Part shown: piece by piece, positions 1 through 64,000 of the stretch
Layout: the number at the start of each line of letters is the position of its first letter
How positions within the stretch are numbered: the first letter of the stretch is position 1
NCBI GenBank assembly: GCA_944321945.1
Contig: CALUNE010000005.1
Span: 1-64,000 of the forward strand
Source: an uncultured Alistipes sp.
Lineage (GTDB): Bacteria > Bacteroidota > Bacteroidia > Bacteroidales > Rikenellaceae
Direction of reading: 5' to 3'
Length of the DNA stretch: 64,000 nt
Program-made: the position numbers and the translations under genes
The notes under the pieces: model-generated
The model's input: the letters and a program-made list of their open reading frames with translations, nothing else
Database searches by the model: none
What the model was told of the DNA's origin: nothing

Positions 1-63
1 CGTCGCCCGGATATCCGAGTGACGGCGCAAATATAACAACGTGATTGAACGATCTTTAAGCGT

Positions 64-1029
64 TTAATTCGCGACGGGTTCGGACGAATTAAACGAGTTC
101 GTTTCGGATAGAAAATCCTTGATGTCACGAATGGCGACGGCTTCGGAGCCTCGATCCCGGACCGCTTTTCCGGCAAGCAGCGGTTCGGTCAGCCGGCTGT
201 ATGCCTCCTGAATGCCGCGTTCGTGGACGATGCGAATCTCTCGGCCGTATTCCTCCTGCAGTGCGTCGCGGAACGGCTTGATCGGAATCGGGAGCGTCAG
301 ATAACGTAACTCGTCGAGAGCGATCTTCAGTCGGGCAATATCGGTTTGTGTATGCCGGGTGAGGAGATACGTCCCGATCCTACGCCGCAACTCCTCGGGG
401 CGGGATACCGTCGGGGCGAACATCTCCGTTAGAGAGCGGGTGGTTCCCGGACGTCCCGGCTTGCGTTTTGAATCGTTCTTGTCGCTCGACGACTCCTCCA
501 TGGCCCAATCCAGCACCTGATCGCTTTCGGCCAGGCGCATGGCTTCGCGGTGGGCTTTCCACTCCTCCCGGGTCCGAAGCCCCAGTTTGATGGAACGGGC
601 AATCAGCAATCGGATCGTGGCGCTCATGGTGATCTTCTGGAAGTAACCCAGGTCGGGAGATCGGCGCAACTCTTCGCAATGCTCCACCATGCGTTCGAAA
701 CTCTTTCCGAAGTAGAGCCAGCAGAGCATTGCCGGAACCGGCGAACCGGCGACCGGCTGCTCACACTCTCCAATCAGTTTGCGGGCGAGGTCGTTGTCTT
801 TGGCGGCCTGTTCGATCTCGTCGACATGATCGAACAACCCTTCGTTGGCCTTGGCCGCCGTGAGCTTCCGATATTGCGGAATAAGGGCGATGGCCTGAAG
901 CAATACGGCCTGACACCCGGCCATGTCCCGGGTGTTCATCGACTCTTCGAATGCGGCATATTCCTCGGGATGGGCCTCCATCCACTCCCGCAACTTTGCC
1001 TTGAAGGCTTCGTATTCCGCCTGGCCCAT
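64..1029 (-). CDS. DUF6043-like hypothetical protein of an integrated element
   Basis: The 321-residue protein is mostly charged and helical, with no signal peptide or membrane segment. It has a conserved-looking central block (WLYFGKSFERMVEHCEELRR, then ITMSATIRLLIARSIKLGLRT) and a basic linker near residues 185-200 (KRKPGRPGTTRS). I recognise the block as resembling the uncharacterised DUF6043 family, which is found beside integrases in Bacteroidota mobile elements; this is from memory and unchecked. It sits 45 bases downstream of the integrase on the same strand, so the two may be co-transcribed. No biochemical function can be assigned. The start is the ATG at 1027-1029. Confidence 0.6.
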   Translation of the reverse strand: MGQAEYEAFKAKLREWMEAHPEEYAAFEESMNTRDMAGCQAVLLQAIALIPQYRKLTAAKANEGLFDHVDEIEQAAKDNDLARKLIGECEQPVAGSPVPAMLCWLYFGKSFERMVEHCEELRRSPDLGYFQKITMSATIRLLIARSIKLGLRTREEWKAHREAMRLAESDQVLDWAMEESSSDKNDSKRKPGRPGTTRSLTEMFAPTVSRPEELRRRIGTYLLTRHTQTDIARLKIALDELRYLTLPIPIKPFRDALQEEYGREIRIVHERGIQEAYSRLTEPLLAGKAVRDRGSEAVAIRDIKDFLSETNSFNSSEPVAN

Positions 1030-1074
1030 GGTACAGTTGTTTGAAGTTGGTAATTGGCTCGTTGAGCGAGCTAC

Positions 1075-2418
1075 TTATGACAACAAATTTACTAATTCTT
1101 TTTTCATTTCATCATCGATGGTGCGGTAGCGGGCAAAGGCCTTGCTGCCCTCCTTGTGTCCGCTCAGAGCACCGACCAGATTGGGATCCTTGACCTGCCG
1201 GTAGAGATTGCCGACAAAGGTCCGACGCGCCAGGTGTGACGAGGCGATCTCATACAACACCCGCTTCTCCTCCTCGCGGGTCGTCGGATTGATGACCGTA
1301 ACCAACCGCTTCAACCTGGCCGCCTTGAAGATCCGTTTGATGGCCAGGTTGTATTTCTGTTCGGAGATGAACGGCAGCAGCTTGTCGCCGTCACAGGCTT
1401 CATACCGGGCAAGAATCTCCGTGGCCATGGCGTTGAGCGGTACCCGCACCGTCAGCGGACGTCCCTCCTTGGTCTTGCGCGGAATGTATTCGATGGCGCC
1501 GCCGATGAGATTCGATTTCGTCATCTTCAGTAGGTCGCCCACCCGGCAACCGATCAGACATTGAAAGACAAAGATATCCCGCTGGATGGCCAACTGAGGA
1601 TGGCGCTTCAGATTGGTGGCGTAGATCCGGTGCAGCTCCTCGATGGTGATATAATACGGCGTCCCGTAGGTGCACTCCTCCAGCGGAAAATCGTCGAACG
1701 GCCGGTTCCGGCTCTTCTTATGACTGTTGCACCAATAGAAGAAGGTCCGGATGCGCGAGAAACAATCCAATAACGTATTCTTTCCTCTGGGTTGCGGCGT
1801 GCGGGCCTCGGGAATGGCCTCGTAAATTTCGGGATAGATGGCGCAGTAGCGGTATTCATTCTCCAGAAAGCTCCAGATGTCCCGCAGGGTGTCGGCCGTT
1901 ACCCGGTCCACATCCAGCGTGAAGTCCTCCTTCCCCATCTGGGTAGCCCGGATGTAGAGTTCATAACGCTGCAAAGCCCGTTTGATGACGCGATAGTTCT
2001 TCTTGCGAACCTCCGAAAGTCGGTGCTTCTCGAGAAACTCGTCGAACAGCGCGGTCAAGGTCGGTTTGATGGCGGATACTTGCTCCAGGTTGTACTTCTG
2101 CGGATTGTAATATTGGTCCAGCGCCTCCTTCAGCCAACCTTTCGATACCGTCTCTTCGGGGCGGTTCTGATAGGCTCTCTCGATGTAGGTCTTGAGCCTG
2201 CGGGCTTCGTTGTTGTAGCGGGTGCGCATGGCCTCGTCGCAGACGACTTTGCTCTTGACCTGCTCGGCCTTGTCATCCCAAAGATTCGGATTGATCGTAA
2301 GACGGGTCGGAGCGACCAGATCGAGTTGCCGGCCGTCGCGCAGACGCGCGTAGATGGTCGCCTGGGACTCCGTGTCGTAACGGGTGACGCTCTTTTTGAG
2401 AATGAGGGTTACTTTCAT
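1075..2418 (-). CDS. tyrosine-type site-specific recombinase (integrase)
   Basis: This 447-residue integrase has the layout of Bacteroidota mobile-element integrases: an N-terminal arm-binding region (about residues 1-100), a SAM-like core-binding domain (about 115-240) and a C-terminal catalytic domain. The catalytic set can be read directly: Arg292 in GCRVGD, a Lys near 315-317, His395 and Arg398 in HLARRTF, His421 in SGHKEG and the nucleophile Tyr431 in FARYRT. It should cut and rejoin DNA through a 3'-phosphotyrosine intermediate to integrate or excise the element. A minus-strand TATCTTTG -7 box lies at 2446-2453, and a tRNA-Leu remnant about 200 bases upstream fits an attachment site. 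The protein looks intact. Confidence 0.93.
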   Translation of the reverse strand: MKVTLILKKSVTRYDTESQATIYARLRDGRQLDLVAPTRLTINPNLWDDKAEQVKSKVVCDEAMRTRYNNEARRLKTYIERAYQNRPEETVSKGWLKEALDQYYNPQKYNLEQVSAIKPTLTALFDEFLEKHRLSEVRKKNYRVIKRALQRYELYIRATQMGKEDFTLDVDRVTADTLRDIWSFLENEYRYCAIYPEIYEAIPEARTPQPRGKNTLLDCFSRIRTFFYWCNSHKKSRNRPFDDFPLEECTYGTPYYITIEELHRIYATNLKRHPQLAIQRDIFVFQCLIGCRVGDLLKMTKSNLIGGAIEYIPRKTKEGRPLTVRVPLNAMATEILARYEACDGDKLLPFISEQKYNLAIKRIFKAARLKRLVTVINPTTREEEKRVLYEIASSHLARRTFVGNLYRQVKDPNLVGALSGHKEGSKAFARYRTIDDEMKKELVNLLS

Positions 2419-2460
2419 GGTTCAGCAAGATCTAGGGGCTTGTGACAAAGATAGAAATCT

Positions 2461-2480
2461 TTCCCCACATTTTCCCCACA
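2461..2480. repeat. paired direct repeats upstream of the integrase gene
   Basis: TTCCCCACA occurs at 2461-2469 and again at 2472-2480, an 11-base period or about one helical turn. The pair lies between the integrase start and the proposed attachment site, where arm-type integrase or excisionase sites are usually found. Binding is inferred only from position. Confidence 0.45.
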
Positions 2481-2611
2481 CATGCTGAAAATTCTTCAAT
2501 GCCCTTTCAGTGATTAAAACAAACGAGTGAATATACAATACTGAAAATAAGTGAAATACTGTGAGATTTGCACATATATCCAATTATTCCGATTTAATGG
2601 AATTTACTATA

Positions 2612-2634
2612 TTCGAATGCGGCTCCGGGTACCA
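2612..2634 (+). other. 3' tRNA-Leu remnant, likely attachment site
   Basis: The bases divide exactly into tRNA parts: T-loop TTCGAAT (2612-2618), T-stem 3' strand GCGGC (2619-2623), acceptor 3' strand TCCGGGT (2624-2630), discriminator A and CCA (2632-2634). CTCCGGGTACCA is also, from memory, the 3' end of tRNA-Leu(UAA) in other bacteria. The upstream bases do not pair with the T stem, so no whole tRNA is present. The native terminator follows at once. This is what remains when an element integrates at the 3' end of a tRNA gene; the restored tRNA should lie at the other end of the element, left of the window. Confidence 0.6.
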
Positions 2635-2640
2635 GATGAC

Positions 2641-2684
2641 GATCCCAATCAGCAGTTAATCTGTCGGTTGGGATTTTTGTTTTG
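2641..2684 (+). terminator. intrinsic terminator following the tRNA remnant
   Basis: Arms 2642-2649 (ATCCCAAT) and 2667-2674 (GTTGGGAT) form an 8-bp stem with one G-U pair, followed by TTTTTGTTTT. It lies seven bases after the CCA of the tRNA remnant, as expected for a tRNA gene's own terminator. A second weaker stem with a T run is at 2758-2795. Nothing else was seen between 2684 and 2821. Confidence 0.65.
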
Positions 2685-2821
2685 TGCTCCGTGTCCGCAT
2701 TTTGTCCGCATTTCTCTTGTGGTTGAAAATGCCCCTCCCTGCGCACCTTATGCAAACCGGAAACGGGTTGCGGTAAAAAGTTTTCCGTTTTTTTGATTTT
2801 CTGCATATTTTCTTTAATTTT

Positions 2822-3146
2822 ATGGCATCACTTAAATCAACTCATTATAAAAAAGTACCAATTTTTAGGAGTGGTTGCTGCCATGATGATTGCCGTCAAT
2901 GGTCATGCAGGTGAGCAACAGACGTCAGATTGTAATACGACACGTCAAGAAACGCAAATTAAGGAAATCAAGGAAATCTCTACGAGAGGTGTCGGTCTAT
3001 ATCTCTTACTGCAGGATATAATTGTGTCGCAATTATCTGTAGAACAAGTAGTCATGGAGGCCGGTTTCAAGGAAGATCCTGGCGCGGATTCTCTCGATAT
3101 GTATGAAATATGTGTAACCTGTGAGGAGACATGCGGATCTATATGA
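2822..3146 (+). pseudogene. small exported peptide gene, apparently frameshifted
   Basis: The frame that ends at 3146 has no good start codon before an apparent signal peptide core (YQFLGVVAAMMIAVNGHA). An ATG at 2822 opens a neighbouring frame (MASLKSTHYKK). If the A6 run at 2849-2854 is read as A5, the two join into one protein of about 108 residues with a credible signal sequence and the cysteine-bearing C-terminus YEICVTCEETCGSI. I read this as a frameshifted gene, a phase-variable homopolymer or a sequencing error. Internal ATGs at 2883 and 2886 are alternative starts. The family is not recognised. The gene lies 54 bases before the barrel gene. Confidence 0.45.
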
Positions 3147-3200
3147 TTACATTCTGAAACGTTTGAATATTTAGTCCTCCTTACTCTCTTCAACTGCATC

Positions 3201-5654
3201 ATGAAGCATTTTTCCCGAAATATGTGGCTCTGGTTTTGCCTTCTTCTGGGAGTGTTGTCGGTCGGCGCAGTGACTGCCCAGGAGAATCGGAATATCGTCG
3301 GGCGTCTGGTCGATGCGGCTAACAGCAAGGCATTGGCTTATGCCACCGTGGTTGCGCTGAATGACGAGGGAGAGCAGGCTGCTACGGCAATCACCTATCC
3401 CGACGGCCGTTTTTCGATCAGTCTGCCTCGCAAGGGCGATTATCAACTCTGGTTCACCTTCGTAGGCTACCAGAGTTTTTCGAGGAAAATAACCTTCGAC
3501 AACAGCGGGCAGGATCTCGGAACGGTTGCTCTGAAGGCCGGCGTGGAGGTGCAAAGTGTCGAGATCAAGGCCCGGCAGCTTGTGCGGCGTGAAGCGGACC
3601 GGCTGGTCTACGACGTGGCCGCGGATCCCGATGCCAAACGGATGCGGATGATGGAGATCATGAGCAAGGTCCCCGAACTGGAGATGAACGCCGCCAACGG
3701 AAACCTGCAATACGAGAATACGCCTGTCTCCAAAATCTACGTTGACGATCGGGAAAACGGCATGATCAACGTCAGCCGCCAGTATCCGATGAATTTCATC
3801 CAGGCGAGCTATATGTCGAAGATCGAACTCGTGTTGCCCGGATCACCGGAGTACAACAACACGGAACCCATCCTGCTCATCAAACTGGCGGCACCGCTGC
3901 CCTACGGTTTTGCCGGACAGATCAATGCCAATGCCTCGACCCGGGGCGATTACGCAGCCGGGGTCAATGCCGTAGCCAACACGCCCTGGACCGGAATCGG
4001 TGTCAACTACCAGTTCGGCTACACCGACGCCCCGAAGCTGAGCAACCGTACGCTGCGCGAGATGCTCGACCCGGAAAGCGCCTACAAAACTCTGGACAAT
4101 ACGCAGACCTCGTGGAGCAACTCGTTGAGCCACAGTTTGGGAATGAATCTGTTTCGGTCGCTGTTCAACGATAAAGTGGATCTGAACCTGGCGCTCTCCA
4201 CCCGCAAAAACACGTCGGACACCTACAGCGATGCCCATTCGCAGACCTTGAATGCCGCAGGCAGCGAGATCCGCTCGACGAGCAATACGACGCGCGGACA
4301 CGAGGATTCGCCCATGCGGTTCAATGCCGGCTTTACGATGAGCCAGAAGTGGGGGAAGGGCCGGGTCAAGCGAAACAACTACAACCTGAAGTACACCTAC
4401 ACCGACACGCGCACCAACAGCAGCCAGTCGATGCTCTACATGCAGACCGGCGTCGCGGATGAAAACCGGCAGGTCGCAGCGACCAGCGGTTCGCGCGAAC
4501 ACAACGTGGATTTCCGGATGCTGCTGGCCGATCCGGCCGCCCAGCGCAAATGGGCCTTGTATACGTATGCCGGATATATCAACCGCCTGTACGACAACGC
4601 CACCGACTACCAGTTGTATGATCCCGTCACGGATACGTTCCATTCCGAAGAGGAGCGTTTCGACGGCCTGAACTACCGGCAGCAGGTTGCCTATGCCCGC
4701 GTGCATTTCTTAGGCTCGATCTTCAAACGGAAGTTGGTCTATGCACTCTCGCTGCAGGGCGAAAACGTCAGCAACAAGGGAACTTTCCTCAGTACGGGCG
4801 GCAGCAAACTCGACTACCACGAATTCAACATCCTTCCGGTTGCCAACCTTTCGCTGCGGCTCAAGCGGTTCAACCTCGGAGCATCGTATCAGGGCAGTGT
4901 CCACCGGCCTGGCGTTTCGCAGCTCAACCCCTATGTGGATATCTCCGACCCGGAAAATCTCCGCACGGGAAATCCACATCTGAAGGGCGAATATACCCAC
5001 ACTTTCGGCGGATCCGTTTCGCGTGAGTTTTCATCCACGTGGATCAAGGTTATCCTGCTCTCCTACGGATATGCCTTCACCAACAACGCCATCGAGCGTA
5101 TCACCACCGTCGATGAGAACAACATCTCGACGACGACCTACGAAAACATCGGCCGCAACAGCCGGCATGGCGTCAATCTCATGTTGCGGCTGCAGCCGGC
5201 CCGCATCTTGCGGCTGAATCTCGGCGGCAGCTACACAAGCACTACCTACGAGTTCGCCTCGGCTCCCTCCAATACGGTCAACAACTTCATGGGCCAAGCC
5301 AGCGCCACGTTGTCGGTGTGGGGCAGCAGCATTTACTGGGGATGCCGGGTCCGTCCCTATACGATGTCGGCCCAGAGCCGTGACCTCACGATGTATCCGG
5401 ATATGGAGCTGATGCTGTCGCGCTATTTCAGGAAACCCCATTTGGGTGTTAGCATCTCCATCACCGATCTGCTGCACCGCAGCCGACAGGTCCGGGAGGT
5501 GATCGGTGCCGAGACCTTCACGCAAACGGGTTATCGGCAGGTATTGGGGCGGATGTTCAGCTTTTCTGTATACTGGCAGTTCGGCAAGTCCCGGCAGCCG
5601 CAGGCGATCGAGAGTGAGGCTTACGACACGAAACGCGTCGGACTGTTTGAATAG
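3201..5654 (+). CDS. outer-membrane beta-barrel protein with carboxypeptidase-regulatory-like domain
   Basis: An 817-residue exported protein. The signal peptide ends near ...GAVTAQ. A carboxypeptidase-D-regulatory-like beta-sandwich follows (about residues 30-115: GRLVDAANSKALAYATVVAL ... FTFVGYQSF), then a plug-like region (about 120-235), and the remainder is alternating aromatic/polar beta strands. This matches the Bacteroidota outer-membrane barrel family (OMP_b-brl_3) related to TonB-dependent receptors. No paired SusD-like gene is present, so a glycan-uptake role is not supported. The substrate is unknown. Confidence 0.85.
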   Translation: MKHFSRNMWLWFCLLLGVLSVGAVTAQENRNIVGRLVDAANSKALAYATVVALNDEGEQAATAITYPDGRFSISLPRKGDYQLWFTFVGYQSFSRKITFDNSGQDLGTVALKAGVEVQSVEIKARQLVRREADRLVYDVAADPDAKRMRMMEIMSKVPELEMNAANGNLQYENTPVSKIYVDDRENGMINVSRQYPMNFIQASYMSKIELVLPGSPEYNNTEPILLIKLAAPLPYGFAGQINANASTRGDYAAGVNAVANTPWTGIGVNYQFGYTDAPKLSNRTLREMLDPESAYKTLDNTQTSWSNSLSHSLGMNLFRSLFNDKVDLNLALSTRKNTSDTYSDAHSQTLNAAGSEIRSTSNTTRGHEDSPMRFNAGFTMSQKWGKGRVKRNNYNLKYTYTDTRTNSSQSMLYMQTGVADENRQVAATSGSREHNVDFRMLLADPAAQRKWALYTYAGYINRLYDNATDYQLYDPVTDTFHSEEERFDGLNYRQQVAYARVHFLGSIFKRKLVYALSLQGENVSNKGTFLSTGGSKLDYHEFNILPVANLSLRLKRFNLGASYQGSVHRPGVSQLNPYVDISDPENLRTGNPHLKGEYTHTFGGSVSREFSSTWIKVILLSYGYAFTNNAIERITTVDENNISTTTYENIGRNSRHGVNLMLRLQPARILRLNLGGSYTSTTYEFASAPSNTVNNFMGQASATLSVWGSSIYWGCRVRPYTMSAQSRDLTMYPDMELMLSRYFRKPHLGVSISITDLLHRSRQVREVIGAETFTQTGYRQVLGRMFSFSVYWQFGKSRQPQAIESEAYDTKRVGLFE

Positions 5655-5919
5655 GAATTCTCCGGATGAGGGGTGCTGAAAATTAGTTCTGTGCGGTCTG
5701 CGCATGCCCCATCCTTTGTTATCCACAGCGATACATCGGGGTGTTGTCATACCGGCTGCGGCCGGGACTTAGCTTCGGGTGGGGGCCGGCCGTTTGCGGC
5801 GCAATCTCGGCGGGCATCGAGTCGGAAACCGGAAGACGTTCCCGTTTCGTGTTCCCGAGGGTATTCCACGCGATTTTATCCCTGAAAAATCATTTTCTTC
5901 TTGCTTTATTCCGAATTTG
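5655..5919. other. intergenic spacer without recognisable gene
   Basis: The stretch is GC-rich until about 5870 and AT-rich after that. I see no convincing small gene, RNA or strong terminator, and only one isolated DnaA-box-like word. Confidence 0.5.
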
Positions 5920-5935
5920 TTTGTAGTTTTACGAA
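5920..5935 (+). promoter_or_regulatory. ArsR-type operator, copy 1, upstream of arsR
   Basis: TTTGTAGTTTTACGAA is an imperfect inverted repeat (TTTGT/ACGAA half sites), 18 bases before the arsR start. It matches the second copy at 6329-6344 in 14 of 16 positions. ArsR-family repressors are known to bind TTCGT-N-ACGAA type palindromes, so autoregulation is likely. Confidence 0.7.
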
Positions 5936-5953
5936 TGACAAACGAGACAGATC

Positions 5954-6280
5954 ATGAGCGAAAAGGGATACACGGTTGATCAGGAGCGGCTTGCCCGGTT
6001 TGCCAAGGCGATGGGCCACCCCGCCCGCATTGCGATTCTCGAGTTCCTGGCCCGCCAGGAGTGTTGCTTCTTCGGCGACATTCACGAGGTGCTGCCCATC
6101 TCGAAGGCGACTGTCTCCCAGCACCTCAAGGAGTTGAAGGAGGCCGGGCTGATCCAGGGCGAGATTGAAACACCCAAAGTGCGCTATTGCATCAACCGGG
6201 AGAACTGGGAGATCGCCTCCCGGCTCTTTACCGCTTTCTGGGGGCAGCCCGTCTGCAAAAAGGAGTCCTGCTGCGAATAG
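5954..6280 (+). CDS. arsR: ArsR/SmtB-family metalloregulatory repressor
   Basis: A 108-residue winged-helix protein of normal ArsR length. The recognition helix is visible in [19 protein letters not shown] (about residues 56-74). Candidate metalloid thiols are the Cys pair in QECCFFGDI (about 36-37) and a C-terminal cluster (VCKKESCCE). The arrangement differs from the classical ELCVCDL motif, so the ligand set is an inference. It is the first gene of the arsenic region and probably represses itself and arsF through matched operators, being released by trivalent arsenicals. An intrinsic terminator follows it. Confidence 0.85.
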
Positions 6281-6291
6281 CCGCACCCCGC

Positions 6292-6317
6292 GGGCCGTCG
6301 GAAACGGCTCTTTTTTT
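6292..6317 (+). terminator. intrinsic terminator after arsR
   Basis: GGGCCGT (6292-6298) pairs with ACGGCTC (6304-6310), followed by seven T bases. It separates arsR from the downstream ars genes, which have their own operator copy. Confidence 0.75.
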
Positions 6318-6328
6318 CACGATTAATG

Positions 6329-6344
6329 TTCGTTGTTTTACGAA
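6329..6344 (+). promoter_or_regulatory. ArsR-type operator, copy 2, upstream of arsF
   Basis: TTCGTTGTTTTACGAA is a near-perfect inverted repeat with half sites TTCGT/ACGAA. It lies immediately after the arsR terminator and is AT-rich like a promoter. It suggests a second ArsR-controlled promoter with a leader of about 170 bases before arsF. That leader (6345-6527) is GC-rich and holds no gene I can support. Confidence 0.7.
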
Positions 6345-6527
6345 ATACAAATATAATATGGAAAGCGGTCCCCGCCCCGGCAGCGGCAGGGCAGACCGAT
6401 CGGCAACCGGCTCCGACGGACTGCCTGCGATCCGGACGGATGCACGCCGAGGCAAGGGTCGTCCCCGAGGGCGCAGGTCGACCGGAGCGGCGAATGAAGC
6501 ACAAGAACCAATCAATCAAATACAATC

Positions 6528-6962
6528 ATGAAGAGAATTGTTTTATGGATGATGCTGTCACTTGGGCTGTCTGCCTGCGGGGGCGGCAACTCGAAAACGC
6601 AGAAAAGCAACGATGCGGACAACACGAAAGACCGGATTGAAGTGCTGTATTTCCACGGCAAACAACGCTGTGCGACCTGCATGGCCATCGAGCAGCGGAC
6701 CCGGGAGACGCTCGAAGAGCAATTTGCCGACGAACTGAAAAACGGATCGATCGTCTTCCGGATAATCGACATCTCGCACCCGGAGAACGAGGCCCAAGCC
6801 GACAAATATGAGGTGACGTGGTCGTCGCTCTTTGTCTGCCGGTGGAAAGCGGGCCGGGAGACCCCGGAAAATCTGACCGAATTCGCCTTCGGCAATGCCC
6901 GCACGGCCCCCGAGGCCTTCAAGGCCGGTTTGGCGGCCCGGATCCGCGAACTGCAAAAATAG
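6528..6962 (+). CDS. arsF: ArsF-like lipoprotein with thioredoxin-type CxxC
   Basis: A 144-residue lipoprotein: the lipobox LSAC is near residues 14-17 and is followed by a Gly/Ser/Asn linker. The rest resembles a thioredoxin fold, with strand EVLYFHGKQ and redox motif CATC (about residues 46-49). I assign it to the family called nitrophenyl compound nitroreductase subunit ArsF. In the described arsEFG system of Shewanella, ArsE and ArsF support reduction of nitroaromatic arsenicals and ArsG exports the product. The gene is 6 bases from arsG, so the genes are almost certainly co-transcribed. The exact substrate here is inferred. Confidence 0.7.
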   Translation: MKRIVLWMMLSLGLSACGGGNSKTQKSNDADNTKDRIEVLYFHGKQRCATCMAIEQRTRETLEEQFADELKNGSIVFRIIDISHPENEAQADKYEVTWSSLFVCRWKAGRETPENLTEFAFGNARTAPEAFKAGLAARIRELQK

Positions 6963-6968
6963 GCGGTC

Positions 6969-7676
6969 ATGGAGTGGTTGCAAACGCTGCTCGAGAGCAG
7001 CACGACACCCCCGCTGACGGCTTTTCTGCTGGGGTTGCTCACCGCCCTGTCGCCCTGTCCGCTGGCGACGAACATCGCCGCCATCGGTTTCATCGGCCGG
7101 GAGATCGACGACCGTCGCCGGATCTTCCGCAACGGTCTGCTCTACACGCTGGGACGCACGCTCTCCTATACGCTGCTGGGCATCGTGCTGATTCTGATTC
7201 TGAAGGAGGGGTCGAGCATGTTCGGCATCCAGAAGGCCGTCGGCAAATGGGGCGAATGGGTGCTGGGACCGCTGCTGATCGTCATCGGAGCCTTCATGCT
7301 GGCAGGTGACCGGCTGCGGCTCCCCTCGTTCGGATTCCACGGCAACGGCGAGCGGCTGGCCCGCCGGGGCGGCTGGGGAGCCCTGCTGCTCGGGGTGCTC
7401 TTCGCGCTGGCCTTCTGCCCGACGAGCGGCGTCTTCTACTTCGGGATGCTCATCCCGATGTCGGCCTCGGCCGAGGCCGGATACCTGCTGCCCGTTCTGT
7501 TTGCCGTGGCCACGGCACTGCCGGTGCTGGTCGTCGCCTGGATTCTGGCTTTCGGCGCCCGTCGCATCGGGCAGTTCTACGGAAGGATGCAGACGATTCA
7601 GAAATGGCTGAACCGGATCGTCGGAGGGCTGTTCGTGATGATCGGCATCTATTATTGTGTCATCATGTATTTCTAA
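6969..7676 (+). CDS. arsG: ArsG-family/CcdA-like aromatic arsenical efflux permease
   Basis: A 235-residue inner-membrane protein with six predicted helices. Paired Pro-Cys motifs in two of the helices (LSPCPLATN near residue 29 and AFCPTSGVFYFG near 160) are like CcdA/DsbD electron-transfer proteins. Its place between an ArsF-like protein and a small thioredoxin-like protein behind ArsR identifies it as ArsG-like, a proposed exporter of aminophenyl arsenicals. By sequence alone it could also be a thiol-redox relay feeding the adjacent CxxC proteins; both readings are compatible with the conserved cysteines. Confidence 0.72.
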   Translation: MEWLQTLLESSTTPPLTAFLLGLLTALSPCPLATNIAAIGFIGREIDDRRRIFRNGLLYTLGRTLSYTLLGIVLILILKEGSSMFGIQKAVGKWGEWVLGPLLIVIGAFMLAGDRLRLPSFGFHGNGERLARRGGWGALLLGVLFALAFCPTSGVFYFGMLIPMSASAEAGYLLPVLFAVATALPVLVVAWILAFGARRIGQFYGRMQTIQKWLNRIVGGLFVMIGIYYCVIMYF

Positions 7677-7688
7677 AAAATAAAGGAT

Positions 7689-8084
7689 ATGGAAACCAAG
7701 AACGAAAAGAAAAAGGGATTCTGGGCTTCGCTCTTCGCGTCGAAACCCTGCTCATGCTCGTGTGGCAATAATCTGATTGTGGAAGAGGTCGAAAAGCCGG
7801 CCGCACACGACTTCAGCCAGGTCAAGCTCGATGCTCCCCGCACGGCGATCCGGGAGATCAAGATTCTGGGGCCGGGCTGCGCGAAATGCAAGGCAACGTA
7901 CCAGGCCATCACCAAGGTCATCAACGAGAACAATCTCGACGTGCGGCTCACCAAGATCGAGGACATCACCGAGATCCTGAGCTACAACGTCATGAGCACG
8001 CCGGCGGTCGTGGTGGACGGCGAGGTGAAGATCAAGGGGCATGTCCCCTCGGAGAGCGAGATCAAACAGCTGTTGGGTATTTAG
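7689..8084 (+). CDS. small thioredoxin-family protein (ArsE-like redox partner)
   Basis: The protein has 131 residues. A cysteine-rich N-terminal tail (KPCSCSCGNN, about residues 20-29) precedes a glutaredoxin-like thioredoxin domain (about 55-131). The active site is GCAKC, and a cis-Pro loop (MSTPAVVVDG) is visible. No signal peptide is present, so it probably acts in the cytoplasm. Position between ArsG-like and ArsP-like permeases suggests electron delivery for arsenical reduction, the ArsE role. The extra N-terminal cysteines could bind arsenic(III) or another soft metal. Confidence 0.72.
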   Translation: METKNEKKKGFWASLFASKPCSCSCGNNLIVEEVEKPAAHDFSQVKLDAPRTAIREIKILGPGCAKCKATYQAITKVINENNLDVRLTKIEDITEILSYNVMSTPAVVVDGEVKIKGHVPSESEIKQLLGI

Positions 8085-8093
8085 GCGAGGCGT

Positions 8094-9434
8094 ATGGATA
8101 CGAAACGGGAGTTGAAGATCCTTGTGTGGATCATCCTCATTTTTACGGCGGTCTTTTTCCTGCCGATCGGCAGCGAGCGCTTCCAGACGGCCATCGACGC
8201 GACGCTCGACCTGGCCCGGTGGTATGCCCGCGAGCATGTCATCCTGTGCCTGCTGCCGGCCTTCTTCATCGCCGGCGTGATTGCCGTCTTCGTCAGCCAG
8301 GGATCCGTCCTCAAATACTTCGGAGCCAATGCCAAAAAGTGGCTTTCGTACAGCGTAGCAGCTATTTCGGGTGGCATCCTTGCCGTCTGCTCCTGCACGA
8401 TCCTGCCGCTCTTTACGAGCATCTACAAGCGCGGTGCGGGGTTGGGACCTGCGATCGCCTTCCTCTATTCGGGGCCGGCGATCAGCATCCTCTCCATCAT
8501 CCTCACGGCCCGGATTCTGGGCATCGAACTGGGTATCGCCCGCACGGTCGGCGCCATCCTCTTCTCGGTGGTCATCGGACTGCTCATGTCGTTCCTCTTC
8601 CGCCGCGAGGAGCGGGCCAAACGCGAGGAGCAGATGAACATCGTCCCGCCTCCCGAAAAACGGCCGATGTGGCAGACTTCGTTCCACTTCTTCACGCTGG
8701 TGCTGATTCTCGTCTTCGCCAACTGGGGCGCGCCGGCTGCCTCGGACCGCGGCGTGTGGGCGGCCATCTATGCCTGGAAGTGGTACATCACCGGCGCCCT
8801 GGCACTTGTGCTGTGCGGATCGCTGGTGAAGATCCTGCGGCTCCGCCTGCGGTGGGTGGCGCTGGGCGCTGCGGCGACCGTCGTTTCGGTCGTGCTGGCC
8901 AATCTGTTCATCCGCGATGTGAAGCTCGTGCCGCTCGTGCCGATGGTGGTGGCCATCGCCTCGCTCTCGCTGATTCTGCTTTTCGACAAGCGCGATGCGG
9001 AAAACCGCGAATGGGCGCTCTCGGCGTGGGGCTTTGCCAAACAGATCCTGCCGCTGCTGGCCGTGGGTGTCGTCACGGCGGGGTTCCTGCTCGGATCGAC
9101 CCATGACCAGACGTCCGTCGCGGGTATCATCCCGAACCGCTGGATCGAATGGGCCGTCGGGGGCAATTCGCTGCTGTCGAACTTCTTCGCCAGCTTCACC
9201 GGCGCCTTCATGTACTTCGCCACACTGACCGAGGTGCCCATCATCCAGGGGCTGCTGGCCTCGGGCATGGGCAAGGGGCCGGCCCTGGCGCTGCTGCTGG
9301 CCGGGCCGTCGCTCTCGCTGCCCAACATGCTGGTCATCCGCGGCGTGCTGGGGACCAAAAAGACGGTGGTCTACGTGGCGCTGGTCATCGTCATGGCCAC
9401 GCTGTCGGGATTCCTGTTCGGAAACCTGTTTTAA
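8094..9434 (+). CDS. arsP: ArsP-type organoarsenical permease
   Basis: A 446-residue polytopic protein of the ArsP_1 (DUF318) permease family, with about ten or more helices in two halves separated by a charged cytoplasmic loop (about residues 165-195). The first half carries the cysteine motif AVCSCTILPLF (about 100-110), where ArsP proteins have conserved cysteines. ArsP proteins are known to export trivalent methylated and aromatic arsenicals. It starts 9 bases after the thioredoxin-like gene, in the same operon. The family match is clear; the specific arsenical is inferred. Confidence 0.8.
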   Translation: MDTKRELKILVWIILIFTAVFFLPIGSERFQTAIDATLDLARWYAREHVILCLLPAFFIAGVIAVFVSQGSVLKYFGANAKKWLSYSVAAISGGILAVCSCTILPLFTSIYKRGAGLGPAIAFLYSGPAISILSIILTARILGIELGIARTVGAILFSVVIGLLMSFLFRREERAKREEQMNIVPPPEKRPMWQTSFHFFTLVLILVFANWGAPAASDRGVWAAIYAWKWYITGALALVLCGSLVKILRLRLRWVALGAAATVVSVVLANLFIRDVKLVPLVPMVVAIASLSLILLFDKRDAENREWALSAWGFAKQILPLLAVGVVTAGFLLGSTHDQTSVAGIIPNRWIEWAVGGNSLLSNFFASFTGAFMYFATLTEVPIIQGLLASGMGKGPALALLLAGPSLSLPNMLVIRGVLGTKKTVVYVALVIVMATLSGFLFGNLF

Positions 9435-9569
9435 CAGCCGAAGTCCTGAGGATGCAGATTCCCTGTCCGGCGGCAGACGTACGGGCGAGATGCCGATCCG
9501 GTTCATACGCGCGGTAATCGCCAATCGCACGCGCCGCTGTTTCCAATCATATCATAAAGGGAGAATTCC

Positions 9570-10478
9570 ATGAACACGCTTATTGAGACACTCCGGTATT
9601 TTGTGCTGATCACCATCGAACTGATCGCACTGTTCCTGTTGATCAGCGCCCTGGTGGAGATCATTCTGATGTATGTCCCCGAAGAGAAGATCCGTCGGAA
9701 ACTTTCGGGCGCCGGTGTTTTCGGGAATATCATTGCCGCAGGATTCGGGGCTTTGACTCCGTTCTGCGCCTGCTCGACCATCCCCATGACCGTCGGATTT
9801 CTGAATGCCGGGGTTCCTTTCGGTTCGACCATCTCCTTCCTGATCGCATCACCCCTGCTCAATCCGATCATCCTCGGGATGCTCGGTGCCATGGTCGGAA
9901 TAAAAGCGATGGTGGCCTATTTCGTGATCGCCTTTTTGTGCTCCGTGCTGTTCGGATACCTGCTTGAAAAGATCGGGGCCCGGAAGTATGTGAAAAACGT
10001 CCGGCTGAAACCCGCATCCTGCTGTGCCGGCAGCCGTGAGGTGGTCGACAAACGCTCGTTGCCGTTCCGCGGCAAGCTGAAAGTGGCCTTTGCCGGAGCC
10101 TGGGAAAGCCTGCGGCCCATTCTGGGATACCTGCTGATCGGCGTTGCATTGGGGGCCGGCATTTACGGGTACATGCCGCAGGATTTTGTCATGAAGATCG
10201 CCGGTCCGGACAATCCGTTTGCCATCCCGGTCGCCGCCGTATTGGGAATCCCCCTGTACATCCGCGCCGAAACGGCCATACCGATCGGTCTGGCGCTGAT
10301 GGGAAAAGGAATGAGCATCGGAGCGGTCATCTCGCTGATTATCGGAGGCGCCGGAATGGCCATCCCCGAAATGACCCTGTTGGCCAGCATCTTCCGGAAG
10401 CAGCTTGTCGCCATGATCGTGCTGGTCATCTTCCTGACGGCCGTTGTCTCCGGCTATCTGTTCAACCTCTTGTTGTGA
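9570..10478 (+). CDS. second ArsP/YraQ-family permease
   Basis: A 302-residue permease, shorter than its neighbour, with about eight helices. It has the family motif GALTPFCACSTIPMTVG (about residues 60-76), SPLLNPI in the next helix and a loop CCAG pair (about 151-152). A 135-base gap separates it from the previous gene, so it may have its own promoter. It is probably an efflux permease for arsenicals or related metal(loid)s. It is not a recent duplicate of the 446-residue protein: only the motif regions are similar. Confidence 0.75.
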   Translation: MNTLIETLRYFVLITIELIALFLLISALVEIILMYVPEEKIRRKLSGAGVFGNIIAAGFGALTPFCACSTIPMTVGFLNAGVPFGSTISFLIASPLLNPIILGMLGAMVGIKAMVAYFVIAFLCSVLFGYLLEKIGARKYVKNVRLKPASCCAGSREVVDKRSLPFRGKLKVAFAGAWESLRPILGYLLIGVALGAGIYGYMPQDFVMKIAGPDNPFAIPVAAVLGIPLYIRAETAIPIGLALMGKGMSIGAVISLIIGGAGMAIPEMTLLASIFRKQLVAMIVLVIFLTAVVSGYLFNLLL

Positions 10479-10636
10479 CGGAACATCGGGACCAACATAC
10501 ACGGCTGCGGTAGATCGTATCGTGTCCGCCCCGTCCGAATCGGTATTTGTCCGGGAGAGAAAATCCGTATTTTGCCCTGAAACAGCATGGCGCCTTGTTT
10601 GATCCCTTCAGAAAAGCGGCTTCGAAGCCCCAAGAT

Positions 10637-11566
10637 CTACTTCTGCTCCCTGTAGGCGGTCGGCGAACAGCCTACGGCCTTCTTGAAATAGACCCCGAAA
10701 AAGGACTGATTGGCGAAATTCAGCAGATCGGAGACCTGTTGGACCGTGTACTGTCCGCTTTTCAGAAGGGCTTTGGCCTCGAGAATCACGTAGTCGCGGA
10801 TCCAGTCTCCGGCGTGACGGCCGCTGACGGCATAAACGACCTGCGAGAGATATTTGGGGGTCAGACACAGCCGGTCGGCATAGAATCCCACACTGCGTTG
10901 TGAGGTAGAGTGCTGCCGCAATTCTTCGAGAAAACGGTCGAAGATCCGTTTCTTGCGCGAACCCTGCCGGGCGTTTTGCTGCTCGACCAGGGGGGCCATC
11001 AGTTGACAGATTTCACCGTAGAGGACCTGCAGATAACCCTTCAGAATGTCGTGTTTGAAGCGGAAGTCGGGCCGTCGGAGCTTGTCGCGCATGGCGCGGT
11101 AAATGGCCAGCATTTCGGCGGCCTGTGCATCGGAGAGTTCGAGCAGCCGCTGTTGCGAAAGAAACTTGCGGACGACAAGCGCCCCTTCGGAGTTGTCTTC
11201 CGTGATGATGTAGTCGTTCGAGAGGGCGATGATGACGATTCTGCAGTCGGCCGACACTTCCAGACATTGGCCGATCGATCCCGGCGTCACGATCATCCAG
11301 GTATTGCGATGCAGCTCGTATTCGCTCAGATTCAGACGGACCCGCATCGAGCCTGCCAGACACAGTTCGATGATCGAGAACTGAATCTTGAAGGGGTACG
11401 GCGACGTGAGAAAGGGTAACATCGTCGGGTCGGTCGTCAGATCGTGCGGGATGGTCTCTCCGTCGAAATTGTCGGCCAGGATGATTTTATTGTCGAAGAT
11501 GTAGGCCCGGTCATTGAGTGGAATGGTCGCTATATTGAGTGCATTGAAGAGTTGGGTCTCGATCAT
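10637..11566 (-). CDS. AraC-family transcriptional regulator
   Basis: A 309-residue regulator. The N-terminal part (about residues 1-190) looks like a cupin-type sensing domain and carries no recognisable ligand motif. The C-terminal hundred residues contain the two AraC helix-turn-helix units (VGFYADRLCLTPKYLSQVVY, and QVSDLLNFANQSFFGVYFKKAVGCSPTAYR). It diverges from the RND efflux operon across 177 bases, so it probably controls that operon and itself. A minus-strand -7 box (TATATTTG) lies about 20 bases upstream of the start. Confidence 0.88.
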   Translation of the reverse strand: MIETQLFNALNIATIPLNDRAYIFDNKIILADNFDGETIPHDLTTDPTMLPFLTSPYPFKIQFSIIELCLAGSMRVRLNLSEYELHRNTWMIVTPGSIGQCLEVSADCRIVIIALSNDYIITEDNSEGALVVRKFLSQQRLLELSDAQAAEMLAIYRAMRDKLRRPDFRFKHDILKGYLQVLYGEICQLMAPLVEQQNARQGSRKKRIFDRFLEELRQHSTSQRSVGFYADRLCLTPKYLSQVVYAVSGRHAGDWIRDYVILEAKALLKSGQYTVQQVSDLLNFANQSFFGVYFKKAVGCSPTAYREQK

Positions 11567-11743
11567 GATGGATTCGTTTTTATGTTGACAAATATACGAA
11601 TTCAGACAATGAATTGCAGCTTTTTATCCTCAAAAAGTGTGTTTTGCCATCCTTTCGAACAATAGATCCACAACATGCGACAAAGGCCTTTGGGGGAAAA
11701 TGGGGAACTTTGTCGCCGTGGAATCTCAAAAACGCAAACAAGG

Positions 11744-12805
11744 ATGGAGAAGAGAAACAAATGGTGGATGGCCCTGGCGGCGATCGTATTGAGTGCCTGT
11801 TCGGGCGGTCGGACGGACGCTCCGTTCGTACGGAGTGTGTATCTGACGCGCCCCGTGGTCCTGGGCAACGGGACGACCCGTACCTATTCGGGCATTGTCC
11901 GTGCGGCCAACGAGGTGAATCTGGGATTCAAGACGCCCGGTCAGATTGCGCGTATCCATGTCACCGAGGGTGATTACGTGCGTCGGGGGCAGCTGCTGGC
12001 CGAACTCGATGATGCCGACTACCGGCTGGCGGTCGAGGCATTGCAGATCCAGTATGACCAGCTTCGCGACGAGGTCGACCGCACGCGGCGTCTTTTCGAA
12101 CAGCGAAGCGTTACGGCCAACGATTTCGAGAAGGCCAATGCCGGACTGCGGCAGCTGGGCGTGCAGCTGCAGGCCAACCGCAACAAGCTGGACTATACGA
12201 AACTGTACGCTCCGACCGACGGTTATGTGCAGAAGGTGAACTTCTCGCCGGCGGAGATGGTCGATGCCGGGACGGCGATTGTTGCTCTGCTGGATGTTTC
12301 GCGCATGGAGGTCGAGGTGGACATCCCGGCCGTCGAATACCTGCGGCGCGACCGTTTCACGCACTTTGCCTGTCGGGCGGCGGGTGTCGGAACGGACCTC
12401 CCGCTGCGGCTTTCGGGGCTGCCGCCCAAGGCCGACGGCAACCAACTCTACCACCTGACGCTGGCCTTCGAGACCCGTCCCGATCGTCAGCTGACGGCCG
12501 GCAGGAATGTCGAGGTGTGCATCACCACGGCCGATAGCGCCCGTAACCGACGCTTTGCGCTTCCGCTCGGGGCCGTCTTTCTCGAGGGGGATACCCCCTG
12601 CGTATGGGTCTGTGACGCCGATACGGTCGTACGGCGCCGGACCGTCGTCCTCGACAATACGGATGCCGAAGGGCGGGCCGTCGTATGTGAGGGACTCAAC
12701 GGTGACGAACAGATCGTACGGGCCGGTGTTTCGGCCCTCGAGGAGGGGGAGAAGGTCCGCGTGGTGGCTGCTCCAAGTCGAACCAACGTGGGAGGACTGC
12801 TGTAA
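11744..12805 (+). CDS. RND efflux periplasmic adaptor (membrane fusion protein)
   Basis: The chosen start gives 353 residues beginning MEKRNKWWMALAAIVLSACS, a lipoprotein signal with lipobox LSAC; an upstream in-frame ATG at 11675 would bury the signal. Visible domains are a lipoyl/barrel-sandwich half (GIVRAANEVNLGFKTPGQIA), an alpha-hairpin (about residues 95-150), the second lipoyl half (LYAPTDGYVQKV), and beta-barrel and membrane-proximal domains. It links the RND pump to the TolC-like channel. Its stop codon shares one base with the pump start (TAATG), indicating translational coupling. Confidence 0.9.
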   Translation: MEKRNKWWMALAAIVLSACSGGRTDAPFVRSVYLTRPVVLGNGTTRTYSGIVRAANEVNLGFKTPGQIARIHVTEGDYVRRGQLLAELDDADYRLAVEALQIQYDQLRDEVDRTRRLFEQRSVTANDFEKANAGLRQLGVQLQANRNKLDYTKLYAPTDGYVQKVNFSPAEMVDAGTAIVALLDVSRMEVEVDIPAVEYLRRDRFTHFACRAAGVGTDLPLRLSGLPPKADGNQLYHLTLAFETRPDRQLTAGRNVEVCITTADSARNRRFALPLGAVFLEGDTPCVWVCDADTVVRRRTVVLDNTDAEGRAVVCEGLNGDEQIVRAGVSALEEGEKVRVVAAPSRTNVGGLL

Positions 12806-15800
12806 TGAAGATGAAGCTGACGGAGTTTTTCATGCGGCGGCCGGTGCTGTTCTGGTCGCTGGTGGGGGCGATTCTCATTGCCGGCGTGTTGTCGTTCCTC
12901 TACATGCCCAAGCTGGAGGATCCGGCCGTTTCGGTCAAGCAGGCGATGGTCGTGGTGCCCTATCCCGGAGCGAGCGCCCACGAGGTGGAGCTGAAGGTGG
13001 CCCGGATGATGGAGGACGAACTGCGCGCACTGCCCAACGTCAAGAAGGTGAAGAGCGAGTGCCGAAACGGTTCGGCCATGCTGACCGTCGAGTTCCAGAT
13101 GACGGTCCTGAACCGCGATCTGGAGCAGCATTTCGACCTTTTGCGCCGCAAGGTGAGCGACGCGGCGTCGCGCTTGCCGCAGGGGTGCTACGATCCGGTG
13201 GTCATCGATGACATGATGGATGTCTACGGCATCTTCTATGCCCTGACGGCCGACGGTTACGACTATCCCGAAATGTACCGCTACGCCGAATATCTGCGGC
13301 GCGAGCTGCTCGACGTGAAGGGTGTCAAGCGGATCAACATCGCCGGCAACCGCGACGAGGTGATCAACATCATCCTTTCGAAGGAGCAGATTGCCCGCAA
13401 CGGCGTGATCCCGACGCAGATCATGTCGGCCCTGCAACAGGCCGGCAAGACGGTCAATGCGGGAATGTATCCGAGCGACGGCGAACGCATTGCGCTCTAT
13501 GTCGATTCGGCGGTCGACGACGAGGAGGAGATCCGCAATCTGGAGATCCGCACGATGGACGGCCGCCAGATGCGCATCGGCGACGTGGCCCGCGTCGAAC
13601 GGGGCTATGCCACGCCGCAGCGCAACGGCTTCTTCGTCGACGGCCGTCCGGCCCTGGCGCTCTGCATCGCCATGGAGACGTCGGCCATCGTCCCCGACGT
13701 GGGCCGGGCGGTCGATGCGCGGCTCGCGGAGACGATGCGGCACCTCCCGGCGGGTTTCCGCATGGAGAAGATCTTCTTCCAGCCCGACAAGGTCTCGCAG
13801 GCCATCTCATCGTTCATGTGGAACCTGCTCGAATCGGTCGTGATCGTCATTCTGGTGCTGATCTTCACCATGGGGCTGCGCAGCGGTCTGATCATCGGTT
13901 TCGGACTGGTGCTGACGGTGGCCGTGTCGTTTCCGATTCTTCTCATGTGCGGCACGACGCTGCAGCGCATCTCGCTCGGAGCCTTCATCGTGGCCATGGG
14001 CATGCTGGTCGACAACGCCGTGGTGATCATGGACGGCATTCTGATCGACCGGAAGCGGGGCCTGAGCCCGAAAATCTACCTCTACCGCATCGGCCGCAAT
14101 ACGGCCCTGCCGCTGCTGGGGGCGACCATTATCGCCGCCTCGACCTTCCTGGGCATCTATCTCTCGCCCGATTCGGCGGGCGAGTATGCCGGCGATCTTT
14201 TTCTGGTGCTGTGCGTGAGCCTGCTGGCCAGCTGGGTGCTGGCGCTGGTCCAGGTGCCGGTCTGCGCCAAATCGTGGCTTCCGGCCCGTGAAAAGCCGCT
14301 GTCGGGAAGGCTGAAACCGGTCGTGATGAACTCGCCGGTCCACCGCTTCGTACGCCGCACGATCGCCCTCCTCATCGGATACAAGCGGGCGACGATCGTC
14401 GTGGCATTCGCCGTGCTGGCCCTCTCCGTTTTCGGCATGACGCGCGTCAAGAATCTCTTCTTCCCCGACTTCGACTACAAACAGTTCGTTGTCGAGTGCT
14501 TCTTCCCCTCGGCCACGGATGCCGACCGGGTGCGCGACCGTCTGCTCGAGATGAGCGACAGCGTGCGGTGCCATCCGGGCATCGAACGGGTGGCCGTCAG
14601 CCAGGGCAGTGCTCCGGCCCACTACTGTCTGGTGCGTCCGATGACCTCGGGCGGCGACTGCTACGGCGAGCTGATCGTCGACTGCCCCGACTACAAGACC
14701 GTCCTCGAGGCGATTCCGCCGATCCGCCGACAACTGCGTGAAGCCTTCCCCGAGGCCTACATCCGCATCCGCAAGTACAACTTCTCGATCTCGACGTCAC
14801 ATACCGTCGAGGTGGAGTTCGCCGGACCCGATCCGGCCGTGCTGCGCGAACTGAGTGCACAGGCCGAAGCCGTCATGCGCCGCTGTCCGTATGTCGATGC
14901 CTATTCCGTGGAGAACAACTGGAAACCCCGCGGCAAGGCTTTGGTGGCCGAATTCAACCAGCAGGATGCCCTGCGGGCCGGAATCGGTCGCGGGGATGTG
15001 GCCAACGCCCTGCTGGCCGCCACGGACGGCATGCCGGTCGGCGTGCTGAACGACCAGGACCGCATGGTGACGTTGAACCTGCAGGTGCGCAACGACGACG
15101 GCAGCCGCATCCGCAACCTCGACGAAATTCCGGTCTGGAGCATGATGAACCTGCGGATGACCGACGAGGAGCTGCAGGGGGCGCTGGCCGGCGGCCGGGG
15201 AATGAGCGAGCTGCAGGACCGCATGTTCCGCGCCATGCCGCTCGGCAATGCCGTGCGCGATATCCGTCTCGACTGGGACGAGGATGTCGTGCTGCGGATG
15301 AACGGCCGGCGGGTGATCGAGGCCGAATGCGACCCGAATCCCGACTGCAGGGAGGCGACGCCGGCCCGGGTTGTCGAGTCGATCCGTCCCGAGATCGAGG
15401 CCATCGCGCTGCCCGAGGGCTACACGATGCGCTGGGTCGGCGAGGGCGAACTGCAGGGCGAAGCCATCGGCAATCTGATGAAATACCTGCCGTTGACCGT
15501 CTTCCTGATTCTGGCCATCCTGCTGCTGCTGTTCAACAGCTGGCGCAAGGTGCTGCTCATTCTGCTGTGTTTCCCGTTTGTCTTCTGCGGCATCACTCCG
15601 GCCCTGCTTCTGACGGGGCAGCCGCTGACCTTCATGGCCATCATCGGCATGATGGGGCTGATCGGCATGATGGTCAAGAACGCCATCGTGTTGGTCGACG
15701 AGATCAACCGGCTGCAGACCGAAGAGCATCAGCCCCCCTACACGGCAGTCATCGAGGCGACCGTTTCGCGCGTAAGGCCCGTGCTGATGGCCTCGCTGAC

Positions 15801-15960
15801 GACCATCGTCGGCATGATCCCGCTCATCGGCGACCCGATGTACGGCTCGATGGCCCTGACGATCATGGGCGGTCTGACGGTCGGTACGATCATCACGCTC
15901 ATTCTGCTGCCGCTCTTCTACGCGGCGATGTTCCGGATTCGCAAACCTCAAAACGCATAA
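12805..15960 (+). CDS. RND-family efflux transporter permease
   Basis: A 1051-residue resistance-nodulation-division pump of the AcrB/MexF type and normal length. TM1 follows FFMRRPVLFWS. Two large periplasmic loops (about residues 35-330 and 560-870) frame TM2-6 and TM8-12. The proton-relay region in TM4 is GMLVDNAVVIMDG, with a single central Asp. It uses proton influx to expel substrates through the partner adaptor and the TolC-like protein encoded 3 bases downstream. The substrate is unknown; control by the divergent AraC regulator is inferred from layout. Confidence 0.92.
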   Translation: MKMKLTEFFMRRPVLFWSLVGAILIAGVLSFLYMPKLEDPAVSVKQAMVVVPYPGASAHEVELKVARMMEDELRALPNVKKVKSECRNGSAMLTVEFQMTVLNRDLEQHFDLLRRKVSDAASRLPQGCYDPVVIDDMMDVYGIFYALTADGYDYPEMYRYAEYLRRELLDVKGVKRINIAGNRDEVINIILSKEQIARNGVIPTQIMSALQQAGKTVNAGMYPSDGERIALYVDSAVDDEEEIRNLEIRTMDGRQMRIGDVARVERGYATPQRNGFFVDGRPALALCIAMETSAIVPDVGRAVDARLAETMRHLPAGFRMEKIFFQPDKVSQAISSFMWNLLESVVIVILVLIFTMGLRSGLIIGFGLVLTVAVSFPILLMCGTTLQRISLGAFIVAMGMLVDNAVVIMDGILIDRKRGLSPKIYLYRIGRNTALPLLGATIIAASTFLGIYLSPDSAGEYAGDLFLVLCVSLLASWVLALVQVPVCAKSWLPAREKPLSGRLKPVVMNSPVHRFVRRTIALLIGYKRATIVVAFAVLALSVFGMTRVKNLFFPDFDYKQFVVECFFPSATDADRVRDRLLEMSDSVRCHPGIERVAVSQGSAPAHYCLVRPMTSGGDCYGELIVDCPDYKTVLEAIPPIRRQLREAFPEAYIRIRKYNFSISTSHTVEVEFAGPDPAVLRELSAQAEAVMRRCPYVDAYSVENNWKPRGKALVAEFNQQDALRAGIGRGDVANALLAATDGMPVGVLNDQDRMVTLNLQVRNDDGSRIRNLDEIPVWSMMNLRMTDEELQGALAGGRGMSELQDRMFRAMPLGNAVRDIRLDWDEDVVLRMNGRRVIEAECDPNPDCREATPARVVESIRPEIEAIALPEGYTMRWVGEGELQGEAIGNLMKYLPLTVFLILAILLLLFNSWRKVLLILLCFPFVFCGITPALLLTGQPLTFMAIIGMMGLIGMMVKNAIVLVDEINRLQTEEHQPPYTAVIEATVSRVRPVLMASLTTIVGMIPLIGDPMYGSMALTIMGGLTVGTIITLILLPLFYAAMFRIRKPQNA

Positions 15961-15963
15961 GTC

Positions 15964-17271
15964 ATGAAGATCAAATATCTGTTCTGTGTTGCTCTGTTGT
16001 CGGGTGTTGCCGTTCAGGCCCAGCAGCCGCTGCCGTTGTCGCTGGCCGAGTGCCGCGAGCGGGCCCTGGCTCACAGCGAGGAGCTGCAGCAGGCCGACAA
16101 CCGCCTTGAACAGGCGCGTCTCGACCGCCGGATCGCCTCCACGGCCTCTCTTCCGAAGATCGAGGGCTCGGCAACGGGCGCCTACGTCCTGCCCGACATC
16201 GACATGATGGGCATGGAGATGCGCATGCGCGGCACCTACCTGGCGGGGCTGACTCTCACGCAGCCGATCTATACCGGGGGCAAGATCTCGGCGGCGCGCC
16301 GCATGGCCCGTATCGGCGAAGAGGTTGCCGGTGAACAGCGGCGCATGACCCGGATGGAGGTGCTGGTCGAGGCCGACAACGCCTACTGGACGCTGGTGGC
16401 CGTCGAAGGGAAGGTGCGCATGTTGGAGAGCTATGTCGCGCAGATGGACACGCTCTGCAACCAGACGGCGGCGGCCGTCGATGCGGGCATGGTCCTCGAG
16501 AACGACCGGCTGCGTGTCGAGGCGCGGCGCAGCGAAATCCGCTACCAGCTTCAGAAGGCCTGCAACGGGGCCGATTTGTGTCGTATGTCGCTGTGCCGGG
16601 TGATCGGTGCGGGGAGTGACGTGCGGCCCGTGCCGACGGATACGCTTTTTCAGCCATCGGCTCCGGGACGGCTCGATTCCGGTCTGGAGGCCCGGCCCGA
16701 GCTGCGGATGCTCGAACAACAGGTTGCCATCGGCGAGCAGCAGATCCGCGACGCCCGTTCGGCGATGCTTCCCACGGCAGGGCTTTCGTTGGGATACACC
16801 TACTACGGGAATATCAGGCTCCAGAGTCTGGTCGATGCCGGCGGCGGGACATATGTCCCCTATACGCAGGAGTTCCGCGACGGACTGGGAATGGCGATGC
16901 TGGCCGTGAAGATTCCGATTTTCCATTGGGGCGAGAGCCGCAAGAAGGTACACAAGGCGCGTTTCGAACTGCAGAACGCCCAACTCAATCTGCAGAAGAA
17001 TCAACGCCTGATGTCGCTCGAGGTCGAGCAGGCGATCCGCAACGTCGAGGACGGTTACCGACTGATCCGGACGGCCGAACTGGCGCTGAGCCAGGCCGAG
17101 GAGAATCTGCGCGTGATGCGCAACCGTCATGCGGCGCAGATGGCCCCGCTGACCGACCTGCTGGATGCGCAGTCCCAGTGGCAGCAGGCCGCCAGTAACC
17201 GGATCGAGGCGCAGACCCAGTATCGGATCTACCGGACGGAGTATCTGCGTGCTACGGGACGTCTGGAGTGA
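15964..17271 (+). CDS. TolC-family outer-membrane efflux protein
   Basis: A 435-residue protein with a cleavable signal peptide (ends VAVQAQ). Two internally similar outer-membrane-factor repeats each have long coiled-coil helices and a short beta-barrel section (LAECRERALAHSEELQQADN in the first; LEARPELRMLEQQVAIGEQQ in the second). It forms the trimeric exit duct of the pump encoded immediately upstream and completes the three-gene operon. Confidence 0.9.
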   Translation: MKIKYLFCVALLSGVAVQAQQPLPLSLAECRERALAHSEELQQADNRLEQARLDRRIASTASLPKIEGSATGAYVLPDIDMMGMEMRMRGTYLAGLTLTQPIYTGGKISAARRMARIGEEVAGEQRRMTRMEVLVEADNAYWTLVAVEGKVRMLESYVAQMDTLCNQTAAAVDAGMVLENDRLRVEARRSEIRYQLQKACNGADLCRMSLCRVIGAGSDVRPVPTDTLFQPSAPGRLDSGLEARPELRMLEQQVAIGEQQIRDARSAMLPTAGLSLGYTYYGNIRLQSLVDAGGGTYVPYTQEFRDGLGMAMLAVKIPIFHWGESRKKVHKARFELQNAQLNLQKNQRLMSLEVEQAIRNVEDGYRLIRTAELALSQAEENLRVMRNRHAAQMAPLTDLLDAQSQWQQAASNRIEAQTQYRIYRTEYLRATGRLE

Positions 17272-17410
17272 CGCTTGCGGGGGGGGGAAGACGGCCGGGA
17301 GCGTCTGTCCGCCTCCAGCGGCCGCTCGGGAACGGACCGTCCGGCCGCGGTCAACAACCTTTGCCACGAAACGCCCCGGCTCCGTAATTGCCCCTCCCTT
17401 TGCCCCGGGT

Positions 17411-17836
17411 TCAACTCTCCTTTTTGCGGCATTGCGGACACTCGCCCTTGATGACGAAGGAGACCGAATGGATGGTGAATCCCTCCTTGAGGTGGAACTC
17501 CGGCAGCGGAATATCGTCCAGGCAGAACGATTTCCGGCACGATTCGCAATAGAAATGGATATGGGCATCGGAGAGGTTGCAGGCCGTTTTGCTCGTGCAG
17601 GGCTCGTAATTCAGAATGCCGCGGCCGTCTTCGAAGGCGTGTACGATGTCGTGCTCCAGGAACAGCGTCAACACGCGGAAGATGCTGGACTTGTCCATCG
17701 TCTCCAGCACCTCCTCCAGATCGGTCAGCGACATGGGATGGGCGGATTGTCTGAGAGCTTTCCAGACGAGGATCCGGTTGGCGGTGGGCTTTACCCCTTT
17801 CATCTCCAGGCAGGCGGCTGAATCGTTCGTCTCCAT
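17411..17836 (-). CDS. Fur-family (Zur-like) metal-responsive regulator
   Basis: A 141-residue Fur-family protein. The winged-helix domain spans about residues 12-85 (SLTDLEEVLETMDKSSIFRVLTLF). The dimerisation domain has the metal-site residues HIHFYCESC (about 93-101) and a second pair CPQC near the C-terminus, a structural zinc site. The gene diverges from a zinc/cadmium ATPase around two identical palindromes, so it probably senses zinc or a related divalent metal and controls both genes. A TATCTTTG -7 box lies on the minus strand at 17868-17875. Whether it represses or activates the exporter cannot be told from sequence. Confidence 0.82.
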   Translation of the reverse strand: METNDSAACLEMKGVKPTANRILVWKALRQSAHPMSLTDLEEVLETMDKSSIFRVLTLFLEHDIVHAFEDGRGILNYEPCTSKTACNLSDAHIHFYCESCRKSFCLDDIPLPEFHLKEGFTIHSVSFVIKGECPQCRKKES

Positions 17837-17913
17837 GTTCCTTCGTGTTTTCAGGTTTGTTCAGCAGCAAAGATACGAAAAAACGCTTGGGTGACGGCAT
17901 GCTTCGGGCAAGA

Positions 17914-17930
17914 ATGCAACCGGGTTGCAT
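17914..17930. promoter_or_regulatory. Fur-family operator, copy 1
   Basis: ATGCAACCGGGTTGCAT is a perfect 8+1+8 inverted repeat in the divergent fur/ATPase intergenic region. An identical copy lies 37 bases away. Confidence 0.72.
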
Positions 17931-17950
17931 CGTACGCCCGGCCCTTCTTC

Positions 17951-17967
17951 ATGCAACCGGGTTGCAT
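17951..17967. promoter_or_regulatory. Fur-family operator, copy 2, before ATPase promoter
   Basis: This is the same 17-bp palindrome as at 17914-17930. It lies just upstream of a plus-strand TATCTTTG -7 box (17979-17986), covering the region where the -33 element should be; no good -33 is seen. Confidence 0.72.
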
Positions 17968-18012
17968 TCCGAAAATGCTATCTTTGACCGGTGAAACAAC
18001 AAGAATCGAATC

Positions 18013-19962
18013 ATGGCAGAGCATCTTCATGAACAGGGCCATGCCGGCGAACGGCATGCCGGCAAAGGCCTGCGGGCGAGAATTCTCCTCATTGCGGTTA
18101 CGGCTCTGCTGCTGGCGGGAGCCGTCCTGGTTGAGAGGTATGGCGGGCTTTCGACCCTGCAGCTGTTGGCGGTTTATCTGGTACCGTATCTGTTGGTGGG
18201 GTACGGTACGCTCAGGAAGGCGTGCGAAGGCATCGCAAGGGGCGATCTGTTCAACGAGCATTTTTTGATGTCGCTGGCCACGATCGGAGCCCTTTGCATC
18301 GGATTCCTGCCCGGCGCCGAGACGGAGTTCCCCGAAGCGGTCTTCGTGATGCTCTTCTTCCAGGTGGGCGAACTCTTCGAAGACTACGCCGAGGGCAAGA
18401 GCCGCGACAGCATCTCGCATCTGATGGAGATCCGTCCGGATACGGCCCGTGTGGAACGCGACGGGCAGATCGTCACCGTATCGCCCGAAGCGGTGCGGGT
18501 CGGCGAGGTCATCGTGATCTGGCCGGGCGAAAAGGTGCCGCTCGACGGCCGGGTCATCGAGGGCGCCACGTCGCTGAATACCGTCGCATTGACGGGTGAA
18601 AGCATGCCCCGCGAGGCGGGAGTGGACGATGAGGTGATATCGGGCTGCATCAATCTTTCGGGCGTGATCCGCGTGCGGACGACCCGGAGCTTCGGCGAAA
18701 GCACCGTATCGAAGATCATCGGACTGATCGAGCATGCCGACGCCAGAAAGTCGCGCAGCGAATCGTTCATCACCCGTTTTGCACGGATCTATACTCCGAT
18801 CGTGGTCATTGCCGCCCTGCTGCTGGCCTTCGTGCCGCCGCTCTTTGCGTCGGGGGCCTATGTCGGGGCTTTTCCGACGTGGCTCCAGCGGGCGTTGATC
18901 TTTCTGGTCGTATCGTGCCCCTGTGCGCTGGTGGTCAGTGTCCCGCTGACCTTCTTCGGCGGGCTGGGCGGCGCCTCGCGTCGGGGAATCCTCATCAAGG
19001 GCAGCAGCTACATGGATACCCTGACGAAGGTGGGAACCGTCGTTTTCGACAAGACCGGCACGCTGACCTGCGGCGAATTTGCCGTGGAGGCCGTCCATCC
19101 GGATGATTTCAACGAGAACGAACTGCTGCATCTGGCCGCCCACGTCGAGCATTTTTCGACCCACCCGATCGGTGAGGCGCTGCGTTCGGCCTTTCCCAAT
19201 GAGGGCATCGACGGCTGTCGGGTCACGGAGGTCGAGGAGATTGCCGGTCAGGGTATTGAGGCCACGGTCGAGGGGCGGCGTGTCTGTGTGGGCAACCGCA
19301 AGATGATGGAACGCCTGGGGGTTCGGTGGCACGACTGTCCTTGCGTCGGGACGATTATCCACGTGGCCGTGGACGGGCGCTATGCGGGTCATGTCGTCAT
19401 CAACGACCGCATCAGGGAGGACAGTGCGGAGGCGATTGCGGCACTTGGCCGCCTGGGTATCCGCCGGACGGTCATGCTGACCGGCGACCGGAAGGAGGTG
19501 GCTGCCGACGTGGCTGCAAAATTGGGGATCGACCTTTTCCGGGCCGAGTTGCTGCCCGGCGGCAAGGTGGACGAGGTGGAGCGGCTGCTTGCGGACCAAC
19601 CGGCCGACGAGCGGCTGGCATTCGTCGGTGACGGAATCAACGACGCTCCGGTGCTGAAGCGTGCCGACGTGGGAATCGCCATGGGCGGGCTCGGGAGCGA
19701 TGCGGCCATCGAGGCGGCCGACATCGTGCTGATGGACGATCGGCCGTCGAAAATTGCCCTTGCGATCGGGATTGCCCGCCGTACGATCCGCATTGCCCGC
19801 GAGAACGTCTGGTTTGCCATCGGCATCAAGATGGCCATTCTCGTGTTGGCGGCCGTGGGGCTCGGGACGATGTGGATGGCCGTGTTTGCCGATGTGGGGG
19901 TGACCGTACTGGCGGTGCTGAACGCCATGCGGGCGTTGCGGGTTCCCGACGGTCGGTTTTGA
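18013..19962 (+). CDS. heavy-metal P-type ATPase, Zn/Cd/Pb type
   Basis: A 649-residue P1B ATPase. Motifs: transmembrane metal site CPC at residues 302-304 in SCPCALVVSVP, phosphorylation site DKTGT (Asp346), the HP motif in FSTHPIGEAL, TGDRKEV, and the hinge GDGINDAPVL. The CPC-x4-SxP signature, the Lys in the penultimate helix (GIKMAILV) and FADVGVTV in the last one define the P1B-2 group that exports Zn, Cd or Pb. There is no N-terminal CxxC domain; a short His-bearing tail (HLHEQGHAGERHAGK) stands in its place. Control by the divergent Fur-family protein is likely. Confidence 0.9.
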   Translation: MAEHLHEQGHAGERHAGKGLRARILLIAVTALLLAGAVLVERYGGLSTLQLLAVYLVPYLLVGYGTLRKACEGIARGDLFNEHFLMSLATIGALCIGFLPGAETEFPEAVFVMLFFQVGELFEDYAEGKSRDSISHLMEIRPDTARVERDGQIVTVSPEAVRVGEVIVIWPGEKVPLDGRVIEGATSLNTVALTGESMPREAGVDDEVISGCINLSGVIRVRTTRSFGESTVSKIIGLIEHADARKSRSESFITRFARIYTPIVVIAALLLAFVPPLFASGAYVGAFPTWLQRALIFLVVSCPCALVVSVPLTFFGGLGGASRRGILIKGSSYMDTLTKVGTVVFDKTGTLTCGEFAVEAVHPDDFNENELLHLAAHVEHFSTHPIGEALRSAFPNEGIDGCRVTEVEEIAGQGIEATVEGRRVCVGNRKMMERLGVRWHDCPCVGTIIHVAVDGRYAGHVVINDRIREDSAEAIAALGRLGIRRTVMLTGDRKEVAADVAAKLGIDLFRAELLPGGKVDEVERLLADQPADERLAFVGDGINDAPVLKRADVGIAMGGLGSDAAIEAADIVLMDDRPSKIALAIGIARRTIRIARENVWFAIGIKMAILVLAAVGLGTMWMAVFADVGVTVLAVLNAMRALRVPDGRF

Positions 19963-20001
19963 GCCGTGGTGCCGGCGGCCATCCGCTTCCGCGGGTGCCG
20001 G

Positions 20002-20736
20002 TCAGATTTCCGCGAAGAGATCGAGTTGATGCAGCAGCGTGAAAAGGAAGAATCCGCCGATGATCAGGCAGAGAATCACCAGCAGGCTGTTCAGCACCCG
20101 GACCGAGGGTTTCGTGGCTTTGCCTTCATGGGCCTGGATATACTCCCGGAAGAAGAGGTAGAGGGCCGGGACGATGCTGCATGCCATCAGATAGTCCTCC
20201 GGGATGCCGAAGAAGTAGACCTTCGACAGCCCGATCAGGGCCCAGTGGCAGAGGAACATGGCCAGTACGATGTTGATGCGCTCGGAGAAGGCCAGCATCA
20301 CGCCGATGGTGAAGACCGCCACCGAGCAGGGCATCACCGGTGAGGTGATCTCCGGGAAGGTGCGACCCAGTGCCAGCGAGCAGAGCGGGTAGAGGAACGG
20401 CATGGCGAAGAGGACCCGGGCGAAGGTCGTGTGATGGCCGGTTCGTTCGAGGGAGGCGTGCTTGACGGCGAGGTCATAGAGCCAGATGCAGCCCATGATG
20501 GCCCAGAACAGCGCCTGGGGGCTGTGATACTGGCGGGGTTCGCAGTAGACGAGGAAGTAGACTCCGGCAATCCAGAAGTTGAGCGCGGCCATGTAGAGTT
20601 TCATGGCGATCCGCACGCCGCGCGACGGGCGTTTGACGAGCAGCGTCGTGAGCAGCACGCCGATGGCGGTCAGCACCAGTTGGGCGGGCCACGTGGCGGC
20701 GTTGTAGGCGGCTATCGTATTCCAGAAGGTTTCCAT
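20002..20736 (-). CDS. DUF6064-like integral membrane protein
   Basis: A 244-residue protein with about seven to eight hydrophobic helices spread over its whole length and no catalytic motif I recognise. The pattern resembles the uncharacterised DUF6064 membrane family, from memory. It is convergent with the ATPase gene and ends the minus-strand ThrE gene set, with only 9 bases separating it from the upstream gene, so co-transcription is likely. Function unknown. Confidence 0.6.
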   Translation of the reverse strand: METFWNTIAAYNAATWPAQLVLTAIGVLLTTLLVKRPSRGVRIAMKLYMAALNFWIAGVYFLVYCEPRQYHSPQALFWAIMGCIWLYDLAVKHASLERTGHHTTFARVLFAMPFLYPLCSLALGRTFPEITSPVMPCSVAVFTIGVMLAFSERINIVLAMFLCHWALIGLSKVYFFGIPEDYLMACSIVPALYLFFREYIQAHEGKATKPSVRVLNSLLVILCLIIGGFFLFTLLHQLDLFAEI

Positions 20737-20745
20737 TTCGAGGCT

Positions 20746-21315
20746 TTATTCCGACGGATTTTCCGGTTTTTGCATCTGGGCGGGCTCCGCTTTGCGGGCG
20801 GGGTCGGTCTGGGTGGTATGCACGGGTCTTCGGCGGCGGGTCAGCGAGAAGGCCTGGTGGTTGAAGACGAAGATCGGCAGCGTGGCGCCGGCGGCCAGCA
20901 GGGCGATGACGCTCAGCGATACGGTGGCATTCAGGAAGAAGAGCTGCATGTACTGCATGCCCTGGCCGGGGTCGTTGAGCGACTGCAGGAACATGATCAG
21001 CGAAAAGACGGTCTTGTAGGCGTAGATGCCGGGGACCATGGGCAGCAGGGCCGGGATGTAGAGGACCGTCATCGGGCAGCGGACTCCGCGACCGAGCCAG
21101 AGGCTTCCGAATCCGATGAGCATGGCTGCGCAGAGCGAGGCCGAGGCGATGTCGACCTCGGCGTAGGTCATCAGACAGAAGCGCAGGGCGTGGCCGACGG
21201 CGGCCAGCAGGGCGATGCGCGGGAAGGCCCGCATCGGGGGGTCCGAGATGGCACCGAATCCGATGGCGGCCACGGCTGCGAAGAGCCCGTCGAGAAGGAT
21301 GTCCAGGGCGATCAT
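20746..21315 (-). CDS. threonine/serine exporter small subunit (ThrE C-terminal type)
   Basis: A 189-residue membrane protein from the ATG at 21313-21315, which overlaps the preceding stop by ATGA. It has about five helices and the family-like stretch VLYIPALLPMVPGIYAYKTVF (about residues 80-100), typical of the ThrE_2 half. With the upstream gene it forms a split ThrE, which in corynebacteria is a single polypeptide that exports threonine and serine. A hydrophilic C-terminal tail is present. A longer open frame upstream is ignored because it overlaps the partner extensively. Confidence 0.8.
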   Translation of the reverse strand: MIALDILLDGLFAAVAAIGFGAISDPPMRAFPRIALLAAVGHALRFCLMTYAEVDIASASLCAAMLIGFGSLWLGRGVRCPMTVLYIPALLPMVPGIYAYKTVFSLIMFLQSLNDPGQGMQYMQLFFLNATVSLSVIALLAAGATLPIFVFNHQAFSLTRRRRPVHTTQTDPARKAEPAQMQKPENPSE

Positions 21316-22079
21316 AGCAGCGAATCTTTGACCATGAGAAGCGTTGCGGCCAGCCCGATGGCGATGCAGATGATCAGCAGCAGGGCGTTGATCAGGCGGC
21401 TGCAGCCGATCAGGATGTGGCCTTCGACGATGTCGATGACGCCGTTGATGAGCGGCACGCCGGGGACCAGATAGAGGACGCTTGTTGCCAGAGCCGTTTC
21501 GGCCGTGCAGTCGAAACGCAGGGCCACCGAGGCGCACAGCGAGGCCATGAAGGCCGAGATGATGAAGATCAGGAAGTGGTTGACGCCGTGGGCCTGCATG
21601 CGCTGCTTGGCGGCATAACCGACGAGTGTCGAGGTGAAGACGATGGCCATGGCGGTCCAGTCGCCGCCGAACAACCGGCAGAACGAGGCGTTGGCCAGTC
21701 CGACGGTCAGCAGCACGAAGATCGGGTCGATCAGCGGTTTGGCGGTGAGCTCATCGTATCGGCGGCGGATTTCGGCCAGCGGGAGGTGGTCGTCGAGGGC
21801 GTCCCAGCTCAGGGCGCTCAGGTCGGAGTTGCGTTCGAAACTGATCGGCAGTGAGGGGATCCGCACCACGCGGGTGATGGCTTCGCCCGATTCGTCGTCG
21901 CGCACGGTGAGGATCGTGCTGCGCTGGAAGCTCGACAGCTGGACGTCGACCCCGAGCGATTGACCGATTCGCTGCGAGTTCCGGATGGCGCGCGAGGTAT
22001 GGACGCCCGATCCGAGCAGATAGGTCGCATATTCGGCGATGAAGTCGAGGATTTCGGTCAGTTCGTGCCTGGTTTTCAT
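21312..22079 (-). CDS. threonine/serine exporter large subunit (ThrE N-terminal type)
   Basis: A 255-residue protein with the ThrE/DUF1212 layout. The soluble N-terminal half (about residues 1-115: EILDFIAEYATYLLGSGVHT) is followed by about five helices, including ATSVLYLVPGVPLINGVID with its conserved Pro-Gly-Pro. It is translationally coupled to the small subunit through an ATGA overlap. A TAAATTTG -7 box is on the minus strand at 22088-22095, just before the start. Substrates threonine and serine are inferred from the family. Confidence 0.85.
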   Translation of the reverse strand: MKTRHELTEILDFIAEYATYLLGSGVHTSRAIRNSQRIGQSLGVDVQLSSFQRSTILTVRDDESGEAITRVVRIPSLPISFERNSDLSALSWDALDDHLPLAEIRRRYDELTAKPLIDPIFVLLTVGLANASFCRLFGGDWTAMAIVFTSTLVGYAAKQRMQAHGVNHFLIFIISAFMASLCASVALRFDCTAETALATSVLYLVPGVPLINGVIDIVEGHILIGCSRLINALLLIICIAIGLAATLLMVKDSLL

Positions 22080-22129
22080 AATTGTGACAAATTTAATGTT
22101 TTTCGCTCAAACCGATACCGTTGGCAGCG

Positions 22130-22167
22130 AAAAAAATACCGCCGTTCCACGCGAAGGGAAACGGCGG
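22130..22167 (-). terminator. intrinsic terminator of the nrdD-nrdG operon
   Basis: On the minus strand, CCGCCGTT (22160-22167) pairs with AACGGCGG (22139-22146), and the stem is followed by TATTTTTTT. It lies about 100 bases after the nrdG stop and before the ThrE promoter. Confidence 0.8.
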
Positions 22168-22184
22168 AGTGCGGGACGTTCGGC

Positions 22185-22261
22185 GGGAGCCGGAAAGGGG
22201 GGTCGTATGGCAGACGACACATTGGGGTTGTACTAATCTCTTGGCAGACTTTCCGGCTCCC
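22185..22261 (-). other. long inverted repeat, possible structured RNA
   Basis: A perfect 13-base inverted repeat (22185-22197 with 22249-22261; GGGAGCCGGAAAG arms) encloses 51 bases that contain a smaller GTCGT/ACGAC hairpin. It lies between the nrdG stop and the terminator, so it would be in the nrdDG 3' untranslated region. I do not recognise the structure. Confidence 0.5.
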
Positions 22262-22268
22262 GGGAACT

Positions 22269-22739
22269 TCAGATGGCGCGTCGTCGGAAACGGGCGGTGA
22301 TGTCGGTCATCCGTCCGCCGTCGATGCGGTAGAGACGCTGGTTGGTTGTGGGCGAGGTGAGCGGGCCGCAGGCTTCGATCCAGGGACCGAGTTTCACGTA
22401 GTCGAACGCCTCGGGGGACACCCCTTCGGGCAGCCGCTCCCGGCCCGAGTACCATCCCACGTGCAGCCGGGGCCACGTGCGGTGCACCCAACGGGCCAGC
22501 CGTTCCACCTCCTCCGGTGCGGCGTCGCCGCCCATGAAGCAGACGCAGGTGACCGTGCGGCCGTAGCGGTCGAGCAGGGCGGCGAGCTCCCGTTCGTCGA
22601 GTTCCCGCCCCGCATCGCGCTGCAGATGGGGGCTGTGACACCCCGGGCAGCGGTTCGGACAGCCCGTGAGGTTGATGGCCAGGGTCGTCTCGTCGGGGAT
22701 CTCGGCGAAGACGATGTCGAAGTTATGATAGCGCAGCAT
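22269..22739 (-). CDS. nrdG: anaerobic ribonucleotide reductase activating protein
   Basis: A 156-residue radical-SAM protein of normal NrdG length. The [4Fe-4S] motif is CPNRCPGC (CxxxCxxC, about residues 27-34) and a SAM-binding glycine stretch is present (FMGGDA). It uses SAM to create the glycyl radical in NrdD. The gene overlaps the end of nrdD by 17 bases, indicating coupled expression from the riboswitch-controlled operon. Confidence 0.92.
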   Translation of the reverse strand: MLRYHNFDIVFAEIPDETTLAINLTGCPNRCPGCHSPHLQRDAGRELDERELAALLDRYGRTVTCVCFMGGDAAPEEVERLARWVHRTWPRLHVGWYSGRERLPEGVSPEAFDYVKLGPWIEACGPLTSPTTNQRLYRIDGGRMTDITARFRRRAI

Positions 22740-24837
22740 CGGACTGGGGTTTGTGGGCGTAAAAGCGGCGCGAGGCCTCCTGCTGACGTGCCGCCGAGAA
22801 GTTCGAGACGCGTTTCATGTAGCCGATCACGCGCGTGAGGTAGTCCAGATCGGTCGAGTGGCACTCGGGACATTCGTGCAGATAGCGCTTGTCGATGTGC
22901 CCGCAGTGGTTGCAGACCGTGTTCGGGATGTTGAACGTGAAGTAGTTGCATCCCTCCTGTGCCGCCACGCGCAGCAACTGCCGGTACTGTTCCTTCGAGA
23001 GATGCTCCTCGAGATTCATGTGCAGGGCCGAGCCGCCGGTCAGGTGTTCGATGTATCGGCGGCCGTGGAGGCGGAACTTGTCGACGATGTTCAGCGAGGG
23101 ATCCTCGACGGCGTAGAAGTAGGAGTTGTAGCAGTCGCGCGGCACGGCGTAACCGTCCTCGCGGTCCCACTTGGCGTGTTTCACGCCGACGTTCTCCGCC
23201 GGGATCATCTCACAGTTGAACATCAGCTCCTTCGAGCGGTATTTGCGGTTGTAGCGTTCGATGAGCCCCAGCACCTCCTCGACGAAGGCGGCATAGCGGT
23301 CGTTGTCGTCGATGGGGATGCCGAGGAATTCGGCCGCCTCGACCAGTCCGTTGATGCCGATGGTCAGGTACTGCCGCGAGAGGTTGATGTACCCGGCGTC
23401 GAACAGCGGAAGCATCCCTTTGGCCTGCAGCTCCTTGAGGTTTTCGTTGTAGGCCGTCTGGACCTTGTGGGTGAGGTCGACGACCTCTTCGAGCATCGTC
23501 AGGTAGTGCATGCCGTTTCGGGCGGCATGCTGGATGCAGCGGTTGAGGTTGATCGTCAGCACGCTCTTCGAACCGGTCGAGACGCCGCCGGCTCCGAGCG
23601 TGTAGCTGAATCCGTTGTCCTGGATCTCGTTGCGCAGGCGGCAGCACGACGAGAGCGAATCGGCGTTGTCGCTCAGGTAGGTGAAGAACGAATGGCCCTC
23701 GGCATACATTTGTGCGGTGAAATCGCCCCACTCGGGATCCATCACGTCGCCCTCTTTCGAGAGCAGGGCCATCGTCTCGACGGGAAAGGTCAGCACGGTG
23801 CGCGTGCGTTCGCGGTTGAACCACCGCATGAAGCGTTTCTGCAGCCACGAGAGCGATTCCCAGTGCGGGGCGGATCCGTCCGGGAAACGGAACTCGCCGA
23901 ACAGCGACTCGAAGTAGTAGCGGTCGTAGTAGGCGATGTTCCAGAAGACGGCCTGGAAGTTGCGCGCCCCGGTGGGCTGGTTGATCGAGTAGACGATCTG
24001 TTCGAAGCAGTCGGTGATGACCTTGTCCAGCGTGCGCTGCTTGCGCGAGAGGTCGACCACGCGGTCGGCGTGCAGGTAGTACTCTTCGCCGTACTCCTGT
24101 TCGATGAAGTAGTTCATGTACATGAGGAATTCGGGCGTGGCGCAGGCTCCCGACAGCATCGACGAGACGATGAAGACCATGTTGACGAATCCGCCGCAGA
24201 ACGATTTGAGGTTGGTCGGGCGCGTCGAGTTTCCGCCGATGGAGATCGTCCCGCCGAGCAGCCACGGATACATCGTGATCGAGGCGCAGTAGTTGGCCAT
24301 CGACGTCTCGTCGTTCTTGTAGATGAAGTGGTTATTGAGCAGGTGGAGGTACTTGTCTGCGAGTTCCCGGCCGTACATTTCGCGGATGCGGTCGGTGAGC
24401 AGGCGGCGGTTCAGGCGGATGAAGTTCTGCTTGGGCAGTTCTCCGATCAGCGTGGCGATGTTCTTGTTTTCGACGTTGGCGTTGGCGTCGTATTTCGACC
24501 CCGTGGCGGGGTTCGAAGCGGCGCAGTAGTCGGTCAGGAAGCGGAGTTTTTCGCGTTCTTCGCGATCCTCGGTGTGGCGCTGGCGGTAGAGCATGTAGCT
24601 TTTGGCCACGGCGAAGTAGTGTTCGGCCATCAGGGCCACCTCGACCTGGTTCTGGATCTCCTCGACCGACATGCCGTCGGCGACGTGGACGCGGCTGAGG
24701 ATCGAGGTGAGATCGTCGTCGGTGGCGTATCCGCCCACTGCGAGAAAGGCCTTGCTGACGGCGCGTTTGATCTTTTCGACGGAGAAGGCCTCGCGTTTTC
24801 CGTCGCGCTTGACGATGTAGAGTTCCGAAATGCCCAT
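22723..24837 (-). CDS. nrdD: anaerobic (class III) ribonucleoside-triphosphate reductase
   Basis: A 704-residue protein starting at ATG 24835-24837 (MGISELYIVKRDGKREAF). An N-terminal ATP-cone allosteric domain (about residues 1-95) precedes the glycyl-radical barrel. The C-terminus carries the zinc site CNHC ... CPEC and the glycyl loop RVIGYM with radical Gly672. It reduces ribonucleotides to deoxyribonucleotides in anaerobic growth, activated by NrdG. The open frame extends further upstream, but that part is a GC-rich leader, not protein. Expression is probably shut off by cobalamin through the riboswitch in its leader. Confidence 0.93.
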   Translation of the reverse strand: MGISELYIVKRDGKREAFSVEKIKRAVSKAFLAVGGYATDDDLTSILSRVHVADGMSVEEIQNQVEVALMAEHYFAVAKSYMLYRQRHTEDREEREKLRFLTDYCAASNPATGSKYDANANVENKNIATLIGELPKQNFIRLNRRLLTDRIREMYGRELADKYLHLLNNHFIYKNDETSMANYCASITMYPWLLGGTISIGGNSTRPTNLKSFCGGFVNMVFIVSSMLSGACATPEFLMYMNYFIEQEYGEEYYLHADRVVDLSRKQRTLDKVITDCFEQIVYSINQPTGARNFQAVFWNIAYYDRYYFESLFGEFRFPDGSAPHWESLSWLQKRFMRWFNRERTRTVLTFPVETMALLSKEGDVMDPEWGDFTAQMYAEGHSFFTYLSDNADSLSSCCRLRNEIQDNGFSYTLGAGGVSTGSKSVLTINLNRCIQHAARNGMHYLTMLEEVVDLTHKVQTAYNENLKELQAKGMLPLFDAGYINLSRQYLTIGINGLVEAAEFLGIPIDDNDRYAAFVEEVLGLIERYNRKYRSKELMFNCEMIPAENVGVKHAKWDREDGYAVPRDCYNSYFYAVEDPSLNIVDKFRLHGRRYIEHLTGGSALHMNLEEHLSKEQYRQLLRVAAQEGCNYFTFNIPNTVCNHCGHIDKRYLHECPECHSTDLDYLTRVIGYMKRVSNFSAARQQEASRRFYAHKPQSDAALS

Positions 24838-25027
24838 AATGGTTCCAGTGTAATTGGTTTGCACGGGTTGTAACGTCGTCTTCCGGGGCGGGGGTGCAGT
24901 CCGGGCGGACCGCTTCGGCGGCCGGCACGGCAGGCTGCGACGCGACGTCGCATCCGGGAAACGGTATGTTTGTTTCAGTAAAAAAGTTGCGGCGTCACCC
25001 CACGTCCCGAGGGTTTCGTCCTGTCCG

Positions 25028-25199
25028 GCAAGGCAGGTCTTCTGACTCGCTCCCGCCGCACGCCTTCCCGTTCCTTGTTGGAACAGTGGCAAAGAGTGTG
25101 CAGCCTTTTGCGGAGCTTACAGCTACGGGCATAGTCCCTGATTCACACAGGAGTTCCCTTTTGATCCCCGGGCCGGCAGCCGCCGGCTGGGAACCTTGC
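25028..25199 (-). promoter_or_regulatory. cobalamin riboswitch upstream of nrdD
   Basis: The minus-strand RNA has the diagnostic 3' box GAGTCAGAAGACCTGCC (25032-25048), closing P1 arms GCAAGG/CCTTGC (25194-25199 with 25028-25033) and the GCCACTG/GGGAA-type core. The -7 box TATCTTTG at 25207-25214 places the transcript start near 25200, just before P1. The 190 bases between the aptamer and nrdD (24838-25027) are the expression platform; I could not identify a clear terminator there. Confidence 0.9.
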
Positions 25200-25214
25200 T
25201 CGGGAACAAAGATA

Positions 25215-25490
25215 GAAAGAGTTTCCGGGCGGGCAAGCCCCGGACCGGAATTTTAATGAACAAAATATGAACATTGCCGATACGAGGCTCTCCGGAGGGG
25301 GAAGTTTGCCGAACTGCCGGCCGGTTTGTCCGCGGCGTCAGCCTGCCGGCCGATATGCCGGCGTTGCGCGCGTTGGCCGGGAGGTCCGGATGCCGCCTCC
25401 TCGCACGCCCCAGTCTTCTTCTCTCCGCTTGAGATAAAACCTGCCGGGGATTGCCGCAATCCGAAGAAAATTTCCTACCTTTGCCGCGGT
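25215..25490. promoter_or_regulatory. divergent promoter region between nrdD and the GT39 gene
   Basis: There is no gene here. A plus-strand -7 box TACCTTTG at 25476-25483 is followed by the GT39 ATG after only seven bases, so the mRNA should be leaderless or almost so. The remainder shows no recognisable signal. Confidence 0.55.
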
Positions 25491-27203
25491 ATGAAAGCTT
25501 CGCTCAAAACGAGATACGCCGCATGGGGACCCGATACGCTGGTCCTCTTCTGGCTCGGGATCTGGTGGCTTTGCAACGTCGTGCAGGCGGGGTTCACCCA
25601 GCTGGCCAACGACGAAGCCTACTATCACATGTTTGCCGAACACCTCGCCTGGGGCTATTTCGACCATCCGCCCGTGACGGCGCTGCTGGTCTGGCTGGGC
25701 GAACGCCTCTTCGGCGGCGAATTGGGCGTGCGCTTCTTCTTCACGCTGCTGCAGCCGCTCTATCTGTGGGTGCTGTGGAGGTTGATCCGTCCCGCCGGGG
25801 CCTCGCACCGCGACGCCACGCTCTACTGTACGATCGCGGCTGCTACGCTCATGCTGCAGCTCTACGGCTTCATCGCCGTGCCCGACGGACCGCTGCTCTT
25901 CTCGGCGGCGCTCTTCCTCTGGGCCTACCGCCGCTTCACCGAGGAGCGGCGCGGCGCCTGGTTCTGGATGGGCTGCGCCATGGCGCTGATGGCCTACAGC
26001 AAGTACCACGGCGCTCTGGTGGTGATCTTCGCACTGGCGGTAACGCCCCGCCGTTTCTATCTGCGTCCGGGGCTCTACCTGAGCGGTGTGGTGGCGCTGC
26101 TGCTGCTTGTCCCGCATCTGCTCTGGCAGTATCACCACGACTGGGCTTCGTTCGCCTACCACCTCTCGGGTCGCAATGCCATGTTCCGCGTGAGCTACGT
26201 CACGGACTTTCTGGCCAACATGCTCGTGGTCTTCAACCCCTCCTTCGTGCCGCTGTGGGTCCAGGCCTGGCGCAAGACCTCGTGTCGGACCCCCTTCGAA
26301 CGGCTCCTGCGGCTGTTGCCCGTGGGCTTCATCGGCTTCTTCCTGCTCTCGTCGCTGCGCGGCTACGTGCAGCCGCAGTGGGTCATCGTCTCGACGTTCG
26401 GACTGGTGTGGCTGCTGTTCGACTACGCACGGCACCATGCGCGCACGCGCCGCTACATCATGCGGGCCGGTCTGACGACCATTGTGTTGGTTGCCGTGGT
26501 GCGTCTGGTGATGATCTTCAACCCCACGAACATCCGTTTCGAAGTGTTCCATAATCCGGAGAGCTACGGGGCCATCGCCGAGGCGGCCGACGGTCGTCCC
26601 GTCATCTTCTGCGGCGGCTATGCCGTGGCGGCCAAATATGCCTTCTATACCGGCGGCGAGGCCTATTGCCAGCCCAATATCCGCTATCGGACCCACCAGT
26701 GGCAGTTCCGTGACGACGACCGCCGCTTCGCGGGCCGCGAGGTGCTCGTCGAGTGTCCGCCGCAGGCCGACACGCTTCCGGGCGTCCGGACCATCCGTCT
26801 GGCCAACGGACATACCTTCACCTGGTTCGTCGATCCGTCGTTTCATCCGCTCCGCGAGGTCGGCATCTCCTTCGAGGGGCTTCCGGCACGGGTGACACCG
26901 GGCGAGGAGCTGCTTCTGACGCTGCGCGTGGAGAATCCCTATCCCTACGAGATCCGGGTCGGCGAGGAGGACGATGCGCAGCTGCATATCCTCTGGAAAC
27001 ACGGCCGCTTCCGTGTCGACGAATTCCCGACCGGCGCCCGCTTCACGCTGCCGGCCGGAGCGACCGTGCCGCTGACGCTCTGCTTCCGCGTTCCGGAGCA
27101 GCTCTCCGGCGAGAGCTTCGACGTCGGATTCGCCCTGTGCCGTGCGGGATATACCAACTGGTTCAACGGAAAACCCCGCTCGACGGAGGTCGATGCTAAA
27201 TGA
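25491..27203 (+). CDS. GT39-family membrane glycosyltransferase (ArnT/PMT-like)
   Basis: A 570-residue enzyme from ATG 25491 (MKASLKTRYAAWG). It has about eleven hydrophobic helices up to residue 350 and the first-loop acidic motif typical of GT-C enzymes (QLANDEAYYHMFAEHLAWGY, then DHPPV). A soluble C-terminal beta domain (about 480-570) looks like an Ig-like fold. Such enzymes transfer a sugar from a polyprenyl-phosphate carrier on the outer face of the inner membrane. The acceptor is unknown. The GtrA-like gene immediately downstream and the nearby Dol-P-Man synthase fit a shared lipid-linked-sugar pathway. Confidence 0.82.
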   Translation: MKASLKTRYAAWGPDTLVLFWLGIWWLCNVVQAGFTQLANDEAYYHMFAEHLAWGYFDHPPVTALLVWLGERLFGGELGVRFFFTLLQPLYLWVLWRLIRPAGASHRDATLYCTIAAATLMLQLYGFIAVPDGPLLFSAALFLWAYRRFTEERRGAWFWMGCAMALMAYSKYHGALVVIFALAVTPRRFYLRPGLYLSGVVALLLLVPHLLWQYHHDWASFAYHLSGRNAMFRVSYVTDFLANMLVVFNPSFVPLWVQAWRKTSCRTPFERLLRLLPVGFIGFFLLSSLRGYVQPQWVIVSTFGLVWLLFDYARHHARTRRYIMRAGLTTIVLVAVVRLVMIFNPTNIRFEVFHNPESYGAIAEAADGRPVIFCGGYAVAAKYAFYTGGEAYCQPNIRYRTHQWQFRDDDRRFAGREVLVECPPQADTLPGVRTIRLANGHTFTWFVDPSFHPLREVGISFEGLPARVTPGEELLLTLRVENPYPYEIRVGEEDDAQLHILWKHGRFRVDEFPTGARFTLPAGATVPLTLCFRVPEQLSGESFDVGFALCRAGYTNWFNGKPRSTEVDAK

Positions 27204-27213
27204 ACAAACAACG

Positions 27214-27582
27214 ATGATTGAGCAGTTTCTGAAATTCTGTGTGGTGGGTGGTTCGGGTGTATTCGTCGACTTCGGCATCACCTACGCCTGCAAGGAGTGG
27301 CTGCGGCTGAACAAGTACGTAGCCAATTCGCTGGGGTTCCTCTGTGCCGCGACGACGAACTACATCCTCAACCGCGTGTGGACCTTCCACAACGAGAATC
27401 CCGACATCGCGGGCCAGTATCTGCGTTTTCTGGGGATTTCGCTGGTCGGACTGGCGATCAACAACGCTACGATCTATCTGCTGCACGGGCGCTTCCGGCT
27501 GAATTTCTATCTGGCCAAGCTCTTCGCTATCGGCGTGGTGACCTTCTGGAACTTCTTCATGAACTACTTCTTCACGTTCTGA
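27214..27582 (+). CDS. GtrA-family membrane protein
   Basis: A 122-residue protein from ATG 27214 (MIEQFLKFCVVGGSGVFVDF); an ATG at 27193 overlapping the previous stop is possible. It has four helices with the GtrA pattern: VGGSGVFVDFGITY in helix 1, NYILNRVWTF after helix 2, and NFFMNYFFTF at the end. GtrA proteins are thought to flip or aid export of polyprenyl-phosphate-linked sugars. Being 10 bases downstream, it is probably co-transcribed with the GT39 enzyme and supplies its donor. Confidence 0.85.
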   Translation: MIEQFLKFCVVGGSGVFVDFGITYACKEWLRLNKYVANSLGFLCAATTNYILNRVWTFHNENPDIAGQYLRFLGISLVGLAINNATIYLLHGRFRLNFYLAKLFAIGVVTFWNFFMNYFFTF

Positions 27583-27607
27583 CGTCGCGGCCCACGCCTG
27601 TCAAATA

Positions 27608-27644
27608 AACGACGCACCGGAAACATCCGATGCGTCGTTGTTTT
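27608..27644. terminator. intrinsic terminator, likely bidirectional
   Basis: AACGACGCA (27608-27616) pairs with TGCGTCGTT (27631-27639), with inner CGGA/TCCG pairing and TTGTTTT after it. A-rich bases on the left suggest it also serves the convergent minus-strand gene. Confidence 0.82.
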
Positions 27645-27766
27645 GTCTCCCGAGATCCTCCGGCCTCACCTCGAGGCTGCCGGCCCTCTCCCGGTCCCAC
27701 TTGGCCCGGTCTCTCCCGGGGTGTCGAGGTTGCGGCCCCACTCCTCGGCTCCTCCCCTCGGTCGCC

Positions 27767-28993
27767 TTATCGCACGCCGATGAGCCGGCACTCCTCCGTG
27801 AGCGACTCGGGGGTGCGGATGAAGGTCGTCCAGCAGATCCGCAGCCAGAGGTAGAGCAGCAGCCAGAGGTTGAGCTGCCAGCCGTAGAAGAACTCCATGA
27901 CGGGCATCGGGCAGATCACGTCGACGGGCATGACCACCACGACGATGAACGTGGCCCAGTAGACGATGCGGTCGAGCGTGTTGAGTGCCCCGCCGCGCTT
28001 CATGCTCCAGTACCAGAACTGGTAGGCGATCAGCGTGATAACATAGGTGTGTCCCTCGCTCGAGTTGCTGAAGAGGATGACGTAGCCCATCAGCACGGCC
28101 AGCGCGGCCAGCCGGAAGAAGGGCTGGCCCCATTTGCGGCGGTTGGCCACCAGTCCGACGGCCAGTGCGGCCAGCACGCCGATCTGGACCGCCATCTGAT
28201 AGCGCAGCAGCCCGAACGGCCGCAGGTAGAAGAGGTTCATCCACGTGCGGGTGTCCTTGTGTTCGGTCAGAGCGGCGACCCACTTGCCGTAGTAGGCGGG
28301 CAGTTCGGCGAAGGGCATGTTGACGGCCGGGGCCGCGAGCAGCACCGCACCGATGGCGACGGCATAGCCGACGTTCCGCCAGAAGTGGGGGTAGCAGAGC
28401 AGCAGCCCGAGCTGGAAGATGCCGTAGATCTTCGTGAATCCGGAGATCATCATCAGCAGCACGGCCCAGAAGGCCTTGTCGCGTTCGAGCAGCGAGTAGG
28501 CGAAGAGGAACATGTAGCCCACGGCGACGTTGTACTGGAACGAGAGCTGTGTGCAGGCCAGGATCAGGAACGTATAGAGGAAAGACTTGCACTTTTCGTC
28601 GCGCGTGAAGCGGCCCGGCAGGGTGAAGATTGCCACGAACCACATCGTGAAGTTGAAGAGGTTCCAGACGAAGGGCCCGAGCCATGCGGGCAGGTAGGCG
28701 AACGGTGCGAAGAGGATGTTGAACAGCGGCCCGTAGAGGAAGTAGTCGAGCTGGGGCATGGCCTGCGACCAGCTCTCGCCGTAGGGGGCGATGTGCTGCC
28801 AGAAGAGCTTCGTCGATTCGGCGAAGATCATGAAGTTGCGCTGCCGGCCGCGGGCCACCTCCGAGAAGGTGAGGGCCACGACGAGCAGCATGCCGAGGAT
28901 GTAGAGGTTCCGCGGGTTGAGGAAGAAGTTGCCGATGCGTCTCCAGAGGGATCGTTCGACGCCCGGTTGGGGGTTGATGCCAGGTTGAGCCAT
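27767..28993 (-). CDS. GT87/DUF2029-family polyprenyl-phosphate-sugar mannosyltransferase-like protein
   Basis: A 408-residue protein from ATG 28991-28993 (MAQPGINPQPG). It has about ten membrane helices. A first-loop stretch with conserved-type aromatic and acidic residues (SWSQAMPQLDYFLYGPLF) is as in GT87 (DUF2029) enzymes related to mycobacterial mannosyltransferases. The preceding gene on the same strand encodes a Dol-P-Man-type synthase 11 bases upstream, so the donor is probably polyprenyl-phosphate-mannose. The acceptor is unknown. The open frame continues far upstream in antisense to other genes; that part is spurious. Confidence 0.78.
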   Translation of the reverse strand: MAQPGINPQPGVERSLWRRIGNFFLNPRNLYILGMLLVVALTFSEVARGRQRNFMIFAESTKLFWQHIAPYGESWSQAMPQLDYFLYGPLFNILFAPFAYLPAWLGPFVWNLFNFTMWFVAIFTLPGRFTRDEKCKSFLYTFLILACTQLSFQYNVAVGYMFLFAYSLLERDKAFWAVLLMMISGFTKIYGIFQLGLLLCYPHFWRNVGYAVAIGAVLLAAPAVNMPFAELPAYYGKWVAALTEHKDTRTWMNLFYLRPFGLLRYQMAVQIGVLAALAVGLVANRRKWGQPFFRLAALAVLMGYVILFSNSSEGHTYVITLIAYQFWYWSMKRGGALNTLDRIVYWATFIVVVVMPVDVICPMPVMEFFYGWQLNLWLLLYLWLRICWTTFIRTPESLTEECRLIGVR

Positions 28994-29004
28994 GGGCGAT
29001 GGGC

Positions 29005-29727
29005 TTAGCGGCGTTTGCGGATTTTGCGCAGCGGCAGCCCCAGCACGCCGAAGAAGGCTTCGCGGAAGATGCCGCCCGACATCTTCGAGACGCCCTCGCA
29101 GCGTTCGACGAAGATGATCGACACCTCGTGCAGACGCATCCCGAGACGCCAGGCCGTGTATTTCATCTCGATCTGGAATCCGTAACCCTTCATGCGGACG
29201 GCGTCGAGGTCGATGGTCTCCAGCGCACGGCGCGAGTAGCAGACGAATCCGGCGGTGGCGTCGCGCAGCGGCATGCGGGTGACCATGCGCACGTAGACCG
29301 AGGCGAAGTAGGACATCAGCAGCCGTGACATGGGCCAGTTGACGACGTTGACCCCCTTGACGTAACGCGAACCGACGACCACGTCGTAATTGCCCTCGAC
29401 GGCGGCGCGGTAGAGGCGGACCAGATCGTCGGGGTTGTGCGAGAAGTCGCAGTCCATTTCGCAGATGTAGTCGAAACCGTTTTCGAGGCCCCACCGGAAG
29501 CCGGTCAGATAGGCCGTGCCGAGGCCTTGTTTTCCGGATCGTTCGATGAGGTGGAGCGTAGCGGGGAACTCCTTCTGGCGCTCCTTGACGATCGAGGCTG
29601 TTCCGTCGGGCGAGCCGTCGTCGATGACTAACATTTCGAACGGTTCGGGCAGGGAGAAGACCTTTGAGATCATCTTCGAGATGTTCTCCTTTTCGTTGTA
29701 GGTCGGGATGATGACGAGTTTTCGCAT
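29005..29727 (-). CDS. polyprenol-phosphate mannosyltransferase (Dol-P-Man synthase type, GT2)
   Basis: A 240-residue GT-A protein without membrane helices. Motifs: VIIPTYNEKENI at residues 5-16, VIDDGSPDGT (about 34-43), the metal-binding MDCDFSHNP (about 91-99) and VGSRYVKG (about 118-125). It should make polyprenyl-phosphate-mannose (or glucose) from a nucleotide sugar at the cytoplasmic face. It is 11 bases upstream of the GT87 enzyme that could use the product. Confidence 0.9.
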   Translation of the reverse strand: MRKLVIIPTYNEKENISKMISKVFSLPEPFEMLVIDDGSPDGTASIVKERQKEFPATLHLIERSGKQGLGTAYLTGFRWGLENGFDYICEMDCDFSHNPDDLVRLYRAAVEGNYDVVVGSRYVKGVNVVNWPMSRLLMSYFASVYVRMVTRMPLRDATAGFVCYSRRALETIDLDAVRMKGYGFQIEMKYTAWRLGMRLHEVSIIFVERCEGVSKMSGGIFREAFFGVLGLPLRKIRKRR

Positions 29728-29796
29728 GACGTATCTGCGTAAATGGTTTGGAAAACAAAGATACGATTATTTTCCGAATTCCGTCGTTTGTCGCGC

Positions 29797-30486
29797 TTAT
29801 TTTCCGGATTGTCGCAACGTGCGGATGAAGGTCTTGTCGGCCGCTCCGGTTCGGAGGGATTCGAGGATCTTCCGACACGACATGCGGAAGGTCCACTCGT
29901 CGAGCGGGCAGTCGTCCGCGAGCCAGCGGCGCATCCGTTCGGGAAACCGGACGAAGGCCACCGATACGGCCCAGGCGACCCCCATGCGGGCGTAGTAGCC
30001 CTCGTGGCGGACGTCGGCCAGGTGGCGGAGCAGCGCTTCGAGATGTTCTTCGTCGATGAAGTTGGCGGTGGACATGACCACGGCGAAGCGCACCTCGAAT
30101 TCGTGCGGCGACGTGAAATAGGGCTGGATGAAGCGCCACATCGGGTCGCGTTCCGCGGGGCGGAGCTTCCAGCAGAAGCAGTCGCACAGGGCCCAGTTGG
30201 TGATCTTGGGGACGAAGCGGGCGACCCATTCGAGTTTTTCGTCGATCGGGCAGCGGGCATATCCGATGACCATTCCCTGCAACAGACGCTCTTCGTGGTA
30301 GGGCGCATCGTCGCAGCGGACGACATCGCGCCACGTATCGCCGCGGGCGATCTGCCGGGCCAGTTCGCGCAGGCGCGGGATGCGGATGCCGATCGAGGGG
30401 CCGATCCCGGGGATCAGCGAGGCGTTGAAGTCGCGGTAGGCCGGGTCGGCCATGGCAAGAAGTTGTTCGCGGAGGGTGTTGATCAT
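29797..30486 (-). CDS. AlkD-like DNA alkylation repair protein
   Basis: A 229-residue all-helical HEAT-like protein of the DNA alkylation repair family, from ATG 30484-30486 (MINTLREQLLAMADPAYRDF). It shows the N-terminal IPGIGPSIGIRIPRLRELAR and the helical repeats WVARFVPKITNWALCDCFCW and MWRFIQPYFTSPHEFEVRFA. AlkD removes bulky or cationic alkylated bases without flipping them. A catalytic Asp is plausible in the NWALCDCF segment. It lies 35 bases after the B12 receptor gene on the same strand. Confidence 0.82.
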   Translation of the reverse strand: MINTLREQLLAMADPAYRDFNASLIPGIGPSIGIRIPRLRELARQIARGDTWRDVVRCDDAPYHEERLLQGMVIGYARCPIDEKLEWVARFVPKITNWALCDCFCWKLRPAERDPMWRFIQPYFTSPHEFEVRFAVVMSTANFIDEEHLEALLRHLADVRHEGYYARMGVAWAVSVAFVRFPERMRRWLADDCPLDEWTFRMSCRKILESLRTGAADKTFIRTLRQSGK

Positions 30487-30520
30487 GGTTGCGGGTATTT
30501 TCGGGGGGATGGGTTGCGTT

Positions 30521-32575
30521 TTATTGCTTTCCGAATTTCGGCGTGATGCCGACGTACACCGCGGCATTCAACCGCGGCATGGGACGCCCCAGCACCGACT
30601 GGTACTCCTCGTTGAAGAGGTTGTAGATGCACCCCTTGATCGAGAGCGAGATCCGCCGCAGTTCGAGACTCTTCTCCAGGGCGATGTCGTTCATGATGTA
30701 GGGGGCGACGCGGCCCAGGGCTCCGAGGTCGTTGTTCGACATGGTGAAGCGTTCGCTGTACCACTGCCATTTGTAGCTCAGCACCCAGCGTCGCCACGAG
30801 GCCCGCGCCGTGAAGGCGCCCGACCACACCGGAATGTAGACCAGCTGTTTGCCGACCGATTCGTCGGCCGCGGAGAACTTGTCGCCGCGGTTGATCGAGC
30901 GGGTCCAGGCCAGATTGCCGTCCACGGCGAAGTGCCAGCCCGAGGCGGTCGAGGTCGAGGCCGTGACCTTGCCTTCGGCGCCGTAGCTGTGTACGCGGCG
31001 GATGTTGATCGGGGTGTAGACCCCCTGCTTGGCGGTGGCGATCCAGAGGATCCAGTCGTCGATGCGCGAGTCGAAGAGCGTGGCCGAGAGGTGCAGTGCG
31101 CTGCGGCGGCTCTTGAGCGACGATTCGACGCCGGCATCCCACGTCCAGCCCCGTTCGGGATCGAGATCGGGGTTGCCGCCCGGCTGGAAGTAGAGGTCGT
31201 TGAGCGACGGGTAGCGGTAGTTGCGGGCGGCCGAGGCCTTGAGCAGCACGTTGCCGCGCCGCGAGAGCTGCCAGTCGACGAACAGCGCCGGGATGAGCGG
31301 GGTCGAGCGGTCGCCGTAGAGTTCCCAGCGCAGGTCCAGCGCCACACCCAGCCGCTCCACGGGGCGCCATTTGGCCGAGGCGAAGGCCGAGAGTTCGAAC
31401 CGCTGCTGGCGGTAGAGCGTGTCGGCGCGGCGTCCCGTCGTGGCGTCGATCACCGAGAGGTCGCCGCTGTGGACGCGGTGCTGATGGCCCGAGAGGTTGG
31501 CCGTCACGAGCCACCGCTCGTCGGGGGCGTATTCGGCTTCGGCCCGCACGAAGAGGGTGTGGATCCGGCTCCGGGCATCGGTCACGGGGATGAAGTTGCC
31601 CGCCCCGTCGGGATCCGATTCCATGCGGTAGCGCAGGTCGTCGTAGGTATAGCCCGCGCGGGCGCCCGCTTTCAGCCGGCCGAAGAGCCTCTCCCACGAA
31701 ACCACGGCCCGCAACGTGCGTTCGGTCTGCGAATTGCGTTTTTCGCGCGTCGAGTTGCGGTCCGAGGAGAGCAGGGCCAGACCGCGGTCGGTGTCCAGAT
31801 ACCAGGCCGCCAGCGCGAAGCGGTCGCCGCGATCCGACGAGTAGTAGAGCTCCTGGAGCAGGTGCAGGTCGCGGAAGGCGCCGTTGCGGTTGCGCTCGAG
31901 CGGATAGTAGTTGCCGATGATCTGCCCGTCGGCATCGGTGACGAACTGTTTCGAGTCGTAGTTGCGGTAGCGGAAGTCGTTCTCGGAGGTGCTGACCAGC
32001 ACGCGGGTCGAGCTGCTCCAGCGGCGGCCGCGGTAGCTTGCGCGGAGAAACTCGTCGAAGGTGGTGAACGATCCGTAACCCTGGATGTAGCGCAGCGAGA
32101 AACCCTTCTGGTCGGGTTCGCGCGTGGCGAGGGTGATGGCGCCGCCCAGACCGCCGCCGGTGATTCCCACCGAACTGGCGCCGTGGTAGATCGCCGCGCG
32201 GTCGACGAAGTAGGAGGGGATGAGCGAGAAGTCCACCTGACCGAGCATCGGCGAATTGACCTTCATGCCGTTCCAGGTGACCTGCGTGTGGGAGGGGGCC
32301 GTGCCGCGGAACGAGGCCGTGGAGAGGGTGGCGCGGCCGTAGGACTTGATGAAGAGGGTCGAACCGGCGCTCAGGGCGTCGGCCAGCGACGAGGAGATGT
32401 TCTCGCGCAGGATGGCGCTGTCGAGAACGGTGCGCTGTACGCCGATCTCCTTCATGGGGCGCTGCCCGGCGATCTCGACCTGTTCGATGGCCACGGTGCG
32501 GGCCGTCGAATCGCTCTGTGCGCGGAGGGATCCGGCACAGAGCAGCATGGCAACTATGGCGACGATCCGGATCAC
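30521..32575 (-). CDS. btuB: TonB-dependent outer-membrane receptor, BtuB-like (vitamin B12)
   Basis: With a GTG start at 32573-32575 the protein has 684 residues and a clean signal peptide (MIRIVAIVAMLLCAGSLRAQ) beginning two bases after the upstream stop. An ATG at 32620 would add 15 residues and overlap the upstream gene. A TonB-box-like segment and plug (LSTASFRGTAPSHTQVTWNG, then GGLGGAITLATRE) precede a 22-strand-type barrel ending in an aromatic residue pattern. As the last gene of a cobalamin-riboswitch operon it should import corrinoids across the outer membrane. Substrate is inferred from that context. Confidence 0.85.
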   Translation of the reverse strand: MIRIVAIVAMLLCAGSLRAQSDSTARTVAIEQVEIAGQRPMKEIGVQRTVLDSAILRENISSSLADALSAGSTLFIKSYGRATLSTASFRGTAPSHTQVTWNGMKVNSPMLGQVDFSLIPSYFVDRAAIYHGASSVGITGGGLGGAITLATREPDQKGFSLRYIQGYGSFTTFDEFLRASYRGRRWSSSTRVLVSTSENDFRYRNYDSKQFVTDADGQIIGNYYPLERNRNGAFRDLHLLQELYYSSDRGDRFALAAWYLDTDRGLALLSSDRNSTREKRNSQTERTLRAVVSWERLFGRLKAGARAGYTYDDLRYRMESDPDGAGNFIPVTDARSRIHTLFVRAEAEYAPDERWLVTANLSGHQHRVHSGDLSVIDATTGRRADTLYRQQRFELSAFASAKWRPVERLGVALDLRWELYGDRSTPLIPALFVDWQLSRRGNVLLKASAARNYRYPSLNDLYFQPGGNPDLDPERGWTWDAGVESSLKSRRSALHLSATLFDSRIDDWILWIATAKQGVYTPINIRRVHSYGAEGKVTASTSTASGWHFAVDGNLAWTRSINRGDKFSAADESVGKQLVYIPVWSGAFTARASWRRWVLSYKWQWYSERFTMSNNDLGALGRVAPYIMNDIALEKSLELRRISLSIKGCIYNLFNEEYQSVLGRPMPRLNAAVYVGITPKFGKQ

Positions 32576-32577
32576 GT

Positions 32578-33495
32578 TTATTCGGTTCGGGTGACGGTGC
32601 GGTAGCAGCCCACGCCGCACACCTCGGTCGAGAGTTCGCCCACGCCGCCTTCGGCCTTGCCGTTCACGCCGGTCTGGATGCGGATGAAGTCAATCTGTGC
32701 GAGGTTGGCCGGGTTTCCGTCTGTATCCACGGCGTTCGAGATCCGGAAGCGGTTTTTCGTTCCCGAGCCGTCGATCGTCGAGGCGTTGTCGGCATATCCC
32801 CAGGCGAAGGCACGCATGACGTACTTGTTGCTCGTTTCGTCGAAGGTGACGTTGTCCGGGAGGCGGCTTCCCGTGTAGGTCAGCCGGTCGACCCACGCCG
32901 GGATGTAGCTCTGCGTGTGGATCGTGCGGTCGATCGTGCCGCTGCCGCCGCGGTTGTCGCTCCAGGCGACGGTGCCGTCCGTCTGCGCCGTGTAGGTGAC
33001 TTCGTAGCCGTGCGTGGAGGCGTCGTATTCGCTGCCCCTGAGTTCGTACCAGGTTTCGCCGGCGGGCGATCCGTCGCCGTCGGCATCCTGCGCCACGGAG
33101 ACGATTCCCGGTTCGGAGGAGCCGTTGAAGGCATTTCCCGTGACGTAGAGTTCATACTCCGTGCCGCCCGAACTGGGGACCGGTTCGTCGAATCCCAGGA
33201 TGATGTAGCCGCCCCAGCCGCCGAGCGAGACGAATCCGTAGGTGACGCTCTCCGTGCCCGAATCGGGCGTTCCGCCCTGGGTCAGGCGCGCCGAGGCGTA
33301 GGCGGCGGCCTCTTCGGGCGAGGTGATCGGCGTCGAGGGGAATCCGGCCAGCGAACTGTTGATGAACTGGCCCGGTGCGGGCGTATATTCGAGGACCTTC
33401 GTGGTGGGGAACTCTTCGCGGACGGTGGTGATCGTCTCACTCGAATTGCAGGCCGCGGCTGCCAGCAGGAGCCATGCGGCGTATCTCGGTTTCAT
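32578..33495 (-). CDS. surface lipoprotein of the B12 uptake operon
   Basis: A 305-residue lipoprotein from ATG 33493-33495 (MKPRYAAWLLLAAAACNSS, lipobox AAAC); ATGs up to 30 bases earlier are possible. The mature part is beta-rich and Gly/Ser/Thr-rich, with GGYIILGFDEPVPSSG, YELYVTGNAFNGSSEPG and VAQDADGDG. It contains no enzyme motif. Its place between a BtuG-like propeller and a BtuB-like receptor suggests a surface-exposed corrinoid-binding accessory protein. It could be related to BtuH; I cannot confirm that. Confidence 0.65.
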   Translation of the reverse strand: MKPRYAAWLLLAAAACNSSETITTVREEFPTTKVLEYTPAPGQFINSSLAGFPSTPITSPEEAAAYASARLTQGGTPDSGTESVTYGFVSLGGWGGYIILGFDEPVPSSGGTEYELYVTGNAFNGSSEPGIVSVAQDADGDGSPAGETWYELRGSEYDASTHGYEVTYTAQTDGTVAWSDNRGGSGTIDRTIHTQSYIPAWVDRLTYTGSRLPDNVTFDETSNKYVMRAFAWGYADNASTIDGSGTKNRFRISNAVDTDGNPANLAQIDFIRIQTGVNGKAEGGVGELSTEVCGVGCYRTVTRTE

Positions 33496-33551
33496 GGGGA
33501 CGGATCTCTTTTTCATTTTCTTCATGTTCATGAGCAAGGTTTGCATCGGTT

Positions 33552-34589
33552 TCAGGGCCGTTTGAAGCAGAAACTGCCGGGGATGACCCCCACACGGAGC
33601 GTATCGACGGGCAGCCCTTCGTCGGTAAAGCGGTAGACGACGCCGTTCTGGACATAGTCGATGGCGTCGGCGACGTAGACTTCGCCCGTGTCGGGGTCGA
33701 CGCCCAGTCCGTAGTAGAGCGTTCCGGCGTAGGGCAGGAAGGGCTCGGCGGGGAGCGATTCGGCCTGGGTCGGCATGCGCCACACGTCGCGGGCGATGAA
33801 ATAGAGGCGGTCGTTGCGGGAGTCGAGGGTCAGCTTCGAGGGCGGACAGTCGGCCGGGAGTTCGAAACGCTGCTCGATCTGCAGCGTTGCGGCGTCGATC
33901 CGCCACAGGGCCGGGGCTTCGCCCGTGCGGCCGTCGGTCGCGGTCCAGAGTTTGCCGTGGCGGTCGAGCAGCAGCGAGTTGGGCTGCCACCCCACGGTGA
34001 GCGAATCGACGAGGCATTCCGTACGGGAGTCGACGACCAGGATCTTGTTGTCGTACGACCAGCAGTTGACGTAGACGCGATCGCCCGCCAGCACCATCTG
34101 TTCGGTGGAGCGGTGGCCGTTCATGGCGATGCGCGAGCGGATGCGGTTGGTGCGGGTGTCGACGACCGTGATCCGCGGGTCGTAGAGGTCCGAGACGTAG
34201 GCCGTCCGGTCGTCGACGAAGAGGATGTGGCGGGGAGAGACGACCTCTTCGATGAGGCCCGTGACGCGGAACGTCGCGGGGTCGATGCGGTAGATCACCC
34301 CCGAATTGTTGACCACGACGTATCCCGCGCCGTCGTGCAGGGTCATCGACTGGGCCACGTCGCCGAGTTTCATGCCGTTGGCCCGCAGGAAGACGTTGTT
34401 TTCGAGTCGTCGGGTCACGGGGTCGTAATACGACAGCGAAGCGTTGTCCCACATGAAGTTGCCCTCGCAGGTGATGAATACGCCGCGGTCCGAGGCGTCG
34501 AACGTCTCTTCGGGCTGGGGTCCGTACTCCATGCAGGCTCCGAGCAGGAGCGTCAGGCCCGCCGTGATATGTCGCAGGAGGTGTCTCAT
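33552..34589 (-). CDS. BtuG-like surface B12-binding beta-propeller lipoprotein
   Basis: A 345-residue lipoprotein from ATG 34587-34589 (MRHLLRHITAGLTLLLGAC, lipobox LGAC). The mature protein is built of YncE/DUF5074-type propeller blades, for example GYVVVNNSGVIYRIDPATF, RITVVDTRTNRI and DNKILVVDSRTECLVDSL. BtuG of Bacteroides is a propeller lipoprotein that captures cobalamin at the cell surface and sits on BtuB. This gene is first in an operon with a cobalamin riboswitch and a BtuB-like receptor, so the same role is likely. Confidence 0.8.
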   Translation of the reverse strand: MRHLLRHITAGLTLLLGACMEYGPQPEETFDASDRGVFITCEGNFMWDNASLSYYDPVTRRLENNVFLRANGMKLGDVAQSMTLHDGAGYVVVNNSGVIYRIDPATFRVTGLIEEVVSPRHILFVDDRTAYVSDLYDPRITVVDTRTNRIRSRIAMNGHRSTEQMVLAGDRVYVNCWSYDNKILVVDSRTECLVDSLTVGWQPNSLLLDRHGKLWTATDGRTGEAPALWRIDAATLQIEQRFELPADCPPSKLTLDSRNDRLYFIARDVWRMPTQAESLPAEPFLPYAGTLYYGLGVDPDTGEVYVADAIDYVQNGVVYRFTDEGLPVDTLRVGVIPGSFCFKRP

Positions 34590-34701
34590 CCGTTTCTCTT
34601 GTTGGCTACGGAGTCCGGGATCCGGCGGGGCGGGGTGTCGACGAAAGGAATGGGGATTCGCTTCGCACCCCATTCTCCGCAGGGTTTCGGGCTGAAGGGC
34701 G

Positions 34702-34872
34702 ACGGCAGGTCTTCTGACTCGTTACCGGACCGACGCCTTCCCGTCCCGGGCGGGGGACAGTGGCCGAGCGTGTCGGGCCGCGGGTTGTAACTCACAGCAG
34801 CGGGAACTGTTGCCGATTTGCACGGCATTCCCATTTAATCCGGACGACCGCACGGCCGTCCCGGAACCGTAG
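34702..34872 (-). promoter_or_regulatory. cobalamin riboswitch upstream of the btuG-like operon
   Basis: The minus-strand RNA contains the same 17-base 3' box (GAGTCAGAAGACCTGCC, 34704-34720) as the nrdD leader and a GGCCACTGTCCC core. A TACTTTTG -7 box lies just upstream at 34878-34885. It should reduce B12 uptake when cobalamin is plentiful. The boundaries are approximate. The 110 bases between aptamer and gene are the expression platform. Confidence 0.92.
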
Positions 34873-34950
34873 CGCGACAAAAGTACGCTTTTTTCCGCAG
34901 AACACCATGACGTTTCCGACAAAAAGGTTATCTTTGTGAAAAATAACCGG

Positions 34951-35394
34951 ATGATGCCATTTACCGTAGAGCGGGTGACGGCCTGTACGCCGGCGTTGGA
35001 GAAGGCGCTGGGGGAGTTGATGCCGCAGTTGTCGGGGCGCCTTTCGACGCCGTCCGAGGAGTTGTTGCGTCGGCTGCTGGACCACCCGACCACGGCGCTG
35101 CTTATCGCCCGTGCGGAGGAGCGCATCGTGGGGACGCTGACGCTGGTGTGGTACGATCTGCCGTCGGGGCGCAAGGCCTGGATCGAGGATGTGGTGGTCG
35201 AGGCCGCGGCGCGCGGCTGCGGGGTCGGACGGGCTCTGGTCGAGGCGGCTCGGCGTCTGGCGGCCGGGATCGGTGCCGAACGGGTTCTGCTCACCTCCAA
35301 CCCTGCACGTACGGCGGCCCGGGCCCTCTACCGGAGTTGTGGATTCAACGAGGCGGAAACTTCGGTTTTCGTCTTCAATACGCATAGAGAATGA
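34951..35394 (+). CDS. GNAT-family N-acetyltransferase
   Basis: A 147-residue GNAT protein from ATG 34951; an ATG at 34954 and an in-frame GTG at 34936 are alternatives. The acetyl-CoA site is visible as VVEAAARGCGVGRALVEAAR (about residues 84-103; Q/RxxGxG/A type), and the C-terminal ALYRSCGFNEAE is typical. The substrate is unknown. A TATCTTTG -7 box at 34929-34936 leaves little or no leader. The stop overlaps the AsmA start (ATGA), so the two genes are translationally coupled. Confidence 0.85.
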   Translation: MMPFTVERVTACTPALEKALGELMPQLSGRLSTPSEELLRRLLDHPTTALLIARAEERIVGTLTLVWYDLPSGRKAWIEDVVVEAAARGCGVGRALVEAARRLAAGIGAERVLLTSNPARTAARALYRSCGFNEAETSVFVFNTHRE

Positions 35395-38099
35395 AAAGGT
35401 TCGTGAAGATTCTGGCCACGGTTGTGGTGGTCATTCTGGCAATCGCACTGATCGTGCCGGTTGCCCTGCGCGGCAAGATTGCCGACATCGTGAAGAGGGA
35501 GGCCAACGCCATGCTGACGGCGACGCTCGACTTCGAGAAACTCGACATCAGTCTTCTGCGGCATTTCCCCAATGCTTCGGTCGAACTGAAGGGGCTGACG
35601 CTGGTCGGCGCCGCGGATCCCTTCGTGGGGGATACGATCGTGGCGGCGCAACGCATCTCGGTGGTGGTGAACCTCATGTCGCTCTTCGGCGACAGCGGAT
35701 TCGAGGTGACGAAGGTGATCCTCGCCGATCCGGCCCTGCATGCCCGTAAACTGGCCGACGGCTCCGTCAACTGGGACGTGATGCGCCCCTCGGAGGAGGA
35801 GCCGGCAGCCGATGCGGCCGAGGAGGAGACCCCCGCCGAAGAGGAGAGTGCCTCGTCGTTCCGTCTTTCGGTGCGGGACTTCCGCATCTCGGGGGCCACG
35901 ATCCGCTATGAGGACGACTCGACGCGGATGAGCTTCTCGGTCGATCCGCTGACGCTGCGCCTGCGCGGCGACATGTCGGCCGACCGCACGAATCTCGACC
36001 TGCGGCTCAAGACCGAGCGTACGAACTTCGTGTCGGGCGGCATTCCGCTGCTGAACGATGCCGAGGCGGAGCTCGAGGCGGTGATCGACGCCGATCTGGC
36101 CAACCGGCGCTTCACCTTCTCGCGCAATACGTTCCGTCTGAATGCCATCCGGTTGGGGCTCGACGGCTGGGTCGAGATGAAGGACGACGTGGTGGCGATG
36201 GATCTCGAGGCGGGTTGCGACGCCGTGCAGTTCAAGGACGTGCTGTCGCTCATCCCGGCCTTCTATACGCGTGAATTCAAGAATCTGACGGCCGGCGGCG
36301 AACTCGATCTTTCGCTGTGGGCCCGCGGCGAGATGCGGGGTTCGGAGCTGCCGGCTTTCGAACTGAAGACCGAGGTGCGCAACGGCAGCTTCCAGTATGC
36401 CTCGCTGCCGAAGGCCGTGACGGACATCAACCTGGCGGCCCGCATCTCCAATCCGGGCGGCGTGATGGACCGCACGGAGATCGACCTGTCGAAATTCGGA
36501 CTGCAGATGGCCGGCAATTCGGTGGCGGCGACCTTCTATGCCACCAATCTGGCGAGCGATCCGACGTTCCGCGTGACGGCCGACGGCAAGGTCGACCTGG
36601 GGGCCGTCAAGGAGGTCTACCCGCTGGAGAAGGGAATTGAGCTCGAGGGTCGTGTCACGGCTGACGTGAAGCTCTCGGGACGCATGTCCGACATCGAGAA
36701 GAACCGCTACGAACGGCTCGGCGCCCAGGGAACGTTTGTCCTCGAGGCGCTGGGGCTGACGCTCGAGAACCTGCCTCCTGTGGAGATCCGCCGGGCCGCG
36801 GCGACGATCACTCCGGCGGCGATGACCCTCGGCGAGTTCGGACTGACGGTCGGACGGAGCGACCTGCAGGCCAATGGCCAGTTGAGCGGTTATCTGGGCT
36901 ATCTGCTGCGCGGCGAGGAGCTCTCGGGACGCCTCTACGTGAAGTCCGACCTGCTCGATCTGAACGAGATCATGGCTGCTCTGCCGGGCGGGGAGAGCGA
37001 TGACGCCGCCGCTGCGGAGGAGGAGGCTTCGTCCGAAGCCGCCGCACAGTCCGACACGACGGCCATGGCCCTCGAAATTCCGCGCAACCTGCGCCTTTCG
37101 CTCAATACCGATCTGAAGAAGGTCCTCTTCGAGAAGATGACCATCGAAAATGTCGCGGGCGAGATGAGCATGGCCGACGGCACGCTTTCGCTCGACGGAC
37201 TGTCGCTGGGGATCTTCGGCGGCAAGGCCTCGGCTTCGGCCAGCTATTCGACGGCGGCGGATCCGGCTCGCCCGGCCCTGAAACTCAAGGCCGACTTCGC
37301 CAATGCCTCGTTCCAGCGTACGTTCGAGGAGCTGGAGATGGTGCAGCAGCTGGTGCCGATCTTCGCCAAGACGGGCGGCGACTACTCGCTTGCACTGGAC
37401 CTCGCCACGACGCTCGATGCCGCCATGTCACCCGATCTCAAGACGCTCTCGGCCTCGGGTGAGATCCGCTCGGAGAATATCCGGATCCAGAATATCAAGG
37501 CCTTCGAGGCGATGGCCGAGGCGTTGAACAACGACAAGCTGCGCCAGATTGAGGCCAAGGATGTGAAGATCCGCTTTGAGATTCTCGACGGACGGGTGAA
37601 GACCGATCCGTTCGATTTGAAGATCGGCGACGTCGGGGTCAACCTTTCGGGTTCGACGGGGCTCGACCAGACGATCGACTATCAGGCCAAGGTGGCCATT
37701 CCGGGCGGCGGTGTGCTGCAGAACGTGGCCGTGAACATCGGCGGTACGTTCACCTCGCCGAAGATCACGCTCGGCGTGAAGGAGGCCGTCCAGGAGGCCG
37801 TTACCAACGTGGTCAACGAGCAGGTCCAGAAACTCACGGGCAGCGAATCGCTTTCGGAGGAGATTGCCAAGCAGGCCGAAAACCTGCGCCAGGAGGCCAA
37901 GAATGCGGGCCAGAAGCTGATCGAGGCGGCGCAGACGCAGCGTGACAAACTGGTCGAGGAGGCCTCGAAGAAGGGTGCGCTGGCCAAGCTGGCGGCCCAG
38001 AAGGCCGGAGACAAGCTGGTTGAGGAGGCCGAAAAACAGGCTGCCAACCTCGAAGCCGAGGCCGAAAAACAGATCGAAAAACTCACGGCCGGCAAGTAG
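35391..38099 (+). CDS. AsmA-family protein
   Basis: A 902-residue protein with an N-terminal membrane anchor (about residues 7-28: ILATVVVVILAIALIVPVAL). A long repetitive beta-rich body follows the AsmA pattern (NAMLTATLDFEKLDISLLRH near the start, AsmA_2-like C-terminal part). Two low-complexity Glu/Ala/Ser linkers are present (about 125-150 and 540-560). The last hundred residues form an Ala/Glu/Lys coiled coil. AsmA-like proteins are periplasmic bridges implicated in lipid transport to the outer membrane; a role here is inferred. Confidence 0.83.
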   Translation: MKRFVKILATVVVVILAIALIVPVALRGKIADIVKREANAMLTATLDFEKLDISLLRHFPNASVELKGLTLVGAADPFVGDTIVAAQRISVVVNLMSLFGDSGFEVTKVILADPALHARKLADGSVNWDVMRPSEEEPAADAAEEETPAEEESASSFRLSVRDFRISGATIRYEDDSTRMSFSVDPLTLRLRGDMSADRTNLDLRLKTERTNFVSGGIPLLNDAEAELEAVIDADLANRRFTFSRNTFRLNAIRLGLDGWVEMKDDVVAMDLEAGCDAVQFKDVLSLIPAFYTREFKNLTAGGELDLSLWARGEMRGSELPAFELKTEVRNGSFQYASLPKAVTDINLAARISNPGGVMDRTEIDLSKFGLQMAGNSVAATFYATNLASDPTFRVTADGKVDLGAVKEVYPLEKGIELEGRVTADVKLSGRMSDIEKNRYERLGAQGTFVLEALGLTLENLPPVEIRRAAATITPAAMTLGEFGLTVGRSDLQANGQLSGYLGYLLRGEELSGRLYVKSDLLDLNEIMAALPGGESDDAAAAEEEASSEAAAQSDTTAMALEIPRNLRLSLNTDLKKVLFEKMTIENVAGEMSMADGTLSLDGLSLGIFGGKASASASYSTAADPARPALKLKADFANASFQRTFEELEMVQQLVPIFAKTGGDYSLALDLATTLDAAMSPDLKTLSASGEIRSENIRIQNIKAFEAMAEALNNDKLRQIEAKDVKIRFEILDGRVKTDPFDLKIGDVGVNLSGSTGLDQTIDYQAKVAIPGGGVLQNVAVNIGGTFTSPKITLGVKEAVQEAVTNVVNEQVQKLTGSESLSEEIAKQAENLRQEAKNAGQKLIEAAQTQRDKLVEEASKKGALAKLAAQKAGDKLVEEAEKQAANLEAEAEKQIEKLTAGK

Positions 38100-38123
38100 C
38101 CCGACCGGGGGGGGAGATGCTGC

Positions 38124-38160
38124 GGGGGTGCCGACTTCGAGATCGGCACCCCCGTTTTTT
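38124..38160 (+). terminator. strong intrinsic terminator after the AsmA gene
   Basis: GGGGGTGCCGA (38124-38134) pairs perfectly with TCGGCACCCCC (38143-38153), followed by G and six T bases. Confidence 0.9.
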
Positions 38161-38185
38161 GCCGGATTGGCCCGGATGCAGGGCC

Positions 38186-38494
38186 TCAGAATGCTTCGGG
38201 ACGATACCCGTCGGGCAGCAGCGAGGACCACTCCGGATTGCGGCGGATGAAGTGGATGATGTAGGAGCATTGCGGGATGATGCGCTCGCCGCGCCGGCGG
38301 AACTCTCCGAGCGTCGCCTCGACCAGTTGGCGGGCGATGCCCTGTCCCTCGAAGGCGGGCGGCACCTCGGTGTGGGTCAGCCGGTAACCCTGCGGCGAGG
38401 GGACGTAGTCGATGAAGGCCCGGGCGCCGTCGCCCAGATCGAATGCGTAACGGTTGTTCTCCGTGTCGTGGATGAGTGTGTACTGTTTTTCCAT
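38186..38494 (-). CDS. small GNAT-like acetyltransferase (NATD1/YjdJ type)
   Basis: A 102-residue protein of the short GCN5-related group. Visible marks are the beta-strand HTEVPPAFEGQGIARQLVEA, which carries the acetyl-CoA loop (EGQGIA, about residues 48-53), and the C-terminal IIPQCSYIIHFIRRNPEW typical of this family. The substrate is unknown. It is convergent with the AsmA gene and divergent from mutY. Confidence 0.85.
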   Translation of the reverse strand: MEKQYTLIHDTENNRYAFDLGDGARAFIDYVPSPQGYRLTHTEVPPAFEGQGIARQLVEATLGEFRRRGERIIPQCSYIIHFIRRNPEWSSLLPDGYRPEAF

Positions 38495-38561
38495 TTTTTT
38501 CGGTTTGTAATCGTTGCGGACCGCACAAATTCGGTTCCGAAATCGTATTTTTGTCCTCCGT

Positions 38562-39617
38562 ATGGAACGAATTTCCGATCAGTTGCTCGCCTGGTACGCC
38601 CGCGAGGGGCGCGATCTGCCGTGGCGCCGCACGCGCGATCCCTATCGCATCTGGCTCTCGGAGGTGATTCTCCAACAGACCCGCGTAGCGCAGGGCATGG
38701 CCTACTATGAGCGCTTTGTGACGCGATTCCCGGATGTCGTGTCGCTGGCCGCCGCCTCCGAGGACGAGGTGCTGCGTCTCTGGCAGGGGCTCGGCTACTA
38801 CAGCCGCGCGCGCAATCTGCTGGCCGCGGCCCGAGAGGTGGTCGGACGCTTCGGCGGCGAATTTCCCCGTACGCCGGAGGAGGTGCGTTCGCTGCCCGGC
38901 GTGGGCGACTACACGGCGGCGGCCGTCTGTTCGGCTGCCTACGATACGCCGTGTGCCGTTGTGGACGGCAATGTCTACCGGGTTCTGTCGCGGCTCTTCG
39001 ATATCGATCTGGCCATCGACACCACGGCCGGCCGCCGGGCCTTTGCCGCGTTGGCCCGCGAACAGCTCGACAGCCGTCAGCCGGGGCGCTACAACCAGGC
39101 GATCATGGATTTCGGAGCCCTGCAATGCATCCCCGCCTCGCCGCATTGCGAGGTGTGCCCGCTGGAGGATCGCTGCCTGGCCCGTGCGGCCGGCACGGTG
39201 GACCGGCGTCCCGTCAAGCAGGGGCGTACGCACCAGCGCGACCGCTGGTTCAACTACCTGTACGTCACCTCCGGCGGACGGACGCTGCTCTGCCGCCGCG
39301 ACGGGCGCGACATCTGGCAAGGACTCTACGAGTTCCCGATGATCGAAACCGCAGCACCGGCCGAACTCTCGCAACTGACGGACGATCCCCGCTTCGTCGA
39401 ATGGCTGGGCGACGGGCCGTGGCGGCTGTTGCGGACGGTGTCGCTTCCCGTGCACCAGCTCTCCCATCAGCGGATTCATGCCCGCCTCTTCCGCATCGAA
39501 GCCCCGACGCTCACGCCGGCCGCCGAATCGATTGCCGTTCCGACCGACCGGATCGGCGAACGGGCCCTCCCGCGGCTGTTGGACCGTTATCTCTCGTCCG
39601 ACGACGCTATCTTATAA
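38562..39617 (+). CDS. mutY: A/G-specific adenine DNA glycosylase
   Basis: A 351-residue MutY from ATG 38562 (MERISDQLLAWYAREGRDLP). It contains SEVILQQTRVAQ with the catalytic Glu, the helix-hairpin-helix LPGVGDYTAAAV, the catalytic-Asp loop VVDGNVYRVLSR, the [4Fe-4S] ligands CIPASPHCEVCPLEDRC, and a C-terminal MutT-like 8-oxoG-recognition domain. It removes adenine mispaired with 8-oxoguanine. A TATTTTTG -7 box at 38546-38553 is 8 bases from the ATG, so the mRNA is probably nearly leaderless. The 3' end overlaps the convergent antiporter gene by 11 bases. Confidence 0.95.
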   Translation: MERISDQLLAWYAREGRDLPWRRTRDPYRIWLSEVILQQTRVAQGMAYYERFVTRFPDVVSLAAASEDEVLRLWQGLGYYSRARNLLAAAREVVGRFGGEFPRTPEEVRSLPGVGDYTAAAVCSAAYDTPCAVVDGNVYRVLSRLFDIDLAIDTTAGRRAFAALAREQLDSRQPGRYNQAIMDFGALQCIPASPHCEVCPLEDRCLARAAGTVDRRPVKQGRTHQRDRWFNYLYVTSGGRTLLCRRDGRDIWQGLYEFPMIETAAPAELSQLTDDPRFVEWLGDGPWRLLRTVSLPVHQLSHQRIHARLFRIEAPTLTPAAESIAVPTDRIGERALPRLLDRYLSSDDAIL

Positions 39618-40581
39618 GGTGTGCGATGTAGAGGGCGTAGATGACGAGGAAGAGCGCCCCTTCCCAGCGGTCGACGGCCCGACGCCGGAAGGTGAAGGCC
39701 GCCAGAAAGAGCAGAACCGAACTCAGCAGCACGACCAGCAGATCGACCAGCGTGATGCCGCCCATCGTGAGCGGATGGATCGTGGCGCTCAGACCCAGAA
39801 TCAGCAGGATGTTGGCGATGTTCGACCCGATGACGTTTCCGAGGGCCATGTCGCTCTTGCCCTTGACGAGCGAGACGACCGACGAGGCCAGCTCGGGAAG
39901 CGACGTGCCGCCGGCCACGAGCGTGATGGCGATCACCGATTCGCTGATGCCCATGCGGCGGGCCAGGGCCGTGGCGTTGTCGAGGAACATCTCGCCGCCG
40001 AAGATCAGTCCGGCCAGACCGCCGAGGATCATCACGGCCATGAGCCATCCGGCCATCGGGCGGCGGGCGTCGGTCGGAGCGTTGCCGCCCGTGTCGGAAG
40101 ACGCGGGGGCGGCGATGCGTCCCGTGGAGCGGATCGTGTAGGTCATCAACAGCAGGTAGATCACCAGCATCAGCACGCCGTCGAGCCGTCCGATGCGGTC
40201 GGCGGCCCCCGCTCGGAACCAGCTGTCCATGGCCAGGATCAGCAGCAGCAGCGACGTGGCGACGCCGAACGGAATGTCGCGGCGGATGTTGCCTGCGGTG
40301 AGGGGCATCGGGCGGATCAGCGCGCAGACGCCCAGAATCAGAAAGACGTTGAAGATGTTCGACCCGACGACGTTGCCGATCGCCACGTCGCTCTTGCCGG
40401 CGATGGCCGAGAGCACCGAGACGACCAGTTCGGGCGTCGAGGTTCCGACGGCGACGATCGTCAGTCCGATGATGAATTCCGGGACGCGGAAGCGCTGGGC
40501 CAGCGCCGCCGAGCCGTCGGTGAGGAAGTTGGCGCCAGCGAGAATCAGTGCCAGGCCGATCAGAAGCAGAAGTATATCCAT
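39607..40581 (-). CDS. calcium/sodium antiporter (CaCA family)
   Basis: A 324-residue membrane protein with two inverted five-helix halves. Each has the alpha-repeat motif: VGTSTPELVVSVLSAIAG with GNVVGSNIFNVFLILG, and AGGTSLPELASSVVSLVKG with GNVIGSNIANILLILG. The acidic residues of these motifs bind calcium. It is the YrbG-type bacterial antiporter that exports Ca2+ against Na+ or H+. It is 23 bases downstream of the ZIP gene, so the two may be co-transcribed. Confidence 0.92.
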   Translation of the reverse strand: MDILLLLIGLALILAGANFLTDGSAALAQRFRVPEFIIGLTIVAVGTSTPELVVSVLSAIAGKSDVAIGNVVGSNIFNVFLILGVCALIRPMPLTAGNIRRDIPFGVATSLLLLILAMDSWFRAGAADRIGRLDGVLMLVIYLLLMTYTIRSTGRIAAPASSDTGGNAPTDARRPMAGWLMAVMILGGLAGLIFGGEMFLDNATALARRMGISESVIAITLVAGGTSLPELASSVVSLVKGKSDMALGNVIGSNIANILLILGLSATIHPLTMGGITLVDLLVVLLSSVLLFLAAFTFRRRAVDRWEGALFLVIYALYIAHLIR

Positions 40582-40604
40582 TTTTCAGCGGTGAGTTTGC
40601 GGAT

Positions 40605-41408
40605 TCATGCGAGCAGAAGCAGGCTGACGGCCATCAGGGCCATGCCGGCCACCACGCCGTAGATCGACGTGTGGGCTTCGCCGTATTCGCGGGCGGCCGG
40701 GAGGAGTTCGTCGATCGAGATGAAGACCATGATGCCGGCTACGGCGGCCAGGATGCACCCCATGAGCGTCGGCGACATGAAGGGCATCAGCACCAGATAG
40801 GCCAGCAGTGCCCCGACGGGCTCGGCCACGCCCGAGAGCAGCGACAGCCGGAAGGCCTTTCCGCGGTCGCCCGTGGCGTAGTAGATCGGAATCGAAACGG
40901 CGATGCCTTCGGGGATGTTGTGGATGGCGATGGCTACGGCGATGGCTACGCCGAGAGCCATGTTGTCGACCGCCGAGGTGAAGGTGGCGATGCCCTCCGG
41001 GAAGTTGTGGATGCCGATGGCCAGGGCCGTCATGACGCCCATGCGCATCAGCCGCGGGTTGCGCGGACGGTGGTCCATCTCCTCGACCAGATGGGCCTCG
41101 TGAGGGTTCTCGAACGAGGGGACCAGCCGGTCGATGATGCCGATCAGCAGGATCCCGGCGAAGAAACTCGCAACGGTGATCGCTCCGCCCGGCCGTGCGC
41201 CCCATTCGGCGGTGAGGGCCGTGTGGGCCTCGTGGAAGAGTTCGACGAACGAGACGTAGATCATCACCCCGCCCGAGAGTCCGAGCGAAAAGGAGAGCAG
41301 GCGCTTGTTGGTGCGTTTGGCCAGGAAGGCGATGGCGCTGCCGATTCCGGTGGCCAGGCCGGCGCCGAGCGTGAGCAGCAGCGGGACGAGTATCGGATGG
41401 GTCTGCAT
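40605..41408 (-). CDS. zupT: ZIP-family zinc/divalent-metal transporter (ZupT-like)
   Basis: A 267-residue protein from ATG 41406-41408 ([17 protein letters not shown]). About eight helices carry the two metal-site motifs of the ZIP family, HNFPEG (helix 4) and HNIPEG (helix 5), plus EPVGA further on. It imports zinc and perhaps iron or manganese. The predicted -7 box (TATCTTTG, minus strand, 41562-41569) implies a leader of about 150 bases. An in-frame upstream ATG at 41507 would add a charged tail unlike the family. Confidence 0.9.
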
Positions 41409-41730
41409 GGCGTTTGCGTTTTTGAGTTCGGCAATCGGATCCGGCCGGCCGGGGCTCTTTTTCGCGGCGGGTTTATCTTGGCGATGCTCTCCTCCCTGGT
41501 GGTGCATCTCTTCTGCGCGGCGGGGCCCTTTTTCGGCGGCGATCCGTTGGGTTTACGCACGCAAAGATAGTGCATCCGCCGTAAAAAAACGATCGCGGCG
41601 AATCGGTATTTCCTATGGTGGTATCATTCCGGCTGATCGGAGCGTCGTGTGCAGATGCCGTTCGGTGGCAGGCGGATTGCTCCGGACAGGGCGCCGGTTG
41701 ACGGAATGTTGAAAAAAAATCCGGAAAAGG
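41409..41730. other. divergent intergenic region between zupT and the pyr operon
   Basis: There is no gene here. It holds the zupT -7 box (41562-41569) and the zupT leader. No riboswitch or palindromic operator was recognised. Confidence 0.5.
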
Positions 41731-41762
41731 TTTGCACACCCGCCGAAAAACCCCTACCTTTG
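41731..41762 (+). promoter_or_regulatory. consensus Bacteroidota promoter of the pyr operon
   Basis: TTTG at 41731-41734 and TACCTTTG at 41755-41762 are separated by 20 bases, matching the Bacteroidota housekeeping promoter. Transcription should start near 41769. Confidence 0.85.
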
Positions 41763-41790
41763 TAGACAATTATAGCGAGATCCCAGTCCT

Positions 41791-41892
41791 ATGAATTGTA
41801 ACCCTCATATTCCGATGGCACAGAAGTTCTGGCAAAAGGATTATTGGTCGGGGTTCCAGTCTCCGAAGGATGCGGATTTTTTGTTTTTTTAG
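41791..41892 (+). CDS. putative pyr operon leader peptide, 33 codons
   Basis: ATG 41791 opens a 33-codon frame (starting MNCNPHIPMAQKFWQ) about 22 bases after the predicted transcript start. Its last codons lie in a T-rich tract (TTTTTTGTTTTTTT, 41877-41890; residues DFLFF), and its stop TAG at 41890-41892 overlaps the left arm of a terminator hairpin. The reading frame has no known family. The arrangement is that of a regulatory leader peptide; translation has not been shown. Stop-to-pyrC distance is 43 bases. Confidence 0.6.
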   Translation: MNCNPHIPMAQKFWQKDYWSGFQSPKDADFLFF

Positions 41893-41921
41893 GGTAACTG
41901 TTCCGGTTGCCCTATTTTTTT
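41891..41921 (+). terminator. putative transcription attenuator before pyrC
   Basis: AGGGTAAC (41891-41898) pairs with GTTGCCCT (41906-41913), an 8-bp stem with one G-U pair and a 7-base loop. It is followed by A and seven T bases (41915-41921). It stands 14 bases before the pyrC start, inside the operon leader, so it must be read through for expression. Confidence 0.78.
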
Positions 41922-41935
41922 ATGTGATCAAACCG

Positions 41936-43213
41936 ATGAAGACCTTTTACGAAAATGCCGAAATCTACCGCGGGGGACGTTTTGAGAAGGGACGCCTGGT
42001 CGTGGAAGAGGGACGTGTAGTGGCCGACTGCGAGCCGCAGCCGGGTGACCGGCGGGTGGATCTCGCGGGCCTGTACCTCGTTCCGGGACTGGTCGACGTG
42101 CATGTCCACCTGCGCGAACCGGGATTCCCGCAAAAGGAGACCATCGCCACGGGTACGGCCGCCGCAGCCCATGGAGGCTACACGACGGTCTGCTCGATGC
42201 CCAACCTGAATCCGGCTCCCGATACGCCGGAACACCTCGAGGAGCAACTCGCGCTGATCCGTCGCGATGCCCTGGTGCGGGTGGTTCCCTACGGAACGAT
42301 CACCCTCGGACAGCGCGGCCGCGGCGAGCTGGCCGATTTCGAGGCGCTGGCCCCCTGGGTGGCTGGCTTTTCGGATGACGGGCGCGGCGTGCAGTCGGCC
42401 GAACTGATGGAGGAGGCGATGCGCCGTGCCGCAGCGGTCCATAAACCGATCGTGGCCCACTGCGAGGTCGACGAGCTGCTCCGCGGCGGATATATCCACG
42501 ACGGTGTCTACTGTCACGAGCACGGTCACCGCGGCATCTCGTCGGAGAGCGAGTGGCGGCAGGTCGAACGTGACATCGCCCTGGCCGAACGCACCGGCTG
42601 CCAGTATCACGTCTGCCACGTCTCGACCAAGGAGAGCGTCGAACTGGTGCGGCAGGCCAAGGCCCGGGGCCTGCAGGTGAGCTGCGAGACTGGGCCCCAT
42701 TATCTGCTGCTCTGCGATGAGGATCTGCAGGAGGACGGACGCTTCAAGATGAACCCGCCGCTGCGCAGCCGCGAAGACCGCGAGGCCCTGCTCGAAGGGA
42801 TCAAGGACGGCACGATCGAGGTCATCGCCACGGACCATGCCCCGCATACGGCCGAAGAGAAATCGCGCGGTCTGGAACGCAGCGCCATGGGCATCGTCGG
42901 ACTGGAGACGGCCTTCCCGCTGCTGTATACGTACCTGGTGAAGCGGGGTGTCGTGACGCTGGAACGCCTCGTGGAGCTGATGTCGGTCCGGCCGCGGCGG
43001 CTCTTCTCGCTCGAGGGGGGCATCGCGACGGGCGACAAGGCCGATTTCACGGTGCTGGATCTCGACGCCCGCCAGACCATTGACCCCGCGACGTTCCGCT
43101 CGAAGGGCCATGCCACGCCGTTCGCCGGCTGGGAGGTCGACGGATGCGCGGTGATGACCGTCGTGGGCGGCCGCGCGGTTTACGATACGCTGACAACGAA
43201 TTCAATCAGATAA
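41936..43213 (+). CDS. pyrC: dihydroorotase
   Basis: A 425-residue class I dihydroorotase from ATG 41936 (MKTFYENAEIYRGGRF); the open frame begins earlier, inside the terminator. Metal ligands are DVHVHLREPG (about residues 56-65), a downstream VAHCEVDE and YHVCHVS, and the catalytic Asp in ATDHAPHT. The central Lys carboxylation position of some dihydroorotases is not evident. It cyclises carbamoyl-aspartate to dihydroorotate, step 3 of UMP synthesis, in the cytoplasm. It is the first structural gene behind the attenuator. Confidence 0.93.
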   Translation: MKTFYENAEIYRGGRFEKGRLVVEEGRVVADCEPQPGDRRVDLAGLYLVPGLVDVHVHLREPGFPQKETIATGTAAAAHGGYTTVCSMPNLNPAPDTPEHLEEQLALIRRDALVRVVPYGTITLGQRGRGELADFEALAPWVAGFSDDGRGVQSAELMEEAMRRAAAVHKPIVAHCEVDELLRGGYIHDGVYCHEHGHRGISSESEWRQVERDIALAERTGCQYHVCHVSTKESVELVRQAKARGLQVSCETGPHYLLLCDEDLQEDGRFKMNPPLRSREDREALLEGIKDGTIEVIATDHAPHTAEEKSRGLERSAMGIVGLETAFPLLYTYLVKRGVVTLERLVELMSVRPRRLFSLEGGIATGDKADFTVLDLDARQTIDPATFRSKGHATPFAGWEVDGCAVMTVVGGRAVYDTLTTNSIR

Positions 43214-43225
43214 GGACAGACAAGG

Positions 43226-44317
43226 ATGAAAGCATTTACGAAAAAGATCGTCCTGGAGGACGGCCGCGAGTTTTACGGATACGGTTTCGGATCCGACCGC
43301 GAGGCCATCAACGAGATCGTCTTCAATACCTCGATGGTGGGGTATCAGGAGATCATGTCCGATCCGTCGTATACGGATCAGATGGTCGTGATGACCTACC
43401 CGCTGATCGGCAACTACGGCATGGCCGACGAGGATTACGAGACCAAGACGCCGACCATCGGCGGAATGATCGTCCGGGAGTACAACGACCTGCCGTCGAA
43501 CTTCCGCTACACGAAGACGCTCAACGAGGTCTTCGAGGAGTATGACATTCCGGCCATCTCGGGCATCGACACCCGGACGCTGACGCGCATCATCCGCGAC
43601 GAGGGCAGCCAGAAGGTGATCATCACCGACGCCGCCACCCCCCGCGACGAGGCTCTTGCCCGGCTGCGGGCCTACGAAATGCCCCATGACATGGTTTCGC
43701 GCGTGAGCTGCCGGAAACGCTGGCTGTCGCGCGTGGCCAACCACAAGTATGACGTGGTGGCCATCGACTGCGGCATCAAGTACAACATCGTGCGGCAGTT
43801 GAACCAGGTGGGATGCAACGTCACGGTGATGCCCTACAACTCGACCCTGGAGGAGATCCTTGCCTTCCACCCTGACGGAATCCTCTTCTCGAACGGACCC
43901 GGCAACCCGGAGGACGTACAGCCGGTCATCGAGCTGATCCGCCGGCTGCGGGGCCGTCTGCCGCTCTTCGGCATCTGCATGGGCCATCAGCTGATCTCGC
44001 TGGCCTACGGGGCGCGGACCTTCAAGATGAAGTTCGGCCACCGCGGCGCCAACCACCCGGTCAAGAACCTGCAGACGGGCAAGATCGAGATCACGAGCCA
44101 GAACCACAGCTATGCCGTGGACATCGATTCGCTGAAGGGTACGGGGCTGACCCTTACGCATGTGAACCTGCTGGACGGTACGGCCGAAGGCGTGGAGTGC
44201 GCCGAGGAGCGGGTCTTCTCGACACAGTATCACCCGGAGAGTGCCGCAGGTCCCCAGGACAGCACCTATCTGTTCAATAAGTTCACCAAAATCATGGAGG
44301 AGTACAAAAATGCCTAA
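43226..44317 (+). CDS. carA: carbamoyl-phosphate synthase small subunit
   Basis: A 363-residue glutamine amidotransferase subunit. The N-terminal CPSase domain (about residues 1-150: [20 protein letters not shown]) is followed by a class I glutaminase with Cys in GICMGHQ, Gln-binding SNGPGNPED, and the His/Glu pair in QYHPES. It supplies ammonia from glutamine to CarB. It ends 8 bases inside carB. Confidence 0.95.
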
Positions 44318-47300
44318 GAGAAAAGATATCAAGAAGGTGATGGTGATCGGGTCGGGCCCGATCGTGATCGGTCAGGCCGCGGAGTTCGACTACGCGGGTA
44401 CGCAGGCTTGTCTGGCCCTCAAGGAGGAGGGATACGAGGTGATCCTGGCCAACTCGAACCCCGCCACGATCATGACCGATACGCACATTGCGGACAAGGT
44501 CTACATGGAGCCGCTGACGCTGGAGTACGTCGCCAAGATCATCCGCTACGAGCGTCCCGACGCCATCGTTCCGGGACTGGGCGGACAGACGGGTCTGAAC
44601 CTGGCGGTGCAACTGGCCAAGAAGGGCATTCTGAAGGAGTGCCAGGTGGAGATCCTGGGTACGTCGTTCGATTCGATCGAGCGGGCCGAGGACCGCGAAC
44701 TCTTCAAGGAGCTGTGCCAGTCGCTGGGCGAACCGGTACTCCCGTCGGAGGTGGCCTCGTCGATCGACGAAGGGGTGGCGATTGCCGCCAAGATCGGCTA
44801 TCCGGTGGTGCTGCGTCCGGCCTTCACGCTGGGCGGTACGGGCGGCGGCTTTGCCGACGACGAGGCTCAGCTGCGCGAGATGATGCGCAACGCGCTGTCG
44901 CTCTCGCCCGTGCATCAGGTGCTGGTCGAGAAGAGCATCAAGGGCTACAAGGAGATCGAGTTCGAGGTGATGCGCGACCACAACGATACGGCCATCAGCA
45001 TCTGCTGCATGGAGAACATCGATCCGGTGGGCATCCACACGGGCGACTCGATCGTCGTGGCCCCGAGCCAGACGCTGACCAACAAGGAGTTCCAGATGCT
45101 GCGCGACTCGGCGCTGAAGATCATCCGCGCGCTGAAGATCGAGGGCGGCTGCAACGTGCAGTTCGCGCTGGATCCGCTGTCGTTCAAATACTTCCTCATT
45201 GAGGTGAACCCGCGCGTGTCGCGTTCGTCGGCCCTGGCCTCGAAGGCCTCGGGATATCCGATCGCCCGCGTGAGCGCGAAGATCGCCGTGGGTCTGACGC
45301 TCGACGAGATCCGCATCGCCAATACGCCGGCCTCGTTCGAGCCGACGCTGGACTACGTGGTGACGAAGATCGCCCGCTTCCCGTTCGACAAGTTCTCCGA
45401 TGCTTCGAACAAGCTCGGCACGCAGATGAAGGCCACGGGCGAGGTGATGTCGATCGGCCGCACGATGGAGGAGTCGCTCCTGAAGGCCGTCCGCTCGCTC
45501 GAGACGGGTGTCTGCCACATCTACCACAAGAAGTTCGATTCGTGGTCGAACGACGACCTGCTCGACTACATCAAGATCGGTACGGACGACCGCCTGTATG
45601 CCATCGCACAGCTGATCCGCGGCGGGGTCGACCTGGCGCTGATCTACGACAAGACGAAGATCGACATGTTCTTCCTCGAGAAGTTCAAGAACATCGTCGA
45701 GTTCGAGAAGGTGATCCGCGCCCATCCGATGGATGTCGAGACCCTGCGCGACGCCAAGCGCATGGGCTTCAGCGACAAGTATATCGGCCAGCTGTGGGGC
45801 CTTTCGCAGCATGAGATGTACCGTCTTCGCGAAAAGCACGGCATCTTCCCCGTCTACAAGATGATCGACACGTGCGCCAGCGAGTTCGATTCCTACGTGC
45901 CCTACTTCTACTCGACCTACGAACAGGAGAACGAGTCGAAGGTGAGCGACAAGAAGAAGATCATCGTGCTGGGTTCGGGCCCGATCCGCATCGGACAGGG
46001 CGTGGAGTTCGACTACTCGACGGTTCACGCCATCTGGTCGATCCGCGAGGCGGGCTACGAGGCCATCATCATCAACAACAACCCGGAGACCGTCTCGACC
46101 GACTACACGACCAGCGACAAACTCTACTTCGAGCCGCTGACGGTCGAGGACGTGATGAACGTCATCCACCTGGAGCATCCGGAAGCCATCGTGGTGTCGC
46201 TCGGCGGACAGACGGCCATCAACCTGGCCGAGCCGCTAGCCGAACTGGGCGTGCCGATCATCGGTACGGACTGCGAGGCGATCCGCAATGCCGAGGACCG
46301 CGGCTGCTTCGAGCGCATCATGGAGGAGCTGGGCATTCCGCAGCCGGAGGCCGAGGCCGTGACGGACATCGAGGCCGGCGTGCGGGCGGCGGCACGGATC
46401 GGTTATCCGGTGCTGGTGCGTCCGAGCTACGTGCTGGGCGGCCGGGCCATGCAGATCGTCTCGAACGAGGAGCGGCTGCGCCACTACCTGCAGACGGCCG
46501 TGGAGGTGAACGTCGACCAACCGGTGCTGGTCGACCGCTACATCCTGGGCAAGGAGCTCGAGGTCGATGCCATCTGCGACGGGAAGGATGTCTTCATCCC
46601 GGGCATCATGGAGCATGTCGAGCATACGGGTATCCACTCGGGCGACTCGATCAGCGTCTATCCGACCTTCAGCGTCAGCCAGCAGGCCAAGGACAAGATC
46701 ATCGACTACACGGTGCGGCTGGGTCTGCGGATCGGCATCGTGGGTCTGTACAACATCCAGTTCATCGTGGCGGGCGACGACGATGTCTATGTCATCGAGG
46801 TCAACCCGCGTTCGTCGCGTACGGTACCGTTCCTCTCGAAGTCGACCGGCGTGCCGATGGCGCACATCGCTACGCAGGTGATCCTGGGCAAGTCGCTGCG
46901 CGAGTTGGGTTACGGCGAGGTCTACGGCCATGAGAAGGATCGCTGGTATGTGAAGGCTCCGGCCTTCTCGTTCGCGAAGATCCGCGGCATGGATTCCTAC
47001 CTCTCGCCGGAGATGAAGTCGACGGGCGAGGCGATCGGCTACGACGACAAGCTGACGCGGGCGCTCTACAAGGCGCTGCAGGCCACGGGCATGCACGTCT
47101 CGAACTACGGAACGATCTTCGTGACGATTGCCGATCAGGACAAGCCGCAGGCGCTGCCGCTCGTCAGACGCTTCTACGACCTGGGCTTCAACATCGAGGC
47201 GACGACCGGTACGGCGGAGTTCCTGCGCGAGCACGGCATCCGCACGCGTACGCGCCGCAAGCTGAACGAGGGCAGCACCGAGATCATCGATGCCCTGCGT

Positions 47301-47492
47301 CAGGGACATATCAGTTACGTCATCAATACGATCGACATCAACCAGCACAACACGCGCCTGGACGGCTATGAGATCCGCCGCACGGCCGTCGAGAACAACG
47401 TGACGGTCTTCACGGCACTCGAGACGGTGAAGGTGCTGCTGGACGTGCTGGAGGAGATCACGCTGCGGGTCTCGACGATCGATGCGAAATGA
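44310..47492 (+). CDS. carB: carbamoyl-phosphate synthase large subunit
   Basis: A 1060-residue protein from ATG 44310 ([20 protein letters not shown]). Two homologous halves, each with a preATP-grasp start ([15 protein letters not shown] and [15 protein letters not shown]) and an ATP-grasp core, are joined by an oligomerisation domain. A C-terminal MGS-type allosteric domain begins near [17 protein letters not shown]. It makes carbamoyl phosphate for both pyrimidines and arginine. The terminal domain is where UMP binds in many bacteria, so feedback inhibition is plausible. The stop is followed after six bases by an AT-rich foreign-looking gene. Confidence 0.95.
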
Positions 47493-47498
47493 TAGATA

Positions 47499-47714
47499 AT
47501 GAAAAAAGTTAATATAATATTAAGTGTTTTGTCCGGAATATTTCTGTTACTAGCTCTATCCTATCATATTGCATATTTGGAGAATGCAGAAATATCTTTG
47601 GTACAAGATCGAGTTTCTGAGACAGGAGAAATGAATTATTGGAACTTTATTTTCCTATATATGGAGAAAGTAGAGGAGCAAACAGGTCTTAGATTATATG
47701 ATTACGATTTATGA
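47499..47714 (+). CDS. AT-rich small membrane protein, orphan
   Basis: A 71-residue protein with one N-terminal membrane helix (VNIILSVLSGIFLLLALSYHIAYL) and a short acidic/aromatic tail. I recognise no family. Codon use is strongly AT-ending (ATA, TTA, AGA), unlike every neighbour. The gene begins 6 bases after carB and overlaps the next gene by ATGA, so it is built into the pyr operon despite its foreign composition. Confidence 0.6.
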   Translation: MKKVNIILSVLSGIFLLLALSYHIAYLENAEISLVQDRVSETGEMNYWNFIFLYMEKVEEQTGLRLYDYDL

Positions 47715-48136
47715 AGAAAACAGGTTGGTTTATAGCTCTGTTTGTTATAAGTTTATGTTTGGCAATTTGGTCTGTTAGACGGTATTATCAGGAGAGATCG
47801 ACTGCACGGTATTTTATCTCATACGATATAGCTCACTTGAAAAGTAATTTTAAGTCTGCTATTGAAGAAGCAGAAATTAAATATGTTCTGCAAGAATTGG
47901 CACCTGAAGGATGGGATAAGTATACTATTGAAAAGATCACTTATAAAGACAATTGTGAATCAGCAGATGTGCTGATAAGATATTGGTCAAGTACAGGTAA
48001 AAAGAAAGATTGGCGAATACAGACTGAATATCAATATTCACCGGCAAACCGGAAAATAAATCAGCCAACTTGTTTTTCATTCGAATGTATTGACTTGTTT
48101 ACGGGTAAAAAATACCAGCATAATACTTTTAATTGA
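47711..48136 (+). CDS. AT-rich membrane-anchored protein, orphan
   Basis: A 141-residue protein with one N-terminal helix (TGWFIALFVISLCLAIW) followed by an extracytoplasmic-type domain of mixed helix and strand (YDIAHLKSNFKSAIEEAEI; VLIRYWSSTGKKKDWRIQTE). No family was recognised. The composition is AT-rich like its partner, to which it is translationally coupled. Its stop lies 4 bases before the pyrK start, so pyrK translation may depend on passage through it. Confidence 0.6.
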   Translation: MKKTGWFIALFVISLCLAIWSVRRYYQERSTARYFISYDIAHLKSNFKSAIEEAEIKYVLQELAPEGWDKYTIEKITYKDNCESADVLIRYWSSTGKKKDWRIQTEYQYSPANRKINQPTCFSFECIDLFTGKKYQHNTFN

Positions 48137-48140
48137 GTTT

Positions 48141-48887
48141 ATGGACTCGTATAAGAAGGGAATCTATCGCATCGAGGCGAACGAACGGCTGACGGAGACG
48201 GTCTGGCGCATGACGCTGACGGGCGATACGCAGTGGATCACGGCCCCCGGACAGTTCGTCAACATCGCCCTCGAAGGCAAATACCTGCGTCGCCCGATCT
48301 CGGTGTGTGACTGGGACGAGGAACGGATCGTGCTGATCTACAAGGTGGTCGGTGAGGGTACGGCGCAGATGAGCCGCATGGAGGCGGGCCGTGAACTCGA
48401 CCTGCTGACGGGCCTCGGCAACGGCTTCTCGACGCGCAACGACGCCCGCCGGCCGCTGCTGGTGGGCGGCGGCGTGGGGGTGCCTCCGCTCTACGGACTG
48501 GCGCGGCAGCTGCTCGCGGCGGGCAAGCCCGTCGAGGTGGTGCTGGGCTTCAACACCGAAAAGGGGATCTTCTACGAAGAGGAGTTCCGGCAGCTGGGCT
48601 GTGGTGTCACGGTGGCGACGGCCGACGGTTCGCGCGGCGTCAAGGGCTTCGTGACGACGGCCATCGCCGAGGCCGGACTGAAATTCGACTATTTCTACGC
48701 CTGCGGACCGCTGCCGATGCTCCATGCGCTCTACAACGCCGTGGAGCAGGACGGTCAGCTGTCGTTCGAGGAGCGTATGGGGTGCGGATTCGGCGCCTGC
48801 ATGGGCTGCTCGTGCAAAACCAAGTACGGCAACAAGCGCATCTGCAAGGAGGGCCCCGTACTGGAGAAAGGAGAGATCATATGGTAG
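48141..48887 (+). CDS. pyrK: dihydroorotate dehydrogenase electron-transfer subunit
   Basis: A 248-residue PyrK from ATG 48141 (MDSYKKGIYRIEANERLTET). The FAD domain (about residues 1-95, with LRRPISVCDWD), the NAD-binding domain (LVGGGVGVPPLYGLARQLL, then FYACGPLPMLHAL) and C-terminal [2Fe-2S] ligands in GCGFGACMGCSC ... RIC are all present. It passes electrons from PyrD to NAD+, giving an NAD-dependent class 1B dehydrogenase. It overlaps pyrD by 7 bases. Confidence 0.93.
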   Translation: MDSYKKGIYRIEANERLTETVWRMTLTGDTQWITAPGQFVNIALEGKYLRRPISVCDWDEERIVLIYKVVGEGTAQMSRMEAGRELDLLTGLGNGFSTRNDARRPLLVGGGVGVPPLYGLARQLLAAGKPVEVVLGFNTEKGIFYEEEFRQLGCGVTVATADGSRGVKGFVTTAIAEAGLKFDYFYACGPLPMLHALYNAVEQDGQLSFEERMGCGFGACMGCSCKTKYGNKRICKEGPVLEKGEIIW

Positions 48888-49828
48888 AGAAACATATCGC
48901 GCAGAACGAAACCGCATCGGGGATCGATACTTCGGTCGAATTGTGCGGCCTGCGGCTGGACAATCCGGTCGTACCGGCCAGCGGCACGTTCGGCTACGGC
49001 AACGAATTCAAGGATTTCTACGACATCAACATCCTCGGGTCGTTCTCGTTCAAGGGGACGACGCGCGAGCCGCGCTTCGGCAACCCCACGCCCCGCATCG
49101 CCGAGTGTACGGCGGGCATGATCAACGCCGTGGGGCTCCAGAACCCGGGTATCGACGCCGTGATCCGGCACGAACTGCCGCGTCTGCGGAGCTTCTTCCG
49201 CAAGCCGGTGATCGCCAACATCTCGGGCTTCTCGGTCGAGGAGTATGCCTACTGCTGCGAGCGGATCGACAAGCAGGAGCAGGTCGGAATCATCGAGGTG
49301 AACGTGTCGTGCCCGAACGTGCGCCACGGCGGCATGTCGTTCGGTACGAGCCCCGAGGCGGCAGCCGAGGTGACGCGTGCCGTGAAGGCCGTGACCACCA
49401 AACCGGTCTTCATCAAACTCTCGCCCAACGTCACGGACATCGTCGCCATCGCCCGGGCCTGTGAAGAGGCGGGTGCCGACGGCATCTCGCTGATCAACAC
49501 GGTGCTGGGCATGCGCATCGACGTGGCGCGCCGGCGTGCGGTGATCGCCAATACGATGGGCGGATTTTCGGGCCCGGCGATCTTCCCGCTGGCCGTGCGG
49601 ATGGTCTACCAGGTGGCCCGCGCATGCCGGATTCCGGTCATGGGTTGCGGCGGCGTGCAGTCGGCGCGCGACGTGATCGAGATGATGATGGCCGGCGCCA
49701 CGGCCGTGCAGGTCGGCGCCGCCAACCTGGTGAATCCATACGCCTCGAAGGAGATCGTCGAGGCACTGCCCGGCGAGATGCGCCGCCTGGGTATCGAACG
49801 TTTGTCGGATATTATCGGAATAGCTTGA
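48881..49828 (+). CDS. pyrD: dihydroorotate dehydrogenase, class 1B catalytic subunit
   Basis: A 315-residue FMN barrel from ATG 48881 ([20 protein letters not shown]). The catalytic base Cys is in [12 protein letters not shown] (class 1B; class 2 enzymes use Ser). FMN-contacting stretches are [16 protein letters not shown] and [11 protein letters not shown]. It oxidises dihydroorotate to orotate, step 4, with PyrK as partner. The N-terminus is about 10-15 residues longer than typical. Confidence 0.94.
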
Positions 49829-49836
49829 AAAACAAT

Positions 49837-50541
49837 ATGGAACGAGACGTAATCATCGCCTGCGACTTCAAGTCGGCAGAAGACACCTTCCGCTTCCTCG
49901 ACCTCTTCCGGGACGAGGCGCGCAAACCCTTTCTGAAGATCGGCATGGAACTCTACTACGCCGAGGGCCCGTCGATCGTGCGGGAGATCAAGCGCCGGGG
50001 ACACAAGATCTTCCTCGACCTGAAGCTCCACGACATACCCAACACGGTGAAGAAGGCGATGGCGGTGCTGTCGCGTCTGGATGTGGACATGTGCAACGTC
50101 CACGCCGCCGGTACAATCGAGATGATGCGTGCGGCCCTCGAGGGGCTGACGCGCGAGGACGGCACGCGCCCGCTGCTGATCGCCGTGACACAGCTCACCT
50201 CGACCAGCGAGGAGCGCATGCAGCGCGAACTGTTGATCGGTGCCTCGATCAACGACACGATCGTCCACTATGCACGCAACACGCGCGAGGCGGGTCTGGA
50301 CGGCGTGGTCTGCTCGCCGCTCGAGGCGGGAATGGTCCACGAGGCGTGTGGCCGCGACTTTCTGACCGTCACGCCGGGCGTGCGCTTTGCCGACGGTGAC
50401 GTGGCCGACCAGGTGCGCGTGACGACGCCGGCCCGGGCCCGCGAAATCGGTTCGGACTTCATTGTCGTCGGACGCCCGATCACGGCTGCGCCGGATCCCG
50501 TGGCGGCCTATCGCCGCTGTGTGGCCGAGTTCGTGGGTTGA
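49837..50541 (+). CDS. pyrF: orotidine-5'-phosphate decarboxylase
   Basis: A 234-residue barrel from ATG 49837 ([20 protein letters not shown]). The catalytic tetrad motif is [16 protein letters not shown] (about residues 62-77, Asp-Lys-Asp), and the phosphate loop VGRPIT near the C-terminus is clear. It decarboxylates OMP to UMP, the last step of the pathway. It belongs to the short PyrF type, not the long Bacteroides-type enzyme. It starts 8 bases after pyrD. Confidence 0.93.
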
Positions 50542-50609
50542 TATCGCGGCGGGTCCGTTGCGGCGGGCTTTTTGATGCGAGATCCGTGTATGAAAAAAGA
50601 CGAAAAGGC

Positions 50610-50870
50610 ATGAAACCCGTAAAATTGTTCTATCTGAAGACGTGCCCCTTCTGCAAGAAGGCGCTGCGTTACATCGAGGAGGCCAAGGCGGCCCATCCGG
50701 AGCTGGCGCCGGTCGAGATCGAGATGATCGAGGAGTCGGAGGAGCCCGAGGTGGCCGACTGCTACGATTATTATTACGTGCCGACCTTTTACGTCGGTGA
50801 CGAGAAGGTTCACGAGGGCGGCATCTATCCCGAAGAGGTGGAGCAGGTGCTGCGCCGGGCGCTCGAGTAG
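50610..50870 (+). CDS. glutaredoxin-like protein in the pyr operon
   Basis: An 86-residue protein from ATG 50610 (MKPVKLFYLKTCPFCKKALR). It has a CPFC active site (residues 12-15), the cis-Pro stretch YYVPTFYVGDEKV and a GGI turn, so a complete small glutaredoxin/thioredoxin fold. It contains a run of Glu-rich residues (VEIEMIEESEEPEVAD). It is encoded between pyrF and pyrE, 68 bases after pyrF. A functional link to pyrimidine synthesis is not known. Confidence 0.82.
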   Translation: MKPVKLFYLKTCPFCKKALRYIEEAKAAHPELAPVEIEMIEESEEPEVADCYDYYYVPTFYVGDEKVHEGGIYPEEVEQVLRRALE

Positions 50871-50898
50871 GGCGGGATCGCGGAGGCCGGGAGCGGCG

Positions 50899-51060
50899 GG
50901 AAGCGGTCCGGGTGCAGAGAGACACAGGCCGGGTGCAGTGAGGTAGAGACGGATGCTGTGAGAAGCCGTCCGGGAGCGTGTCGGAGACAGATGCGGCCGG
51001 AAGCGGTCCGGGAACAGTCAGGTGGGGACGGATGCAGTCTGGTGGGGACGGATGCAACCG
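50899..51060. repeat. degenerate direct repeats in the pyrF-pyrE spacer
   Basis: The 284-base spacer (50871-51154) is made of repeated modules. GGAAGCGGTCCGGG is at 50899-50912 and 50999-51012, exactly 100 bases apart. CCGGGTGCAG is at 50908-50917 and 50929-50938. GGTGGGGACGGATGCA is at 51021-51036 and 51041-51056, a 20-base tandem, with a related GGTAGAGACGGATGC at 50942-50956. No gene is supported in the spacer. Confidence 0.75.
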
Positions 51061-51154
51061 GAAACCGTCCGCAAGCAGGACGGTCGGCATCGGGAATCGG
51101 TACCGGGCGTGTCCGTACGAAAGGAAAACAGAAAAACGAGAGCATACAAAAATT

Positions 51155-51787
51155 ATGGAAAAAGCTATTGCAAAGGATTTGCTGTCGATCGGCGCGGTCT
51201 TCCTGCGCCCCGAACAGCCGTTTACGTGGGCCAGCGGTATCAAGAGCCCGATCTATTGCGACAACCGTCTGACGCTGACGGCCCCCGAGGTGCGCAAGCA
51301 TGTCGAGGCGGGTCTGGCGGAGATCGTCCGCACGAAATACCCCGAGGCCGAGGTGCTGATGGGGACCTCGACGGCCGGTATCGCCCATGCCGCCATCACG
51401 GCGACGATCCTCGATCTGCCGATGGGCTACGTCCGCTCGGGCTCGAAGGATCACGGCCGTGGCAACCAGATCGAAGGCCGTCTGGAGAAGGGCCAGAAGG
51501 TTGTCGTCATCGAGGATCTGATCTCGACGGCCGGATCGTGCATCGAGGTGGTCAATGCCCTGCGTGAGGCCGGTGCCGAGGTGCTGGGCGTGGCGTCGAT
51601 CTTCACCTACGGGATGAAGAAGGGTCTGGACCGCCTGCGCGAGGCCAACGTCGTGAACTACAGCCTCTCGAACCTCGACGCGCTGGTCGAGGTGGCCGCC
51701 GAGGAGGGGTACATCAAGCCCGAGGACAAGGAGCGTCTGCTGAAGTTCCGCGACAATCCGTCGGACGAATCGTGGATGAAACACTAA
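51155..51787 (+). CDS. pyrE: orotate phosphoribosyltransferase
   Basis: A 210-residue protein from ATG 51155 ([20 protein letters not shown]). It has the OPRTase N-terminal loop [16 protein letters not shown], the flexible loop [15 protein letters not shown] and the PRPP-binding motif [14 protein letters not shown] (acidic pair at E/D). It joins orotate to PRPP to form OMP, step 5. It precedes pyrB by 13 bases. Confidence 0.94.
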
Positions 51788-51800
51788 ATCGCACACAACC

Positions 51801-52886
51801 ATGCGACATCTGATCGATCCTACCGATCTGACGGTCCAGGAGACCGAACAGATCGTGGCCCTGGCCGAAGACATCATCGCCAACCGGGCCAAATACAGCG
51901 AAGCCTGCAAGGGCAAGAAGCTGGCTACGCTCTTCTACGAACCCTCGACGCGTACGCGGTTGAGCTTCACCTCGGCGATGCTCGAACTGGGCGGCCAGGT
52001 CATCGGCTTCTCGGACGCCAACTCGTCGTCGGTGTCGAAGGGCGAAACGGTGGCCGACACGGTTCGCGTGATCCGCTGCTTCGCCGACATCATCGCCATG
52101 CGCCACTTCAAGGAGGGGGCGCCGCTCGTGGCGTCGCAGTACGCCGGAATTCCGGTCATCAACGCCGGCGACGGCAGCCACTCGCACCCGACGCAGACCC
52201 TGACCGACCTGTTGACGATCAAGCGCGAAAAGGGACGTTTCGACCACATGACGATCGGTTTCTGCGGCGACCTGAAGTTCGGACGTACGGTCCATTCGCT
52301 CATCAAGGCACTGTCGCGCTACGAGGGAATCAACGTCATCCTGATCTCGCCCGAGGAGCTGCGGCTGCCCGACTACATGCTGCAGGAGATGCAGGCCAAT
52401 TCGCGCATCACGTTCCGCGAGGTGCGCACGATGGAGGAGGTGATGCCCGAACTGGACATCCTCTACATGACGCGCGTGCAGAAGGAGCGCTTCCTCGACG
52501 AGGAGGAGTTCGACCGCGTGAAGAACAGCTTCGTGCTCAACCCCGAAAAGCTGCGCACGGCACGCAAGGATATGATCATCCTGCACCCGCTGCCGCGTGT
52601 GAACGAGATCACGCGTGCGGTGGACAACGATCCGCGGGCCGCCTACTTCCGCCAGGTGGAGAATGGCAAGTTCGTGCGTATGGCGCTGATTCTGACGCTG
52701 CTGCGCTGGGCCGACGAGAACCGTCCCTTCGCCCATACGCCGGTCTTCAACGAGGAGTACATCGTCAACGAACTGGTCTGCCCGAACCGCCGCTGCATTT
52801 CGGCCACGGAGGATGTCGACCAGTTGTTCCGCCGGATGCCCGACGGCACGTGCCGCTGCGCCTACTGCGAGGCGAAGGCCCGTTAG
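51801..52886 (+). CDS. pyrB: aspartate carbamoyltransferase with C-terminal PyrI-like zinc domain
   Basis: A 361-residue protein, about 50 longer than a plain PyrB. The catalytic part (about residues 1-305) has the carbamoyl-phosphate loop [10 protein letters not shown] (Ser49-Arg53), the SVSKGET loop, [11 protein letters not shown] and HPLPRVNEI. The tail (about 317-361) contains CPNRRC and CAYC, giving Cys327, Cys332, Cys353 and Cys356, spaced as in the zinc domain of the regulatory chain PyrI. The PyrI nucleotide-binding domain is absent. It performs step 2 of UMP synthesis; the tail may organise catalytic trimers. Confidence 0.92.
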
Positions 52887-52944
52887 GCAGCGTTCCGGAG
52901 CCGCCGACGCGGGAACGACCGGGGCCCGGAAAGGGCTGGCCGGA

Positions 52945-53004
52945 GGATTGCCGGAAGAGTTGCTGGTAGGGTTGTCGGATGGGTTGCCGGAAGGTCTGCC
53001 GGAG
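52945..53004. repeat. five-copy 12-base degenerate tandem repeat
   Basis: Five exact-length units follow each other: GGATTGCCGGAA, GAGTTGCTGGTA, GGGTTGTCGGAT, GGGTTGCCGGAA and GGTCTGCCGGAG. The array lies between the pyrB stop and the pur promoter. No gene is supported there (52887-53063). Confidence 0.8.
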
Positions 53005-53063
53005 GACCGGTCGCAAGGGGTGGACGATTGTCGATAAAATGTCGATAGAATCTCCCTGGGAAT

Positions 53064-53099
53064 TTTGAAAGTCGGTCGAAAAACGTTACTTTTGTAACG
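53064..53099 (+). promoter_or_regulatory. pur operon promoter with overlapping palindrome
   Basis: TTTG (53064-53067) and TACTTTTG (53087-53094) are 19 bases apart, a consensus Bacteroidota promoter. CGTTAC-TTTT-GTAACG (53084-53099) is a perfect inverted repeat covering the -7 box and looks like an operator. Transcription should start near 53101. Confidence 0.78.
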
Positions 53100-53130
53100 C
53101 TATTTTAATACCTTAGTTAGGTTCAACTCG

Positions 53131-53301
53131 ATGATTCAAGACGGCATCGCAAACAGCCTGCGGCGAAACGACTTTATCGACCGCCGGGAGCGAAAGAAGC
53201 AGCAGGTTCAGGCCGCTGCGTTCTATTCGCGGGCGTATGGGGCGATGCAGTGTGCGCAATCCCGGGGGCGGCAGCTGGTCGCGTGCAGTCTCCTCGGATA
53301 A
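53131..53301 (+). CDS. putative pur operon leader ORF, 56 codons
   Basis: ATG 53131 opens a 56-residue frame about 30 bases after the predicted transcript start and stops (TAA 53299-53301) five bases before a 12-bp hairpin. The product is rich in Arg and Gln (for example RRERKKQQVQ) with no signal, helix anchor or known family. Its placement matches a regulatory leader peptide, but a real small protein or chance frame is possible. Confidence 0.45.
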   Translation: MIQDGIANSLRRNDFIDRRERKKQQVQAAAFYSRAYGAMQCAQSRGRQLVACSLLG

Positions 53302-53306
53302 TTCCG

Positions 53307-53345
53307 GACCGCCATGACAGGCAATGTCGTGGCGGTCTGCCTTTT
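53307..53345 (+). terminator. hairpin between leader ORF and purE, possible attenuator
   Basis: GACCGCCATGAC (53307-53318) pairs with GTCGTGGCGGTC (53326-53337), twelve pairs with one G-U, and a 7-base loop. It is followed by TGCC and four T bases. The T run is short, so termination efficiency is uncertain; it may instead be a regulatory stem. Confidence 0.55.
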
Positions 53346-53377
53346 GATTCGGGACAAACTTGTAATTCGATAAGACA

Positions 53378-53848
53378 ATGAAAGTAGGCGTTATCATGGG
53401 TTCCGTGAGCGATTACGAGGTGATGGCCGATGCCGTCCGCATGCTCGAATCGTTCGGAGTGGAGTTCGAAAAACGGGTCGTCAGTGCCCACCGTACCCCC
53501 GATCTGCTGTGCGAATATGCCAAGACGGCCAAGTCGCGCGGTCTGGGTGTCATCATCGCAGGAGCCGGCGGTGCGGCCCACCTTCCGGGTATGGTCGCCG
53601 CCATGACCACGCTGCCTGTGGTGGGCGTGCCGGTCAAGTCGCGCGCGTTGAACGGCCTGGATTCGCTGCTGTCGATCGTACAGATGCCGGCGGGCGTTCC
53701 CGTGGCCACGACCGCCATCAACGGTGCCAAGAATGCCGCGCTGATCGCCGTGTCGATCCTGGCGCTGCAGGACGAGGCGCTGGCCGCCAAACTCGAGGCC
53801 TTCCGCGCCAAACAGACCGCCGATGTCCTGAAAGCCGAGCTCGACTGA
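53378..53848 (+). CDS. purE: 5-(carboxyamino)imidazole ribonucleotide mutase
   Basis: A 156-residue class I PurE. Signature segments are [10 protein letters not shown], the active-site SAHRTPD (about residues 41-47) and [11 protein letters not shown] (about 63-73). It converts N5-CAIR, made by PurK, to CAIR. The presence of purK next door confirms the two-enzyme bacterial route. It shares one base with the purK start. Confidence 0.95.
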
Positions 53849-54939
53849 TGAAGACCATCGGAATTATCGGAGGCGGCCAGCTGGGGCTGATGATCGCTGA
53901 ACAGGCCCATGTGCTGGGCGTACGGGCCGTGGCGCTCGATCCGGCGCCGGATGCACCGGCTTTCCGGGTCTGCGACGACCATATCGTGGCGGCCTACAAC
54001 GACGCCCGGGCGCTCGAACAATTGTGCCGCATGAGCGACGCCGTGACCTACGAGTTCGAAAACGTGCCGGGGGATATCCTCATCCCGCTGAGCGAGAAGT
54101 ACAACATCCCGCAGGGCTACAAACCCCTCTATGATTCGCAGGATCGTGTGCGCGAGAAGAGCAATGCCCGCGACCACGGGCTGCATACGCCGGGTTTCGT
54201 GGCCGTGGACGACGAGGCGTCGCTGCGGGCGGCGGTGGCCGAACTGGGGCTCCCGGCCGTGCTGAAGACCCGAACGCTGGGCTACGACGGCCACGGACAG
54301 ATGGTGCTCCGCAGCGAGGCCGATATCGAACGGGCACTGCCGCTGCTGACGGTGCCCTGCATCCTGGAGGAGTTCATCGCCTTCGATTCGGAGGCCAGCA
54401 TCGTCATGGTGGCCGACCGCAGCCGCGTGGTGAGTTTCCCCGTGGGGCGGAACATCCACCGCGACGGGATTCTCGATCTGTCGATCGTCCCGGCGGCGGC
54501 CGATCCCGAGGTGCTTGACCGCATGAAGACGCAGAGCGAACATTTCATGCGTGCGTGCGGCTATGAAGGGATTCTGGCCATCGAGTATTTCATCCGGGGA
54601 GGGGAGATCTTCTTCAACGAGATGGCGCCGCGTCCCCACAACTCGGGCCATTACACGATCGAGGGGTGCACGACCAACCAGTTCCGCGAACTGGTCCGCT
54701 ATCTGACGGGCGAGCCGTTGCAGGAGCCGCAGCTGGTGGCTCCGACCGTGATGAAGAACATCCTGGGTCAGGATCTCGAGGCAGCCCGGGAGGTGGAGCG
54801 GGAGCGTCGTCCGAATGTCTACGTCCACATCTACGGCAAGACCGAAAGCCGTCCGAAACGCAAGATGGGCCACATCACCTTTGTCGGCATGACGGGCGAT
54901 GAATATGAAAAAGAGTGGTCCGACCGTTTCGTAAAGTGA
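53848..54939 (+). CDS. purK: N5-carboxyaminoimidazole ribonucleotide synthase
   Basis: A 363-residue ATP-grasp enzyme from ATG 53848 (TGATG overlap with purE). N-terminal IGIIGGGQLGLMIAEQA, ATP-grasp strands VLKTRTLGYDGHGQ and CILEEFIAF, and the metal-binding stretch FFNEMAPRPHNSGHYTIEG are clear. It carboxylates AIR with bicarbonate and ATP. Confidence 0.95.
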   Translation: MKTIGIIGGGQLGLMIAEQAHVLGVRAVALDPAPDAPAFRVCDDHIVAAYNDARALEQLCRMSDAVTYEFENVPGDILIPLSEKYNIPQGYKPLYDSQDRVREKSNARDHGLHTPGFVAVDDEASLRAAVAELGLPAVLKTRTLGYDGHGQMVLRSEADIERALPLLTVPCILEEFIAFDSEASIVMVADRSRVVSFPVGRNIHRDGILDLSIVPAAADPEVLDRMKTQSEHFMRACGYEGILAIEYFIRGGEIFFNEMAPRPHNSGHYTIEGCTTNQFRELVRYLTGEPLQEPQLVAPTVMKNILGQDLEAAREVERERRPNVYVHIYGKTESRPKRKMGHITFVGMTGDEYEKEWSDRFVK

Positions 54940-54962
54940 AAAATCAAAGTATCAACATATAA

Positions 54963-57900
54963 ATGAACACGACCAACTATCGTATTTTCGTCGAGAAACT
55001 GCCGCGCTTCCGGGTAGAGGCGGAGAGTCTTCGACGTGAACTGAACACGAATCTCAACCTCTCGCTGCGCGAACTGCGCCTGCTGAACATCTACGACCTG
55101 TTCGGCTTCACGGAGGAGCTGCTCGAAAAGAGCCGTTACTCGGTCTTCGGAGAGGTGGTGACCGACGAGGTGAGCGACACGTGCGACCTCGAGGGGCGCA
55201 AGTACATCGCCGTGGAGTGCCTGCCCGGACAGTTCGACCAGCGGGCCGCATCGGCTGTCGACTGCGTGCGGCTGATCGATCCCGAGGCGCAGGTGAACAT
55301 CCGCTCGGCCAAGTTGCTGCTCTTCGACCCGAGTGTCACGGAGGAGGAGCTGGCCCGCATCCGCCACTATTACATCAATGCCGTCGAGTCGCGCGAAAAG
55401 GATCTCTCGGTGTTGAGCGACATGGAGCAGGCCGAAGTCAAACCCGTCCAGGTGCTGGAGGGTTTCCGGGAGATGACGGACGATGACCTTGAGCCCTACT
55501 GCCAGCGGATGGGTCTGGCAATGAATGCCGACGACCTGTACGAGGTAGTGAAGTACTTCCGCGCCGAGGGCCGCGATCCCTACGAGACGGAGCTGCGTAT
55601 CCTGGATACCTACTGGAGCGACCACTGCCGCCACACGACCTTCACGACCGAACTGGAGGGCATCACCGTCGAGGAGTCGTTCGTTCGGGGAGAGATCGAG
55701 GATTCGCTGGCGCTCTACCTGCGCATCCGCCGCGAGCTGGGGCGTGAGCACAAGAGCCTATGCCTGATGGACATCGCCACGATCGGGGCACGCTACCTGA
55801 AGAAGAAGGGGCTGCTCGACGATCTGGAGGTCTCGGAGGAGAACAACGCCTGCTCGATCTACGTCGATGTCGACGTCGACGGCAAGACCGAGAAGTGGCT
55901 GCTGCAGTTCAAGAACGAAACGCACAACCATCCGACCGAGATCGAACCCTTCGGCGGTGCATCGACCTGCCTGGGCGGTGCGATCCGCGACCCGCTGTCG
56001 GGCCGCAGCTACGTCTATCAGGCCATGCGCGTAACGGGCGCCGGGAATATCTACCTGCCCGTTTCGCAGACGATGGCCGGCAAACTGCCGCAGAGCGTCA
56101 TCTCGAAGAAGGCCGCCGCCGGCTATTCGAGCTACGGCAACCAGATCGGTCTGGCCACGACCCACGTGCGGGAGATCTACCACGACGACTACGTGGCCAA
56201 ACGTCTGGAGGTGGGCGCCGTGGTGGGTGCCGTGAAGGCCGGGAACGTGCGTCGCGAACGTCCGGCTCCGGGCGACCGGATCATCATGTTCGGCGGCCGT
56301 ACGGGCCGTGACGGCATCGGCGGTGCGACGGGCTCGTCGAAGGAGCACAACGCCAAGTCGCTCGAGACGTGCGGCAGCGAGGTGCAGAAGGGAAATGCCC
56401 CCGAGGAGCGCAAACTCGAACGGCTGTTCCGCCGTCCGGAGGTGACGCGCCTGATCAAGAAATCGAACGACTTCGGTGCAGGCGGCGTCAGCGTGGCGAT
56501 CGGCGAGCTGGCCGACGGCCTGGACATCTACCTGGACCGGGTGAAGACGAAATACAGCGGTCTGAACTCCACGGAGCTGGCCATCAGCGAGTCGCAGGAG
56601 CGCATGTCGGTGGTCGTCGAGGCGAAGGACATGGAGGAGTTCATGGGCTACTGCCGCGAGGAGAACATCGAGGCGGTGCATGTGGCCGACGTGACCGACA
56701 CGGGCCGCATGCGGATGTTCAACGGCGATCGCAAGGTCGTCGACCTGAGCCGTGAATTCATCGACAGCGCCGGCGCGAAGCACTATGCCGAGGCCAAGAT
56801 CGGTGCCGTCGAAAACCGCAATCCCTTCGAACGGAAGATCGAGGGGGCGACCGTAGCCGAACGCTTCGAAAACAATCTGAAGGACAACAACGTCGTCTCG
56901 CAGCGGGGTCTGATCGAGATGTTCGACTCGACGATCGGCCGCTCGACGGTGCTGATGCCCTTCGGCGGACGCACGCAGCGCAGCGAAACGCAGGTCTCGG
57001 TGCAGAAGCTCCCGACCGACGGATATACCGATACGGCCAGTGTGATGGCCTTCGGCTACAATCCCTTCGTGGCCAAGTGGAGCCCCTATCACGGGGCAGC
57101 ATACGCCGTGGTGGAGGCTGCGGCGAAGGTGGTGGCCGCCGGCGGCCGCTACGAACGGATGCGCTACTCGTATCAGGAGTATTTCGAGCGCATGACCAAG
57201 GATGCCGAATCGTGGGGCAAACCGCTCGGCGCACTGCTCGGTGCGCTGCGGATGCAGGTCGAACTGGGGCTGCCGTCGATCGGCGGCAAGGACTCGATGT
57301 CGGGAACGTTCCAGCACATCAACGTGCCGCCGATGCTGATGGCCTTCGGCATCACGACGGTCTCGGCACGGACCGTGATCTCGACCGACCTGAAGGGGGC
57401 CGGACACCGGCTCTATCTGGTGCGTCATACGCCGCGTGAGAACTGGATGCCCGATACGGAGCAGCTGAAGCGCAACTTTGCCTTCGTGAGCGACCGGATT
57501 GCCGAGGGCAAGATCCTCTCGGCATGGTCGGTGGGCTTCGGCGGTGTGGCCGAGGGCCTGGCGAAGATGGCCTTCGGAAACGGAATCGGCGTCGAGGTCC
57601 GCATGGAGGAGTCGAAACTCTACGACTACGCCTACGGCTCGATCCTGGTCGAGTGCGAGGGGACGCTGGAGTATCCCGAGGCCGAACTGGTGGGCTTCAC
57701 CGTGGCCGACGGAGCCGTGACGGTCGACGGGGTGCGCATGCCGCTCGAGGAGCTCTACCGCGCCAATACGGAGAAGTTCGCTGCGGTCTATCCCGACAAG
57801 GGACACAATACGGGCGGCGTGATGACGTCGGAACCGGCCGAACGCCGCTTCAGCTATCCGGGCGAGGCGGTCGAGCATCCGCGGGTCTTCATTCCGGTCT

Positions 57901-58676
57901 TCCCCGGCACGAACTGCGACTACGATACGGCCAAGGCCTTCCGGCGTGCCGGAGCCGAGGTGGAGATGGGGGTATTGTGCAACATCGCCGGCGATGACAT
58001 CCTGCGTTCCATCGCACGGATGAAGGAGCAGATCCGCCGGGCCCACATCTTCGTGCTGAGCGGCGGCTTCTCGTCGGGCGACGAACCGGACGGCAGCGCC
58101 AAGTTTATTGTCAACGTGTTGAACAACCGGGATATCATGACGGAGATCCATGCGCTGCTGGATCGCGGCGGCCTGATTCTGGGCATCTGCAACGGTTTCC
58201 AGGCGCTGGTGAAGTCGGGCCTGCTGCCCTACGGACGGCTGGGAATGGTGACCAAGGAGTCGCCGACGCTGTTCCGCAACGACATCAACCGCCACATCTC
58301 GCAGATCGTCACGACACGCGTGGCGTCGACCAACTCGCCGTGGCTGTCGTCGTTCCGCGTCGGGGATCTGCACTCGATTGCCGTCAGCCACGGCGAAGGC
58401 AAGTTCGTCGTCAGCGAACAGCTGGCCCGCGAACTGTTCGAGGCCGGGCAGGTGGCTTTCCAGTATGCCGATGCCGAAGGACACCCCACGGCCGAGGCGC
58501 CGTTCAACCCCAACGGTTCGTCGTATGCCATCGAGGGCCTGGTCTCGAAGGATGGTCAGATCCTCGGCAAGATGGGCCACACGGAGCGCTACGAGGAGAA
58601 CCTCTACAAGAACATTGCCGGCAACAAGCGGCAGTCGCTCTTCGAGAATGCCGTAGCCTATTTTCGTAAAAAATAA
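54963..58676 (+). CDS. purL: phosphoribosylformylglycinamidine synthase, single-chain large form
   Basis: A 1237-residue PurL. The N-terminal PurS-like domain (about 1-150) and linker are followed by the two AIRS-like synthetase halves (LDTYWSDHCRHTTF, then FKNETHNHPTEIEPFGGAST; second half near KLPTDGYTDTASVMAFGYNP). The C-terminal glutaminase (about 975-1237) has PGTNCDYDTAKAF and the Cys in GICNGFQALVKSG. It turns FGAR into FGAM using glutamine. The single-chain form removes the need for separate purS and purQ. Confidence 0.95.
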   Translation: MNTTNYRIFVEKLPRFRVEAESLRRELNTNLNLSLRELRLLNIYDLFGFTEELLEKSRYSVFGEVVTDEVSDTCDLEGRKYIAVECLPGQFDQRAASAVDCVRLIDPEAQVNIRSAKLLLFDPSVTEEELARIRHYYINAVESREKDLSVLSDMEQAEVKPVQVLEGFREMTDDDLEPYCQRMGLAMNADDLYEVVKYFRAEGRDPYETELRILDTYWSDHCRHTTFTTELEGITVEESFVRGEIEDSLALYLRIRRELGREHKSLCLMDIATIGARYLKKKGLLDDLEVSEENNACSIYVDVDVDGKTEKWLLQFKNETHNHPTEIEPFGGASTCLGGAIRDPLSGRSYVYQAMRVTGAGNIYLPVSQTMAGKLPQSVISKKAAAGYSSYGNQIGLATTHVREIYHDDYVAKRLEVGAVVGAVKAGNVRRERPAPGDRIIMFGGRTGRDGIGGATGSSKEHNAKSLETCGSEVQKGNAPEERKLERLFRRPEVTRLIKKSNDFGAGGVSVAIGELADGLDIYLDRVKTKYSGLNSTELAISESQERMSVVVEAKDMEEFMGYCREENIEAVHVADVTDTGRMRMFNGDRKVVDLSREFIDSAGAKHYAEAKIGAVENRNPFERKIEGATVAERFENNLKDNNVVSQRGLIEMFDSTIGRSTVLMPFGGRTQRSETQVSVQKLPTDGYTDTASVMAFGYNPFVAKWSPYHGAAYAVVEAAAKVVAAGGRYERMRYSYQEYFERMTKDAESWGKPLGALLGALRMQVELGLPSIGGKDSMSGTFQHINVPPMLMAFGITTVSARTVISTDLKGAGHRLYLVRHTPRENWMPDTEQLKRNFAFVSDRIAEGKILSAWSVGFGGVAEGLAKMAFGNGIGVEVRMEESKLYDYAYGSILVECEGTLEYPEAELVGFTVADGAVTVDGVRMPLEELYRANTEKFAAVYPDKGHNTGGVMTSEPAERRFSYPGEAVEHPRVFIPVFPGTNCDYDTAKAFRRAGAEVEMGVLCNIAGDDILRSIARMKEQIRRAHIFVLSGGFSSGDEPDGSAKFIVNVLNNRDIMTEIHALLDRGGLILGICNGFQALVKSGLLPYGRLGMVTKESPTLFRNDINRHISQIVTTRVASTNSPWLSSFRVGDLHSIAVSHGEGKFVVSEQLARELFEAGQVAFQYADAEGHPTAEAPFNPNGSSYAIEGLVSKDGQILGKMGHTERYEENLYKNIAGNKRQSLFENAVAYFRKK

Positions 58677-58698
58677 ACAAGCATAACCGCCAGAATCG

Positions 58699-59415
58699 AT
58701 GAAACAACTCGAAATGCTCTACGAGGGCAAGGCCAAACAGATATTCCGCACGGATGATCCCGAGAAGATCATCATCCACTACAAGGATACCGCCACGGCA
58801 TTCAACAACATCAAGAAGGCGACGATCGAGAAGAAGGGCGTGTTGAACAATGCCATCTCGTCGATCATCTACCGCGAGTTGGAGAAGGCCGGGGTGAAGA
58901 CCCACTTCATTGAGAAGCTCAACGACCGCGACCAGCTGTGCCGCCGGGTGTCGATCATTCCGCTGGAGGTGATCGTGCGCAACGTCATCGCCGGCTCGAT
59001 GGCCCATCGTCTGGGCCTCGAGGAGGGGATCGAACCCAAGAATACGATCTATGACCTCTGCTACAAGCGCGAGGAGTTGGGCGATCCGCTCATCAACGAC
59101 CATCATGCCGTGGCACTGGGACTGGTGAGCTACGAGGATCTGGCGCAGATCTACCGCATGACGGCCCGCATCAACGAGATCCTCAAGGCCCTGTTCGCGC
59201 GGATCAACATCCGGCTGGTGGACTTCAAGATCGAATTCGGACGTACGTCGGACGGTGAGATCGTGCTGGCCGACGAGATCTCGCCCGATACGAGCCGGCT
59301 GTGGGACATGACCACCCGCGAACGGCTCGACAAGGACCGTTTCCGTCGCGACCTGGGGCGCGTGCGCGAGTCGTATGAGGAGATTCTGGAGCGTTTGAAA
59401 AAAATTACCGAATAA
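58699..59415 (+). CDS. purC: SAICAR synthetase
   Basis: A 238-residue protein of normal length. ATP-site N-terminus [11 protein letters not shown], the conserved [16 protein letters not shown], and the C-terminal [16 protein letters not shown] are all present. It couples CAIR with aspartate. It starts 22 bases after purL. Confidence 0.95.
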
Positions 59416-59418
59416 GAA

Positions 59419-60834
59419 ATGGAGGAGATGATTCGAGATCGCGAGTTGCACGAGGAGTGCGGTGTGTTCGGCATCTACGGAGTTCCGGAGGCCGCCTCGC
59501 TCACCTATTACGGCCTGCATGCGCTGCAACATCGCGGACAGGAGGGTGCCGGTATCGTTTCGGTGGATGACAAGGGACAGTTCCGCCGCATCAAGGGGTG
59601 CGGACTGGTGACCGAGGTCTTCAACGAGGAGAAACTCGCGACGCTCAAGGGGTCGATGGCCATCGGCCACGTACGTTACACGACGGCCGGGGGCGGCGGT
59701 CTGGAGAATATCCAGCCGTTCCTCTTCCGCCACAATACGGGCGATTTCGCCATGGCCCACAACGGCAATATCGTCAACTCGGAGTTGCTGCGCACCTATC
59801 TGGAAAACCGGGGCAGCCTGTTCCAGTCGACCTCCGACAGCGAGATCCTGGCCCACCTGATCAAGAAGGAGACGCGTTATCACGACCGTCCGCGCATCTA
59901 TTCGATCATCGATGCGCTGAACATGCTCGAAGGGGCCTTCGCCTTCCTGATCATGACGGCCAACCGCATCTATGCCTGCCGCGACAAGTACGGACTGCGA
60001 CCGCTGTCGATCGGACGGCTGGGCGAGGGCTGGGTCGTTTCGAGCGAGACGTGTGCGCTGGATGTGCTGGGCGCGGAGTTCGTGCGCGACGTGGAGCCGG
60101 GCGAGATCGTCACCATCGATCAGAAGGGGCTGCGCAGCAGCGACTACTCGAAGTACAAGCGTCACGAGATGTGCTCGATGGAGTATATCTATTTCGCCCG
60201 TCCGGACAGCGACATCGAGGGTTGCAACGTCCACGCCTACCGCAAGGAGTCGGGACGGCTGCTCTATCGGGAGGCTCCGGCCGAGGCCGACATCGTGGTC
60301 GGCGTTCCGGATTCGAGCCTCAGCGCCGCGATGGGTTACTCGGAGGCGAGCGGTCTGCCCTACGAAATGGGCCTGATCAAGAACAAATACATCGGTCGCA
60401 CGTTCATCCAGCCGACGCAGGAGCTGCGCGAGAAGGGTGTGCGGATGAAATTGTCGGCCGTGCGGTCGATCGTGCGGGGTAAGCGCGTGGTGCTGGTCGA
60501 CGACTCGATCGTGCGCGGTACGACCTCGCGGCGTATCGTGGCGATGCTCAAGGAGGCCGGAGCGCTGGAGGTGCATGTGCGCATCGCCAGCCCTCCGATG
60601 ATCGGACCGTGCTTCTACGGCGTCGACACGTCGACCTACGACGAGCTGATCTCGGCCCGCAAGGATGTCGAAGGGGTTCGTCGCGAGATCGGGGCCGATT
60701 CGCTGGCCTTCCTCTCGCCCGAATCGCTCTACCGGGCCGGCAACCGCAAGGAGCTCTGCATGGCCTGCTTTACGGGCCATTACCCCACGGCGCTGTATCA
60801 GTCGATGGAGGATGCCAACAAGGACAACAAATAA
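59419..60834 (+). CDS. purF: amidophosphoribosyltransferase
   Basis: A 471-residue protein. The N-terminal nucleophile Cys14 (EECGVFGIYG) would be exposed by removal of a 13-residue propeptide. The class II glutaminase (about 14-240, AHNGNIVNS) is followed by a PRTase with PRPP motif VVLVDDSIVRGTTSRR. Late Cys residues (CFYG, CMACFTG) suggest an iron-sulfur cluster type like that of Bacillus. It makes phosphoribosylamine, the first committed step of purine synthesis. Confidence 0.95.
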   Translation: MEEMIRDRELHEECGVFGIYGVPEAASLTYYGLHALQHRGQEGAGIVSVDDKGQFRRIKGCGLVTEVFNEEKLATLKGSMAIGHVRYTTAGGGGLENIQPFLFRHNTGDFAMAHNGNIVNSELLRTYLENRGSLFQSTSDSEILAHLIKKETRYHDRPRIYSIIDALNMLEGAFAFLIMTANRIYACRDKYGLRPLSIGRLGEGWVVSSETCALDVLGAEFVRDVEPGEIVTIDQKGLRSSDYSKYKRHEMCSMEYIYFARPDSDIEGCNVHAYRKESGRLLYREAPAEADIVVGVPDSSLSAAMGYSEASGLPYEMGLIKNKYIGRTFIQPTQELREKGVRMKLSAVRSIVRGKRVVLVDDSIVRGTTSRRIVAMLKEAGALEVHVRIASPPMIGPCFYGVDTSTYDELISARKDVEGVRREIGADSLAFLSPESLYRAGNRKELCMACFTGHYPTALYQSMEDANKDNK

Positions 60835-60861
60835 GTAAAACCCATAAAACCATAAACAACG

Positions 60862-61887
60862 ATGGCTCAAAGTTATGAAAAGGCCGGTGTGAATCTCGAG
60901 GCCGGTTACGAAGTGGTGCGACGCATCAAGAAACACGTGGCTTCGACGGCCCGCACGGGTGTGATGGGCAATATCGGCGCCTTTGGCGGCATGTTCGACC
61001 TGGCGGCGCTGCACGTTCAGGAGCCGGTGCTGGTGAGCGGTACGGACGGCGTGGGCACGAAGCTCAAGCTGGCCTTCCAGATGGACAAACACGATACGAT
61101 CGGCATCGATGCCGTGGCGATGTGCGTCAACGACGTGCTGGCCCAGGGCGCCGAGCCGCTGCTGTTCCTCGACTACGTGGCCGTGGGTCACAACGAACCC
61201 CAGAAGATCGAAGCCATCGTGGCCGGCGTGGCCGACGGCTGCCGTCAGGCGGGCTGTGCGCTGGTGGGTGGCGAGACGGCCGAGATGCCGGGCATGTATG
61301 CCGACGGCGAATACGATATCGCCGGCTTCACGGTGGGTGTGGTCGAGAAGTCGAAACTGATCGACGGTTCGAAGGTCCGCACGGGCGACGTGCTGGTGGG
61401 CGTGGCCTCGAGCGGCGTCCACTCGAACGGCTTCAGTCTGGTACGCAAGATTCTGGCGGACAACTACCTGGATCTGCACAAGTGCTATCCCGAACTGTCG
61501 AACAAACTGCTGGGCGAAGTGCTGCTCACGCCGACGAAGATCTACGTCAAGCAGGTTCTGGAGGTGATCCGTCAGTGCGACGTCCACGGAATCAGCCACA
61601 TCACGGGCGGCGGTTTCGACGAGAATATCCCGCGCATCCTGCACGAAGGCCAGGGGCTGGAGATCGACGAGGGCACGTGGGAGATTCTGCCGGTGTTCCG
61701 CTTCCTGGAGAAGTACGGGAAGGTGGCCCACCGCGAGATGTTCAACATCTTCAACATGGGTATCGGCATGGTCATCGCACTGGATCGCTCGGAGGCGCAG
61801 AAGGCCATCGACATCCTCACCGAGCAGGGCGAACGGGCTTCGGTCATCGGTCGGGTCACCGACTCGGGCAAGGTCGTTATCCGTTAG
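60862..61887 (+). CDS. purM: phosphoribosylformylglycinamidine cyclo-ligase (AIR synthetase)
   Basis: A 341-residue AIRS enzyme. Conserved parts are the Gly-rich [15 protein letters not shown] (about residues 57-71), [14 protein letters not shown] (about 134-147), [17 protein letters not shown] and [15 protein letters not shown]. It closes the imidazole ring to give AIR, the substrate of PurK. Confidence 0.95.
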
Positions 61888-61891
61888 GGCC

Positions 61892-62464
61892 ATGCATCGC
61901 CTTGCAGTCTTTGCCAGCGGCAACGGGACGAATTTCGAGGCCATCGTGACGGCCTGCGAGCGGGGCGAACTGCCCGCCGAGGTGGTGTTGATGGTCTGCG
62001 ACAAGCCCGGAGCCCGGGTCGTCGAACGGGCCGCACGCCATGGCGTGGAGGCGTTCGTCTTCGCGCCGAAGGAGTACGCCTCGAAGGCCGACTACGAACG
62101 CGAGATCGTCGCGCGGATGGATGCCGCCGGGGTCGAACTGGTCTGTCTGGCCGGTTACATGCGCATCGTGGGCGACGTGCTACTGGGGGCCTATGCCGGG
62201 CGGATCATCAACATCCATCCGTCGCTGCTGCCCTCGTTCCGCGGGGCGCACGCCATCGAACAGGCGCTGGAGTACGGCGTGAAGGTCTACGGCGTGACGA
62301 TTCACTACGTCGACGCCGAACTCGACGGCGGACGTATCATCGCCCAGCGGGCCTTCCCCTACGAGGGGCACGACATCGAGGAGCTGGAGCCGATGATCCA
62401 TGCGGTGGAGTATCCGCTTTATATCGAAACGATTGGAAAATTATTGAACGCAAAAAAAGAATAG
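61892..62464 (+). CDS. purN: GAR formyltransferase, 10-formyl-THF dependent
   Basis: A 190-residue PurN, beginning VFASGNGTNFEAIV. The catalytic triad region is INIHPSLLPSFRG with Asn/His, and a later Asp in YVDAELDGG; LAGYMRIV lines the folate pocket. It is 4 bases from purM and 4 bases from purH. Confidence 0.95.
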   Translation: MHRLAVFASGNGTNFEAIVTACERGELPAEVVLMVCDKPGARVVERAARHGVEAFVFAPKEYASKADYEREIVARMDAAGVELVCLAGYMRIVGDVLLGAYAGRIINIHPSLLPSFRGAHAIEQALEYGVKVYGVTIHYVDAELDGGRIIAQRAFPYEGHDIEELEPMIHAVEYPLYIETIGKLLNAKKE

Positions 62465-62468
62465 GAAT

Positions 62469-63998
62469 ATGCGAGCATTGATCAGTGTAAGTGACAAGAC
62501 GGGTGTGGTGGAGTTCGCCAAGGGGCTCCGTGCACTCGGTTGGGAGGTGATCGCCACGGGCGGCACGATGAAGCTGCTGCGCGAAAGCGGCGTGGAGGTC
62601 ATCAACATCAGCGACGTGACGGGCTTCCCGGAGATCTGCGACGGCCGCGTGAAGACGCTTCACCCGAAGGTACACGGCGGACTGCTGGCCCGTCGCGACA
62701 ACCCCGAGCACCTGAAGGCGCTGAAGGAGAACGGTATCGAATTCATCGACCTGGTCTGCGTGAACCTCTACCCGTTCCGCCAGACGATCTCGAAACCCGA
62801 CGTACGGATGGAGGATGCCATCGAGAATATCGACATCGGCGGACCGTCGATGCTGCGTTCGGCCGCCAAGAACTGGGCCGACGTGACGGTGGTGTGCGAT
62901 CCGGCCGATTATGAACAGATCCTCGGGGAGATCCGCGCCACGGGCAATACCGAGCGGACGACGCGTCTGAAACTCTCGGCCAAGGCCTATACCCACACGG
63001 CCGAGTACGACGCCATGATCGCCACCTACATGCGCAAGCAGGCCGGCCTGAACGAAAAACTCTTCCTGGAGTTCGATTTGGTGCAGTCGCTGCGTTACGG
63101 CGAGAACCCGCACCAGGGTGCAAAGTTCTACCGCGAGGAGCATGAGGTGCCCTATTCGCTGGCCTTCGCCCGTCAGCTGCACGGTAAGGAGCTGTCGTAC
63201 AACAACATCCAGGATGCCAATGCCGCGCTGTGCATCGTGCGCGAATTCGACCGTCCGTTCTGCGTGGGTCTGAAGCACATGAATCCCTGCGGCGCGGCCG
63301 TGGGCAAGGATGTGGTCGAGGCCTGGACGAAGGCCTACGAGGCCGACAAGGTGTCGATCTTCGGCGGTATCGTCGCCACGAACTGCACCGTAACGCGCGA
63401 GGCGGCCGAACTGATGAAGCCTATCTTCCTGGAGATCATCATGGCCCCGAAGTTCGACGAGGGGGCCCTCGAGGTGCTCTGCACGAAGAAGAACCTCCGT
63501 CTGCTGGAGGTCAACATGGAGAAGGGCGCCGTGGATCAGAAACAGTACGTGAGCGTCAACGGCGGCCTGCTGGTGCAGGATCTCGACGTGACGACCAAAC
63601 CGGTGACGGCCGACATGTGCGTGACGAAGGTGAAACCCGCTCCGGAGCAGATGGACGACCTGAACTTCGGCTGGCATATCGTCAAGCATGTGAAGTCGAA
63701 CGCCATCGTGGCTGTGAAGGACGGCCGCACGCTGGGCGTGGGTGCCGGTCAGATGAACCGTATCGGCTCGGCCGAACTGGCGCTGAAGCAGGCCCGTGCC
63801 GCCGGTGTGACGGAGGGTATCGTACTGGCTTCGGACGGCTTCTTCCCGTTCGACGACTGCGTGACGATGGCGGCCGAATACGGCGTGACGGCCATCGTGC
63901 AGCCCGGCGGATCGGTGCGTGACGGCGAATCGATCAGCAAGGCCGACGAGAAGGGGATCGCCATGGTCTTCACCGGCGAACGCCACTTCAAACACTGA
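62469..63998 (+). CDS. purH: bifunctional AICAR formyltransferase/IMP cyclohydrolase
   Basis: A complete 509-residue PurH ending two bases before the window edge. The IMP cyclohydrolase domain (about 1-190: ALISVSDKTGVVEFAKGLRA, ATGGT, CDGRVKTLHPKVHGG) is followed by the AICAR formyltransferase domain with the catalytic Lys-His (VGLKHMNPCGAA, about residues 263-274). It performs the last two steps to IMP. It is the last pur gene visible; purD and purB, also needed, are not in the window. Confidence 0.95.
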   Translation: MRALISVSDKTGVVEFAKGLRALGWEVIATGGTMKLLRESGVEVINISDVTGFPEICDGRVKTLHPKVHGGLLARRDNPEHLKALKENGIEFIDLVCVNLYPFRQTISKPDVRMEDAIENIDIGGPSMLRSAAKNWADVTVVCDPADYEQILGEIRATGNTERTTRLKLSAKAYTHTAEYDAMIATYMRKQAGLNEKLFLEFDLVQSLRYGENPHQGAKFYREEHEVPYSLAFARQLHGKELSYNNIQDANAALCIVREFDRPFCVGLKHMNPCGAAVGKDVVEAWTKAYEADKVSIFGGIVATNCTVTREAAELMKPIFLEIIMAPKFDEGALEVLCTKKNLRLLEVNMEKGAVDQKQYVSVNGGLLVQDLDVTTKPVTADMCVTKVKPAPEQMDDLNFGWHIVKHVKSNAIVAVKDGRTLGVGAGQMNRIGSAELALKQARAAGVTEGIVLASDGFFPFDDCVTMAAEYGVTAIVQPGGSVRDGESISKADEKGIAMVFTGERHFKH

Positions 63999-64000
63999 TT

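Follow-up and report, generated by a model that had tools for sequence, protein, structure and literature searches.

What governs transcription of the pyr operon in the window, the 64,000-nucleotide stretch of DNA analysed here? NCBIfam profile matches place pyrC as the first gene of an 11-kb operon, and the order that follows is carA, carB, an ORF of 141 residues, pyrK, pyrD, pyrF, a gene for a thioredoxin-like protein (its profile match lies below the cut-off), pyrE and pyrB (Table 1). The closest named record to the encoded PyrC, 96% identical, comes from an uncultured Alistipes. We propose that the leader in front of pyrC is probably a transcription attenuator controlled by a translating ribosome and set by UTP.

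Table 1. Features of the pyr leader and of the operon downstream; positions are those of the window.
Feature	Position	Strand	Basis
Bacteroidota housekeeping promoter: TTTG 41731-41734 and TACCTTTG 41755-41762	41731..41762	+	pattern match
Leader ORF, 33 codons, MNCNPHIPMAQKFWQKDYWSGFQSPKDADFLFF	41791..41892	+	sequence, translation; ORF kept in relatives
Place of small 5-pair hairpin, 4-nt loop; one pair broken in window	41827..41840	+	relatives' leaders
T-rich tract, 13/14 T, proposed UTP-sensitive pause region	41877..41890	+	T enrichment across clusters
Intrinsic terminator, stem 41890-41914 then T7	41890..41921	+	hairpin scan, comparison with relatives
pyrC, dihydroorotase, first operon gene	41936..43213	+	TIGR00857, 398.7 bits, cut-off 279
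carA, carbamoyl-phosphate synthase small subunit	43226..44317	+	TIGR01368
carB, carbamoyl-phosphate synthase large subunit	44310..47492	+	NF003671
pyrK, dihydroorotate dehydrogenase electron transfer subunit	48141..48887	+	NF000799, 237 bits, below cut-off 314
pyrD, dihydroorotate dehydrogenase	48881..49828	+	NF005574
pyrF, orotidine-5'-phosphate decarboxylase	49837..50541	+	NF001273
pyrE, orotate phosphoribosyltransferase	51155..51787	+	TIGR00336
pyrB, aspartate carbamoyltransferase, last operon gene	51801..52886	+	TIGR00670

From 5' to 3', the sequence and its translation give the order promoter, leader ORF, T tract, terminator, pyrC. An earlier sequence-only reading of this DNA had claimed a promoter ahead of the leader, and the window scan bears this out: the promoter is of the Bacteroidota type, and the pattern TTTG-N19..22-TAnnTTTG has three matches in the 64 kb, compared with 0.09 expected. 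The neighboring ORF upstream (40605-41507) lies on the opposite strand. The 33-codon ORF of that reading agrees with both sequence and translation, its end being placed at 41892, and the same holds for the T tract and for the start of pyrC 14 bases beyond the T run. The leader stop codon is TAG (41890-41892) and lies inside the left arm of the terminator; the T tract directly abuts the hairpin, and the hairpin lies 99 nt past the leader start codon. The terminator itself had to be redrawn in part. The overlap of the stop codon with the left arm and the seven T bases (41915-41921) stand, but the stem has 11 pairs, not 8 (41890-41900 with 41904-41914, a TTC loop and two G.T pairs). Three terminator-like matches lie between 41000 and 42500, where shuffles give 1.6, and this one is the longest; by the scan alone it is therefore not outstanding, and it is the relatives that make the case.

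The claim that the attenuator stands ahead of the entire operon is likewise supported. The Bacteroidota promoter pattern is not found again in the window scan until 53064, past pyrB. The scans also return two weaker terminator-like matches on the + strand inside the operon (50544 and 50751), as well as promoter-like matches to the E. coli-type consensus near 47489-47926, the best of them 10/12. Sigma-70-like matches cluster around the 141-residue ORF (47472-47926) and perhaps reflect only AT-rich DNA; this ORF lies at 47711-48136, after carB and before pyrK, and no NCBIfam profile matches it. At its C-terminus, PyrB is extended by residues 319-359, which weakly match the last part of the regulatory subunit of aspartate carbamoyltransferase (TIGR00240, 22.8 bits, below the cut-off of 148.55).

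Is this layout kept in relatives? PyrC of this type is present in 128 of the 200 genomes searched in the window's family (two genera), and the upstream DNA was examined in 110 of the 128 (30 loci, including the window's own, and 80 more). A hairpin with a T tail lies within 170 nt of pyrC in 108 of these 110 genomes; the other two are G066, in which a hairpin lies farther upstream, and G165, in which the contig ends. In all but two of the 108 (G148 and G120), TAnnTTTG precedes the hairpin by 100-180 nt, which leaves 106 leaders. An ORF that starts with ATG, has at least 24 codons and ends within -13 to +14 nt of the hairpin is present in 101 of the 106, compared with 11.3 expected from 200 dinucleotide shuffles per leader; this rule was fixed after the leaders had been inspected, and the null used the identical rule. 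Conservation of the ORF frame and the hairpin in relatives was the test proposed with the sequence-only reading, and its outcome is favorable. Five leaders fail the rule (G152, G126, G110, G140 and G153), and in the alignment G152 is, by eye, open from GTG to a TAG within the hairpin. Because the relatives are not independent, the leaders were clustered at 65% identity (identity in 60 pairs of shuffled leaders never exceeds 56%). Of the resulting 51 clusters, 48 have an ORF at the hairpin and three lack one by the set rule. Similarly, a terminator score of at least 19 within 170 nt of pyrC is found in 48 of the 51 clusters, compared with 0.5 expected. The stops of the 101 ORFs fall at -12 to +12 of the hairpin (TAA 56, TAG 24, TGA 21), and across relatives the leader ORF has 26-45 codons. 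Fewer than 40 nt separate the end of the hairpin from the estimated pyrC start in 45 of the 108 genomes, leaving little room for a further promoter. Judged by sequence comparison, the leader layout is not due to chance, and the same comparison establishes the parts, their order, their conservation and the open frame.

The sequences that build this layout drift. The 108 genomes contain 87 distinct hairpins, in which changes fall on both sides of the stem and the pairing stays, and the leader peptides look unrelated between clusters. What is kept despite the drift is the order of the parts, the length of the ORF, the position of the stop and, usually, the T tract. For example, in the window's cluster the stop is TAG in some leaders and TAA, one base out of register, in others, and both lie in the left arm. 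In the leader frame pN/pS is 0.63 over 97 non-independent pairs, compared with 0.92 and 0.98 when the frame is shifted by one or two bases. Together with the values for the window's cluster given below, this pattern suggests that the leader frame is in use while its peptide is only weakly constrained. Drift of the sequence under a fixed layout is expected if the ribosome controls termination, but not if the peptide has a function of its own.

The T tract is also enriched across the relatives. In the 20 nt before the hairpin, T makes up 0.51 of the bases in the 51 cluster representatives and 0.31 before 84 control terminators, which were the other terminators from 719 kb of Bacteroidota-labelled or order-mate DNA; they replace an earlier control of 10 terminators (T 0.15) that overstated the contrast. 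Over the same 20 nt, A accounts for 23% in the representatives and 39% in the controls, and T for 25% of the remainder of the leader. A run with at least 8 T in 14 bases precedes the hairpin in 45 of the 51 clusters and 21 of the 84 control terminators. By genome the count is 93 of 108 (76/85 in the window's genus and 17/23 in the second genus); six clusters and 15 genomes are without such a tract.

We propose that these parts would act as follows. RNA polymerase would start near 41769, as placed from the promoter, and a ribosome would enter the leader ORF without a Shine-Dalgarno sequence. When UTP is ample, the polymerase would clear the T tract before the ribosome arrives, allowing the hairpin at 41890-41914 to fold and transcription to end at 41915-41921. 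When UTP is low, the polymerase would pause in the T tract and the ribosome would catch up; terminating on the stop codon, it would cover the left arm of the hairpin, and the polymerase would go on to transcribe pyrC and the other genes of the UMP operon. Neither an antiterminator nor a protein would be required. Polymerase pausing, transcription-translation coupling and UTP as the signal are steps that we infer, and UTP is assumed from the gene content together with the T tract. Experiments in E. coli put numbers on such an arrangement: termination fell from about 90% to less than 10% when a stop codon stood 5 bp ahead of the terminator, stops more than 27 nt away gave no repression, and a terminator located within a gene's first 100 bp escapes repression unless pausing couples ribosome and polymerase (PMC4824070). 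Bacteroidetes are described in PMC6847099 as doing without Shine-Dalgarno sequences, with A at -3 being helpful. In the leaders studied here, a Shine-Dalgarno-like 4-mer occurs in 9 of 48, and the base at -3 is A in 20 and G in 17 of the 48. Being coupling-dependent, the scheme presupposes that tight coupling occurs in Bacteroidota.

A leader of identical anatomy could instead work as an attenuator whose ribosome responds not to UTP but to the rate of translation or to an amino acid, one candidate being glutamine, which CarAB uses as substrate; where ribosomes are slow, the hairpin would then stay free and the operon stopped. In favor of this, glutamine makes up 6.4% of the leader peptides (105 residues in 48 cluster representatives), compared with 2.5% in shuffles, 2.8% in ten proteins of the window, and 2.2% and 4.0% when the leaders are read in the other two frames. 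Expressed as ratios over the 48 representatives, its frequency is 1.6 to 2.9 times that of the other frames and 2.3 times that of the window proteins. It lies mainly in the second and third fifths of the peptide, and asparagine is also raised. Against it, glutamine is absent from 5 of the 48 leader peptides and single in another 8, the T tract is left unexplained, and no antiterminator was found, so stalling could only terminate. We therefore regard a sensor of this kind as unlikely. The sequence-only reading had offered 41798-41805 as a possible antiterminator. These bases are indeed complementary to the left arm of the terminator at 7 of 8 positions, but the pairing is no better than in shuffled leaders (z -0.37 in the window's leader), and the candidate was rejected. 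Over the 51 clusters, the pairing that the left arm can make with the leader upstream of it has a mean z of 0.13 relative to shuffled leaders, two clusters falling below -2; a competing left-arm pairing of the trp or his type was thus not found in them. Since this pairing stays at the level of shuffles, comparison of the leaders makes a trp-like switch unlikely.

Other structure in the leader RNA may exist. In the three clusters folded, the upstream leader folds somewhat better than column shuffles (-7.8 compared with -3.8, sd 2.4; -4.5 with -0.7, sd 1.0; and -27.9 with -19.9, sd 3.8). In the two Alistipes-type clusters, a hairpin of five pairs with a 4-nt loop, picked post hoc, lies about 50 nt before the terminator; all five pairs are present in 21 of the 25 leaders and four in two more. 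Of the 21, 14 have T-A as the fourth pair and 7 have C-G. The peptide encoded over it changes from FWQQD to FRLRD or SRQRD, with the pairing kept by compensatory changes, and pairs that are kept while the peptide changes suggest that RNA structure is favored here. The motif GGTCGGG is conserved after the small hairpin in most Alistipes-type leaders. That this is a pause hairpin synchronising the ribosome is a guess.

The UTP and glutamine signals could also be combined. In such a two-input gate, pausing in the T tract would read UTP and glutamine-rich codons would read the CarAB substrate, with the operon opening only at low UTP and sufficient glutamine; the gate would have arisen in Bacteroidota independently of E. 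coli, in forms that stop at the hairpin and forms that read through it. We consider this whole scheme quite doubtful.

Could the ORF instead be the gene of a small functional protein, with its own leaky terminator feeding the pyr operon? In the window's cluster the leader pN/pS is 0.57 over 56 pairs, and there is therefore some constraint on the codons. The PyrC of the same cluster, however, gives 0.25 over 37 pairs, and the peptides look unrelated from cluster to cluster; it is the position of the stop that is kept and not the sequence, and at the small Alistipes-type hairpin the RNA is retained while the residues change. A protein-coding role of this kind is very unlikely.

We assign an equally slight chance to control by a protein or ligand, with the ORF being incidental. 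Such control is familiar from Firmicutes, in which a terminator precedes the pyr genes and attenuators of the protein type, using PyrR, control the pyr operon. Among 21 genomes searched here, none exceeds the NF003549 cut-off for PyrR, and the same search passes in 6 of 14 control genomes. PyrR-like matches below the cut-off occur in 15 of the 21, and these are probably other phosphoribosyltransferases; the window's own genome, an assembly 77.65% complete, has none. Likewise, no Rfam family matches the leader at gathering score, no alternative partner for the left arm is conserved among the clusters, and the ORF is conserved far above chance. The only Rfam matches in the window are two cobalamin riboswitches on the minus strand (RF00174; 25015-25213 and 34687-34886, 104.8 and 107.3 bits). 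Finally, a constitutive partial terminator, unregulated and kept by history, is just as improbable given hairpins that differ widely between clusters while the stop stays at the hairpin.

How, then, does the proposed UTP-set, ribosome-controlled attenuator compare with known systems? UTP-sensing attenuation is familiar from enteric bacteria, and the rph-pyrE junction of E. coli works by attenuation. The sequence-only reading drew its parallel with the E. coli pyrBI leader, pyrL (L244). That parallel holds for the dedicated leader ORF, the T-rich tract and the terminator before a pyr operon, but not for the stop: pyrL reads through its terminator, whereas the ORF in the window and those of the 101 leaders stop at the foot of the hairpin. 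In addition, the pyrL tract ends, by eye, some 14-20 nt before the hairpin, whereas the tract in the window touches it. The stop position is nearer to that of rph-pyrE (L245), in which the stop lies 8 nt before a GC-rich hairpin with a T tail, TTTTT stands between them, and a pyr gene follows. At that junction the stop belongs to a full gene, rph, and a single gene is controlled; here, a dedicated leader of 26-45 codons precedes an operon. The likeness is one of geometry. ORFs that read through the terminator, as pyrL does, are found in Porphyromonas canoris (L046), L076 (Bacteroidales-labelled) and L077 (Bacteroidaceae-labelled), and the stop-at-hairpin and read-through forms both place a ribosome at the hairpin. 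PyrR attenuation in Firmicutes differs in needing PyrR, absent at the cut-off from the 21 genomes here.

How widely is the layout distributed? Our best reading is that UTP-sensitive, coupling-dependent attenuation following the logic of pyrBI and pyrE would operate in the window's family and a few neighbors, and not at most of the other Bacteroidales pyr loci examined. A leader DNA search of 61 genomes of the genus gives one match each in 21, of which 16 lie just before pyrC; the others are G202 and the four weakest, G408, G130, G132 and G406 (E 0.001-0.006), and those in G130 and G132 are on contigs other than that of their pyrC. Twenty genomes of the family that lack a PyrC match were searched with pyrB, and 17 had the gene: in 16 it is a solo pyrB behind another coding sequence, with no such leader by eye, and G135 is of the operon type. 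The inspection by eye upstream of pyrB covered 18 loci, 17 of them from this family. Upstream of pyrB in 30 order-wide loci, including the window's own, no such layout occurs elsewhere, with L210 and, more weakly, L208 being partial. At L210, a pyrB of another Bacteroidales family, a 32-codon ORF ends 11 nt before a hairpin and is T-rich before it, with no promoter pattern upstream of the ORF; it is possibly an independent case. Upstream of carA in 30 loci, again with the window's own, six have a hairpin and none of these has a promoter 100-180 nt before it.

Beyond the family, PyrC of this type is found in 11 of 99 genomes of another family, and three of the 11 have the layout (L283, L284 and L286), one is ambiguous (L285) and seven are without it. 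Among Bacteroidota-labelled or unlabelled records outside Alistipes and Rikenellaceae names, it is also present in L057, L101, L109 (labelled Rikenellaceae) and L111. In L084 and L105 a promoter and a hairpin are present, but the ORFs have just 8-10 codons and end 11 nt short of the hairpin; the layout is not seen in L069, L079, L093, L098, L100, L106 or L110. PyrC is 55-65% identical to clostridial PyrC, and the clostridial-labelled pyrC loci inspected have no such promoter and ORF. The likeness to clostridial PyrC makes it possible that the operon was transferred and the leader invented afterwards.

Searching by title and abstract start, in a literature search largely confined to papers outside subscription, we found no report of pyr or UTP attenuation in Bacteroidota, and the main text of a survey of premature terminators (PMC2965389) contains no word beginning Bacteroid. 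Related elements are on record for the phylum. In Flavobacterium psychrophilum, leader-peptide attenuators have been proposed, but for amino-acid operons (PMC9723704); Bacteroid-trp (RF01692) was entered as a Bacteroidota candidate RNA (PMC2864571); and short ORFs were noted in long 5' UTRs of B. thetaiotaomicron (PMC7366714). The accessible parts of PMC2864571 and PMC9723704 describe no pyr or UTP attenuator.

If the proposal is true, the leader would provide a simple reporter for whether Bacteroidota ribosomes trail RNA polymerase closely enough to control termination, and would be informative on coupling in a phylum without Shine-Dalgarno use; the divergent natural leaders already form a series from which spacing rules could be worked out. 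A further gain would be an account of how feedback is exerted on a UMP operon with apparently one promoter, and without PyrR.
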